Shown here in pieces: positions 1-64,000 of a stretch of 64,000 nucleotides of DNA; position 1 is the first letter of the stretch, and every line of letters begins with the position of its first letter. The DNA is from Amyelois transitella (lineage: Eukaryota > Arthropoda > Insecta > Lepidoptera > Pyralidae): assembly GCF_032362555.1 (NCBI RefSeq), contig NC_083516.1, forward strand, positions 149,001 to 213,000, given 5' to 3'. The notes under the pieces were generated by a model. It saw only the letters and a program-made list of their open reading frames with translations. It was not told the DNA's origin and ran no database searches. The translations under genes and the position numbers were made by a program.

Positions 1-3000
1 CTGTGCTCATTCGAGAAATAGGAGTGATTTCGTCTGTATATTTTGAGAAGTCCTTATCCCATCAATGGGCCATTCAGCTAAAAAATTCTTTAAGTCTTTT
101 AAGACTATCGCTTCTGTCGGCTCGGTGAGGGATCAAGATGTAATATGTAGGTTAGTATATAAGAATACTCTTTTTTACCCAATTCAGAGTGACAAAAATG
201 AACAGCCGACGATACGAGGATGATTTGTCAACGCCGGCGCGACGGTGTTTTGTGGGTCGAGAAAAATAAGACGCATTAGAGCCATCGTATTAAAATATGT
301 TAATACGTCGACCTCGCCGGGTCCATATCGGGCGCAGTCACTTTGAGACTAATTTTCTCTTACAAACGCTGAAGTGGGGGCACTGAGTTTCTTAGATAAT
401 TCATAAAACATACAGACAGACATAAAATAACATCTCTTCTATTCGGGTTTATGCTATAATTCCTCCACTTACTACGATCTCCCATATTTGTTTTACTTGA
501 TTTACACTCACAAGCAAGTTAATCGATTCAGGGTTGGATACCTTTGGTCAAAAAGGTGTCTTAATAGAATTTGGTATCCATGATTATGACAGCAAATAAG
601 ACGCGAATTAATATAATATATGTACCCAATTGCATTGACTTTACGTAACGATCTCATACCATTCTGTAATATTACGACTGTCAAGTCAAAAGTCGTAGAG
701 GCTCGTAAACATATGCTACGAAAACAAAGCTACGCCGTAGCACGAGCTACGAGAGTTTCCTACTACAGATAGTCGAAAGATTTTAGTGACAAAGTACACG
801 AGGTACGATTTGTTTAAAGTAAACTAGTGTTTTATTTTACTTTATGATTTAACGCCCCTGTAAATATACTGAACATTTACAAGAGTGTGAATAAATTTGT
901 AAAGGCTTTATTGCTCATATTTATATTTTAGATCTTTCAATGTTGAAATATTTTTGTATACATCTGACGTCAGATATCAATTTTTTGTGAAATACTCGTA
1001 TAATACCAGCATCACCATCAACCAACAATACTAATATATACAATTGAAAATTCAATCCATGAATTTGTATGCGTGATAATGTTACAGAGATCAATCGTCT
1101 AACTAAACTTTCACGCAACGGTAGAATCATTTGAATTGTATTGGCTATGTCGGACAAGCAATGAATCAACTAGCCAGGGACGGGGGGTCGGTGGTGAGGG
1201 GTGAGGGGTGAGGGGTGAGGGGGGGGGGGGACAATTAACAAAACAATATAACTTGATGAGCGGCCGCAAGCCGGCCTGATGACAGCTTTATTGGTTTATT
1301 TTAATCTCTTTGTTTTAAACTTTGTGAGAAATATCAAGAGAAATAGATCACAAAGAAGTATTTAAAAGTTTGTTTTTATGATTCCTTAGACTGTACAATA
1401 GGAACATTATAAATCTCTTTACACTTCAATTTGGATATACCCAACGCACGCAGTATTCAAAACTGAAACAGTTTCACCTTAAAATTGTTATCATGAGTTC
1501 TATTCCAGGTTAGGTTACGAAATAGTTTTTGTTTCTGTGGCACGTGACGGGACCGGGACCTTGCAACTAATAATGTAATTTGATAAGAGGTCGTCACGTC
1601 GGCAATATTGTACGATAGGATATTGACGACATCAGAGTGAGGCCTAGGCTTTTAGGACGTTTCGCGAGGTCTGTGGTTACCTAGCTTTAGTCAACTAATT
1701 GTCGACAACCTAATTAAGTTTTCAGTTACTATGTATTGAAATTATTTATTTACCTATATAATTTTTTTCATAAGTAAGTGCATCACTACACAATTTTACA
1801 TAAATACTTATTTATAATTGTGAAAGTGTTTCTATTTACCTTTTATCTCATTAATCAATCGTAACAAAATTTTCTATAAATAATTAACAGGGCCGCGGCT
1901 TCGCCCTCGTAATATTCCGTTAAAGGGAATCTTCCATTCCCATGGGCATACCGAGATATTCTCTCTTAGGGGTGCACCTAATTTAAATTCTCTAGACACA
2001 GCTGTCTGGGCTGTACGTTGATATGTCAGTCAAACAGTCAGTCAAGAGGATAATATACAATACATCACTTACATGAGATCACTGGTCACATGTATTGGTA
2101 TTACTCGTCGTCCGCATATCGAAGCCCGCACTAAACTTAACACATTTGCACACATTTCGTCTGTCTACACATCTGCAGCTGCACTAAACCAAACTTCATA
2201 ATATTTTACGATGTTCTGTGCACGTTTTGCAATGAATGCTTTACGTATAAGATTCAATATTTTTTATTTGCGGGTAGGTGATTTAAAGTTATGCGTTATA
2301 TTATTATTGTTTTTCCCGTAGTTGATATAAATTGGTACTAACTTCAATTTGGCTATGCCACTGAAATAAACTAGACTTAATAATGTTCATACGAATCGTG
2401 TGCTGTGGTCAATGTGAGCGGCCCGCCATTGCCCAAAGAAGGCATAACTTATCTGGCAAATCCTGAAGAGTTAGCATTTTTAATGTGCTAAATATAGACA
2501 TTTATACCACTTCCAACCATTTATTTTAATTCTGGCAGTAAATGAGCTGACAAAATTAAAATAACTGGTTAGACAAGGCATGGATAGTTCACTAAGTTCT
2601 TACATATGTTTGCGATTAAGTAGAATTAATACATTTGTATTTACCACTTATTTATAGCGACATTAGAAAAAACTATATTTGTTTCATGTGTAGTCACGCC
2701 TTGTTTTATCTATAGGTACGATATCTATGGTAAGATCTCTACCGATAGGCTGTAACTGCCCACAGTATCGTTACTACTAATCAATAGGTCTATCGATGAG
2801 GTCTATCGAGCGGCAATTCCAACCGTTAGCTTTAAGTAAGATATGATAAAATAACAATGACGTATTACTCTAGGTAGACAATAACTTACAAAAACGAATT
2901 ATGTTCTTATTTAAATAATCCTTTAATTAAAATGGAGCAGACGGCCATCTTTGTGAGCTCAGCTGTTAATGAACGGGCTTTATGTTAGCACTTTAGTTCG

Positions 3001-4104
3001 CGATCATTTCACAAGACTATGAAAGTAACTCGTTGACAGAATTAATTCAAATGGGATTACATCTGAATAACAAAAGAGCATATTTTTGTTGTGTTTTAGT
3101 TAAAACACCCCGTGTCGGAGTGTCTCAGACGTGATTCTAATTAAGACTAACAACCCCGTAACAAAAACAGAAACTCGGTTCATTAGTGAAGAACGAAATA
3201 AAAATGGCGGGATGAATGCTGAGAGTCGGATTAACCAAATTAATTTGAACTTCTCACAGTTTCAGAGGCTTAAGAATCATTTGTACAAACTCTGTCTCGA
3301 GATAATTTTAATCTCTCAACTTGATTGCACTGAACAGATAATGAATTTCATAAAGTCGCCCAACCAATGCCGACCCACAAATCTCACAGTCCAAAATGCC
3401 TGCAGTTGATGATTTATTTTTTTGTACTCTGTAAGACTTTCATTGAGATTTAGAAATCCTATACTTTTAAATGAGCAATTTTGTTATATATGTATATTGA
3501 TATATTTTTATATTAACGCGTTTATATACACGCGTTCTCGAAAACGGCTTTAACGATTTCGTTAAAATTTGAAATATTCTCTAGCGATTTTGACCTAAAA
3601 ATTGCTAGGTTCCATGTGTATGAAAATTCGTTTTCCTTATATTTTCACTCAAATTATTTTCCAATATAAGTTATTATATATTTTTTTATTATTTTTTTGA
3701 GGTTCTTTGTGGTTTTTTTTTTTTATTTAACTAAGTTTTATGATGTTTCTGACGTCTACCGAGCACATCTCGATCACCCAGGTACTGTATATTTTAATGC
3801 GGATTCTTTTATATTTAATTTTCACGAAAAACCTTCTGAATTAAATAGTTTGAAAATATGCTGTTTTAGCTTTCAACCTCCAAATAAAACGTAACAGGTA
3901 TGCTCCGTTTACATGCGAGCACAGCCAATGTAGATTTTAAAAGAAGGAAGAGGAATTTAATAAAAAAAAATCACAGTTAAAAATTAATATTTTATTTTAT
4001 TTACGACGAAACGCGCAGATATCGAATGTCAACGACTAAGTGACAAGTGATTCTGATTTTTTATTCATTATTTACTGTACGAAATGTCTACCGTCCAAAT
4101 ATTC
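1..4104. other. Intergenic stretch, no gene seen
   Basis: AT-rich DNA with no convincing exon on either strand. Open frames here are short, lack domain features and have no matching splice sites. It holds a G-rich simple repeat near 1190-1231. The right end lies directly downstream of the odorant receptor stop codon, so part of it may be that gene's 3' UTR. Confidence 0.5.
1190..1231. repeat. G-rich simple repeat (GTGAGGG)n
   Basis: About four tandem GTGAGGG-type units run into a poly-G tract of about 13 bases. Seen directly in the sequence. It is the only strongly G-skewed run in the first 4 kb. Confidence 0.9.
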
Positions 4105-7100
4105 CTAGTAGAGTAACGAGAAAATGCTGTACGTCGACTTTACAATCTGCAACGAAATTAACACAATGTTATACATTTTTATTAACATTTAGCAACAATG
4201 TGGTGTCATAGGTGGTGGTAAATAAAATAGTACTTACCGAAACAAAGGATTCATAAGACATCGGTATTAGACGCAGTGCCCATAAAATTTCAGGTTTCTG
4301 AAATTGAAACCATGTTATTGTTTATTCGCTTTGGAAGCGGAAGTAAATTAAGTCTTTAAACGTCATTATGTGACACACTGTCCTGTATCCTGTTTTGTAT
4401 ACATACATACATATAATCACGTCTATATCCCTTGCGGGGTAGACAGAGCCAACAGTCTTGTATTTGGCTTTCAGATAGAATTGAGATTCAAATAGTGACA
4501 GGTTGCTAGCCCATCGCCTAAAAAAAGAATCCAAAATATGTAAGCCTATCCCTTAGTCGCCTTTTACGACATCCATGGGAAAGAGATGGAGTGGTCTTAT
4601 TCTTTTTTGTATTGGTGCCGGGAACCACACGGCACAGCTCAGTTCCTGTTTTGTAAATAAATCTATTTCTATTAATTGGTAGATACCTGTCCCTTCATCA
4701 TGGCGCAGACCAGCAACTTGCGGACCCTGGGAGAGGAACCGGCGCAGTTCTCCCAGCCGGAGTGGTATATCGCGGTCGAAATCTCTCGAGCCTGGCGATT
4801 GACAAAGGAAAAGGGTGAAAATTACAAAAAATCACATACAACTGACAACGCATAGGCCAAATCGCTTTGTCTTAAGATGTAAAATTTGGTATCCAAAACA
4901 ATACAATACAAATCATCTTTATTGCCCATAAAAAATACATATGTAGTAGAAACGTACATTATGAATATGTTGAGCAAAGGCGAACTTATCGCTAAGCAAT
5001 CTCTTCCAGCCAACCTTTGGGTATATAGGGTGCTTAGGAAGAACTTCCCAAAATTCCCGCAAGATATAAACGGGATTTTTCGCTTTATGCATGTGGAGTC
5101 GCGGGCGCAATTTTTGTAACATATAACTCACTTGGTCAACTGGCGGACATAGTATATGAGCCTGCTCGTAATCATTTTGTTTGTAGAAGTTAATAAACAG
5201 TTATGATTTATACTCGTAACTACAGCAACTTGATCACGGAGTGTATTTTCAAGAGAGATGCAACTTAGCTAGTGAAATTACAAAACTATAGTAATGATTT
5301 TCAGTACCTAACATACTCGCAGACCAGACATATGCAGATCAATTGCATGTTGTACCCGTGGTCTGTCTGTCCACTGATGGTACCACGACTACAGTGTAGT
5401 TTGGTAAATACTGCAGTGTAGTTTGTTCCTCCGTATCTACTACACATGCATTTTGGAAGTGGTAGTAGTTATAATTAGATTTAATTGATGTTATGTCAAT
5501 TAGTGATCCCTTGTATCCGATTTTGAAAACAAATCTTTTCTGTTCTATTCTGTATCTACTCTACTACGGGATATTACCACGTAAAGGCGTATTTTCACTA
5601 CATAGGCTGACCGAGAATTCGCTTGACTTGAGGGCTTCTTGCAAGTATTATCATTGCCATTCAAGGTGGTATAATGCTATAGCCTCGAAGTTTTGTTTGT
5701 GGGAAATTATTCATGCACAATAAATAAATACCTACTGCGTAAATACCAAGATGTTCTACCTCTACAGTGACGTCTCCCGCGTTCAGCATGAGCAGGCCGG
5801 TGCTAGACAGGATCGTGCCAATCGTGAAGAGGCTGGCGATCAGCGACGCCAAAGACCGCTCCTGAAAGATGCATTCACTAAATATAATATTACATACATA
5901 CATACATACATGGTCACGTCTATATACATTGCGTAGACAGAGCCAATAGCCTTGAAAAGACTGAATGACCACGTTCAGCTATTTGGCTTAATGATAGAAT
6001 TGAGATTCAAATAGTGACAGGTTGCTAGCCCATCGCCTAAAGAAGAATCGCCTTAGTCTTAGTCGCCTTTTACTACCTACATCCATGGGAAAGAGATGGA
6101 GTGGTCCAATTCTTTTTTGCATTGGTGCCGGGAACCACACGGCACAATATAATATTACTGGCATTCATTCCAGTTAATTTAAAGACGAGCATTTGCTATC
6201 CGTATTATGGATCATGATCGGTAGTCGTCTCCTTCAGTTAGATCAAAACGAATAAACTAAAGACACGGATCATCATATTGACGGTGTAGCTAAAGCTAGT
6301 TATGGTCCCTCGGATTACAGTCACTTTATATATGATAAACAAAGTCAAAGTCGCTGGAGTGCTTTTAAAAAAGTTCCCAGATCGACGAAATTTTTCACAA
6401 ACACTGAGACGACTGGGTAACAGAGTTAGTCATATTATTACTTTACGTTCTATCATCAAGCTTTTATTACAACTTGGTAATATAACGATCATTGACAGTA
6501 TAACAGGTATTAATGTTATAAAAGATATAAAAGAATCTCTATTTGTTTACCATATTTGATGCCTAAGTGACATACATACAATCATGTCTTTCCCATAACG
6601 GGGTAGACAGAGCCAACAGTCTCGAAAAGGCTACGTTTAGCTGTATGGCATTCAGATTCAAGCAACAACAAGGTTACAGCCCCTCTAACAACATGCCTGA
6701 CCATGCTCTGCCAAGAATACTGTAAAATTATCCCTAAACCTGCACTAGCACCTAGGTCATAACTGAAAATCAGCGTATTGCTCTACAGCAATAAATTCGT
6801 TGAGTTGTGACCTTTTTGTATTGCTGCAACTCACACCCTATTAATTTGTATTCCATATGAAATTGTAAATCGTGTGTAGCAAATCAAATAAATGAATTAT
6901 CTATCTATCTAATGGCCGTGTGGTTCCCGGCACCATTACAAAAGAATAGGACCACTCCATCTCTTTCCCACGGATGTCGTAAGAGCCGACTAAGGGATAG
7001 ACTTGGGATTCCTCTTTAATGTAAATCCCTGCCAATCTAAGGTCTGCCGCGCCGATGGATGCATGGCTAGGGGCGAGCCTAGTCTCGAGCGTGCCACTTC

Positions 7101-10100
7101 CGCCATGGGGTTGGGCGACCCCCAGGTAATGGCTAGCCTTACCCTGGCATGCGGGGCTCTGCTGGGGCGGACAAAATTTTTCCCTAGCGTCTCGTGGGAA
7201 TCGCATTATGAACCTTAAAAAGCATATAAATGGCGGCGATGGTGTCCGCACCCCATCACGTCTCGTTCCCGGCGGGAGCGGTATGCGGTCTGCTGAAAGC
7301 CGCTTTGCGACGATGAATGTAAGAGGAGGAATGAAGGATAAGATTGAGGAAGTATGCCAGATGATGGATGAAAGACGTTTGGATGTGTTGTGCGTGAATG
7401 AAACGAAGCGGAAAGGATGCGACGCGACGCAGCACGGCCCTTACACGGCGTATTGGTCTGGAATATCCAGTACCAGCCGAGGCTGTCAAGGGGTCGGTCT
7501 AATTCTTTCTGCACGAATGGCTGAGTGCGTGAATGAGTATGAGTGTGTCAGCCCTCGTCTTCTATGGATTAGGCTGAAAGTTGGAATCACTCGGATCTTC
7601 GTTCTAGGTGTTTATGCACCTTGGGATGTGGGTTCGAGGGGTACAACATCAGCAAAAAGCGAAAACGAGGAGTTCTGGAATAGTGTAAGAGAAGTATTGA
7701 AAGTTACCAAGCCAAATGAGAAGATTATTATGTTAGGTGATTTTAATGGATGGGTGGGTGTAAAGCGTGATGGATATGAAAAGGTGCTTGGTGCGTTTGG
7801 TGACGAAAAGGTGAATGATAATGGAAGAAGTGTATTAGAAATTTGTCTAGAGTGGGATCTTTTTGTGTCAAACTCAATGTTTCAACATAAAGAGATCCAC
7901 ACCTACACAAGAGTGGAAGGTATTTTAAAAAGTATGATAGACTTTGTGATTGTAGATGAAAGATTGAAGAACAAAGTGCTGGATACCCGTGCATATCGCG
8001 GTGCTGGCATTGACTCGGACCATTTACTGGTGATATCCCGGATAAGGGGTATCTTCAATCGCTGGCGGCACAGGGTAAGGGAGCAAACCAGCGCTTTGGA
8101 AAGAGTAAAAGTGGAAAATTTGCAAGATATGGATGTAGGTAAGAAGTATATTAATAGACTGAAGGATGAATTTGAAGATTTAGATGAAATGAGCGATATT
8201 GAAGATGGATGGAAGGAACTTAAAGAAAGAATTGTGAAAGTAGCTGTTGAAGTGTGTGGTGTAAGTAGAAGAAGGAAAGGAAAAAATCACAAAAATGCGT
8301 GGATGAGTAAAGATGTGCAAGAACTTGTGCGATTAAAGAAGAAAGCATGGCTGGATTTGTTAGCAGCAAAAGCTAACTTAAGAATGCAAGAGGTTATAGA
8401 TGAAGATGTGAATGAAGCACGTAAGGAATATAAGAAAATGAAAGATTTGGTTAAGAAAGCTGTGATTAGAAAGAAAGAAGAGTATAAAGAGGATTTTGAT
8501 AAAAGGCTATCAGAAGACTTTCAGTCAAATCTGAAAGTATTCTGGAAATCCGTAAGGTCAGCCCGAGGAAATACTATAACCAGAGAGCTGACTAGGATCA
8601 GATGCCAGGATGGTAGCGTTGAGAAAGGAGAAGAATGTGTACTAAAGATATGGAAGGACTATTTTGAAAGTTTATGTGAAAAAAAGGAAGGAAATAAGAA
8701 AGATTTCTGCTATAGCGAAGAAAAAGAGAATGAGATGGAAGGCGAAATTGAAATGTTCGAAATTGTGGAAGCACTTAAGAGTATGAAAGCGGGAAAGGCT
8801 GCTGGGTGTGATAGAGTGTCGGTCGAGATGCTTAAAGCAGGAAAAGGCGTAGTAGCTAGTCAGTTGTACTGCCTTTTCAATTTGTGTTGGAGAAGCGGCC
8901 GAGTACCAAAAGATTGGTGTAAGGCTGTTATCGTGCCACTTTACAAAGGAAAAGGGTCACAGCTGGACTGCAAAAATTATCGTGGTATAAGCCTGCTTAG
9001 CGTCGTCGGCAAATTGTATGCTAAGGTATTGATTAATAGAGTCAGGAATGAAACTGATGACAAAATATGGGATGCTCAAGCGGGATTTCGAAAGGGAATG
9101 GGATGTACTGATCAGGTCTTTTCCTTGCGGTGCATAGCCGAAAAGTTTTTGGCCAAGAGTCAAAAAGTCTATTGCACATTCGTAGATCTGGAAAAGGCCT
9201 ATGACAGAGTTGAGAGGAATGAATTGTGGTCAGCACTTTCTATGCATGGGGTGAGCAGTCTCTTAATACGAGCACTGAAATCCTTATATGAGGATTCGAG
9301 TGCTTGTGTCAGGATAAACGGAGCGCACACTGAGTGGTTTAAGATTGAGAAAGGCGTTAGGCAAGGATGTGTTGCGTCACCGTGGCTGTTCAACCTATTT
9401 ATGGATAGCTGTTTGACAGATTTGAAAGAGTCTAAAAGTGGATTAAGGATGAATGAGTTACTCGTCAAATGTCTGCTCTATGCCGACGACCAAGTTATAC
9501 TGGCGTCATCAGCGGAGGAGTTACAGGACATGGTAAACTGTATGCACGAAGCTTTAAAAGAGAAAGGAATGAAAGTGAACGTAAGTAAAACTAAAACACT
9601 GGTTTTTGAAATGGAGAAAGAAATGACAGCATGTAATATTTTGATTGGAGGAGAAAAAGTGGAGCAAGTGAAAGAGTTTGTATATCTAGGATCAAAGTTT
9701 ACATCAGATGGCAAGTATGATAGTGATATTGAAAGGAGAGTGAACGCGGGGAACATGGTGAATGGAGCTTTGCATGCCTTTATGAGCAGTCAGAAACTAT
9801 CCAAAAAGGCTCGACTGGCTGTGCACAGGGGCGTGTTGGTCCCGACATTAATGTATGGGAGTGAAAGTTGGGTATGGCAAAAGAAGCATGAAAGCAGAAT
9901 AAATGCAGTGGAAATGAGAGCGTTAAGGAGTATGATGGGTGTGAAATTGAGTGACAGGATAAGGAACAGCGTGATAAGGGAATGTTGTGATGTGAAAGAA
10001 GATGTAGTTACAGGAATAGAAAAGGGTATGTTAAGATGGTTCGGTCATGTGGAGAGGATGAATGAAAGCAGGTTGACTAAGCAGATATACAAGGAGAGTG

Positions 10101-12101
10101 TGGAGGGAAAGGTCGGAGTGGGAAGACCTAGACGAACGTATCTTGATCAAATTAAGGACGTCCTGGTAAAGGGTCAGGTCAAAAGTACCCGAAACCGCCG
10201 AGCTTGTATGAAGAGAGTTATGAATGTGGACGAAGCGAAAGAAGTATGCAGAGATCGTGGCAAGTGGAAAGAGGTAGTCTCTGCCTACCCCTCCGGGAAA
10301 GAGGCGTGATTTTATGTATGTATGTATGTATCTAATGGAAGGTTGAGCTGAACCACCTCGCTCAGGACGAGCTGCGCCAGCATGAGGATGAGGATGCCGA
10401 TGTTGAGCACGACCTGGAAGCTGAAGATCACGTTGCAGATAGCCTGCCACTCTTGTTTGCACCTGGAGCATTTGTTATACCATATGTAGAAATGGAAAAT
10501 TCATAATTTAGTTAGTTCCTTTTCTTCGAGTTTCTTCAACTCTAATTGATACTTTTTATCAAACTATATAAAGCACTGACTGTTTTATCAACGAACAGCT
10601 GTAAACGCTGGATCGAGAGATTTTAATTTTGGCATGTACGTTATGACCTTTTGGTCTAAGGGAGTCAATAATGGAGATTCTCAGGCGGGCAGTGTGACGT
10701 GCGTACTAACATATTAACGTAAAATAATAAAGGAATAAGATAGTATAAGTAAAAAGAAAGGACGGATAATACATAACTGTAGACATCACTCGAAGAGTAA
10801 CTAGAGCTGGAACATAGAAAATAAAACCACATAACAAAACCAACCATGACGTCTTTGCGTGCAATCTGATACCCAGTTTGAAATTTTCTTCATATTTGCT
10901 TTCTTTCTGCTCCTGAGTCATATTATCCTCTTTAAATAAATCCGCCAACTTGTAGAAGTAACTCTGCAAACATTTGACTTTTTAAGAACTCTAGAATGAT
11001 ATTTGGATATTGGTATATAAAGAAACAAGATATGTGATGCAATTTACGAATATAATATCTCATATCTGGCCCTAATGGCTGCTCTTAATAAATTTTCCTT
11101 CATTTGTATATAGGTATATAAACTTATGGACAATTAAATTTCTAAATTGACGTTATGAATTATATCTTTAACCTGCATGTTTTTAAACTGGCTGCTGAGA
11201 CAGATGGTGATAGAGATGTTGACCATGTAGGTGATGCCCAGGAGAAGCATGAAGTTCAGGAAGATGAGGTAGAAGAAGACGCGGGCGAGGTCGGCGGCGG
11301 GCGACCGGTGGTGCGTCTGCGGCCACGCCAGGATCACTGTGGTGAACGTCGCGCCTTCGGCAAACAAACATATGGAATTCACTTCATGTGGTACAAAGCT
11401 CACCCGTTTTATGATGAGATTTCGTCAAAGTGGACCGTAAACTTTCATTCCTCAATTTTACAGAATAAATCTCCTAACGACAGTTATCAAATTTACTGCT
11501 TATTATTGACAAGACTACACCCAAATTATTCTGCCAGGCTTTTAAGCTCGGATGTTAATTAGCTTAATTGACTTCGGTTATTCTGTATCATAATTTCTAA
11601 ATATATCATCTTCAACCGCTTACCGTACCAAACTACATTCACCAGCGCATCGACTCCATAGAAAAATATAGCGGTCGCGAAAATCCAGACGAACGCCCGT
11701 GACAACACCTTCATCTTCTGCACCGTCACCGCCTCGATATCCTCGTCGTTGTAAACCGATTTCAGCCCCACAGCGAGGTCGTACAACAAGCGTTTGGTTC
11801 TCTTCTCGAAATATAACGAATTCATTATGAAGATTATCACTAAAGGGTGACAGAGCACGAAAAGGACCATGTTCGCGTGCTGGCGATCCGACAACTCCTG
11901 CTCAGTAAATAATGCTCCATATTCGAAGACTACTAGTAATGAAATTAGAATGACACACGTATAGCAATACGCGTCATGTATTCGGACAATTCTCTTTGGT
12001 CTGGCCACTTCTTGTATCCAAATATCAGGCATTCCCAGCCAGTAGGCGAATTGAGCTAGATTGATGAAATACTGCGCTGTTTTGTTCGGGGTGTCCGCCA
12101 T
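4105..12101 (-). CDS. Odorant receptor (7tm_6 family), complete, 8 exons, 406 aa
   Basis: Insect odorant receptors are seven-pass membrane proteins that form ligand-gated cation channels with the co-receptor Orco in antennal neurons. Exons on the minus strand: 12101-11624, 11381-11173, 10963-10845, 10462-10357, 5861-5760, 4791-4687, 4297-4238 and 4146-4105. All junctions are GT-AG with matching phases (1,0,2,0,0,0,0). They sum to 1221 nt, which is 406 codons plus stop and the usual family length. Family hallmarks are several hydrophobic segments in exons 1, 2, 4 and 5, the AIYHSGW segment in exon 6 (the usual Y-x-S-x-W region before TM7), and SYESFVS followed by STYSIFSLLY at the C-terminus, matching the conserved S-Y-S/F end. 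ATG 12101 follows an AT-rich leader. Intron 4 contains a 3.4 kb retrotransposon that leaves all exons intact. The exact receptor subfamily cannot be named. Exon 2's acceptor has a weak pyrimidine tract and was chosen by phase. Confidence 0.9.
4399..4634 (-). repeat. SINE-like repeat, family A copy
   Basis: Read on the minus strand it starts with the family 5' end (CCGTGTGGTTCCCGGCACC) and ends in a short (TATG)n tail. It lies in the odorant receptor intron between exons 6 and 7. It shares both termini with the retrotransposon at 6916-10328. Confidence 0.85.
5385..5500 (+). repeat. Diverged family B repeat fragment
   Basis: Contains the CTGCAGTGTAGTTTGTT and TTTGGAAGTGG blocks of the repeat seen better preserved at 13500-13705 and 56312-56480. 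It lies within odorant receptor intron 5. Diverged and probably truncated. Confidence 0.5.
5891..6143 (-). repeat. SINE-like repeat, family A copy
   Basis: Full-length copy on the minus strand with a (CATA)n run on the plus-strand left side and the GGGAACCACACGG terminus on the right. It lies in odorant receptor intron 4, immediately beside exon 5. Confidence 0.85.
6571..6665 (-). repeat. Family A repeat, 3' fragment
   Basis: The CATACATACA run followed by GGGTAGACAGAGCCAACAGT is the 3' terminal third of the family. The remainder is replaced by unrelated sequence, so it is 5'-truncated or diverged. Confidence 0.6.
6906..6915 (+). repeat. Target-site duplication, left copy
   Basis: TATCTAATGG directly precedes the first base of the retrotransposon and recurs at 10329-10338 directly after its tail. 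The duplication gives exact element borders. Confidence 0.8.
6916..10328 (+). mobile_element. Full-length non-LTR retrotransposon (RTE-like, one ORF)
   Basis: An element of about 3.4 kb starting CCGTGTGGTTCCCGGC and ending in a (TATG)n tail, flanked by a 10-bp target-site duplication. It has about 290 bp of 5' leader, a single large ORF, and almost no 3' UTR beyond the tail. A single endonuclease-reverse transcriptase ORF without a gag ORF and a microsatellite-type tail fit RTE-type elements. The clade call is inference. It sits in intron 4 of the odorant receptor in the opposite orientation, 19 bp past that exon's donor. No frame lesion was seen, so the insertion may be young. Confidence 0.88.
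7208..10309 (+). CDS. Endonuclease-reverse transcriptase of non-LTR retrotransposon, 1033 aa
   Basis: Copies the element by target-primed reverse transcription. The N-terminal third is an APE-type endonuclease: TMNVRGG near residue 36, the NETK glutamate, GDFNGW near residue 176 and the SDH catalytic motif near residue 267. The middle is a basic linker rich in Lys and Glu. The reverse transcriptase follows with KNYRGISLL, QAGFRKGMG, FVDLEKAYDRV, GVRQGC and the catalytic YADD at about residues 758-761. The C-terminus carries the WFGHVERM block common in lepidopteran elements of this kind, with basic GRPRRTY after it. The frame is open from Met 7208 to TGA 10307-10309. An in-frame downstream Met (GSGMRSAE) could also be the start. 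All key catalytic residues appear present. Confidence 0.95.
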   Translation: MNLKKHINGGDGVRTPSRLVPGGSGMRSAESRFATMNVRGGMKDKIEEVCQMMDERRLDVLCVNETKRKGCDATQHGPYTAYWSGISSTSRGCQGVGLILSARMAECVNEYECVSPRLLWIRLKVGITRIFVLGVYAPWDVGSRGTTSAKSENEEFWNSVREVLKVTKPNEKIIMLGDFNGWVGVKRDGYEKVLGAFGDEKVNDNGRSVLEICLEWDLFVSNSMFQHKEIHTYTRVEGILKSMIDFVIVDERLKNKVLDTRAYRGAGIDSDHLLVISRIRGIFNRWRHRVREQTSALERVKVENLQDMDVGKKYINRLKDEFEDLDEMSDIEDGWKELKERIVKVAVEVCGVSRRRKGKNHKNAWMSKDVQELVRLKKKAWLDLLAAKANLRMQEVIDEDVNEARKEYKKMKDLVKKAVIRKKEEYKEDFDKRLSEDFQSNLKVFWKSVRSARGNTITRELTRIRCQDGSVEKGEECVLKIWKDYFESLCEKKEGNKKDFCYSEEKENEMEGEIEMFEIVEALKSMKAGKAAGCDRVSVEMLKAGKGVVASQLYCLFNLCWRSGRVPKDWCKAVIVPLYKGKGSQLDCKNYRGISLLSVVGKLYAKVLINRVRNETDDKIWDAQAGFRKGMGCTDQVFSLRCIAEKFLAKSQKVYCTFVDLEKAYDRVERNELWSALSMHGVSSLLIRALKSLYEDSSACVRINGAHTEWFKIEKGVRQGCVASPWLFNLFMDSCLTDLKESKSGLRMNELLVKCLLYADDQVILASSAEELQDMVNCMHEALKEKGMKVNVSKTKTLVFEMEKEMTACNILIGGEKVEQVKEFVYLGSKFTSDGKYDSDIERRVNAGNMVNGALHAFMSSQKLSKKARLAVHRGVLVPTLMYGSESWVWQKKHESRINAVEMRALRSMMGVKLSDRIRNSVIRECCDVKEDVVTGIEKGMLRWFGHVERMNESRLTKQIYKESVEGKVGVGRPRRTYLDQIKDVLVKGQVKSTRNRRACMKRVMNVDEAKEVCRDRGKWKEVVSAYPSGKEA
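10329..10338 (+). repeat. Target-site duplication, right copy
   Basis: Second copy of TATCTAATGG, matching 6906-6915. It is followed at once by the intron sequence leading to the odorant receptor exon 4 donor. Confidence 0.8.
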
Positions 12102-12387
12102 TTTGATGTTAATTTCTGTTCTTTACATGAACGATTAGCGATTGTGTAATGCCGAGCTTTACTGCTTAATTGTTCCGTGTCGAGTGAGCATTCATTTATA
12201 ATGAGCACACTGGGCTACAGGTTCGCATTCAGTACCTAATTATGTAAGTTGTTATTATTGTTTCAAAAAGTAATGTCTGAGGTGGAAAAATAGTCATTAT
12301 AGAAAGTACCTAGGTATTTAAACAGATATAATTCTTAATTAATAATCATAATTTTTATTAATATTTTTTATTTTCAAATTTAAGATT

Positions 12388-12628
12388 CCGTGTGGTTTCA
12401 GGCACTATAGAATAGAACCACTCCATATCTTCCCCATGGATGTCGTAAAAGACTACTAAGGGAAACTTGGGATTCCTCTTGTAGGCGATGGGCTGGCAAT
12501 CTGTCACTATTTGAATCCCAATTCCATCATAAAGCCATACCACTGAAAGTGGCTTTTCAGTCTTTTTAAGACTGTTGGCTCGGCATAACTCGCAAGGGAT
12601 ATAGATGAGACTATATGTATATGTGGAT
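12388..12628 (+). repeat. SINE-like repeat, family A copy
   Basis: Plus-strand copy from CCGTGTGGTTTCAGGC to a short TATATGTATATG tail. It is more diverged than most copies, with several substitutions and a short deletion in the first third. Confidence 0.8.
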
Positions 12629-12875
12629 ACAGATAATTATTAGGAACTAAGCTTCGGCCAAAATTTAGCAGCATTAATTATTGAGTGGAATGTTTTGTAA
12701 AGTAATAATTAGTTGAAATCCTATTAGGGGGCTGCTGAATCCGACCCCAATTAATTGCGTCAATTTGTTTCATTAATTATACTTTGTTAATGACTGTGTA
12801 TCATAGAAACGAAATAATAGGTAATATCTTCAAAAAAGTAGATAATAGTCACGTTTTAAATTTTAATTTATGAAT

Positions 12876-13032
12876 GTTACGAGATACTAACTCAACAAAA
12901 CTATATTTTATCATAAATACTTAGATAGATGAACATTCAAGACCCAGAACAATCAGAGAAAGTTCGTTTCTCATCATGCCCTGACCGGGATTCGAACCTG
13001 TACTAAAAAGCATGTTGCAATGATCTCAACTA
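12876..13032 (-). repeat. Lepidopteran tRNA-derived SINE, 3' part
   Basis: On the minus strand the sequence GGTTCGAATCCCGGTCAGGG (a Pol III B-box type segment) is followed by GCATGATGAGAAACGAAC and the CTGGGTCTTGAATGTT block. This order is familiar from common lepidopteran short interspersed repeats. The A-box half is not recognisable. Confidence 0.65.
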
Positions 13033-13499
13033 TATTTTTATTAAAAGACAACGTTTTTTTCTTTAATAAAATTATTGATTGTTACATTTTAAATTAAAAT
13101 TTAACGTAGGTTTTATAGATAGAAGCAAAATTTACGAAAGTGTTTCAGGAAACATACAATTAAGATTCTACATTTCACAGCGAGAGGACGTCACACTAAT
13201 TGTACCGTGAAATCATGTTAAAATGAAAGACGGAGATTCGTTAAAGCCGCGGAATGCCCATCCATAATTAGCCCTCCGCCGGCGTAATCCGCTAAATACC
13301 GGACGTTTTGCCGAATTGTATGGATTATCAACGGAAACTGAATGTCCCAGCTGTAGTCCTCAATTTAGATACATGCAGACTATCTATCCATTGCAGCCAT
13401 GATAATACCCTGAGGTAGTTCCCTTCCATGATCTTTCATTTTTATTTCTCCTTATAAAATATTACACCACATCCACATTTCCACACATTTATATTCTTA

Positions 13500-13705
13500 G
13501 TTAGGATAGTTGTAAAGTAGACGTTGCTGAAGTAAATGCTGCAGTGCAGTTTGTTGCCGCTTCTTCTGCACTGACGCTTTGGAAGCGGCAGTAAACTTAG
13601 TTTTAAGTAAGTATATTTGACATCAACCAATGTTGTGAACATAAAAGATATGACAATTATTAAGTGATGTTGAATTGTCCTACTCGTATAATGAAGAATA
13701 AAAAT
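13500..13705 (+). repeat. Dispersed repeat, family B copy
   Basis: A ~200-bp repeat with the blocks TGCAGTGCAGTTTGTTGCCG, CTTCTTCTGCACTGACGC, TTTGGAAGCGGCAG and ATGACAATTATTAAGTGAT. Matching copies occur at 19717-19868 (minus) and 56312-56480 (plus). No coding capacity; the family is not named here. Confidence 0.75.
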
Positions 13706-14199
13706 TTGGAATTTTTTGAATAACTTTCATATTTATTTATAATGTAATTGGTATATAATGCTTTGAGAATATTTTAAAAAAGCATACGTAAACAGCCTTT
13801 AAAAAACATGGCGGACTGCCTTGGGCTTCTGATCAAATTATAAATAAGCTTTCTCGTCTCAGTAGAGATCAAAGCGCCATTATTTTATGAATTCACGGAG
13901 CTTTCCACGCGAGTAATTGATATGCTCGTACGACATCTCGTTTCATGTTCCATTACCTGCCTTCGCGTACTTTTGCAAGTCACGAACCAAAAAAATGGGT
14001 GTTATTAGATCGATGTGTAATTGAGCACCATATTTGTCATTGCAATAAAGTAAGTGGGTTAACTGTTTTAAATTAGTAGTATTTTTTACCGCTAACTTAA
14101 AATGTTTCTTGGTGACGGGTCTATTTTGATGGTACAAAAACACAGCTGAGGCCTTATTGCATTCCAATAGCTTTGGAATATCATAAAAAATAAAAAGCT

Positions 14200-14400
14200 A
14201 AAAATAACAGTATATTTATCTTAAGAACACACCGTACAGAGCAGAGGCATAAAAAATAATAAAAGATAAACACAATTTGTATGACAATGGTGACCTAAAA
14301 AGGTCCCAACTCAACATAAAGCTAGCTGTAAACAGCCAACCCGTCCGCTATTTAACGCTACGAATATACAAACAAAATGAATAATAATATGAATGAAGAC
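14200..14400. repeat. Possible repeat fragment shared with 19500-19690
   Basis: The segment CTCAACATAAAGCTAGCTGTAAACAGCC resembles CTCAGCATAATGCTGGCTGTAAACAAT near 19595, each preceded by A-rich sequence and a GGTCCC/GGTACC-like block. Probably pieces of one non-LTR family. It overlaps the 3' UTR of the GMC gene. Confidence 0.35.
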
Positions 14401-14483
14401 CCTGTTTACATCCGAAGTCAACAGTGACTACCATGAAAATTGTGAAATGCGCTACGAGTGCTACAACTCTCAATAGTGGCTTT

Positions 14484-17400
14484 TTAAGCTGTCTCTTCCA
14501 ACAGAAATTCGGCAACTCTCTCGCCGACTGCCAAGGCAGAGGCTTCAGTGTTCCCGCGGACCAGCCCCGGCAGCACCCCGAGGTCGGCCACCCGCAGCCG
14601 CTGCACGCCGAGCACGCGCAGCCTCTCGTCCACCACGCGCCCGATCGCCGTCGTGCCCACCGCGTGGTAAATCAACTGCGTCATATGCCTCGCGTAACAT
14701 TCCCAGTAATCCGCACCGTCAGAACAACCCTTCAATCGAAAACGCACTATAGAAGCATTGTTTCTTTTGAACGGTCTCGTCTCCATCAGATCTTCCACGA
14801 TACGAATCGCACGAATCATCTCCTCTAAATCTTCATCCCTTGATAACAGATTCGGGAAAATAGCCGGCGTGTCCAGCGGGTCATTACTCGCCAGCCTGAC
14901 GTTACCTGCCGACAAGGGCTGGAGAACAAGAGGAGACACCACAAGTAAATCGTGATTTGCGTTAGCTTCCGCCAGTTGTTTATATACTTCATCGTTAACA
15001 TTCAAATTGTGTTGAGCAACAGTAAAAATAGTAAGTGCAGCTTTGGGTATAAAAGAATGAATCACTTGCATCGTCGGTAGATCGCATTCAGAACTATTAT
15101 GTAGAAGTTGACGATTTTCATAATCATAGCATAAAGTGTTTGCGAAAACACTCACGTCGAGTACACCCATGGATGCTAGCGGTCCGGTTCTTGACGTGAC
15201 AAATTTAATTAATGAATCAACCGAATCTATCACATTTGTTAAAGTAGCCGCTACACCACTTTCACTGTCTACTTGGACAAAAATCAACGGTAACATATGA
15301 TCGGTCATGTCATCGCCAACGGACAAATCTTTGACGACCGGTATTTTCATTTCATTCAAGTGGTCGGCATGCCCTATACCTGACATCATGAGTATCTGAG
15401 GTGTCGCTATTGCTCCAGCACTTAAAATGACTTCACGAGTTGCAAATAATTTCAATTTAGTTTTGAACAAGCCGGTTACGACGGTGATTCCCTTGGCGAC
15501 GTTATTGTCATCTATGATTACCCCTGTGCATCTCGTCAACTTGGCTATTTTCAATGACTTCTTCACGTCACTCCTGCTGAGGTAACCTCGCGCGGTGCTC
15601 ATTCGCTCACCGCCATACATGTAGCCGACAATCTGCGTCACGCCGATCTGAGACGCAGCGTTCACATCTGGATTGTAAGGGAAATTCAGCAGTAGATATC
15701 CTTCGACAATCCTCGAATGCCAAGGATTACCAGATTCGCCTAAAAGTTGAACCTTCATTGTTCCGCTTGTGTTGTGATACGGTATTGACGAAACTGGTAA
15801 CAAATCCAGATCTTTGAATCCTTCGTATCGCAAAAAGAAGGGCCTTACATCATTCCATGCCCACCCAGAGATGTTGAAGGAGTCCCAGTCGTGAGGACTT
15901 CCTCTGGTGTAGATCATGTCGTTGATGCTAGTGGAGCCTCCGAGACACCGCCCGCGGCTGGCCCGGCACTGCTCCCCGCGGAAGGATAGACAGGATTTGT
16001 GGTTAGGGATAGTTTCGTACTGCCAGTCTGTGGGCGTTCCCTGCAGAAACACTGACGCGATGGGCACCTGAAAGTTGACACTAGATTAAACTATCATTAC
16101 AAATATTGATAACAGTTTATTACATTTAAAGTTATTATTATTAAACGGTTTTATTTAGCTCACCCCGTTTGTTTTATTTATTCTTGGGTCAAATTTAGTA
16201 ATTCAAATTTCACCCCCTTCCTGTCAACCGATTAATCTGAAATTTTGTATACACTTTGGATTTTGGTGACAATATAATTATGTTTATTCATTATCATTAT
16301 AAATTCAAGATGGCCGCCGTTACAAAATGGCGGATATTTTAGGTTTCATTAATCCCATCAATATGGGTATCAAATGAAAGGGCTCAACAAGCAGAATACA
16401 ATATACTATAAAAAATTGAAATCCAAGATGGCGGCCTCTACAAAATGGCGGATAACTTAGGTTTTATCAATCCCATCAACATGGGTATCAAATGAAAGGT
16501 CTCAACAAGTAGAATACAATTTACTATTCAAAATTAAAATCTAAGCAGTGGGATAAAATGTAGCCTATGTAACTCCTGAAGGTTAAGTCTATCCCTGTGC
16601 CAAATTTCATTCAAATCGGTCCAGTAGTTTTTGAGTTTATTCGTTACAAAAACAAAAAACTAGAAAATAAAAATAGGTAAAAAAATTTTTTAAGTTAAAC
16701 GGTTTTATGTTAAACATACATTGCAATGTTTAATATAAATGTACTAAAAACCAAAAAATAATAAAATAGATACAGTCGTGGGAATTATAAACATATGCAT
16801 AGACTAGACTAAAATAAAACCGTGGGGCACGTCAATTATCTACAATCGTTGATTAAAATGTTTGTTTTGTAATGTTACACTATAATTAGGCAGTTGTTCA
16901 ACCGACAACGATGGACGTGTGATAAGTAGGGCTAGAATGTGGAAACAAGTTAGCAAGCTCGATTAAGCGAGTTTTAGGGTTTCATAATAGAGCGAGTAGT
17001 ACTTTTATCATAAGTTTTGTCGATTAAAGACAAACTACGAGCAGTGAAACGATTCCTCGCTAGCCAGCAAAATAGTAAGTAATTTGCGCACCGTCTGCGG
17101 GCCAACTGCCTAACGACGAATTAAACGATTCTTCTATCGCACATTAAGTCTATAATTTGTAGACAATTGACGTGCCCCACGGTTTTATTTTAGTCTAGTC
17201 TATGCATATGTTTATAATTCCCACGACTGTATCTATTTTATTATTTTTTGGTTTTTAGTACATTTATATTAAACATTGCAATGTATGTTTAACATAAAAC
17301 CGTTTAACTTAAAAAGTTTTTTTACCTATTTTTTTTTTCTTATTTAGATAACTTCGGAAATATTAACTAACTCATATAGAGATATAATTCAGTCACGTCC

Positions 17401-20400
17401 TCCTTTGGACTTATAAATTTGATTTTAATTATAGGTTTATTGGATTTTTCTTTAAGATTCCTAACATCAATACACAATATTCACAGAATTACCCAGGACA
17501 GCGGGTCGGGATCCGCGCCGGCCTCCACCAGCAGCACGGAGGCGCCGGCCAGCGCGAGCCGCGCCGCCGCCGCAGACCCGCCTGCGCCTGCGCCCACTAC
17601 TATGTACTCGAACTCCTGCCCGTCTAAAAATTATAAATGTAACTCATAACTTATTTAAAATATCATGAAACATAAAACTTGACAGTAAAATAAAACTTTA
17701 ATTGTAAAATTCCATACTGGTCTGGTAGCCAAGAAAAAAAGGAAAACGTAGCATAGTGTGAGCCAGCTTCTTCTCTTCCCGTTTCGATTGCAAAAGTCAA
17801 TCAAGGGAAAGGCTTAATTAACTAGCTAGCACTAGGCTAGCAACCTGTCACTATTTCAATCGCATTTCCATCTTGTGACATACAGTTGAACGTGACCTTT
17901 TCAATTTTTTTTTCACTAGTGTAAAACGACGTACATTTTTCATACAATTTTATGGTTTTATTAGAGACTTACGATGCCATGCGACCGATAAGAAACTGAT
18001 ATTTGAAAAGACTGGTTGGCTCTGACTTCCCTTCACGGGATAAAGACGTGATAATATGTATGTATGTATAATAATAAGTTCACCTTTAAGAGTCACTCCT
18101 TTAGGAAGGTCATGCTGACTGCTCTTCTGAAATATTGCATCAACAGGTACCCCACCAGTTAAGGTTAGGAATAGCAGAAGCGGTGAGGAAACCCTGCAAA
18201 TTTAAAACAAGTAACAAGCATTGAATTACTCTTAGATCGATAGCTGCAGAAGTAGGAGACAGTACAGAGAGACAGAGAGTTAAAACCTTGCATAGGTGCT
18301 TTTCCTTTAACACTGAAATAAAAATTAGAAAAGAAATATTCAGACTAATTCTAATATACTCTGAATATTTATTTTCAAGTTTTTATTTCTTTGCCTGTTT
18401 TTTACTTTCCGAACGCGAGACTGTAACTTTTAATGCATTAGCGTTACTTATTTTGTATTAATACTAATTTTGTAGGTAAGGAATGTAAAAATGTAATCGT
18501 AGTAAGGTCTTTTTGTGCATTTTAATAAAAGAATTCTTGACGGGTTAAATACAATGTTGGAAATATAAGTGAAAAACCGACAAAAGTTAGTTAATGAACT
18601 GGTCCGGCCGAGATAGGGCCGCTTCAGGGCTGCCAGCACTCGTGTTTTTTTTTTTTCAATTTATAAGAAACCACTAAAAGATGAACTAGAATAGAACTAG
18701 ACACATAAGAAGAATGTAGAGATAGTAACAGGTGGCAATAAAGACGTGGAGTGTGCGTATCCCACCGATAAAAAGACATGAATGAAGGATGTCTTTCCTC
18801 TTTTTGTTAATGCTAACTACTGCTCTAATGTTAGGCAGATACTACATGTTTCCACCTACCAAGATCCTGGCATAAGGCCTGGTTTCCATCAAAGCGAAGA
18901 GAGAAGAGATGGGGAGGGAACCGTTTCCACCGAAGCTAAGCAGTAAAGATATGTGGAATTTTCGAAAACTGTGTGTGATTCGAAACACATCACATCGCGT
19001 CTCCTCTCCCGTCCACTTTAGTGGAAACCGAGCCTAAATCCTTATCTCTTTTCATTCAGATCAGTTTAGGACACTTTCGACTTAACCTTACCAGAACATC
19101 CCAGGTTTGATCATGATGTGTTTTATTGACAAGAAATTTCAAACAAAACAAGATCGTCGTCCAGATATATTCTGCGTTCAGATTATTCTGATAATTCTGC
19201 GTTATATTTCAGTAAGTTTCGGGTCAACCCTTTGAAAGTGAAAGCCAAGCGCCGAGTCTGATCTCGGGAGACAAGAGTTATCGAAGTGTAGGAAAGTTGG
19301 GAACTCTGCGGGCGTCCGCGGGGACGTCGCGCGTCTATTATGTTGTGAAAAGCGCCGATTGATTGATAGACAACTTGAAACTCATCTATAATGCTTATCT
19401 TTATAAAAAACCAAGTTTGTTAAATTCAAAATGTTTCTTCATTATTAAGGGACATTTCAGACATCTTTTTATAATTGTAAAGTTAAAGTAAAAAGAATTT
19501 ATACATAAAACACCATAACAAAAAGACAAAAATGGAAACAATAATATGTACAAAAATAGACATGTAGTATGGTGCTCCCGAAAGGGTACCCCCTCAGCAT
19601 AATGCTGGCTGTAAACAATATGCTACACGGCCAGCGCTGATCTTCCGGGGGTGCCCGGGTAGGCATCACGGACATACGTACAATGAAAACAAAAAAAGAA
19701 ATATGTATATCGTCATATCTTTTGGTTTCACAACATTGGTTGTCGTCGAATAAATTGCTTAAAATTTAGTTGACTGCCGCTTCCAGTGCAGAAGAAGCGG
19801 TAACAAACAGCACTGTAGCATTTTCTTCTATTAAGTCAACTTAACAATTATCCCAACTTATAATAGAAATTTGGATGAGAGAATAAATTGTAACGATTAA
19901 TTGATTTATACGAAATTTAAATAATAAAGAATATAATTTAAAATGTAATGTCAAACTGTTTTAAGTTTTTCCGGCCCACGGACCCAACTAAATCGTTTTT
20001 TTTGTGCCCCTGTGCACGCGCCCATTTCGAAATTGCGAGTAAAAATACCTACTTCTTATATAGGTAGACCAATATTGCTCGTTTAATATTAAAGGGTAGG
20101 ATAACCGAACCCGGTAGGTTCCCGGCACCAATAAAAAAAAAAGAAAAGGACCACTCCTTCTCTTTCCCATGGATGTCGTAAAAGGCGACTAAGGGATAGG
20201 CTTATAAACTTGGGATTCTTCTTTAACGCGATGGGCTAGCAACCTGTCACTATTTGAATCTCAATTCTATTATCAAGCCAAAAAGCTGAGCTTGATCAAT
20301 CAGTCTTTTCAAGACAGTTGGCTCTGTCTAGCTCGTTAGGGATATAGACGTGACTATGTTTGTATGTATAGCGCCGAACCCACCCCAGGCGCTCTATACT

Positions 20401-20538
20401 TGAGGCGATACCCGAAAGGATGATTATGATAAAACGTATTGGGATTCTTCAGTAAAATTTATGGAGGTTTGTTAGAATAAATAAGTTAAAATAAAACTAA
20501 ATTAAATCTTACCTGGACAACATATTCTTCGGCAGCAT
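14484..20538 (-). CDS. Secreted GMC oxidoreductase (glucose dehydrogenase-like), complete, 616 aa
   Basis: A flavoprotein of the glucose-methanol-choline family, which oxidises alcohol groups of sugars or related substrates using FAD. Exons on the minus strand: 20538-20513, 18193-18084, 17623-17493 and 16067-14484. Phases match (2,1,0) and total 1851 nt. ATG 20538 opens a hydrophobic signal peptide split over exons 1-2 (MLPKNMLSR then VSSPLLLFLTLTGG). The FAD-binding GAGAGG lies at residues 56-61, the first GMC signature GGSTSIN at about 132-138, and a second signature around GAIATPQILMMSGIG near 300. The conserved His of YHAVGT is at about 557 and GNT Asn at about 595, the expected active-site pair positions. 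The product is probably extracellular. Substrate and paralogue identity cannot be told; insects have many GMC genes. The large exon begins with GTG only because it follows an acceptor; it is not a start codon. Confidence 0.92.
16140..16665. repeat. Dispersed lepidopteran repeat with internal ~115-bp tandem duplication
   Basis: Two successive units (about 16301-16412 and 16413-16537) share the order ATGGCGG, TTAGGTTT, ATCAA.ATGGGTATCAAATG and CTCAACAAG.AGAATACAAT. The 3' part has the AAATTTCATTCAAATCGGT block common to many lepidopteran repeats. It lies in the last GMC intron, directly left of the inverted-repeat element. Family not identified. Confidence 0.65.
16672..17330. mobile_element. 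Non-coding element with ~175-bp terminal inverted repeats
   Basis: The arm 16672-16846 and the arm 17157-17330 are reverse complements with only a few mismatches. Shared blocks include GTTAAACGGTTTTATGTTAA, ACAGTCGTGGGAATTATAAA and CGTGGGGCACGTCAATT. The ~310-bp core has no ORF of note. This is the structure of a long-TIR MITE or fold-back element. It lies in the GMC intron between exons 3 and 4. No clear target-site duplication was found because the edges are A/T-rich. Confidence 0.85.
17745..18070 (+). repeat. Diverged family A-related repeat
   Basis: Shows GGGAAAGGCTTAA, GCTAGCAACCTGTCACTATT, TTGGCTCTGACTTCCC and an (ATGT)n tail at 18055-18068 in the family A order, but with an unrelated insertion in the middle. 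It lies in the GMC intron between exons 2 and 3, and its tail stops 14 bases from exon 2. Confidence 0.55.
18869..19038. mobile_element. Possible small fold-back element (MITE)
   Basis: TAAGGCCTGGTTTCCA on the left and TGGAAACCGAGCCTAA on the right are near-perfect inverted ends about 165 bp apart. No coding capacity. It sits in GMC intron 1. Confidence 0.5.
19717..19868 (-). repeat. Dispersed repeat, family B copy
   Basis: On the minus strand it carries the CTGTTTGTTACCGCTTCTTC and CACTGGAAGCGGCAGT blocks and the TCACAACATTGG complement of family B. It lies in GMC intron 1. Confidence 0.65.
20113..20370 (+). repeat. SINE-like repeat, family A copy
   Basis: Near full-length plus-strand copy from GGTTCCCGGCACCAAT to a short TGTATGTATA tail. 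It lies in the first GMC intron, about 140 bp from the start exon. Confidence 0.85.
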
Positions 20539-22701
20539 CTTCAGCAGACTGAAGATGACAAAGTTTTTGTACCGGCCAGCAAGGTTTATAGATAGGTATG
20601 TTAAAATATACAAAACTTACAATAACGAAAAAAAATTGATAAAATATAATAAGATAGGGTCCGTTGTAATTGAAGACAACGCACCTACTCTTTGCTGAAT
20701 GCTAAAATTGAGCACAAAAATTAACTTATCGAATTGACATACATTTTTACATGTGTGAATCAAGAATCAGAATAAATAAAATAAAATTTTAGGAACAATT
20801 GGATAACTGTTCCGTTTTTGTGTATAGAAATGCATGCGCGGAAGTCGTTCCTCCCGTGATAGATTCGGCGGACGAGTAATTTTAATATGTATTTTTGACA
20901 AGAAAAAAGGCTTGAATACTAATTTATTTCGTCCATATTTAGGTAATATCCTTTTTCGTCTACTCTTTCTCTGACTAGACAAAAAAATTTACCTTGATAC
21001 TAATTCGACGATTTTCGTATGTATCTATTTGTTTTTTTTTTTTAATTTAATGGTTTTTACAATCATGCAACTTAATCACTTTTTCTCTTACGAGACGCGA
21101 GGTAGTCAGAGCCAAACGTCTCTAAAAGACTGAAAAAACACTTTTAGTAAGAAGGTTAAGTGATGGAATTAAAATTCAGAGGGAGACAAGTTGCTATCCT
21201 ACAGCCTAAAATAATCCAGAATTTACAAGCCTTTCGCTTCCATAACCTTTTTTTTAATTTGCGCGGTAAGAAAAGCAGCAATTTCTTCTGTTTTATATCC
21301 TTAGAGCATCTTCGTTGCAAGCTGTCTGTCGGCGTTTTATAGGATCAATTTTAGAGAGTGTGCAAATGCACTCTTTGAACTGATAGAACCTTATCATTCC
21401 TCCATCGGACGAGACGCAAAGATTTTAACCTTTTGTCGGTGAAATACCAAATAGTCGCACTCAACGGTTCGTTAGTTCTTTTTTGGTTCTACAAGCTAAG
21501 GTGTGGAATGAACTTCTTGCGTCTAAAATCCCAGACAGGTACTGTCCGCGACCATTGAAAAGTAGAATAAATGGGTATCTCTTGGATCATTGTAACATCT
21601 CCGTCTTCATTGTCACTTACCACCAGGTGAGATGGAAGACAAATGCCTAAACCAATAGTGAGTACCTACTACTGAAAACTATTTTACTAGCTCAATTTGA
21701 AGGGACCTTATATCTGTCAAGTGGTCATGAGTGATAACTACCTATTGACTTTTCTATCAACCCATTAAATTTGAACAGATGTCTTCACCACAATGAACTT
21801 ACATGACGATGACGTCGTTAGTTTGGTGACTAATGTCACCTTAAATTTACAGATGTAAATATTGATAGATACTGCAAATTCCCTATCTGTATGAAAGTCG
21901 AATAAAGCGTCGCAGATGTGTGATGAACAAAAAATTTTAAGAATAATGACTATCTTAATGCGGACTAAGTAGTTTTACAAGTTAAGAGAGGTCGTGGGTT
22001 TAGCTATAAACAAGAGATCCAGCTAGTAGCCACTAGAGGATAGGGAGTTACTTTATTTGGTGAATGCTAGTAGTCCAAAGGTGAAAATGATATAGGCCTC
22101 CCGGGCTGTGAAGAGGCGCGCCGGGGAGACCGAAGAGGCACGACCTTACATTACATTTACATTCAAACTGCAAACTTTTTGGCAGATTCATACAGGTCTG
22201 CATATTAGGAACTAAGCTAGCTAAGCGACTTTTGGTAGGTACGGCGAGTACAGCATAATAACACATTTTTAACTTCGGTTAATGACTATCACAACTGATA
22301 CCTACTGGTTTTTTGGGTGCCATTTTGTCAAAATGTTGGGGTATTTAGGTACCCTTTATAAGATCTTCCACTCGACATAAATAAATTTTATTTTAAGTAT
22401 GTGCACTTATCTAACATTTAATTTTAAATTTGTGCAATCTTTTAGGGTCTATTTAGAGCTATGTCTTTTAGGCCGCCAAATGTTTATCCCAAAAAACTTA
22501 AATACAGTTCTCTTAAACATCTACTATTCAGAATAACAAATTTAAATAAATATTGGTATTAGTTAATCGTTGTTTAATAAGCGGTAGGTATTTACTTTTA
22601 GATCATTTTTTCGGTCGCGGTTATAAGAAATTTGCATAATTATAGGTAGAACCCTTATGTAACTGAAGAAACCTAAGACAAAGAATAAATAGCTTACTAC
22701 T

Positions 22702-22737
22702 ACCTGCTAAAATATATAGTATATTTTAGCAGGTAGT
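22702..22737. repeat. Perfect hairpin
   Basis: Arms of 15 bases (CTACCTGCTAAAATA and its reverse complement) flank a short loop TATAGTA. No poly-T tract or gene relation. Probably a repeat relic or part of a small element. Confidence 0.7.
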
Positions 22738-22844
22738 CGATTTTTCGACTTGCGTCTACCATGCACCTCATTATAATATTTTGATCAATCAGTCCGATTG
22801 GTCGTGTGATTTCCGGAACCTTATTATATAGGTTACTAGAGGCC

Positions 22845-23035
22845 GCCCGCGACTTCGTCCGCACGGAAACCCTATCAATCCCGCGGGAACTCTGGGATAA
22901 AAAGTAGCCTATGTGTTATTCTGGGTCTTCAGCTACCTACATACCAAATTTCATGGTAATCGGTTCAGTAGTTTTTGCGTGAAAGAGTAACAAACATCCA
23001 TACAAACTTTCGCCTTTATAAGAGTAGTAGGATAT
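22845..23035 (+). repeat. Dispersed lepidopteran repeat (non-LTR 3' type)
   Basis: Starts with a GACTTCGTCCGCACGGAA block, continues with GGGATAAAAAGTAGCCTATG and ATCGGTTCAGTAGTTTTTGC, and ends AACAAACATCCATACAAACT. This order is a familiar lepidopteran interspersed repeat. Related fragments lie near 37577, 38400-38640 and 46196. Confidence 0.65.
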
Positions 23036-23084
23036 AGTTATTATATAGTTTAGTACTAGAAATTTAGTACACAAAAAATACATT

Positions 23085-23400
23085 GAGTGCGATGTCGCTT
23101 GATGCCTTTTTTTATCTCCGAAGGGGAAATCCTTTTAACGGACTGCCTCCCGGGTCTTCACCCGGGAGAGTGTGGGACTCCTGGCATCTACCTAATGCGC
23201 CAGCCTACCCACTAAAACCCCTCCGGTGCGCAATTTTCGCCATTTTGAGGACATCATGGGATCGCATGGCATTTCACCACAATGCCCTCCGGCTCCCCTG
23301 TGCGACTTGCCAGGGACTCTTACTGTTTAGGCGACCAGTAAGTTGCTGGCCGCCCTTTTTACTTCAGGGTCAAAATTTGCCCCTAATGAGGCAGTAAGCG
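23085..23400. repeat. GC-rich unassigned segment, possible non-LTR fragment
   Basis: A GC-rich island with a TGCCTCCCGGGTCTTCACCC palindrome-like start and a 104-codon open frame on the plus strand (23083-23397) without recognisable motifs. It looks like the 5' region of a retroelement rather than a host gene, but this is inference. Confidence 0.3.
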
Positions 23401-23880
23401 CGCGCGATATCGCGAACGCCTTCTGCCCCAACCTAGGTAGGTGGCGCTAAATTGGCATTGGCGTAGCTGCGGGTAAAATCTAGATCAAATAAAAAAAACA
23501 CATTTTTTTTAAATATAGCTTCTGCGTTCTTAGACATTGACAAATTGTTCCCGCCATTTCTTCTGAGAATCATATCAAAAGTCACGATTCATCGTTCATC
23601 AACCTGGAATTTCGGTAAAAAAGGACTTTAAATAAAGAACAAATTCGTGTCTACATTTATTGTATGTCACAACATATAAAACATAGATTAACAATGATGC
23701 AACAGGCGCGGCCGGCCGCACGAACTCTATATATTATTATGCTCAATAAATACTATAAACTACTCGTATTTCATCTTATTACAACGTGGAACAGGCAATG
23801 TTTCAATTTGGTGACTCGCCCGATCGATTCAAATGCAAAATAACGTAATTTTCATAAATTTAAAGATGCATTCAAAGATT

Positions 23881-24150
23881 CCGTGTGGTTCCCGGCACCA
23901 ATAGAAAAAAGAATAGAACCACTCCATCTCTCCCCTATGGATGTCGTAATAAGCGACTTAGGGGTAGGCTTATAAACTTGGGATTCTTGTTTTAGGCGAT
24001 GGGCTAGAAACCTGACACTATTTGAATCTCAATTCTATCTTAAAGCCAAATAGCTGAACGTGGCCTATCAGTCTTTACAAGAATGTAGGATCTGTCTACC
24101 CCGCAAGAAATATAGTCGTGATTATATGTATCTATTTATGTATGTATGTT
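23881..24150 (+). repeat. SINE-like repeat, family A copy
   Basis: Full-length plus-strand copy from CCGTGTGGTTCCCGGCACC to a TATGTATGTATG tail. Well preserved. Confidence 0.88.
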
Positions 24151-24328
24151 TAAAGACGCACATACTTCCAATACCGAAACGTCAGCAATATATCGCACGT
24201 AGGCCTTTTTTTACATACTGAAATAAAGATTTAGAAATCTATGTACATATATACTTATACATATTTTTTGTTAAAAAATACATTTCAAAAGTAAAGTATG
24301 GATATTAGAAATATTATTTCATCTTGAT

Positions 24329-24576
24329 ACATACATACAAATAATTCCGTCTTTATCCCTTACGGGTTAGACAGAGCCAACAGTCTCACAAGGACTGAAA
24401 ACTTACGTTCAGGGGTATGGCTTAAAACTAGAATAAAGATTTAAATAGTGACAGGTTGCTAGCCCACCACCTAAAAGTAGCATCCCAAGTTTATTAGCTT
24501 TAGAGTTTCGCCTTTTACTACATTCATGGCAAAGAGATGGAGTGATTCTATTTTTAAGTGCCAGGAACCACGCGGC
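24329..24576 (-). repeat. SINE-like repeat, family A copy
   Basis: Minus-strand copy with an ATACATACATACA run at the left and GGAACCACGCGGCA at the right. It lies about 180 bp from an oppositely oriented copy, so the two could form a hairpin in RNA. Confidence 0.85.
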
Positions 24577-27500
24577 AATACATCTTGATATTTCATCTAA
24601 ATAATTAATTTCAAAATTTAAATTTCACCAAAAATACGTATCGAGATTTTTTAACTCTATTTAGTACCAAAAGAAAAAGGCTTTACGCACGCTTCACTAC
24701 GTCACTGTCTCATAGATATCGAGTCACCAATAGAAAAATAGCTCCCGGAACATCTCTGCTCTATCAGTACATACTTTGTGACACATTCGATTTAAAAATA
24801 AAACATATATTTATATAAATATTGCTTCCAAGTATAAACGATAATGTCACTTCTATTTAAAAACTTTACATAAGTACATAAATAGCTTCCAAGAGACGTC
24901 CCGGTAATTTGTTGAATTCGACCGTATTCTACAAGTTGTATCACTGGCTCACCGTGTACCGCACATTGAGCGAATTTTATACAGCTTTACATTGATTATA
25001 TTATTTCTCGTATTTTATTTTTATTTATTTATTATTTCATGTATATACGCATGAAGCGTACAAATCAAAAGTGACCTGTCAAAGAGCAATTGAAAATAAT
25101 CAGAAATCAATTAGTTTTATAACAATGTTTGTACTATTTTTTGTAAATCTGTAAATTTCTGTGCAATAAATATATTACAAACAAACAAACGAGCAAGTAA
25201 TTAAATATTTAACAGCGTGGTTGCGTTTACATTTTTACGAGTAAATGAAGGATTTCCTATAAACAGGAATAAATTTTATTGGATACGATCAACTCTACCT
25301 AGCCTTCGAATACAAGATTTATATTGTTTGGACTTTTTTGTGATTTGAATCTTGAAAAATAAATCTATAATTTCTCCTGTAGTTGTAAAATTCGTAATCT
25401 TTCCACGAACAGTTCCATGGACGATCACGCAAGCTAAAAGGGTTTATATTTTTATTTATACTTTATTGTACAAACAATGTTGATACAACGGGCGGACTTA
25501 ATGCTAATTGCATTTTCTGACAACCAACTTTTCAGAATCGCCAATATAGAGTCCAGAATGCGACTATTTTGTTCAATTATGCTCTAATAATTTAGCGTCA
25601 TACTATTCTTCAATTGGTCTTTGCGTATGAAAAATAGATTCATAATAAAATTAATTTAAATATATAATAATTCCGTTTGACAGGTCACTTTTGATGCAAA
25701 CACAACGGTCTTCTATTTGTCAAATTGCGTCTGAAAACAATTGAAATATTAATGTGGCATTACATATAAACTTTAACATGGTAAATCTCACAATTGTCGA
25801 TACAAAATACACCAGTTTCTATAACAACGCTATTTATTTTATTATTGTTAATATTTATTGTGGCAAAAATGGCGGATCACGCCATTCTCGAGTCTAATGT
25901 GAACTTTGAGAGGGAAGCACTTATCTAGAGGTACAAATGTTCGGGTCATGGCGTTACACAGGGCAACTTGTTATACGCTGAAAACCTTGCAGAACTAAAT
26001 ACGGGCACAAACAATAATTGCTGTCAATTATGACAAAACTCTATACTCACAACAAGGAAAAATCATTGTCGTGATGTAATATTTGTTGTATGCTGTATTC
26101 ATGGAACGTATATTGTGATAGTTTCATGAGTAAATCCCTTACCAATATTATACATGCGAAAGTCTGTCTATCTGTCCCGCTTTCACAGCAAGACCGCTGG
26201 ACCGATTCGAGTGAAATTTTGTTACGCATATGTAGTTAAATACCTGCGTTCTAACATAGGATACTTTTATATTTTTCATCAGGTACATTTATTTCAAATG
26301 TGTCAACTATGTAGCTCCTGCAATGTTGCCAGTGTATTAAAAATTGCCCAGTTTTAATAAAAATACTGCCTATCACGTGCGAACTTAACGCGCTTACTCG
26401 CGGCTCATTCCCATGCGTCACTCTAGGGCACCCAACATAACGACTTTGACCCACAGATAATTCGAAGGCGGTGGTATTTCTTTATTTGTTCTCCATCTCA
26501 GATCACCTGTGGATAGCTCAAAAATACATTTACAAAACAAGACGTATATCCTTTAAAATTTTAAGTTTTCACCGTCCATTTCAGATGAACCGTGGGAATG
26601 AACCGGCTTTACCTAGTGTAATATTTACTAGAACTTATTCACAAGATCAATTCCTTCGTCTCGTTAATTTACGCGTAACTACTACTTAGTCTTCGTACAA
26701 ATAGACTAGGGTTTAAATGCTTTGGTTACAAAATATATAATTCAATGCACGAAAACATTTCAACTTCAGCCATGAAGGAACCACAAGGATTATTCACAAA
26801 CGTTGACAAGGCATGTCTTCCGTCTCTTTCTAACTTCGACATAATAAATGCGATAAGTTTATTTGTTGTTACTTCACGCGTTATCTACTGAACTAACGCC
26901 CTTGAAATTCCGCGTATATATAATAAAGTCTGGAGAATGACATAGGGTTTTCATCCCGGTAAAAACTATAACTCCCGTGAGATACGCGAAAAACCTGTAT
27001 TCTTTTGAAGGTGGCGCTATAGTTAACCATAAAGATAGAAAAAGACAAAAACATATGCTTTGCGTTTGCGAATAAACGTACTTGGTTACCAAAATAAAAT
27101 GACGTGCATCTACGTTTGCACCGAGAGGGCAAATTCACGATTTTTCAAAAATTACAACAAGCAAATTTTAAAATTTACGAAAAAATGGGCTCATAATCAT
27201 TGTCAGTTCATCTTTTATGCAATGCACGTCAACGCTATTTCAATTACATCTGCTTGAAATGTTCAGACCGTTCTTTTTATTCCTAGCCAATTACCGTAAA
27301 GTATACATGAATACATGTTAAACTTACAATTAAAATAAATAATAATACATTTTAGCGCTAGTTTTTCAATAGGCTGATAAAATATATTCTGTCCTAATAG
27401 ATAAATTACAATAGGTCCAAATACAAGGGTAGGCACCTAGTGTCAATGGTGATTTTTCGCTAATAGCTATTTTTATTTTTATCCGTATTGCGAATCATCT

Positions 27501-27605
27501 GAGAGATAACTTTTATCCGCCTTTTGAAAAACTAATCTTTAATGTTTTCGTATATACTAACACTTCGTTACAAAATATTATGCTGGGGTTAATATTAGGC
27601 TTTAG

Positions 27606-28022
27606 ACTAATGCCTCGTTCACACGAAGTTAGCAGTTAAGCGCTTAGTAAACATAAAACATACTGGTATAATCCCCGACCCCCGAGTATTTTCCATTTTA
27701 ATTAAACATGCTTAATGCATTGGCAGTCATTGTTTATGGAATGACAAGCTGTTGTCCAGTTTCTGCTTACGTAAGAATATTAAAAAAAAATTAAGAGCAA
27801 TCTTGGGAGTTAAAAATTAAATGTCTATGTCTAAGAACATCTGAGAATTCTTATTTTCAAAGAAAGCTTTATAAACCTTCATTCTAATGATGTAAACATT
27901 ATCATTAGTTCCATGGAACTGTACCTTATTACAAGTGTGAACGAAATATCCAATCAAGTGTACTGCTAACAATAAGATACGAAGCGCTTAGCTACTACGA
28001 CCGTGTAAACAAGCCTTATCAC
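27606..28022. mobile_element. Possible MITE with imperfect inverted ends
   Basis: The left end TGCCTCGTTCACACG..AGTTAAGCGCTTAG and the right end (reverse complement GGCTTGTTTACACGG..TAGCTAAGCGCTTCG) match over about 38 bases with mismatches. The interior is AT-rich and non-coding. Confidence 0.5.
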
Positions 28023-29151
28023 ATAACATTAAATTCGATTACACGAATATTATACTCAATGTGCTGACTATATGACACCCTACAACTGTTTAGCCGCATG
28101 GCCATTTGATTTTCCAAAAATTCATAACAGAATAAAATTATTACTGTTTTACCAAAAAATACATTTCTATTTCGGTCATGAGGAAAAATTTCTGTACTTT
28201 TTGCTGTAAGTTGATATTTCTATGCGACTAAACTTATACAACTAACAAATGCTATGCATTATTTAAATAAAACATATATTAATACTGAACAACCGAGCGA
28301 TCATATCGCTCACCTCTTTTTAAGGCGATGGTGGATATAATTTGATTTTAAATACCTTACATCTTAAGGTTAAGAATCAATTTTAATGACATACCTATCG
28401 CCTTAGAAAGTGTTCTATTAGAAAATTATATTATGGGTGAGTTTGTGTGCAACAAATGTGCGACTTTGGTAAATAGCCTCGAAAGATTATTCGCTAAGTT
28501 AACTATTATCAATTTTCAAAAACTGATTTTTAATGAAAAATTAACGATATATTGTGCGACGTTAATCTCAAATTTACTTATATATTATATACGTAAAGAA
28601 ACGTCTCGAGCAATTATAGAACTGTAACAAAATCTGTATGGTACCGAATACCATTAAATAACATACAAATATATTCGGTGTTTCAAGCAGATCTCTACTT
28701 CAGCAGACGGCTTGATCAACATTGAATGCCATCCCTGAATACTTCAGTTTTATTGTAAACCTCAGTCTCAGCAAACCATTTAATTTGAACCGATATTATT
28801 ACATAAACTTTGGTTTTCTAGAAGGACCAGAAGCGTAGTTTGCGCGATGATACTGCTTAAAATGGTCGCCATTTTGGTATACGTCATTCGATATTTTTCT
28901 TTTTCTTTTTGCGTGCATGTTACCAATACTTAAACATATTACTTTCTTTCTTTGAACCTTTCCATGGAAGTTTTTCATTAACACCTGGAATCCCCATTTT
29001 TAAGACTAATTAATCTCACCAAAAAATTGGACCTTGCGAATCGATGTCGAGACATAAATGCAACATTAACATACCGCTTTACCTGCTAAGCGCGCAGCCA
29101 TTGTGGTGCAATGTAGAGTTGTTCCAATGTATGTTTGTCTGTGTGTGTGTG

Positions 29152-32100
29152 TCACAGCAACACGCACTTGCCTAGTTTGTTGCGGCGGCGTTGCTTGTCC
29201 TCTTGCTGGGGGTGGTTACGGATGATGCGGACCAACTGGAATCCATACAATACAATAAGCTTTATTGCAACAAAATAAATTACAACAAATTCACATCTAC
29301 GTAAAAACATCACAACATAAAGACTGAAGATTAATCCAATACAATAACGAAGTGATAAATGCCACTACAATAATACAGTGGAAGATAAAATATAATTTAT
29401 AAGCAGCAGAGCACTCTATAATCAGGTCAGTGCAGTAGGCTTTCATACTGCGTTGCTTCTAAGCCTTTTTTTGGTGTGCTAACAGGCCTTTGATAAAGCC
29501 TACAAAAGTTTTGATCGACAGCAAAAAGAAGAAGAACCATTTCCCTTTATTTGTTGGATCATGGTTACACATCTAGTTTAATCAGTGTAAGAGCATAGGT
29601 TAGCTATCAAACTAATGTACATTAATTAGAAAGAAGTCATTGATAATTGGTTCATGGGCGCAGTAGCACGTGAATCTATGCACCATGCTTTTTAGTAAGG
29701 AACCTTCACCAATGTGTAAGCCACTTCCACCTCATGTTCAGCGGCGGTCTCGATGTAGGGCGCCCCGAGCTGCAGTATAGTATAGTGTCTCACTCCCGGC
29801 ACCTCACACCTGTGTCGCAGCACCTCGCGCCCACACCAGCCGCTCTCACCTCGTGGAAGGCGGCGTCAATGTTCAGCGGCGGCTCCTTGGCGCTGGTCTC
29901 GATGTAGGGCGCCCCGAGCTGCAGTATAGTATAGTGTCTCACTCCCGGCACCTCACACCTGTGTCGCAGCACCTCGCGCCCACACCAGCCGCTCTCACCT
30001 CGTGGAAGGCGGCGTCAATGTTCAGCGGCGGCTCCTTGGCGCTGGTCTCGATGTAGGGCGCCCCGAGCTGCAGTATAGTATAGTGTCTCACTCCCGGCAC
30101 CTCACACCTGTGTCGCAGCACCTCGCGCCCACACCAGCCGCTCTCACCTCGTGGAAGGCGGCGTCAATGTTCAGCGGCGGCTCCTTGGCGCTGGTCTCGA
30201 TGTAGGGCGCCCCGAGCTGCAGTATAGTATAGTGTCTCACTCCCGGCACCTCACACCTGTGTCGCAGCACCTCGCGCCCACACCAGCCGCTCTCACCTCG
30301 TGGAAGGCGGCGTCAATGTTCAGCGGCGGCTCCTTGGCGCTGGTCTCGATGTAGGGCGCCCCGAGCTGCAGTATAGTATAGTGTCTCACTCCCGGCACCT
30401 CACACCTGTGTCGCAGCACCTCGCGCCCACACCAGCCGCTCTCACCTCGTGGAAGGCGGCGTCAATGTTCAGCGGCGGCTCCTTGGCGCTGGTCTCGATG
30501 TAGGGCGCCCCGAGCTGCAGTATAGTATAGTGTCTCACTCCCGGCACCTCACACCTGTGTCGCAGCACCTCGCGCCCACACCAGCCGCTCTCACCTCGTG
30601 GAAGGCGGCGTCAATGTTCAGCGGCGGCTCCTTGGCGCTGGTCTCGATGTAGGGCGCCCCGAGCTGCAGTATAGTATAGTGTCTCACTCCCGGCACCTCA
30701 CACCTGTGTCGCAGCACCTCGCGCCCACACCAGCCGCTCTCACCTCGTGGAAGGCGGCGTCAATGTTCAGCGGCGGCTCCTTGGCGCTGGTCTCGATGTA
30801 GGGCGCCCCGAGCTGCCGCGCCAGCGCCCGGCCCTCGTCCGCGGAGACCGCGCGCACGTGCACGAGGTCCACCTTGTTGGCCGCCACCAGCATCGGGTAC
30901 GTCTCCCTGAGGATAGTACACTATGTTTCCACTAACCAATTAACCTAAGAGTCAATAAGCATTATTTGAGCCTTAATGTATCAAATAGTGAGGATTTAAA
31001 TCTTATAGAAGACAAGTCATCACCATTTTTCTGGTATTTTATCCCTAATTTTCTTAAAAAAAAACCATAATTCAACCTTCTTTCAAAACTGAAATTTTAC
31101 AGATTATATAAGTATATAATCTGTAAATTTTTGTTTTGAAGAAGGTTGAATTATGAGTTTTTACTTTTTGAATTATGACTCATTACGTCAGTTTTTAACC
31201 GCCTTTAAAAAGGGAGGAGGTTCTCAATTCGCCCATTTTTTCGGACAACACAGTCATCTCACCTATCCTTGACCCTCAAGATCTGCGTGTGGAAATGTCG
31301 AATGTTCTCGAAGCTCTGCTTGTCGGTGACGGAGTACACGAGCAGGAACCCGTCGCCCTTGCGCATGTACTGCTCGCGCATCGCGCTGAACTCCTCCTGC
31401 CCGGCCGTGTCCAGCACTGTAAACAAATAGAGGTCATTGAATTAAATGTTAGTCTCAAGAAATAAAACTACTTACACAAAAAACACTTTATCAGTGGATG
31501 TAAGCTTGCTTGTTACGAGCTAGTTCTTAATCTGACAGATCAATCTATACCGGTAACTCTGCATAAAAAACTCTTCTTTTCTCAAACTTTACGTGATGCC
31601 AGTACTTCATAATGGGTGTGGTCGAAGTTCGTCAAGAACAGATCTACTAGACCTGGATTCAAAGAGAACATTGCCCCTGCTGCAATGAGACAACTATCCA
31701 TGAAATGAAAGTATATGATCACATTACCATCCAAGACACACCATTGTCCGTCCACCGTGCACGAGTCCTCAATGGTGGAGTCGTAGACCTCCATGATCAG
31801 CTACTCGAAGACCTGGATAAATAACCAACGCTGCCCCTGCTGCAAATAAAAAGTCATCTATAAAAGCAACATTACCATCCAAGATGCACCATTGTCCGTC
31901 CACTTCGGTATGCTGTATGTACGAGTCCTCGATGGTAGGGTCGTAGTCCGTCACGAACAATTTCTGGAAGAACTGGATAGTGATGGCGCTTTTGCCGACG
32001 CCGCCATCGCCGACTACCACCAATTTTACCTAGAAAGGGTATAAGCATCTTCACTTATTGCCTTGATCCAATCTAGATTAGATTTTTCTGTTAACAGGGC

Positions 32101-34416
32101 CATGGAGATCCAATGGGAGTCACTGCATGTGAATACCTGACTAGTCCACTCCTTCCAACCCTCCTGGAGATGGACCAACCAGGATAAACGCCATGGAATG
32201 ATGGAGAATGAGTAAACTGAAATTTGCCATATATTTAACTGTTTAGTATGCATGTAGTTCGCCGCAGGTTCGCCTCGCCATTTCTTGATTAGTCACAGAC
32301 AGAGCTGTGAAAACAGGAGGATCACACAAATTCATGGATGCATAGGTACATACGTAGCAAGCATACAGGAACAGAGAATTCAGAACAATCAGAAATACCA
32401 AGGTGTTATTTATTACTATGAAAGAAGTGGTGATGGGCTGGAGTATATTAAAGAAGAGACATTCGCCCAACATGTCAACATATATCATTACGCTTATAGC
32501 TAGCATGGACAGCAGACAGAGACTAGAGGTGGTAAGGGAAACCCATTTGGTACCTACAATTAGTTTTGCAAAATTTTATGTATATTATTATGTGAGCAGT
32601 AAGAATAAAATATTTTGATCAACTAAGGCAAATAGGAAATGATACAAAATACCAACCAATAAAAAAAAATATAGAGAAAAGAGATGAATTGAAGACCAAT
32701 TTACTGTACCGACAAGAGTTAGTTCTTAAATTTAAGAAGAGTGGTATGGTGGCCGACAAAAAAAATTCTGAATGCGCATGGAGGACACAAGTTCAAATCC
32801 TACCTGGGTTGTGTACTGATAATAATTAAAATATATACATTCATACAGTTACGTCTATATCCTTCATCTGTATGGCTTTATGATGGAATTGACATTCAAA
32901 TAGTGTCAGTTAATAAATAGTGTTAATAAATAAAAATATTAAAATAAATAAAGTAAACATATCCGAGTCCTTTGTTATGTTGTTACCATTCCAAAACATG
33001 TTATCTTATCTCATTGTATGATATGACAGTAATGAAAGTTGCACCTTATCAATATCTAGTGTTTCACACGTAGGTTGAACAAATTAATCATTCATGTAAC
33101 TTTATCTTGTGATCACAAATATTTCAGCCCTATGCTTAACTTTTATCAACAATAAACCACAAGTCTTACTCATGCAAGTGAGAACCTAGTCATGGGTTTA
33201 CCCCCGCTGTCTTAAGAAAGGGTATTAACTAAATGTTACTACATAGTTTTTTTAAGTTTTATTGCTTCCATGCTGTGCCGCATGGTTCCCAACATTTTTT
33301 AATAGAACCACTCCTTATCTTCCCACAGCCTTTCAATCTGTTCAAAACTATTGGCTCTGTCTACCCCACAAGGGATATAGACATGATTATATAAATATAT
33401 GTATTTATAAGGTTTTTATCAGATCAACGGAATACCACAATTTTAGTTACTTTTAAGGTCAAAAGTACCCGAAACCGCCAAGCGCAAGCTATCTCTGCAT
33501 ACTTCCTGTATGCAGAGATAGTGGCAAGTGGAAAGAGGTAGTCCTGCCTATGTCTTAAAATAGTTACATGATATTAAATCTAAAATTTTATGGCATAAGG
33601 AAGGAATTTACACAACTACAAACAAACAATTTGCTACACACAGAAACACATACACTGTCACAATCTTTGAATATGGACATGTCTCGGCATGAGGCAAACT
33701 AACAGTCAGCTCTGAAAACAAAAGCGAAGCATCACTTGCGCAGAAATAATATGAATGCAAAGAGATAATTAATGATAATAGCATTACTTTTTAAGATTCT
33801 AAAATCAAAAGTTATCTATTTGTCATATTTAGCATACCATGTTTTATTCAAAGTACCAGTTAAATAAAAAAAATAAGCCCACAGTTTAAAAAAATTAATA
33901 AATATATAAATCAAAGGTGTTAAATATTCTTCAGGTTTAAGTAATAAAATTGATAAATGTAAAAAAACTATCTACAAGTTATGTGTTCCAGAATAACCAC
34001 TGCAAGTAAATTGTAAACAAAATTTAAAAATAAATAACAACCTTTAAAAGTTTTCTTAATTATTTAATATTGCCTTTATATAACATTAGTCTATAAATAT
34101 TATGTACTTTAATATTTTTTGTTGCCTATTAAAATTGATGAAGTTACTTCTTCCAGACAAGCTGGTGAAATGCCAATACTCAAGAGTTACAAATAAACTA
34201 AATAGAGAGAAATAATAAATTTACATAAAAAAATTTAAATCTACAACACATGAGTGTACATCCTGCATACAGCAGGAAACTGACAGCAAAAAATATTAGA
34301 TAAAAATCACACAAATGTAGTCTGTGTATCCTAGTCAAATAAGAAATCATTGAATCAAAATAATGAATGGAACATACAGTCGGCAAGTTCTCATTGGGCG
34401 GGCCCGGTCTTGTCAT
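29152..34416 (-). CDS. Mras: M-Ras-type small GTPase, complete, 5 coding exons, 197 aa
   Basis: Ras-family molecular switch acting at the plasma membrane in MAPK-type signalling. Coding exons on the minus strand: 34416-34378, 32029-31876, 31416-31263, 30906-30744 and 29235-29152. Phases (0,1,2,0) match and sum to 594 nt. Landmarks: N-terminal extension [14 protein letters not shown]-loop GDGGVGKS at 20-27, effector segment YDPTIEDSY at 42-50, DTAGQE at 67-72, NKVD at 126-129, ETSAK at 153-157, a basic tail and a C-terminal CVLL CAAX box predicting geranylgeranylation. The NLPT[10 protein letters not shown] start and [13 protein letters not shown] fit M-Ras rather than K-Ras or Rap. Exon 4 is followed by a tandem array of its own 3' end and donor, and exon 2 has a decayed duplicate in the next intron. 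An acceptor at 34482/34481 just upstream of the ATG shows that the 5' UTR is spliced. Confidence 0.93.
29250..29560. repeat. Unassigned repeat-like segment in M-Ras intron
   Basis: A-rich sequence starting AATACAATAAGCTTTATTGC and ending with a TTGGTGTGCTAACAGGCCTT block resembling retroelement 3' regions. Family not identified. It separates the last M-Ras exon from the tandem array. Confidence 0.3.
29700..29769 (-). pseudogene. Decayed terminal unit of the M-Ras exon 4 array
   Basis: The last unit keeps the acceptor and the codons for LGAPYIET. It then loses 14 bases and diverges, so the SAK motif and the original donor are gone. It marks the 3' edge of the tandem array and indicates that the array is older than the perfect copies suggest. 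Confidence 0.7.
29738..30812 (-). repeat. Tandem array of 149-bp units spanning an M-Ras exon-intron junction
   Basis: Starting from the 3' end of M-Ras exon 4 (30812-30744), a 149-bp unit is repeated toward the 3' side. Six further copies look identical (exon parts 30663-30595, 30514-30446, 30365-30297, 30216-30148, 30067-29999, 29918-29850). One decayed copy has its exon part from 29769 downward. Each unit is 69 nt of exon (from CTCGGGGCG to CACGAG), the donor GTGAGAG and 80 nt of intron ending in ACTATACTATACTGCAG. That end is an AG acceptor directly before the next CTCGGGGCG, so each unit could act as a separate exon of phase 0/0 with an 80-nt intron. Identity between units implies recent expansion, homogenisation, or an assembly effect. 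Confidence 0.95.
31063..31158. repeat. Fold-back repeat with ~42-bp arms
   Basis: The arm 31066-31110 (CATAATTCAACCTTCTTTC start) and its reverse complement at 31114-31156 flank a four-base loop. It lies in the M-Ras intron between exons 3 and 4 and would form a strong hairpin. Probably a small MITE or a palindromic duplication. Confidence 0.8.
31590..31800 (-). pseudogene. Decayed duplicate of M-Ras exon 2
   Basis: On the minus strand the codons for YDSTIEDS and [10 protein letters not shown], followed by the donor GTAATG, copy the effector-loop part of exon 2. There is a 12-nt in-frame loss of the YIQH region and a TAG stop upstream (QVFE*LIMEV). Intron sequence after the copy (GCCCCTGCTGCAA, ATTACCATCCAAGA) also matches the real exon's flank at 31820-31880, so the whole exon plus flanking intron was duplicated in tandem. 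It is unlikely to be used in the mRNA because of the stop codon. Confidence 0.85.
33277..33404 (+). repeat. Family A repeat, internally deleted
   Basis: The 5' end (GCCGCATGGTTCCC) and the 3' end (GGCTCTGTCTACCCCACAAG then an AT-rich tail) are joined with about 130 bp of the middle missing. It lies in M-Ras intron 1. Confidence 0.75.
33451..33553 (+). repeat. 3' fragment of the RTE-like retrotransposon, containing a hairpin
   Basis: GGTCAAAAGTACCCGAAACC and GTGGCAAGTGGAAAGAGGTA match positions 10171-10280 of the full element. The intervening ~40 codons are replaced by a short palindrome (TATCTCTGCATAC and its complement). It lies in M-Ras intron 1. Confidence 0.75.
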
Positions 34417-34850
34417 GTCGCCGCACTCCGTGCCTCCGCAGTTTCCAAATTCTCAATCCGTCCGCGCTCATGGAACACTACCTGGAATTCACCACCATCA
34501 CATAACATCACAAGAACACCGCTTGATAATCTATGTTTTTTGCGCGTCAGCTCAGTTTGCTAGCCGACGCCCGACGGATGCCGAGCTCAGCTGATGGACG
34601 GTTTACTATTATTAATAATACTCACCTCATTTGTTCGTACGAACTGTTTTTTGTGCCGGGAATAATATATTTAACGCGACATTTAAATGGAAACGTTGTT
34701 TTTTTGAACAAACATTTACAAAACCAATAATTCGAACATTTTCTTGGAAGAAAGTTGATCTCGTCTCGCCAAGTCGCTCATCTACATTCGCGCAATGTCG
34801 CGTTGACATTGATAGTGACAGTTTGACAGTGAAAGAAAAACATTTGAGGT
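34378..34850 (-). promoter_or_regulatory. 5' UTR and probable promoter region of M-Ras
   Basis: Upstream of ATG 34416 the acceptor GAATTCCAG at about 34482 and the donor GTGAGT at 34625-34620 define a short intron. A non-coding first exon therefore begins at 34626 or above on the minus strand. The segment is richer in CpG than its surroundings. The transcription start and core promoter motifs could not be fixed. Confidence 0.5.
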
Positions 34851-34978
34851 AAAAATATAAAGTACAGTGTACATGTACATAAAGACGATTGTTTTAAGGA
34901 AAAAATGGAAATGGAAAGAAACAATGAATCCAATACTTTCATGAAGGAAAAAGAACCATGCGGTAAGGTTTTTGAAGT

Positions 34979-35110
34979 ACATACATAAAATCACCCCTCT
35001 TTCCCGCAGGGGTAGGCAGAAACTACATATTTCCACTTGCAACCATCCCTCATACTTTTTTCTCTTTTCTTCATGCAAGCTCGTTAGGCAAAGACGTCCC
35101 CGATTTGATC
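34979..35110 (-). repeat. 3' fragment of the RTE-like retrotransposon
   Basis: On the minus strand it ends in the TATG-type tail (plus strand TACATACATAAAATCACCCC). It has the complement of GCAAGTGGAAA..TAGT..TGCCTACCCC, corresponding to about 10255-10325 of the full element. 5'-truncated and diverged. Confidence 0.65.
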
Positions 35111-35725
35111 AAGGCAAGTACATTTATATCCGCGGGTTCTTATAATCTGTGGGTCCGATGGGAGCCCTGATACCAGTAACAAAAAAGCCACTCCATTCGT
35201 AACTCCATGATTTCATGTCCGGCAAATATTTCAAATATTTTCAATTGGATAAGATATGCATGATCATGATTTTCCTGTAAGTACGAGACAGTTAAGCCAC
35301 AGGTCTTCAGGTAGGAATAAAACAAATCAATTTGGGATGGGATAGGATAAGATAGGAACTATAAATATATCATTTATATCGTACTCATCAAAAGACTAGA
35401 CAAATGTACCTAATGTTGCAGTTTTTATGGGGCCCCATGGAACTACATTAGGTAGGTCTGTTTGGCAGATATTTACTTTGTTTCAATCATCATGAATAAA
35501 TTATTAATAATATCTGCATGTCATAATTTGAATATGATATTGGTAAAAGACGTTTCGACGATGAAGCGCAGGTGCGGATGTTAGAACCCAAACGATTATG
35601 TTTATGTAGGTAACTACTATTTACTACCTTACAATTTGATAGAAAAGAGATTTCATGTACAGAGTCCAAGTTCCGCCATAGGTTATCATGTTTGTCTGCG
35701 TGCTTTAGAGAGAAACCTTGTTGGT

Positions 35726-35988
35726 TGGTGGTTCCCGGCACCAATACAAAAAAGAATAAGACCACTCCATCTCTTTCCCATGGATGTCGTAAAAGGCGAC
35801 TAAGGGATAGGCTTACAAACTTGGGATTATTTTTTAGGCGATGGGCTTGCAACCTGTCACTTGAATCTCAATTCTATCATTAAGCCAAATAGCTGAAGGT
35901 GGCCATTCAGTCTTTTCAAGACTATTGGCTCTGTCTACCCCGCAAGGGATATAGACGTGACCATATGTATATATGTATGTATGTTTGT
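35726..35988 (+). repeat. SINE-like repeat, family A copy
   Basis: Near full-length plus-strand copy from GGTGGTTCCCGGCACC to an ATATGTATGTATG tail. One of the best-preserved copies. Confidence 0.88.
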
Positions 35989-37664
35989 ACATACATTTTT
36001 GTATCTTTTTACAAATCTGCCTAATGTTTTACCATTCAACTGGCACTCCACACAGCACCTCCTGTACGATCCCAGGCACGAACTCGAGACATCCCATAAA
36101 ATATGTCGGGATTCTGAGGGTTGCAACGTGGCATCAAATATGCATAGACACGCGTGAGCTGCTGTTACCCAAATCGCACAATTTGTCCTCGTCCAAGTGA
36201 TTTAAGGCTGCCTTTCTATTAGGATGTATAAAGATGAATAAAAATAAGTCTGCCTTTTATACCTTCGTTTAAATCGAAAATAAAAATTCATTTGCGCCCA
36301 TTTTTCATTAGTGTTTTTTTTTCTTTTCTTGCTTGTAGCAAATCAAACTTCTTCACGGGCTTATTTTAGCCAATGTCGAGTTTGAGTCAGTTCTCGTTGT
36401 AGAATATTTATAATACTTACATGTACCTATAGTGCTCGAGTAATAGGTGTTCTTTAATTCGCCCTTTATCGGATTTTTTTGGGGCAACATCAAAAATCAC
36501 TAAATCAGTTATTTTAACACTCTCCAACACTCATGCTTGTACACGATAACTTTATAATTAATAATCCACACTTATAAATTAGAAAAAGTCGATAAAAAAT
36601 TATATACCTATTTACAACATGACGTTTAATTTCCCGCTAAAAAGTAGCAGTGGAAATTCTGAAATACATATAAAAAGCTACAAATAGGTAAGTTTTAACT
36701 TAAAAAATATTTTATTTTAGTTATCGGCTCTAAATCTCAAATTGGTTTCCTAGCAAAGACGAAATTGAAAAAATTTAATTAAAGTATTTTACAGGTGTTA
36801 CCTTCCAGTCAACCAAATCGAATCTTCACTATCACTTTGTCACCTCCGAATAAAAATGGCGGGCTAATTTATTGAATGCTAGAATAGTTTTGCAACACGA
36901 TGTTTCACATTCGCTAGTGTAGATTGATTAATTATGTATGACATTGGTAGATAGGCAACGATAGCTGCCTATTCATGATGGTGTTCATCTGTGTTTTACC
37001 GATCATTGCACGAGATCAAAGGATCACTAATCAGTTGGAAAACAACATTAGGTATACTTAGTTCCCACCTGTAATAAATATTTCGTACAGCTTTAGAATT
37101 TAAGAAGAGAATTAAAACTAATAAGATAATTTCCGATGAGCAAGCGATGAGCGAAAAAATATAATATCTCTTAAAATAAATACTTATTTTTAAAAGAAAG
37201 CAACTTTTCTTTACAAAAATATTGTTTACCAATGAGTTTGTAAATACGGAACACTTACTCAACGGGTTCAACCCACACATAACCATGTTTTTAAGCCTAA
37301 TTAAATAGACTTTTTGACCTACCTACTTCTTTAAAACTATTTCTAACTAGGCAGAATGTTTTTAAATTAGGACGTTTTACGCCTTCATTCTTAGAAATGA
37401 ACCTGTTCACTTAGTCTTTGGTAAATGGTATTATACGTGAAAGTGTATTAACAAAACAACTAAAACTTCACTTTTCCTGTACTTTTATCGAACTGTATTC
37501 AATTTCCACAAATAGGCATATATACACATAACATTTAAGTTGTACCTACATTTTTAAATATTAAAATATATACAACTAGCTGTGCCCGCGACTTCTTCCG
37601 CGTGGAATAGTTATTTTGGGCATCATATTTATTTTTGCAAACATCCTCCTCGGCTTTATCAATT

Positions 37665-37795
37665 ATAGCTGCTAATTGTTATGCGACTTGGCCCACATCA
37701 TTACCCGCGACGGAACGGAGACCGTATAGTGAGATGAGAGGCCTTTGCCCAGTAGTGGGATCTTACAGGCTGATACTTTACTTTACTTTAAAATA
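37665..37795 (+). repeat. 3' end fragment of a lepidopteran LINE
   Basis: Contains GAGAGGCCTTTGCCCAGTAG and GGGATCTTACAGGCTG followed by a TTTACTTTACTTT tail. This block is typical of the 3' end of lepidopteran RTE-type LINEs. The coding region is absent (5' truncation). Confidence 0.6.
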
Positions 37796-38399
37796 GTAAT
37801 ATCTTCTAAGATGTTCATTGAAATTAAGTGATATCAAAGACAGTTGTGTTTACAATTAAATACTCATAATCAACAACAATCTTAAAAGATAGACATAACC
37901 AGTTTAAAAGTAGGTAAGAGGTAAAAACAGACAAACATACAAAGGAAGTATTATAAGTAGAATGATACCTATCTATATGTAGGAAGTAGGATAGAGCAGG
38001 GCGATCGAAAGATGCGGGGTGAGGGGGAGTGGTCAGGCGGTCACGCGTATTAGAAAGAACGCTGGTTCGCCGTATTAAATGTTTCGCTGCAAATTGCTTA
38101 TAACGACTATATCTCAAAACCTATTCGTCTGATTTATATACTGCACCTAAATGACAATTTTAGTCTACATGAAAAGCCGAAAGTAATAAACATATTTATT
38201 TGGATAAGGATTAATATTGAATTAAAGAAAATTGGTTTCAAAATAACTTATGTTTATAGTGAAAAAATAATCTTATAAAATGAACATAAAAGTGGTTATT
38301 GTAAGTAAACCTTAAGAGATAGATATATGCTCTCGCGGACTTTTTTGTGGCAAAAAATGAGTACTTCACATCTTTAGTACATTGTTTTACTATATCTTT

Positions 38400-38642
38400 G
38401 TTGGTTTGCGCAGCGTTCGCGTGGAAAGCTCGCAGATGGCCGACTCATTCAACTTTCACCTGCATTGTTGACGTTTCCCGTAGGAAATCCGGGATAAAAT
38501 GTAGCCTTCTTCGATAAATAGACTATCTAACAGTGAAAGAATTATTCAAATCGGTTCAGTAGTTTCTGAGATTAGCGCGTTTAAACAAACAAACAAACAA
38601 ACAAACAAAACAAATTCTTCAGCTTTATAATATTAGTATAGA
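38400..38642 (+). repeat. Dispersed repeat with (AAAC)n microsatellite
   Basis: Shows GGGATAAAATGTAGCC and AATCGGTTCAGTAGTTTCTG, as in the repeat at 22845. It then has about six CAAA units (38585-38610) and the TTATAATATTAGTATAGAT end usual for these repeats. Confidence 0.65.
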
Positions 38643-41579
38643 TCACATGGTAAAATTTGCTATGAATTCGTCTGACGATCGTCACTTTTTTATTTTCATT
38701 CTTTTTTGTAATACCTTTTTTTTTGTGGCCTACAACAAAACCTCTGCATCATATGGCACTATTTATATAAATGACCAAAAACACACCTGTTCTGGTTAGG
38801 GCACAGTCATTATATTACATTAGCATTAATTTTCCTACTGGCCCTCCAGGTTCACTCCCCATCTGACCCATTTCGGCCCCCATTCAGCGCGGCGCAAAAC
38901 GGAACTATCGTTACATTAGTTTTTCTACTAACGCCATAATACTGGTGATCCACTAAATTATAGTCTCCACAAGTCTGACTGTCATAATGACAAATGAATT
39001 CTTGGTATTTGATTTTGTTACATGTGCCCGAGATCTGCAGTGAGCAAGATCAAAAAAGCGTGTAGGTCACGTCAATAAAAATGTTTGTACCTCAATTTAA
39101 TTTTGCACCTTGAATCTGATCAAGTTGAAAAGTGTGAATGAAGAGTTTCTGCTGGAAAGGAAAATTAATTTCGTCTATATACAAAGAATATGCCTTATGT
39201 GTGTAAACAAAATGTCTTCATCAAATAAAATTCCTTTATCTTATCGCTTAACTAGCTGTGTTACAGGGCTAATGTTCCGTGCACGGTACATCAAATTCAA
39301 AGCCTGCATTTTTGCGTGTCACGACCGTTTTAATACATTCATGCATTGTCCTAGTTTTGTGTCAACCCTTTGAGCTTTGCTTACAGCAAGAAATTAATAT
39401 GTGTACATTTACTGAAATTACTTATTTCTTTTTATCATAACTCTTACTCTGCTATGATAGCCTTACGACATCCACAGAAATCTAATCAGTAGCAACTCAA
39501 TTTATATCTAGTGGCACGGGGGTGTCCTCGCCAAGGCCAAAAGAAGCAAAAGGATGCTGCCTACCTTTTAATAAATAGAAGGTAGCTACTGCTGTGTATG
39601 TGTGTGTGTTCTTTTAACAATCTTGTCTGTAAGGCTGATTTCAGAACACGCGTTTAATAAATCTTAACCCTCTTTCATAATAACGCAGCTCAAACGCGCC
39701 GGTCGTGAAACACGCGCCGACGCTAACACTGCCGCGGTGCCTGATCTTTGCAAAGAAACGCTAACAGATTTGGAACGCGCTGTTTAACGGCGCGTCTTGC
39801 CCGAATCACTCTAAACGAGACTTTATTCTGTTCGTCTCAATTGATATGTACTAATTAGGTAAAATTAACATACCTACCTATCTCCTTGTGAAAATGTGTA
39901 CCTACACCGTGGTGTTACTTTCCGACACATTCCCTCACCAACCCCAACTACGTTTGAAACTGTCCCTAGAGTAATTAATTACCTAATGTGATATATCAGT
40001 GCCTCGACTACAGTAATGAGAGATCGTAAATCTTTTTAACAAGAGACAGGGGATCAGCCTCCTTGCTGGTCCCGGATCATGCGACCGACAACACGGATAA
40101 TGTTCAGTGGGGTTTTGAAAGACCCTTAGCCTGATAAACAAATGCCTCTTGAAAAAATTAAACTAACACATAAGTAATAATACTAAGTGCAACACAACAT
40201 CGTTATACGCAGACTCTCAACTCTATTACATCCATGTTTATCTGGATAACTCACATTGGAGTTGAGTGATGCTCTATGTGCTCTACGCCAATATAAGAAT
40301 TTGAACTATACAACAAATCGTAACACGTTTTAAGTACTATAAAATAAACTTCTTTCATAAAATCAAATTATTCCCATTGCCATTTGTGATTGGTCTTTGA
40401 TTTCTTGCTTCGATATAAATAGGAACAACGTACCTATTGGTGTGTACGAAAAATTATTATTTTCTGTTGTTACACTCTATCGACTGAATGTGTAGAAACA
40501 CAAAAAGAACATACACAGTCACGACTACATCCAAAAAGAACTGAAATGCCGAATTCAGCTGTACAACAAAAAGAATTACATCTTTCAGTTGACTACTCAA
40601 AGTTCTGAACTAATCCCCGGCCATGATGTACGCCCAGTACGCCATGATGTATGTGTATGTGTATGTGTTACGCCCAGGAACCGCAAGTGCTGGCGATAAA
40701 TCAGCTTCGTCTCCCCACGGCTTTACCAACATCGTAAATATATCGTAAGGAGTACACGTGTACACGTCACGAATTTCACACCTGGGTTTTTATGAGTACC
40801 TTGAAGGTAACTCTTAAAATTCTCGCCATGCCACGTCTACCTGTCTTTCCGTGCTTAGAATATCTGTATTTAATTGTTTTTGTGATGCAAACGCTTTAAT
40901 TGAACGAAGGAATTTTTATTACCGAAGGGCTATTTGTGTCTTTGAATAATAATTGCTCTCTAAGATTTTCAGCCTAACAATCGATTACGTAAATCGCATC
41001 GTGCTTTTCATAGTGAAAAATAGACAAAAGGTTTAAAAAATCACAATTCCGCTCGGTTGTCAAGGCGACGCGCCGCAAGATGGCGACTCGTCGGCTTCCC
41101 GCGCTTTCCTCGCTTTCCCGCCTATCGATCGGAAGTGCGTTCAGAAACGTCACTGGCCCACATATTTTTAATTAAGTTACACAATACAACTTTGTTTAAG
41201 TTCCTGTATAAATAACTTGAAAAATTGAAACTATGTCATTCCTTCGGGCTTCCTCGAAATTTAAAGAATAAATTATTAAATATGCAAATTAACCATCGAT
41301 GAATTTAAATATATTCGTTTTCTGATACAATGTCAAAAAGCTGTTAATATCAATAGAGCTTTCGCAAAATTAAATATGGTAGGAAAGAAGATAGATTAAT
41401 CTTAGTTAGGTTAGTGGTTTGGGATGTCAACTTGTGTTGAGATTACTAGTAATAAGTAACTTACTGTTACAGTGCCTAGTATCTCATACCGTCGATAGAA
41501 ACTTAGATTGGATGAAATGTTTTTGGAGAATAATCTTAGAAAATAATGTCACCAAATGGCGCGCCTTATTTTTGCCGAA

Positions 41580-42048
41580 TGAAAGGGGTTAAGAATAAAA
41601 GTAAATAAGTTAACTCTTGCTATCCCTTTTCACCGTACAGGTATTGCCTCCAATTCTTTCGCTGTTATGGCTGTCAGGCTCTGGAATTCACTTCCCGAGT
41701 CCATCAGGACATCCCCAAGTCGTTCTAGTTTCAAATCGCGGGTATACGGGTTTTTCTTGAGTCGCGAGGGAATTTAATATCGCCTTTTCACTCATTTTGG
41801 TAATCGCTGCACCTACTTATTTATGTATATTGCTTATCTATTGTAGTTTTTATGTATGTATATTATAATTATTTTATTTTATATTTTGTGTAGGTATAAA
41901 TATATTTATTTAGTTTAACCCCACATTAAGTTCTCTGTAAGACCCAATGGTTGACTGGTAGATAATGCTTCTAGCATTAAGTCCGCCAATTGTGCTATAC
42001 ATATGTATTTTGTGCAATGAAGTTTAAATAAATAAATAAAAAATAAAA
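41580..42048 (+). repeat. 5'-truncated non-LTR retrotransposon (CR1/Rex-like)
   Basis: 41634-41777 encodes 47 residues ending a reverse transcriptase ORF, including FAVMAVRLWNSLPESIR and SFKSRVYGFF, a motif order common at the C-terminus of CR1-type elements. An AT-rich 3' UTR and an (AAATA)n tail near 42025-42048 follow. The rest of the element is missing. Confidence 0.7.
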
Positions 42049-42599
42049 GTATGTTACCTAAAAGGGAACAGCTACTAACTTTATAAAAGAACCAAACTAT
42101 AAACCAACAAGGTGTGGCACCAGTTTCAGGGCCCGATAGCTGAATGAAACAGGTTCAGTGACCGGCCGCGCCACTGCCATTCGCACGTTGCGTTACACAA
42201 CTAGTTTTCAGGGTAAAAGTGCTGAAAAATGGGATCTCTGCAAACTTGTTATTCAAAAAGTTAGTTATTTTTGATAATCATATACTTTGCTTCTAAAGGT
42301 TCAATTGTAATGACCCAAAATCACTGCGATATTTGCAAGTATCGAAACTGAAATGTTTCAAAACAATCAATTAAAATTCGTGTGCACCCCAAGCTTCGCA
42401 CTTTTTTTACAAAGCTAACAAACTATTTTTAAACACTTTTCTTGTTTGCACTGCACTTTTGTTTAGCAAGTAACTGTATCTGCATTAGTTGTCAATTTAT
42501 GTTAAGTTTATTTATGTTAAGCGTTAGAAAATGTGGCACCTTTTCAATTTAAACTTAACCGACGTTTGTAGTAAATTCTATCTAAACAACAGCCTCACT

Positions 42600-42870
42600 C
42601 ATCTCCTGAAACTCAATCCTGCGCGTTACGGAAGGCTTGCGTTCAGAAACGCTCCTCTCCGCGGCGGCCCCTCAGTGCGTCGCCGGGTGGCCTCGGTTGC
42701 TGGCGCGTCGCCGCGAACCCCGACCTCAAGGTTCAACGCACTCGCGACAAAAACAAAGATTCTTTATTTGAACAGCGGACTCGTTCGAAAACGAATCAAT
42801 TTTAGTGAATGAACGTTGTGGTTTGTTGACAAATGAATGGGATGCTGAGCTGCTGAGGGCCTGGTGAGTT
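42600..42870 (+). promoter_or_regulatory. CpG-rich candidate promoter or first exon
   Basis: An isolated CpG-rich stretch in AT-rich surroundings, followed by GGGCCTG with a good donor GTGAGT at about 42863. It could be a non-coding first exon of the kelch gene 8 kb downstream on the same strand. There is no direct evidence for this link. Confidence 0.25.
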
Positions 42871-43514
42871 TGTTTGCCTGCGACCGGTGGCAGGGGAAGC
42901 GGCGCGTGCCGAGATTTACTTAGCTGGTTTAACTGTGGGAGATTCCGTTGTATCGTTGTGAACGAGGTATTTTATCAAAATTTCTTTATTTTTCTCTACA
43001 ATCACAAGGTGAATGACAATACCTAATTATTTGTTTTGTCTTAAACAGATAATCAAAAGTAAGTTTTAACAAAGAGAATGAGTGCTAGGTTAAAACATAA
43101 CTACATCAGTTTCTTATATCTAAATTTTATCCAAACTATACTATCCAAACTATATGACAATGAATAAATAACTGAGCAAAAAACTGATAGGCCCCGTTCA
43201 GCTATTTGGCTTTGAGATTTAATGTTAAAAAATATTTATGTTATCGTTTATTCTGTTTGTCAGCATTCTTCAAGTTGAGAATGCGATCTTCTCGTTTTGT
43301 AATTGATTTAGATGTCTGATCCTCATGATTGTTTGTATGATAGGAAAATCTTGCAACGCAAAAGAATGTATAAAAAATAAAAACAAAATCGTGTTTGCAT
43401 CTGTGGCGCCCAATATGAGGCGGAAATGGAGGCGTGGAGGATGAAAATAATTATATTCATAAGTGTTTCACCTACAATGTTTTGATAGATATGTAATTTA
43501 CTCCCAGAAACGTA

Positions 43515-43592
43515 GCCTTCCAGTCTTTTTGAGTTTGTAGGCTCTGTCTATCCCTATAAAACCCCTGCCCATATAAAAGACGTGATAATATA
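43515..43592 (+). repeat. Family A repeat, 3' fragment
   Basis: CAGTCTTTTTGAG, GGCTCTGTCTATCCC and GACGTGATAATATATG follow the 3' order of family A, with an insertion of about 20 bases in the middle. Confidence 0.5.
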
Positions 43593-43651
43593 TGTTCCAT
43601 TTAAAAAAAAATAACAATAACAAATGTTATATTATAGATACCGATAACAAT

Positions 43652-43680
43652 AATTTGGCGCCCAACGTGGAGCTGTGGTC
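43652..43680 (+). repeat. LTR-retroelement primer-binding-like remnant
   Basis: TTTGGCGCCCAACGTGGAGC resembles the sequence that follows a 5' LTR at the tRNA primer-binding site. A similar GGCGCCCAATATGAGG occurs at 43406. No LTR, gag or pol was found beside them, so at best these are relics. Confidence 0.3.
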
Positions 43681-45375
43681 TTGAGCGTGCAAAATGGTTA
43701 CTTAATACGAACCTAAACACAAAACATTATTACATGGTATCTTTTTGATTTTTATGCCCAATTGCACATTTCGACTTATAAAAAAGAATATATTTCCGTT
43801 TTAGGTACTAGGTATATTGTTTGTCAGGAAAATAGCGAATCAGTAATTTTTTTTTTAAATCTAAGTTTTTATGCTAAAACTGTTCACACAGATAATTCTA
43901 AAAATAGGTCCAACTGTCAGCCAGGATTTGGGTACAAAATGTTCAGGCGGTGTAGCCATTAGTTACACGGTCCCTACAGGACCCACACGTCAGCCCTCGC
44001 GTCACAGGGAGGGCGGCTGTTGCAAGGAATCATGGAAATATGAACAACATTTACTAGTCCTATCCTGGTTCAGAAATAACGACTTCTTTTAAATTTTCTT
44101 TATATTTGCTTTTAAATGACTAGTTATCAATTCAATCATTATGAAAGTAACGTTATATTAACATAATTCAATAAACGTCAAAATACAGTACTCCAATTTG
44201 TACTATACTATAATATTTATGAATAACGATACGTAAATGATGTTAGATACGAGATGTCAGATAAGAAAGTAAATGTAGACTTTTGATGAAACTTGCCAAA
44301 TTTCATTGAAACTGTGTACGAATTTGAAAATTGAAACGAAATTGCTTTTGTAGAACTTGGGGATTTAAAGTCTTTACTATGAGTTGAAAAAGCTGTGACA
44401 GATTTAATCTGATCTCGTAGCTATAAATCTCCAAGGCAGCCTTTGTTGGCGCCTGATTACGACCCGGCCGCGATGCACGGTCAAACATTTTTACCTACAT
44501 ACCAATCTTTCAGCTTCATTGTATCTGCCATTTTTCCGTCAGATTAAAATGTCCCATCTGAGTACAAACCGATCAAGCGCGAGTTGTCCTTGCGCAACGA
44601 GTTCCGTTAGTATTGTGGACTTCACTTGCTTCTTTGTCCACTTCGTATACAATAAAAAATATATTTCTGACAACGAAGTGATACTAGAAGATTTCCATTT
44701 TTTTTTAATTAGGTAAGGAACCCTTGACAATGCAAATCTCTGCTAATTGTAGGAGACGCAACGCCACGCGCCAGTAAACTACACGGCAACTAGGAAGTGC
44801 GGGGGCGATAGCTCCAATAAATAACGATCAGCAACATGTAGACCCGTTCCTGACTTGTGGACGGACAGACAGACAGACATTGCATAACAACGCCGGGGTC
44901 GTTCAACCCCCACAGGGCCGACGTCAGTGCGCAATAAACACCGTTTTAATAAAGAAATAATGCTCACTTTTGAATAACGCTGTCCAGTAAAAGCATTCCT
45001 GCCGTAGGGGTAACTATAAGCTAGATTTTTTAATGTCAATTCTATTTTAAAGGTTTTAAGGTAGGAACTGGTGTGAATGTGATATTCGCGTTGAAAGGGA
45101 AGTAATATCAAAATATTTGAAATACTGCGGTGGGGCAGGCCCTTCACAAAACAAATCAATAGTTTAATCTACAATCATGTTCTCAATGTACGAATAATTT
45201 ATTTCGTTTCTTGTAACTTGTAAGGTGGGGGCTGGCAGAGTACTGCCAAGATACCTTTGGTAAAATACATTTCTTATGTGAAGACCTATAATGACTATGA
45301 AAATTGTTTTTATAACATATTTTAGTTGCCGATCGTTCGCTTTTATTGAACTAAATACAAAAGTTTACCTATTAC

Positions 45376-45646
45376 CTACATACATAATATAATCACGTCT
45401 ATATCCCTTGCGGGGTATAGAGCCGATAGACTCTCCCGAATAGACTGAAAGGCCACGTTCAGCTGTTTAGCCGAGATTCAAACAGTGACAGGTTGCTAGC
45501 CCTTAGCCTACAAGAAGAATCCTAAGTTTACACCTATTTCGATTAATCAGTAGTTAGTCAGTAGTAGCCTAGTTCGCGTTAGTCGCCTTTTTCGATTGAA
45601 AGAGTGGTCCTATTCTTTTTTTATTAGTGCCGAGAACCACACGGCA
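45376..45646 (-). repeat. SINE-like repeat, family A copy
   Basis: Minus-strand copy with CTACATACATAATATAATCACG at the left and GAGAACCACACGGCA at the right. It contains a small duplication around 45540-45575. Confidence 0.82.
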
Positions 45647-47984
45647 CTTACCTCTAAAAATATTTATTTGAAACTTAAAAATGGTTTATGACTTTTGAAA
45701 TCGGAATAATATATGGGTTTATCAAATTTTATTTTGACACAAGTAATATTATCAAAAAATCGTTGGCCAATATAGAGAACAAACAAACAATAAAAGTAGT
45801 GACTTTAATATTATTAACTGGAAAAATATTGCAAGCATATATTTTTATATTTTTCTTTTATTATTAGAAGCTTTTCAACACAGCAAACAGTTTTTTTTTT
45901 TTAAAAAAAAGAGCAAGAAATACCCCGCTCCGCACGCGACGGGCGGGAAATCCGGTTGGCAGCCCTCCGCCCTCGCGACAAGCTGGGCTGGCTTCAAATA
46001 AGGTTTACCACTTTACATATAAAATACTAAGCCTCTACAACATACACTACCTTATGCTGTAGTTCGATGAATACATTGCCTTTTTCGTTTTTTAATATAT
46101 CGAATCAATTCGTGATAGTGTTTGAAACAATGTGGTAAGAAAATAAAGATTCTATTCTAAGAGAAAGCGCCACTTAAATGTTAGGGTTTTATAACTAGCT
46201 TTTGCCCGCAGCTTCGCCCGTGCGAATTTAGCACCATCTACAAAAGAATACTCGTTTTTCGGAAATCCCATACAATCCAACCTATAGTTTTTTGAAAAAT
46301 GAAATGTACCCTAAGTCCTTTTCCAGAATCCTTAACTAAGGAATGAACTTACAAAATTACCATCCTAAAAAATTATTTCCATTGCTTAAGAATATAATGA
46401 AGCACGTAACTAATTATATAAATTACTGTTTCAATCTTTTCAAAACGTAAATTTTCTCTGCTTTGCATAGTGATAAGCTTTGCAAGGAAGACTCGCCGCG
46501 ATAACGATAGATGGCGTTGTTATTGGTATGCACGGCGGTCGTAGAAGCGGAAAATGGTGCAATTTCGTTTCATTGCGGCCGTTTTAGCTGGAGGGGTACA
46601 TGTAAACAAGAGGCTGGTCTGAAGACGATAGCTAAGATTCAAAACATTTAATTTCTTGCTTTTGAATCCTTGTTTTAGCTAACATTAGGCACTCTTACCG
46701 TTTATGGCCATTTATTTCGGACAAAAGACCTTTTTTGTTTGTTTTATACGTATACAAAAATTAGATGCTGACTTTAAATTTTTCTATCTTTTATTTCTTC
46801 TTAAAAACATACATATCTACCTAGTCATCTCTTCTTCATTTAGGTAGGCGTTGCGTGTCTAAAGTAAGCTCTCCTTGGAGAGTACAGGTACCTACTAATA
46901 TTATTCAGATTTTTAAGTATGATAGCGTACTATGGTCGAATGTACATTTCTGCATAATCCGTGGTAAGTCTGTGACGTTCTTATTAACTTATTTAGTACC
47001 AACAAAAATATTTTTACTTCATCGTTCGTTTTTAGTATGGATTCGAACCTAGCTTTTAATCAAACCATATCCAATGCCCCTGCTCGTTAGCCGCAAAGCG
47101 GCGAGACGAGATAACAACCCGCACCCCGCACCCCAAACCCACACCCAGGGCTATCTGGGAGGCTCCCACCCCACCGTCCATTGACAAAAAGTTATGAGAA
47201 ACGACGTAAAAAATCGCATTAGTAAATTGCGGACGACGTAAGTGGAAGCATTAATCAATAGCGGAATCCTTTATAAGTATACTCTAGATATTTGAAAGAC
47301 TTATTAATATTCATTTAAATTTTATATAGGTAGGTAATTTGACTTCGTTTTAAATTCATTTTACCTACGCTGTTCACCTGTAGCTATCATCTGTATGTCT
47401 ACATCTATGGTTGCATTTATGTTTTGATCTCTGATCCGTCATACTCAAATAGGTATTTGATTAGATCTTAACGTTCGAATATTTCAGATTAAGTTTCGAA
47501 TTGAAGAACAACTGACGATTCCGTCGCCTAAATTAAAGCAATTCAAATTTTATAGGTACTTATTACCTGCTACAAAAGTTAAAAAAGGTGGGCGGAAAAA
47601 CATTCCTTTTCGCAATATTTGTTGTGGAGCATGAGCATCAAATGTTGTGGAGCCTTTGCTCAGCAGTTGAATACCAATATATAGATACTTAAAATATCAG
47701 TCGTGTTCTATGTTTTATTGCGCTACAAACATTAAACTAAGCAAAAAATTATCACCTCCCTCCCCCCAGCTGATCGTTCCGGGAGGCTGGTCTCTGCCAC
47801 TTCTCAATTTATAAAGGGACTCACATGAGCTGGCCCATTCATAGCATTGATTGGATACTCGCCACAACTAGATTGCCTATCAATGCAATGAAACCTAGGG
47901 AAGAAATGAATTAAATTTTAGGGTACCGCCTTCGAAAATAAGGAAGAACCTTGAGTTGAAGCAATATCGTTGCCGTGTTGTTGT

Positions 47985-48119
47985 TGACTTGATCATTTTC
48001 TTTCTATAAAATGTTGTTTATATTCTGAAGTATTACTAGTAATACATTTGTTGTAAGTCTACTTGATCATTTTCTTTCTATAAAATGTTGTTAATATTCT
48101 TAAGTATTAATAGTAATAC
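47985..48119. repeat. Tandem duplication of a ~61-bp segment
   Basis: CTTGATCATTTTCTTTCTAT at 47990 recurs at 48062. Both copies continue with AAAATGTTGTT.ATATTCT and end in a TAGTAATAC block, with a few substitutions. The unit spacing is about 72 bp. Non-coding. Confidence 0.8.
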
Positions 48120-49279
48120 CTATCTCCGTACTTAAAGGGCTTTTTGGTGGTATGTACAGACAGTCAAATAAATTTCATACGGATACTAAGAAATACTACT
48201 GTTTTAAATAGAGATTTCCTAGAAAACAAAAGACAAAAAAAAGACATTGTATTTGTAAATATACTATTCGCTGCAAATGACTCAATTCGCGACGATGCCG
48301 CATTAACCCTTTTTATCTAACGCGACCACAAAAGACCAGCCCCGCGTTTTGGTGACATTGTTTCAACAGAGGGTGCGAGGACAGGTGACAGGGCAAACGA
48401 AGGGTGCAACGAGGGTCGAGCTCCATCAGATGACCTCTTGCACCTGCGTTGTTTATTTTAATGCTTACGCATTTTATCTCTAAATACTACTGAAATTAGG
48501 TGACCCAAGTCCATAACTAAGTATACATATATATATTTCTCTTTCTTTGCAGGAATTATTCACTTAACAATAATCGTGAACCCGCCGGTAATACGAGCCG
48601 AGTCATGGGAGGAGTTTACTCCCTACTCACCCCTATTAGTTATGCAATCAGCGAATGGTCGCACTGTGGTCAAAGAAATTATATATATATATATATCTTT
48701 CAGGCAGGCTCTGTTTAGTCTAAATATCACAATATAAACGCTGACCACAAATAACACATAATAAATAAAATAGTAATTATAAATGTAGGACGTAGGTACA
48801 TCTTTATTATGTAGCTTGTGAAGAAAAATAAATAAATTTAGAATTTTAAGTCTACTTACACATAATGGATATCTGTGATTAGCAGATTGTTTGGCTTCCA
48901 ACGCGTATAAGACAGCATGTCTCACCCCAAGTCTCGACGGATATCCTTGTGAGTTACTTGCTGCTGGAAAAACCTATTAATATAAATTATCGCTGCCTCG
49001 ATAAGCCCCCAGTGATGCTTTTATTGGACTTGAGATTGGAGCAGCGACCGGAGGGTCACGGCGCGGAGTCGATCTTAGGAATCATATTTTATCAAACTAC
49101 GAACATAACCACAAAACTACAAACTTTTTAAGGCAATACTTATTTATAGGGTAACCTAAATGGAAATGGAATTTTGATATTAATATCTACATCCAGATAC
49201 CGTTAATTTCATTGAGATCACGAGCAAGGTGAAACTAGTGTTTGATTCTGATTCATGATAAATCAGAACTAGATTAATC

Positions 49280-49510
49280 TTATATATAAAATTCTCGTGT
49301 CACAATATTCGTTCCCGTACTCCTCCGAAAGGGCTAGACCGATTCTCATGAAATTTAGTGAGCATAATGAGTAGGGCTGAGAATCGACCAACATTTATTT
49401 TTCATACCCATTAGTGAAAAGGATTGTCCACTCTTAAAATTTTTTTTTAACTAGAAATTACTTCAAAGTTATTTATATGGCAAATCAACGTTTGCCGGGA
49501 CAGCTAGTGA
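49280..49510 (+). repeat. Dispersed lepidopteran repeat
   Basis: TATATAAAATTCTCGTGTCA, CTAGACCGATTCTCATGAAA and AACGTTTGCCGGGACAGCTA are in the order seen in a common insect interspersed repeat. No coding part. Confidence 0.6.
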
Positions 49511-49660
49511 CCTGTAAAATAAATCATCATGAATGAATGCTTAAGATAGAATGATAATTCTTAAATAAACATATATGTCACCGAAAAATAACAGAAACCG
49601 CAAATTTATAAACTTAACAGGAAATTTTAAACTTCCATAGGATTATTCTAAATTAGTCTG

Positions 49661-49725
49661 TATTCGAACCCGGCACCTCCGATATCACAGACAAGCGCAC
49701 TACCGTTGCACCACAGAGGCCGACA
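49661..49725 (-). repeat. tRNA-derived SINE head
   Basis: On the minus strand GGCCTCTGTGGTGCAACGGT (A-box region) and GGTGCCGGGTTCGAATAC (B-box region) are about 30 nt apart, as in tRNA-derived SINE promoters of Lepidoptera. The spacing and lack of a full cloverleaf argue against a functional tRNA gene. Confidence 0.7.
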
Positions 49726-50619
49726 AAAGACTTAATAGTTTTCTATCCATAATACACATACACATGAAAGAAGAGCAGCTTCTCAATATCTTAACGTTCA
49801 ATACGAATGGAATACATTTATTTAAATCAAATATAACTATTACAATTTCTGAACTATACTAATAATAAATATACCTAATTAAATAATATAAACTAATATT
49901 AATTATTTAATAATAAAAAAAAACTATTCTAAATTTACGAATGGAATTGTATTTTGGAGTAAGCACGCCATCTAAGTTTATCACAAGAGTCATTTTCACC
50001 TTCACCAACTCAACAAATGCATTATTCAACATGGCATCCATTATTGCCGGCTCTCAAACTGCATCCTCCTAATATTTACACGTTGTAAACGCTAACTCGA
50101 GGTGAGGGGAGCAAATTCCCAATAAACAATGCTTATGGGGCGCGGAAGTCGCCCTCGGGACGCTCAGCGCCGTGTGGGGAGCCTTTCATTTGGCTGCATA
50201 TGCTGTAGTTGAGGGTAGGTAGTGAGGGGCCGAAATCTTTGACGCTTTCTTGGAGGGTTCGTAAGGGGTTGCCGAAAACTTTATGATAAGTGGACGGTTC
50301 TGGAATACGAGAGTACTTACAAAAAATTTGATAAAAATTAGATCTCCTTGATGAATAACTATTTATTCATATTTTTGTTACTATTTCTGATCATATAAAT
50401 TCACATAGATCGTAATAGTACCTACATGGTATAACAAAGTTGCTTCCCGCATCTGTCCTTATATGTGCTTAGAGTTTAAAATATAGAGTGATCCAAGAAG
50501 ATTGTTACCCGTGCTAAGCCGGGGCGAGCCGCTTCATAAAGGATGAAATTCGGAGCATCCATATTAATCGTAGAGCGTTAAGGTATTAAAAAACACCGAT
50601 GATCTTCTTCTACATATAT

Positions 50620-50851
50620 GTACATACATATAATCACGTCTATATCCCTTGCGGGGTAGACAGAGCCAACAGTCTTGAAAATACTAAAAGGCCACGTTCA
50701 AGTTTATGGCTTTATGATAGAATTGAGATTCATATAGTGACAGGTCCCAAACTTAAAAAGCCTATCCCATAGTCGCCTTTTACGACATCAATGGAAAAGA
50801 AATGAAGTAGTCTTATTCTTTTTTTGTATTGGGTGCCGGGAACCACACGGC
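50620..50851 (-). repeat. SINE-like repeat, family A copy
   Basis: Minus-strand copy from GTACATACATATAATCACG to GGGAACCACACGG. It has a short deletion around the GCTAGCCCATCGCC region. It ends about 50 bp before the first recognised kelch exon. Confidence 0.82.
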
Positions 50852-50902
50852 AAATATAAATCTGTAAAATATGACAGATGACAGTTCATCTCCCCGTTCC
50901 AG

Positions 50903-53900
50903 ACGACATGTGGAGCTGTGTGGAGAGCGGCGTGGGCAGCGGGCTGGCGCCGTGCGCTAGAGGGAAACACTCTGCCACCTTGCTCGGGGGGTACGTGTAC
51001 GTGCTCGGGGGGAGGGGCGCCGGGGGCTCCGTGCCGCTGCGGGACTTCTGGAGGTACTGTCTTGGTAAGTCTCTTCATATCATTTAATCAACTACAAAAA
51101 AACCAACTTCATTTTTCTCTATCTCAATTTCATCTTTAAGCCATCCAGCTGATGGTAGCTCTTCAGTCTTTTTCAAGCTGTTGGCTCCTTCTACCTCTTT
51201 ATGGATAAAGTCGTGATATATCTTATTTCTAAGCGCAAATCCCAGATACATCCTAACCTCTCTCTGAAGAAGAACCCGGGTGTGTCATTTGACCATGACC
51301 TGGATTGAGTAAGCCTAAATTCTTACACAAAGCGACTTACGTCTTGTGTCTGCAATGATATACTGGATACATACATACATACATATGGTCACGTCTATAT
51401 CCCTTACGGGGTAGACAGAGCCAACAGTCTTGAAAAGACTGAATGGCTATTTGACTTAATAGGCTTAATAGATTCAAATAGTGACAGGTTGCTAGCCCAT
51501 CGCCTAAAAAGGAATCCCAAGTTTGTAAGCCTATACCTTAGTCGCCTTTTACGACATCCATGGAAAAGAGATTGAGCGGTCCTATTCTTTTTTGTATTGG
51601 TGCCGGGAACCACACGGCATATACTGGATCATGGCAAAAAACTTGTAATATTTTCTTTCTCACATATTGCTGTGGTCTCCGCTACTTTGATTTGGATTTT
51701 GAACGTCAGCTAGATCAAGTGATAGGTCCCCGAAGGTATCCTACAAAAATATGCAAAAAATACCACACATTGCTTGTCCTTCAAACATTAAATCTACATC
51801 ATCAATCTTGCGACCATAATTAGTCGACAAACGTGGTAAAATGTCGATCCAAATTGGTCCACTTCTCTCGACCCAATTACCGAATGCAGCGGATTGAAGG
51901 AGCTCTTAAAGAGCGCTGAGTGTGACGGTTCAAGTGGAGGGTGCTTCGGCAGATTTAATGCAAAGTTTGGTGATTGTTACGTAACTCGTTTAAAACTGTC
52001 AAAGCTGGCTATTCTGCTGGCTGGCGGATTCACAAAGCAATGTTGTAACAGCAGTTGTATTTGTACAAATTTGGCAGATCCAAGACTTTCGTATTCCATT
52101 CTAGATAGGTAGGAGTATTATGCTTATATACTACTGAGCTTTACAACGTTCAAATTTTGGCAATGAACCAAAAGTTTGTCTCTGACAATGGCCTCGGGTA
52201 CGTTTAACTCAAGAAAATTAAGATAATTATAATTGATCAAGTTTTAACTCTATTTTCACCGTGGGATGTGATTTCCGAAAATCCGGTAACTACGATGTTG
52301 TAGTTTTTAAAGGCCAAAAGTTTCATTTAAACAGAGATTAAACGGGTGAGATTGCAGTGAGTCAGTTTACCAAAAAAGTCCGTCCTTGGATGTTTTTCTA
52401 GGCGTATTAGATATTTGTCCAAAGTTGACACTCCTGAATCAGTTCGTCCTTAGGGCTGATCACCTCAAAAGTTGAGAAGTCATTAATCCGAAAGCCAACT
52501 CTTTATCCCCAGCGAGTGGGGAGTGGCAGCGGCTGGAGTGCCGTGGCGAGCCACCTCCTGCCCTTCAGGAACACAGCGTGACAGCACACGAGGCGCGTCT
52601 GTATGTCTTCGGGGGGGAAAGCGCGCTCGCCAATGACACGCCGCTCTGGATATATGACACAGAGGTAAGATTTCCCCCTGCCCTGCAGGAACACAATGTG
52701 TCAGCACACAAGTTCAGCTTACAGGGTTTGATTGTCAGATAGAAGGCAAGGTTCTTAGATAGATAGCAAACGTACGTCAAGGGTTGCGTGACTGTTACCA
52801 GTCTTTGGTCATATAAGAAACATGCAACTTAATGCAAAGTGGTAAAAAGTAATGCTTTTTCGATGTTAAACACACGACAACCGTTTCCCAAGAAATAATA
52901 ATGACGTTTAAAATAAGAAGTTTTGTAGATAGTATATAAGAGATAGTATAGTAGAGAGTGGAGTAAACCTACGTATTTTTGGCTGCTCTTCCTAACGTGA
53001 ACGCGTTCGCCTATGTTTGAACATAAACATAGGTAGGTATAGTTCATCAAACTGTTTTTTTTTTCCAGACTCAAATGTGGAGAAAACTTCCTGGTCAAGG
53101 CAGCTTCACAGCGACACTCCGCAGACGAGCACCTCGGGACTCTCGGGGGGTAGGAGCTGGACCTCGCGGGAGGAGGGGACATTCGGCTCATACGCTGAAA
53201 GACTGCCTGCTCATATACGGCGGGTACAAAGATCTGAGAGGCTCTACGAATGAACTATGGGCATTCCACTATGGTAAGTGTCCTTTCTGATAGAATATGA
53301 CATTAGTGGTAATACTTACAGTGGTTCTCAGCTTCGGATATTTGAGAACGGGTGGATCTGCTTTATTTTTTTTGTGTCATTTATAAAGTCCACGGGTTTG
53401 ATCCACCTAGTGTTAGTTTATACTGAAAGTACCCAATACAAGCGCTGGATGCACGCTGTTACATTCGAATCTAGATGGAACAATGGTTCAAGGTTGACTT
53501 CAGATGTTTTTACGATGATGATATTGTGAACAAGTACTTTTAATAATAAACGCGGTGTAACCAACCACCTGCCTGGTTCCAGAATCGGAGAGTTGGCAGC
53601 AAGTGCGCACGGCGGCGGGCCCGGCGCGGCACCGGCACGCGGCCGCGCTGCACGACAACCGCCTGTACGTGCACGGCGGCCAGTGCGACCTGAGGGACTG
53701 CGCCGACCTCTGGCACTACGACACCAGTATGTCACCTCCCTGCTGATTTTCTTAAGACCACACTTTGGGCTACCATCCTTCTCTTCATACTCGTACACAT
53801 ATTTCACTCCATGCTTATGACATTTCGCGCCTCGCCTCATAACATACAACGTATTTCCAATTTCAATATGATGATTTCCTTTTGCCATTACTATAAGGTA

Positions 53901-55058
53901 ATTTTATTTTACCACAGTTTTTCGTCTCTGGACACAAGTCCGTACTCCGGCCAAACTGTCTCCGAGCGCGAGGAGCGGGCACGCTGGTCTTCGCGCCGGG
54001 GCACACTTCTATATCTTCGGAGGAGAAGCCAACGGTCACCCCACCAACGAACTCTGGAGGTTTCACTTCGGTAAACTCAATAGTTCTCTACAAAATTTAC
54101 AAATTCTCCTAATCTTTTCCACACAGAATGTTCTCAACATAATTTTCGATTGCCTTTTCCAGCAAGTGAAACCTGGGAGCGCATAAGCCAAGGTCTGAAA
54201 TGGCCGTCACCGCGAGTGGACAGCTGCGTGCTGCTGGTGCCGGCGCGGCTGCGCACGGCGGGCGCCGGGGCCGCGGGCGCGGAGGCGGGCGGCGCGGGCG
54301 CGGGCGCGGGCCGCGGGGACGCGGGCGCCGGCTTCATGCGGGAGATCTCCAAGCTGTCGTCCGTGCACATCCGGCGCGCGGCGCGCTGCAGCTACAGCGT
54401 GCTGGCGGCCGAGCGCGACTCCACCGAGAGCCTGGTGCGGCACGAGGCGGCGCTGGCCAAGTCGCACTCCGCGTACGCCATCGACGAGCGGCAGCCGGCC
54501 GACGGCGGCGACAGCCCGCGCGAGGCCGACACGCCCGACCGCTGCGACGTCGCCCGCGAACCCATCTCCGTGCCGGACTTCGCGGACATGGTCCTCCCGA
54601 CGCCCGTCCTGTCGCCCACCGAGGCGGCGAAGCTGGTTTATCTGGACTCTGAGGAGGAAGAAGAAGCTAAGAGAGAGACGGCGCGGCGGAGGAAGAATCG
54701 AGCTTTTCCTAAGTCCGCGTCCGTGAGATTCACGAGGGACGCCGCGACCATCATAACCAGAGAAGACGACGCAGACCTGTCCACGTCGGACTACGCGAGC
54801 GCCGAGCGCGTAAACCGGCTGTCTGGCGCGTCCTTGGGCTTCAGTAATCCGCATTATCTGGGTCCTGATGTGAGGGCATTGGGAATAGCCCTGACGCCGG
54901 ATTCCGGCGTGGGTCCGGCGATGGAGATGCAGGAGCTGATAGCCACGAGTGCGCGGCGCGAGTCTCGCTTGCACCTGCTGCTGGTCGGCGGGAAGGAGCC
55001 CCCGCACAGGGCTCTACTGCAGAGCCCGCTTTCAATGTGGACCTATAGACTTCTGTAG
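50903..55058 (+). CDS. Kelch-repeat protein, 3' part (six exons found)
   Basis: Exons 50903-51064, 52513-52664, 53069-53273, 53583-53726, 53918-54070 and 54163-55058. Phases (in 1; 1,0,1,1,1) match, giving about 570 residues to the TAG at 55056. The 5' end lies upstream, because the first exon enters in phase 1 with no start. Kelch proteins form beta-propellers for protein binding. Blades are visible as HSATLLGGYVYVLGG, HSVTAHEARLYVFGG, GHSAHTLKDCLLIYGG, HRHAAALHDNRLYVHGG and GHAGLRAGAHFYIFGG, each ending in a D/E-LW-x-F/Y strand. A sixth blade starts PRVDSCVLLV and seems to resume at LHLLLVGG and MWTYRL. Between these lies an insert of about 220 residues with a Gly/Ala stretch, an acidic EEEEE run and basic RRRKNR. 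No other domain was recognised. Exact orthology is unknown. Confidence 0.88.
51369..51619 (-). repeat. SINE-like repeat, family A copy
   Basis: Minus-strand full-length copy with an ATACATACATACATA run and the GGGAACCACACGGCA end. It lies in the first recognised kelch intron. Confidence 0.87.
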
Positions 55059-55924
55059 GTGGTCCTCTCAACTTTTATCGTCCACTAGCAGCATAGACTA
55101 CTAGGCCCCTCGGGAATTTTTTGTAGATTAGGGGGATTTACCTCTTTGTGAAAATTATATTTAGATAGGTAGAGGACAGACACAGTATTTATAAGAAAAG
55201 TCGACTCGAAGGCCGTTTTCGGACTTTTGAAGCGTTTCTCATTACTGACAATTTGATAAACATTGTGACGTCCAAAATATATTGTAGGTAGTACATAGGT
55301 CTTAAGAATTGTCCGGGGTACAACAATGTGCCAACTCAAAGTATTTTTTGTAATTTTAGATTTTTGATAAATACTTAAGTCTCTTTTTTCTGTTTTATAC
55401 GTTGTGTTATACTTATATGTTTTAATGTTATAGTTGTTTTATATTTTTGAACTGTTGTAGTTAATAAGTTTTACTGTGTTATTCTGATGTATTGGTCATA
55501 TCTGAATCAATAGATTTCTATGGAGACTCAAACAAAGGTTGATTATCTTTGATATTTCAATCACTTTTACACATGTTTCTCATGGTTTCTCGTAACTTTT
55601 TTTGCCAAGATGGATAATTATTAGTCTGATACAAAAGCTGAAACGTCAACAAGTCAACATAACTTTTATGTAAATTTCAAAACTTTGTTGGCAAAACTTT
55701 TTTAAATAATAAACATAACTTTTTGTAGTTTAATAAAAATTGGTTTCCCTTTATCTTCCACCAATCACAAATCGTAACTTCGATATTAAATAAATAAAAG
55801 CCAATAAATAAATAAATAGAAATTGTCATACAAGTCAAGTCGATAAGCACCATGACTATTTATAGTGTTCTTCAGATTCGCTAAGACTGAGTAGCTGTAG
55901 TTTCAGGTTATCTTATTCTTCATA

Positions 55925-55985
55925 TATTTCGTCTTCATCCCTTATCGGGTAGACAGAGCCAACAGTCTCATCAAAAGACACAAGC
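55925..55985 (-). repeat. Family A repeat, 3' fragment
   Basis: TCGTCTTCATCCCTTATCGG followed by GTAGACAGAGCCAACAGTCT is the 3' sixth of family A on the minus strand. The remainder is absent. Confidence 0.65.
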
Positions 55986-56311
55986 TTCATCATTAGTAAA
56001 AAAAATTCGAGGGTAGCAATTTGGTTAAGAAAAGGCACAGAAATTTGGTTAAGAAAGTTGGGGAAGTGGTAAATATTTTAATTAAATTTTTGACATAGAG
56101 ACATTCATATGTGACCTAAATATTGAAATGTAGGATAAATATTTAAGACTCCTGTGTATGTTCCACTCCTCCATTCAAGTTCTCCATAAAATGTTTCTTT
56201 CATTCTTTGCCAAATGATTCCAAGTACTTCAAATGTTATTTATTTAAATTTCGTTTAAATCAATTAATCATAAAAATGTATTCTCTCGTCCACATTTCTA
56301 TTCTAAGATTG

Positions 56312-56480
56312 GATAATTGTGTAGTTGACGTGAAAATGCTACAGTGCAGCTTGTTACCGCTTCTTTTGCACTGATGCTTTGGAAGCGGCTTTTATTTGAC
56401 GTAAACCAATGTGAAACTAAAAGATATGACAATTATTAAGTGATATTGAAATGTCCCATAATAAAGAATTAAAAATTTGA
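56312..56480 (+). repeat. Dispersed repeat, family B copy
   Basis: Carries TACAGTGCAGCTTGTTACCG, CACTGATGCTTTGGAAGCGG and ATGACAATTATTAAGTGATA in the same order as 13500-13705. Well preserved. Confidence 0.75.
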
Positions 56481-56910
56481 ATAAAGCTTTCCAAAACATA
56501 AATTATATCAAAATTTTATCTAGGATTGCTCAGTAGTCAATGGTCAAAGGCATACCCCGGGCTCCTCTCCAGAGTGGTGTAGATGCAACGGGGCCTAAAG
56601 CCAGGAAGAAGCTCAGTAGTCAAATTTTAATTAAATATTTTGACAGTACAGTACAGGAGTCTGAAGCAATAAATAATTTTATTTTTCATTTAATACCAGT
56701 TCATAACTTGACATGTAAAGAAAATATACTCGAACTAAATCTGTTAAGTGTTATTTAATTTGTAGTGTATTGTGTTACTTATTATTTATCGTGGTTTATT
56801 GTAGTAACTCCGAAACGAACATTCTAGATGTTATTAAACGTAGTAATGTCTAACAAGCGCATTTCATTTTCCAGTCCTAAAAAAGCGAATCCTCAAAAGA
56901 TACATAATAC

Positions 56911-57160
56911 CTACATATGGTCACGTCTATATTCCTTGCGGGGTAGACAGAGCCAACAGTCTGGAAAAGACTGAATGGCCACGTTCAGCTATTTGGCCTA
57001 ATGATAGAATTGAGATTCGAATAGTGACAGGTTGCTAGCCTATCGCCTAAAAAGAATCCCAAGTTTGTGAGCCTATCCCTTAGTCGCCTTTTACGACATC
57101 CATAGGAAAGAAATGGAGTGGTTCTATTCTTTTTTGTATTGGTGCCGGGAACCACACGGC
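56911..57160 (-). repeat. SINE-like repeat, family A copy
   Basis: Minus-strand full-length copy with the left end CTACATATGGTCACGTC and the right end GGGAACCACACGGC. Well preserved. Confidence 0.87.
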
Positions 57161-57479
57161 AAGACGACAAGTGGAATATTCCCGTCATAAATTAGTGGGT
57201 GCACGGATAAACACAAATTGCCCGTCGACCCACCGGTGGGTGAAGTTGGTGGGTAAACGAGTCGCGGCGGGCTTGTTCTTAACATATTCACAACTACCTT
57301 TAACCACCTTTCAGCGCTACCAACGCACGCAAATATAGCGCCAATTCTACACGCGCGAATTCTACCTACAAAAGAATACGCAAATTTACAAGACTGGTTC
57401 AGTAGATAACGCGTGAAAAGACAACAAACTTACTTTCGCATTTATAATATCAGTTGGAATTAAGTAGATCATTAAGTTA

Positions 57480-57885
57480 TCACCATTCGACACTTAAATA
57501 AAAATGCTAAAGTCTGTCTATTGCGATTGAACTTCTGAAACCCTAAACCGATTTTGATGAATTTTGTAAGAATTTCGGTTAGTTATGCGCAATAAAAGAG
57601 AGGCTACTTTTTACTATTAGTTATAGTTCTATACGGGTGAAGCTATACGCAAAACCTAATTAACCAGAAAATAAAAAAGGAACATACAATATCTACAAAA
57701 GGTATCACTACGTAGTATAAAACAAAGTCGCTATTTTAGTCTGTTTGTCTGTATGCTTAAATCTTTAAAATTACGCAACGGATTTTGATGCGATTTTTTG
57801 TAACAGGTAGAGTGATTCAAGAGGAAGGTTTTTATTTGCACCCGTGCGAAGCCGGGGCGGGTCGCTAGTATATTATAAAAAAAAC
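57480..57885 (+). repeat. Two adjacent dispersed repeat 3' ends
   Basis: The first (to ~57650) has CTAAACCGATTTTGATGAAT. The second (57700-57885) has ACGGATTTTGATGCGATTTT and CGAAGCCGGGGCGGGTCGCT, the usual 3' end of a common lepidopteran repeat. A related end lies near 50440-50530. Confidence 0.6.
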
Positions 57886-58794
57886 AATGTATTTATTAAT
57901 ATGTTTTTATTAGTCTTTACCTTCGAATAAACATCAATATTTAGTCTTACATACACAACTTAAGTAAATAATAAACTTAAAACTAAATAGTTACATCATG
58001 ACCGCAATATAGTGCAATAAATATATATTTATTGCATACGTTTAGAAAACGTGTTGGTACGGTACATGCAGAGGGAAAATTATAAATTTTACAACTCGTT
58101 TAGAATAAATATACAATATTTACCATCACTAAAATAATATATACTCTTGAGAACGCTCGACTTATTTTAAACTATATCTAAGGGACACAAAAAGCATCCA
58201 AATAGTACAATAAACGAGCTCAATGTATACAATTTTTCCATACATCTGTGGTAAAAATGTGTATACATATTTATTATAATTATAATAATAAATGAAATAA
58301 CTTATAACTAAATGCTACAAAATTCTATATCGAGATCACTTAAAAGTAAACGTTGTATTATATATCGTCAAATCAACTTAAGAGATAATTGCACATCACA
58401 GAAGATTACAACGTTCAATACAACTAAGTATTATATTATTTATAGTAAACGGTCGCAATGAATGGTGAAACTTTAGTAATTCATCAAGAACACTTTAGAT
58501 TCAATTAAGAAAAAATAAACATCATATTCCTCTAATCACGCGAACAAAACGCGTCTTAATTATTAAATGATGGCTCATTAAACGTCGTTTATACAAAAGG
58601 TGATATTTCAAATAAAGTAATTTCAATTCAGATATTTTAATGAGAATAGTAGTCAGTGCGAGCTTGTATTATTGTTGGTGACTGTCATTCTTAATATCGA
58701 CATTCATAGCTACGATTAAACATACTACACTACACTACACTACAACTATATGCTTGACCAACATAACTCTGATGTAATCTACATGACATTTATA

Positions 58795-58905
58795 CATGTA
58801 GTCTCGTCTATATCCCTTGCGGGGTAGACAGAGCCAACAGTCTTGAAAAGACAAAGGGCACGTTCAGCTGTTTGGCTTAATAATATAACTGAGATTCAAA
58901 GATAT
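58795..58905 (-). repeat. Family A repeat, 3' fragment
   Basis: GTCTCGTCTATATCCCTTGC and GGGGTAGACAGAGCCAACAG up to TAACTGAGATTCAAAG cover the 3' ~100 bp of the family on the minus strand. The 5' part is missing. It lies within the likely 3' UTR of the dsRNA-binding gene. Confidence 0.75.
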
Positions 58906-59064
58906 ATAATGTACAATATGTGTGTTGGCTTGTTTTGCAAAACACTATTTGTGTTAGCCGAACATATTTTCTTTTGTCAAAGCTACGAATGTCGAAATTC
59001 ATAACGACAGTTTTCATTATTGGCGTGTGTAGTTGTTCATAATATTGTAAGTAGGTATGTGTGT

Positions 59065-62000
59065 TTACACAGTGTTGGTGTTGGTGTTGGCGGTGTTGGT
59101 GTTGGTGTTGGCGCTGGCGGGCGCGACGGGCGCGTTGGCGGTGCACACGTCGTGGAAGGCGACGCCGAACAGAGCACTGCACGCCGCGCGCGCCGCCGCC
59201 TTGCGCGCCTCCTTCTTGTTCGATGCTACACGACAACATTATTTTTTTTTTATTTATTTATTATTATTATTAATTTTTTTAATTAATTACTTTCAATGCA
59301 TATTATCACGTCTTTACCTCAAGTGGACAGAGCCGTCGGTTTTAAAAATACTGGAAGGCCACGATCAGCTATATGGATTAAAGATGGAATTGAGATTGAA
59401 ATAGTGCCAGGTTACTAGCCCATCGTATAAATGAATAATGCCAAGTTTATAAGCCTATCCCTTACCCGCATTTTATTATTTATTTATACATTTATCAAAG
59501 AAAATAAGAATAAAACTTTAAATAAAGATAAATTCAGTACAAGGACACGTGTAAGCACGAAAGTGCAAAGAGAGGCATTGGGGTTGTGTACATAATTATT
59601 AAGATATAAACTTACATAAACTTACTGATTACTATACTAAAACATACTATAATAAAAAACAAATATCAAATAAATAAACATACATGAATATAATAAAATA
59701 CAATATAAATGAATAGTGGATGCGTCACGACAAGAAAGACATGTAGTGTTATCTCACAAGTTATTTCAAGATTTTATAGTATTTTTTTAAGTTATTAGCA
59801 GAGATCGGAATAGGTAGATTGAATTGGGGTCAATGAACTGAAACGTATATATTAATATGGACATGCCTCCGTTCGGGATTGCGAGATTTGTAAATAATTA
59901 AGATTTTTTTCCGGAATTTATACAAGTGGGATGAAGAATATATTAGTGGTAGCTGTTTTCCCCCGACTTCGTTCACGTAAATTGTAGTCCTATGTTACCC
60001 GCGGACAATGTAGTTTACTGTAAGTGTAAGTACTGAAATGGAATCCCGGAAAAGAGGCTTCTCCATGTTATGCTTTCTATGGTAATTCATGATGCAAGTA
60101 CATAAAATCAATCTACCTATTCCGATCTCTAGTTATTAGTTACATTATATAGTTGTTATTTCTCAAGGGCACACCGATCTGCTGCCGTTTGTGCAGCAAA
60201 CACTGCACATTCTGTACCAAATAAATTAAATTTATTTTAAGATTTTAAATCTAATTAAGACGACACTCACCCTTGCCAACAAAAGTGGACCCTTCGACCT
60301 CCACTCCAACAGTGAACACCATGTTCTGAGGCCGGTCACCCTCCACCTGATACACAAGTATTTATATCGTTAATATTTGAAAAATGATTAAAGCCGTATG
60401 GTGCACTTAAGCATCGGAACACTCTTATATCTTTTCCATGGATATCGTAAAAGCGACTTAAGGAAAAGCAAATAAAAGGTCGAATCCCACTTCGGGTATG
60501 TGCAAATGACACAGTTATATACATTAGTTTCTAAACTGACGCTTCTACGGTGAGGAAAAACGTCGCGAGGAAACTTGCACATCCAGACAACTGAATGTGT
60601 CACCATGATCGATCAAATACCCGCAAAGATTGCAGACATCAGAAACCTGGCTCACCCAATCCAGGCATATGCCTGGACGCATGTAGCCAGCAGCAGGCTG
60701 TGGCAGGAGAGACACCCACCTGCAGCTCCCTGTACTCCACGCTGGGCCGCATGTAGCCAGCAGCAGGCTGTGGCAGGAGACACCCACCTGCAGCTCCCTG
60801 TACTCCACGCTGGGCCGCATGTAGCCAGCAGCAGGCTGTGGCAGGAGACACCCACCTGCAGCTCCCTGTACTCCACGCTGGGCCGCATGTAGCCAGCAGC
60901 AGGCTGTGGCAGGAGACACCCACCTGCAGCTCCCTGTACTCCACGTTGGGCCGCATGTAGCCAGCAGCAGGCTGTGGCAGGAGACACCCACCTGCAGCTC
61001 CCTGTACTCCACGCTGGGCCGCATGTAGCCAGCAGCAGGCTGTGGCAGGAGACACCCACCTGCAGCTCCCTGTACTCCACGCTGGGCCGCATGTAGCCAG
61101 CAGCAGGCTGTGGCAGGAGACACCCACCTGCAGCTCCCTGTACTCCACGCTGGGCCGCATGTAGCCAGCAGCAGGCTGTGGCAGGAGACACCCACCTGCA
61201 GCTCCCTGTACTCCACGCTGGGCCGCATGTAGCCAGCAGCAGGCTGTGGCAGGAGACACCCACCTGCAGCTCCCTGTACTCCACGCTGGGCCGCATGTAG
61301 CCAGCAGCAGGCTGTGGCAGGAGACACCCACCTGCAGCTCCCTGTACTCCACGCTGGGCCGCATGTAGCCAGCAGCAGGCTGTGGCAGGAGACACCCACC
61401 TGCAGCTCCCTGTACTCCACGCTGGGCCGCATGTAGCCAGCAGCAGGCTGTGGCAGGAGACACCCACCTGCAGCTCCCTGTACTCCACGCTGGGCCGCAT
61501 GTAGCCCAGCAGCAGGCTGTGGCAGCAGAGACACCCACCTGCAGCTCCCTGTACTCCACGCTGGGCCGCATGTAGCCAGCAGCAGGCTGTGGCAGCAGAG
61601 ACACCCACCTGCAGCTCCCTGTACTCCACGCTGGGCCGCATGTAGCCCAGCAGCAGGCTGTGGCAGGAGACACCCACCTGCAGCTCCCTGTACTCCACGT
61701 TGGGCCGCATGTAGCCAGCAGCAGGCTGTGGCAGCAGAGACACCCACCTGCAGCTCCCTGTACTCCACGCTGGGCCGCATGTAGCCAGCAGCAGGCTGTG
61801 GCAGCAGAGACACCCACCTGCAGCTCCCTGTACTCCACGCTGGGCCGCATGTAGCCAGCAGCAGGCTGTGGCAGCAGAGACACCCACCTGCAGCTCCCTG
61901 TACTCCACGCTGGGCCGCATGTAGCCCAGCAGCAGGCTGTGGCAGCAGAGACACCCACCTGCAGCTCCCTGTACTCCACGCTGGGCCGCATGTAGCCAGC

Positions 62001-62269
62001 AGCAGGCTGTGGCAGCAGAGACACCCACCTGCAGCTCCCTGTACTCCACGCTGGGCCGCATGTAGCCAGCAGCAGGCTGTGGCAGCAGAGACACCCACCT
62101 GCAGCTCCCTGTACTCCACGTTGGGCCGCATGTAGCCCAGCAGCATGGCGGGGTGCATGGCGGGCGCGTTGAGCGGCAGCTCCTTGGGCTCCTTCGGCTT
62201 CTTGGCGGGCGGCGGGCGCGGCGCGGCGCTGCTCGGGGCCGGGGCTTCCGTCTCCGCGTCCGACGATTG
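59065..62269 (-). CDS. dsRNA-binding-domain protein, C-terminal part (three exons found)
   Basis: Exons on the minus strand: 62269-62099, 60346-60271 and 59225-59065. Phases (0,1) match and the frame ends at TAA 59067-59065. Upstream exons lie beyond the window or were not recognised. The first exon is Ala/Pro/Lys-rich, then HPAMLLGYMRPNVEYRELQ opens a dsRBD. The second gives VFTVGVEVEGSTFVGK, the central beta sheet. The third gives NKKEARKAAARAACSALF, the basic helix that contacts dsRNA. This matches the pattern of dsRBDs in ADAR, ILF3 and Staufen families. The tail is an Asn-Thr repeat (NTNTNT) before the stop. No deaminase domain was seen downstream, so an ADAR assignment is not supported here. 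Exon 1's 3' end is followed by a 20-unit tandem array, and the upstream intron holds a mariner. The acceptor of the last exon lacks a clear pyrimidine tract. Confidence 0.82.
59301..59465 (-). repeat. Family A repeat, 5'-truncated diverged copy
   Basis: ATCACGTCTTTACCTCAAGT, GGACAGAGCC, GAATTGAGATTGAAATAGTG and TAAGCCTATCCCTTA follow the family order on the minus strand, without the 5' terminus. It lies in the last intron of the dsRNA-binding gene. Confidence 0.7.
60391..60470 (+). repeat. Family A-like 5' fragment
   Basis: GCCGTATGGTGCACTTAAGC, then ACACTCTTATATCTTTTCCA and TGGATATCGTAAAAGCGACT, match the first ~80 bp of family A with many changes. It lies in the intron just before the tandem array. 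Confidence 0.5.
60672..62143 (-). repeat. Tandem array of 68-71-bp units spanning a dsRBD exon-intron junction
   Basis: Downstream of the exon ending at 62099, about 20 extra units repeat the last ~45 exonic bases, the donor (GAGCTGCAG then GTGGGTG) and ~20 intronic bases. Donor-equivalent positions: 62029, 61959, 61888, 61818, 61748, 61678, 61609 and 61539 (spacing 69-71), then 61468 to 60720 in twelve steps of 68. Each unit has TGCCACAG just before CCTGCTGCTGG, so it reads as acceptor, 48-nt exon in phase 0 (PAAGYMRP..YRELQ) and donor. The spacer of only ~20 nt is too short to splice between neighbours, but any unit could pair with distant sites. All three minus-strand frames are open for over 500 codons, because unit length is not a multiple of three and no unit carries a stop. 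Those frames are not real genes. Confidence 0.95.
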
Positions 62270-62294
62270 CTGGACATAACAAATACATATATAC

Positions 62295-63616
62295 TACTCT
62301 GTCAAGTAAGTAGCAGGAAAAGATCAATAATACACAAACTGTTTGTTATTCATCAAAATTTATTTTATCACCTTCAAAATATGCTCCTTTAGAAACGATA
62401 CACTTACGCCAACGAATAATCCAATCATCAAAACATTTTTTAAACGCTGTTTCCGGAATTGAGGTCAGTTCTCGCCGCGAATTCTCTTTTATGTCTTCTA
62501 CTGATTGAAAACGGGTGCCACGAAGTGGTAATTTGAGTTTAGGAAAAAGAAAAAAGTCGGCTGGAGCCATATCTAGTGAATATGGTGGTTGCTCGATGGT
62601 ATTTGTTGAGTGTTTGGTTAAAAATTCGTTCACAATGATGGCCTTGTGCGAAGGTGCATTATCATGGTGCAAAATCCAAGAATTTTCTTTCCACAAATCT
62701 GGCCTTTTTCGTCGGATTTGCTCTCTTAAACGCCGCATAACACTCAAATAATATTCCTTATTTACCGTTTGACCTTCCGGCAAGAATTCCGAGTGCACAA
62801 CACCGCGATAGTCAAAGAAAACAGTCAACATGACTTTGACTTTTGAACGACTTTGGCGTGGTGTTTTCGGTTTCGGTTCAGTTGGAAGGCGCCACTCCGA
62901 AGCTTGTTGACTAGTTTGCATGTCAAACTCGTAAACCCACGTCTCGTCACCAGTAACAATGCGTTTCATGAATGTTGGGTCGGAATTGACTCGTTCTAGC
63001 ATGTCCTCAGCGACTCTCATGCGATTGAGTTTTTGAAAAAAATTCAGGTCTTTTGGGACTAGCCGAGCGGCAACATGTTTCATACCCAAATTTTTAGTTA
63101 AAATGGTACGGATCGACTCGTGAGATACAGAAAGTTCGGTGGCTATCTCTCTCAAAGTTGAATGAGGATTTTCAGTCACTATTTCCTTCACTTTTGCGAT
63201 GTTAACTTCAGTTGCAGACGTTGATGGCCTACCAGAGCGAGGCAAATCTTCCATCACATCTCGACCGCTTTTGAACGCTTTGTACCACTCATAAGCACGA
63301 GTTTTTGATAAAGTCGATTCACCGTAAGCCTTCTGTAACATTTTCAGTGACTCCGAACACGATATTCCATTGGCAATGCAAAATTTAAGACAAACTCTTT
63401 GTTCGATGTTTTTATCCATTATGAAATTAGCAATACACACTAGATATGATATAACTAAAAATAGCTCTGTATTTAATGTAAACAACAGATGCAACTCAAA
63501 CTCCGCGCCAAAATGGAAAACAGTTGTGCCAATCTAACAACAACAAAAAAAAAACAAAAATTTGAATTTGGAACCATAAATAAATAATCCATTCCCGATA
63601 CTTTTCTGACTGAATG
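62295..63616 (-). mobile_element. mariner transposon, apparently full length
   Basis: A 1.3-kb element in an intron of the dsRNA-binding gene. The inner parts of the ends match as inverted repeats: GTCAAGTAAGTAGCAGGAA at the left and, read from the other strand, GTCAGAAAAGTATCGGGAA at the right. TA dinucleotides lie beside both edges, as expected for mariner. The outermost bases match poorly, so exact borders are uncertain by a few bases. Confidence 0.85.
62346..63419 (-). CDS. mariner transposase, intact frame, 357 aa
   Basis: Cut-and-paste transposase. The preferred start is the Met of MDKNIEQRVCLKF at 63419. An in-frame extension to 63494 is hydrophobic and not conserved, so it is likely 5' UTR. 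The N-terminal half has two helix-turn-helix regions, with the linker LPRSGRPS between them. The catalytic domain shows GDETW, HHDNAPSH and APADFF, and the last two aspartates are separated by 34 residues (D34D), diagnostic of mariner rather than Tc1. WVYEFD and FLFPKLK blocks are present. No internal stop or frameshift was seen. It is close in length to known mariner transposases (about 345-355 aa). Confidence 0.95.
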   Translation of the reverse strand: MDKNIEQRVCLKFCIANGISCSESLKMLQKAYGESTLSKTRAYEWYKAFKSGRDVMEDLPRSGRPSTSATEVNIAKVKEIVTENPHSTLREIATELSVSHESIRTILTKNLGMKHVAARLVPKDLNFFQKLNRMRVAEDMLERVNSDPTFMKRIVTGDETWVYEFDMQTSQQASEWRLPTEPKPKTPRQSRSKVKVMLTVFFDYRGVVHSEFLPEGQTVNKEYYLSVMRRLREQIRRKRPDLWKENSWILHHDNAPSHKAIIVNEFLTKHSTNTIEQPPYSLDMAPADFFLFPKLKLPLRGTRFQSVEDIKENSRRELTSIPETAFKKCFDDWIIRWRKCIVSKGAYFEGDKINFDE

Positions 63617-63721
63617 TATAATATATAAGGGACAAATAACACAGATTGGGTTAGCGCCTAACCAATCCGTTTACGATTCCAATCAGTATTGAGTAAACTA
63701 TCTTGGCATTCCATTTTCTAG

Positions 63722-64000
63722 ACATACATAAAATCACGCCTTTTTCCCGGATGGGTAGGCAGAGACTACATCTTTCCACTTGCCACGATCTCTGCATACT
63801 TATTTTGATTTTTCCACATTCATAACTCTCTTCAGTTTCATTTTCCAAGTTTAATTTTCTATTCCTGTCACTATATCTTCTTTAACATCATTACATTCCC
63901 TTAACAGACTGTTCTTTATCCTGTCACTCAATTTCACACCAATAATACCCCTAAGGTACACCCTCATTTAGTTTTACGACATCCATGGGAAATAAATGCA
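63722..64000 (-). repeat. Internally deleted derivative of the RTE-like retrotransposon (cut by window end)
   Basis: On the minus strand the 3' end corresponds to the element's last coding region (complements of GCAGAGATCGTGGCAAGTGG and a TATG tail). Toward the window edge it passes through shortened ORF sequence to the family 5' block TTTCCCATGGATGTCGTAAA. It therefore joins the 5' and 3' ends of the element with a large internal deletion. Confidence 0.7.

Follow-up and report, generated by a model that had tools for sequence, protein, structure and literature searches.

Tandem copies of exon tails that include the 5′ splice site recur in the Amyelois transitella genome, with an expanded array behind exon 4 of M-Ras

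At several loci in the genome of Amyelois transitella a short tandem duplication takes in a 5′ splice site, and in the cases found the complete exon always lies upstream of its copies. One such array stands behind exon 4 of an M-Ras gene, where seven identical 149-bp units are followed by a decayed eighth, and six of the units could serve, on paper, as additional in-frame exons. We consider it reasonably probable that a recurrent process duplicates exon tails across the donor, that the copies are tolerated as the upstream exon is complete, and that M-Ras is an expanded case in which splicing proceeds mainly as normal.

Results

The array lies on the minus strand of a 64,000-nucleotide stretch at C12:149001-213000, the whole of which is referred to here as the window; features of the locus and of comparable loci are collected in Table 1. 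Among solved structures the product of exon 4 matched M-Ras best (E 1e-17, vs 1.5e-10 for R-Ras2), and the product of exon 5 ends in KCVLL, giving a CaaX-like CVLL at the C-terminus. The Ras domain, the best match and the C-terminal CaaX together indicate that the gene is M-Ras, a Ras-family GTPase, in agreement with the call made in the initial annotation. A search for one motif through the 20 kb upstream gave nothing convincing for exon 1, and the exon numbers are therefore provisional.

Table 1. Exons, repeat units and exon-tail copies in the window and in survey stretches (L numbers); positions without an L number are those of the window.
Feature	Position	Strand	Details
M-Ras exon 2, ends QWCILD, donor GATG/GTAATG	31876..32029	-	154 nt; Pfam Ras 5.5e-13
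M-Ras exon 3, ends RVKD	31263..31416	-	154 nt; Pfam Ras 5e-19
M-Ras exon 4, ends IDAAFHE, donor GAG/GTGAGAG, complete	30744..30906	-	163 nt; M-Ras match
M-Ras exon 5, coding part to stop, acceptor GGATTCCAG	29152..29235	-	
Complete M-Ras array, 7 perfect units of 149 bp plus decayed eighth	29731..30812	-	TRF; perfect units one distinct sequence
First 80-nt spacer, GTGAGAG...CTATACTATACTGCAG	30664..30743	-	
Candidate mini-exon, copy 2	30595..30663	-	69 nt, 23 codons
Candidate mini-exon, copy 3	30446..30514	-	
Candidate mini-exon, copy 4	30297..30365	-	
Candidate mini-exon, copy 5	30148..30216	-	
Candidate mini-exon, copy 6	29999..30067	-	
Candidate mini-exon, copy 7	29850..29918	-	
Decayed eighth copy, donor GTGGAA	29731..29769	-	39 nt
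Decayed donor-crossing copy in intron 2, from the 3′ half of M-Ras exon 2	31721..31819	-	offset 148, ~75% identity
62-kb array, 68-bp consensus x 21.3	60678..62145	-	TRF; behind open exon-like stretch 62269-62099
Kelch-repeat exon, 39-bp piece recurring just behind donor GAG/GTAAGA	52554-52592, 52674-52712	+	
PI4K-beta array, exon ...VLNSKDK/GTGAGATG	L009		171 bp x 6, 98%; host exon E 7.2e-14
Rab5 exon copies	L027		host exon E 3e-36
Ral exon, at least 2 partial decayed copies downstream	L043 1910-2301	-	Ral-A E 1.9e-26
MTA1-like gene, two exons, each with decayed copy in next intron	L018 668-934, 2849-3153		E 1.1e-30, 3.8e-19
Ankyrin exon	L011		Pfam match
Unnamed exon	L012		open frame ending at donor

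Tandem Repeats Finder (TRF) reported the M-Ras array at 29746-30816, with a period of 149, 7.2 copies, 100% matches and 0 indels. Each unit consists of 69 nt of coding sequence (23 codons) and 80 nt that start GTGAGAG and end TACTGCAG; on the minus strand the units begin at 30812, within exon 4, and then in 149-bp steps at 30663, 30514, 30365, 30216, 30067, 29918 and 29769. The first seven units are a single distinct sequence. Since copy 1 is formed by the final 69 nt of exon 4 (30812-30744), the perfect extra copies number six, and the first spacer is followed by six identical spacers in the same 149-bp steps, the last at 29849-29770. The perfectly repeated unit of 69 nt of exon and 80 nt of intron, and the count of six extra copies, had both been proposed from a first inspection of the DNA and both stand. 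The distal, eighth copy, absent from that first description, has lost 30 nt through two deletions, keeping the frame, and its donor is poorer. At the junction GCAG is shared, the exon ahead of the unit reading GCGCGGCAG and the end of the spacer ATACTGCAG.

Within the 327-Mb genome the 1,075-bp array sequence was reported at a single place, and self-BLAST over 355,100 bases gave 0 other loci; hence the array is not a product of chance, and on the same observation a transposon-borne repeat was rejected as its source. Head-to-tail, near-identical units (149 bp, 7.2 copies, 100%) give it the form of a minisatellite, or VNTR. At an insect mutation rate of 2.9e-9 per site per generation, the lack of any difference across 7 x 149 sites would date the most recent homogenisation to no more than about one million generations ago.

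The array had been treated as a matter of one gene, yet copies of the same kind recur in the genome, a second array and a decayed copy of M-Ras exon 2 being found within the window itself. In the second array, at 62 kb, the unit comprises an exon tail (GYMRPSVEYRELQ), the donor CAG/GTGGGT and a short piece of intron; 21 donors follow one another in 68-71-bp steps, and the open stretch ahead of them ends PAMLLGYMRPNVEYRELQ/GTGGGT. About 22 nt separate a donor from the next CACAG, too short for splicing by itself. The open stretch (57 codons) had no match in Pfam, nor any among solved structures at E up to 1, so that the gene is left unnamed and its exon is a putative one. Adjoining this exon is a 395-aa open frame (62346-63533, minus strand), which we take to resemble a mariner-type transposase. 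Elsewhere in the window, a 1059-aa open frame (7130-10309, plus strand) contains endonuclease- and reverse-transcriptase-like sequence and is presumably a non-LTR retrotransposon.

The wider survey covered one assembly, with exons recognised via homology or via an open frame that runs up to a donor. Arbitrary samples were taken as twenty 10-kb stretches at 3.0 Mb of C1-C20 and five at 6.0 Mb of C1-C5. TRF arrays of at least 3 copies, with a minimum period of 50 and a GC fraction over 0.5, numbered three in the twenty 3.0-Mb stretches and the window (two in the window, one in PI4K-beta); the five 6.0-Mb stretches held no such arrays. Self-BLAST over 355,100 bases, with L001 omitted as part of the window, an offset of 30-1000 and a length of at least 35, yielded 49 clusters of local direct repeats, 24 locus-unique and 25 matching other loci. 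The non-unique clusters have 1 to 30 other loci each (15 or more for 24/25), and mostly look like dispersed SINE-like copies, open reading frames having been viewed for 11 clusters.

Among the 24 locus-unique clusters, 11 have a GC content above 0.5, and these belong to M-Ras exons 4 and 2, the 62-kb array, the kelch gene, PI4K-beta, the ankyrin exon, the L012 exon, two MTA1-like exons, Rab5 and Ral. The 13 others are nine AT-rich clusters, three that lie within a larger array in L014, and one at 4479 in L019. In L014 repeats ~3.8 kb apart, with smaller internal repeats, extend over the whole 10 kb as a larger tandem array. The L019 cluster is a 42-bp repeat (4479-4520 and 5110-5151) at a possible exon end (...RPLHN, with GTATGT nearby), and is perhaps another exon-tail copy.

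Within the GC-rich set, the PI4K-beta junction shares GGGCGG by eye, and in one Ral copy the donor GT reads AT. The L012 exon has no Pfam match; placement of its copy and of that in the kelch gene rests on BLAST. Further downstream of the copy of M-Ras exon 2, a fainter second copy is visible by eye at ~31600-31700 (minus strand). Identity between copies is graded, from 100% in M-Ras exon 4 through 98-99% in PI4K-beta, Rab5 and the 62-kb array to about 75-90% in the MTA1-like gene, Ral, ankyrin and M-Ras exon 2, a gradation that we read as one of age. The copy furthest from the exon is decayed in M-Ras, PI4K-beta and Rab5, and the inner copies are near the exon sequence, the match being exact only in M-Ras; such an arrangement would be expected if the arrays had been re-expanded from the exon side.

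Two further samples bear on how frequent such copies are. Ras-family stretches picked by coordinates, blind to repeats, contained them in 1/20 (Ral). Protein-family searches, in which periodic rows were sought by eye, were positive for one of five families (Rab5); they returned 120, 145, 21, 51 and 31 matches, with 150/161, 130/534, 19/116, 48/111 and 37/37 candidates scored. A kinase pair with overlapping ranges (L028) held no repeat. Exon 4 of M-Ras appeared as a single row, with no rows for its extra copies, and the method therefore misses short copies. Multi-copy expansion may be rare, though copies as short as those of M-Ras went unreported by the row method.

In 11/11 locus-unique GC-rich local duplications from the 355,100 bases, the intact exon has its extra copies on the 3′ side. 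The donor is crossed in nine, if loosely by the copies of the ankyrin exon and of the second MTA1-like exon; the L012 and kelch copies end before the donor, and acceptor-crossing copies were found in 0/11. These 11 events fall in 9 genes, with M-Ras exon 4 given at the outset and Rab5 chosen for its periodic rows. With Rab5 excluded, 8/8 genes are 3′-sided (one-sided sign test, 0.004), and the value is 0.016 if only the 6 genes with donor-reaching copies are counted. Exon-derived clusters made up 5/13 of the locus-unique clusters in the 25 arbitrary stretches (L014 set aside); without L019, 5/12 compares with a near-exon share of 10-15% at P 0.004-0.024, this share being an assumption and detection being favoured by the fact that exons stay recognisable longer than introns. 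The one-sidedness is not affected by this bias.

The capacity of the M-Ras units for splicing was scored with donor and acceptor matrices built from 23 introns, 31 exon pairs having been tried in 20 Ras-family stretches of this genome. These matrices are small; 8/31 pairs had no consistent junction, and 2/23 acceptors below -8 and one donor below 0 may be wrong. On this scale the cassette has a donor of 10.0 (rank 14 of 23) and an acceptor of 6.2 (rank 7 of 23), the latter above the acceptors of M-Ras exon 3 (4.4), exon 4 (5.7) and exon 5 (4.65). Each of the six extra copies is open over 23 codons and in phase 0/0. With such phase, frame and site scores the cassettes are splice-competent on paper and their inclusion is possible. 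The phase 0/0 with a donor and acceptor for every unit, as claimed in the initial annotation, was thus recovered, and its ‘six ready-made mini-exons’ are anatomically right, their use in splicing being putative and the suggested roles, a splicing decoy array or a source of length variants, hypothetical. As with introns that derive from tandem arrays, the direct repeats enclose potential introns whose boundaries match.

Acceptors as good as that of the cassette occur in the window at 1.53 per kb per strand, so an 80-nt spacer would have one by chance in ~12% of cases and, with a one-in-three phase, a duplication would yield a ready-made cassette in ~4%. Given about ten duplications examined and the best one picked, such a cassette is not remarkable. 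No unit of the other three arrays scored has a comparable usable acceptor: the best in the 62-kb array is -0.7 or -0.3 (5 of 20 intervals scored), that in PI4K-beta is 1.0 at an impossible 26-nt intron, and Rab5 offers one acceptor of 4.0 at a distance of 24 nt and another of 3.5 at 121 nt, the latter out of frame. Hence the ready-made exon is not a general property of the class; of the four arrays scored, only in M-Ras does a good acceptor coincide with an intron of 80 nt and an exon in frame. Because the other three lack an acceptor as good, the property in M-Ras would most simply be a by-product, one that may nevertheless be used.

Discussion

In our reading, M-Ras is a young and expanded case of a duplication process, and its junction supplied the acceptor. 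A segment that starts within exon 4 and extends over the 5′ splice site into intron 4 would have been duplicated in tandem at the GCAG junction, and then expanded and homogenised to the seven identical 149-bp units. As a recurring process, an exon tail, its donor and the start of the intron would be copied head to tail into the adjoining downstream intron. Donor-crossing duplications would persist because the upstream-most copy stays a complete exon with its donor and normal splicing is possible; with the first donor still joining the next exon, the copies may be nearly neutral. Acceptor-crossing duplications, which would place a partial exon ahead of the true exon, and duplications within an exon would be removed by selection. 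At M-Ras the junction would have set an intronic AG against the exon copy, creating splice-competent, in-phase cassettes of 69 nt. The expected transcripts would be mostly normal exon 4-exon 5 products, some carrying stochastic cassettes with 23 additional residues each. That tolerance is the cause of the one-sidedness we infer, as we do the splicing outcome.

Against an inert array stands the cassette acceptor, which outscores those of M-Ras exons 3, 4 and 5 and lies only 80 nt from the donor. Against one-sidedness as a general rule stands an acceptor-side duplication published for potato (PMC4974935), which shows that such events do survive in other genomes. It is tempting to speculate that a one-sided process is ongoing and affects perhaps a few per cent of all exons (a guess drawn from this sample), with copies that decay and sometimes expand, and with AG-bearing junctions that produce a cassette ladder and M-Ras isoforms in 23-residue steps. 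We put forward this wider claim tentatively, as a possibility rather than an expectation.

A somewhat unlikely alternative, to be taken seriously all the same, is that the six cassettes are regularly spliced, singly or chained, giving an M-Ras lengthened by n x 23 residues that are tolerated or even useful. The inserted residues would sit between the guanine-specificity loop and helix and the C-terminal tail. All six cassettes are open and in phase 0/0, the scores of their sites are within the range of real ones, the other three scored arrays lack their combination of features, and even the decayed eighth copy retained its frame. Yet the insert would probably repeat one strand of the G domain together with the beginning of its last helix, and the chance rate of qualifying acceptors in 80-nt spacers lessens the weight of the acceptor.

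One-sided duplication without any selection by splicing is, in our estimation, unlikely. On this account the ends of exons, through a drop in GC content, transcription or RNA-templated repair, would make duplications start at donors, and 11/11 copies do run from the GC-rich exon toward the downstream intron. The GCAG junction of M-Ras and the GGGCGG junction of PI4K-beta, as judged by eye, resemble ordinary short-homology joins instead, and at this sample size such a bias is not distinguishable from selection.

Two other accounts we hold to be very improbable. A splicing brake or decoy would use the many donors and acceptors to engage the spliceosome, so that a stop in the spacer lowers M-Ras output, possibly in a regulated manner; spacer read-through does meet a stop 19 codons past exon 4, and seven strong, identical donors stand in a row, but the comparable duplications found elsewhere in the genome resemble by-products. 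Similarly, there is little reason to think that the true locus has one, a few or another number of units: identical copies are a typical point of assembler failure, but the contigs are large (33 for 327 Mb), and neither the decayed distal copy nor the decayed single duplications elsewhere look like assembly error.

Mutually exclusive exons were rejected, as copy 1 is fused to exon 4, where its internal CAG scores -8.3 as an acceptor and so does not delimit a separate exon, and no docking-selector complementarity was seen: in a simple exact-match test the longest complement in each of three M-Ras intron stretches was 7 nt, equalled in 91-123 of 200 shuffles. Dual-specific sites of the UBC type were likewise rejected, the acceptor TGCAG/CTC and the donor GAG/GTGAG being separate and 69 nt apart.

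The preferred reading, that of recurrent and tolerated exon-tail duplication, has consequences beyond a single gene. The debate on the origin of new introns and exons has had few recent cases to draw on. Should one genome hold many donor-crossing copies of graded age, decay, expansion and cassette use would become directly traceable along a series that would run from a perfect array through arrays of 98-99% identity to single copies of roughly 75-90%. The one-sidedness provides a clean and testable prediction on which duplications splicing tolerates. What looks like a recurring copying accident can leave ready-made extra exons and, if this is true of M-Ras, exon and intron birth would be caught there in the act.

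The array joins a known class, that of introns and exons from tandem arrays. Recurrent one-sided donor-crossing duplication of exon tails within one genome was not found among the open-licence literature matches listed. Tandem arrays reportedly make introns in human genes, where Zhuo, in PNAS in 2007, is said to have described intron-breeding repeats. Those arrays and that of M-Ras would be alike in being recent and in having tandem direct repeats that give matching intron boundaries; in M-Ras, by contrast, the seed is an existing exon tail with its own donor, and the copies lie behind an intact exon.

Three published systems come close in other respects. In potato RdRp an intron was gained by tandem duplication across the intron 1-exon 2 boundary (PMC4974935). 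There, as in M-Ras, the duplicated segment spans an exon/intron boundary and inherits its splice signals, but the potato case concerns the acceptor side, one duplication and a reported new intron, whereas M-Ras concerns the donor side, seven copies and potential introns. Novel introns have also arisen through tandem duplication in Drosophila (PMC2891723), likewise in insect genes and beside a splice signal; the Drosophila duplications involve coding sequence with a proto-splice site, and that of M-Ras an existing donor with its intron. In polyubiquitin UBC, dual-specific splice sites accompany tandem repeats that, as in M-Ras, can be removed or included in frame by splicing, and the authors suggest that splice-competent expansions are less harmful; AGGT serves there as both donor and acceptor, whereas in M-Ras the sites are separate and the potential intron takes up 80 nt of the 149-bp unit (PMC10809524).

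Finally, mutually exclusive exons of the Dscam type (PMC6071210) share with M-Ras the tandem copying of exons together with adjacent intron sequence. From a Dscam cluster one whole exon is chosen, whereas in M-Ras copy 1 is fused to exon 4 and the copies are identical.
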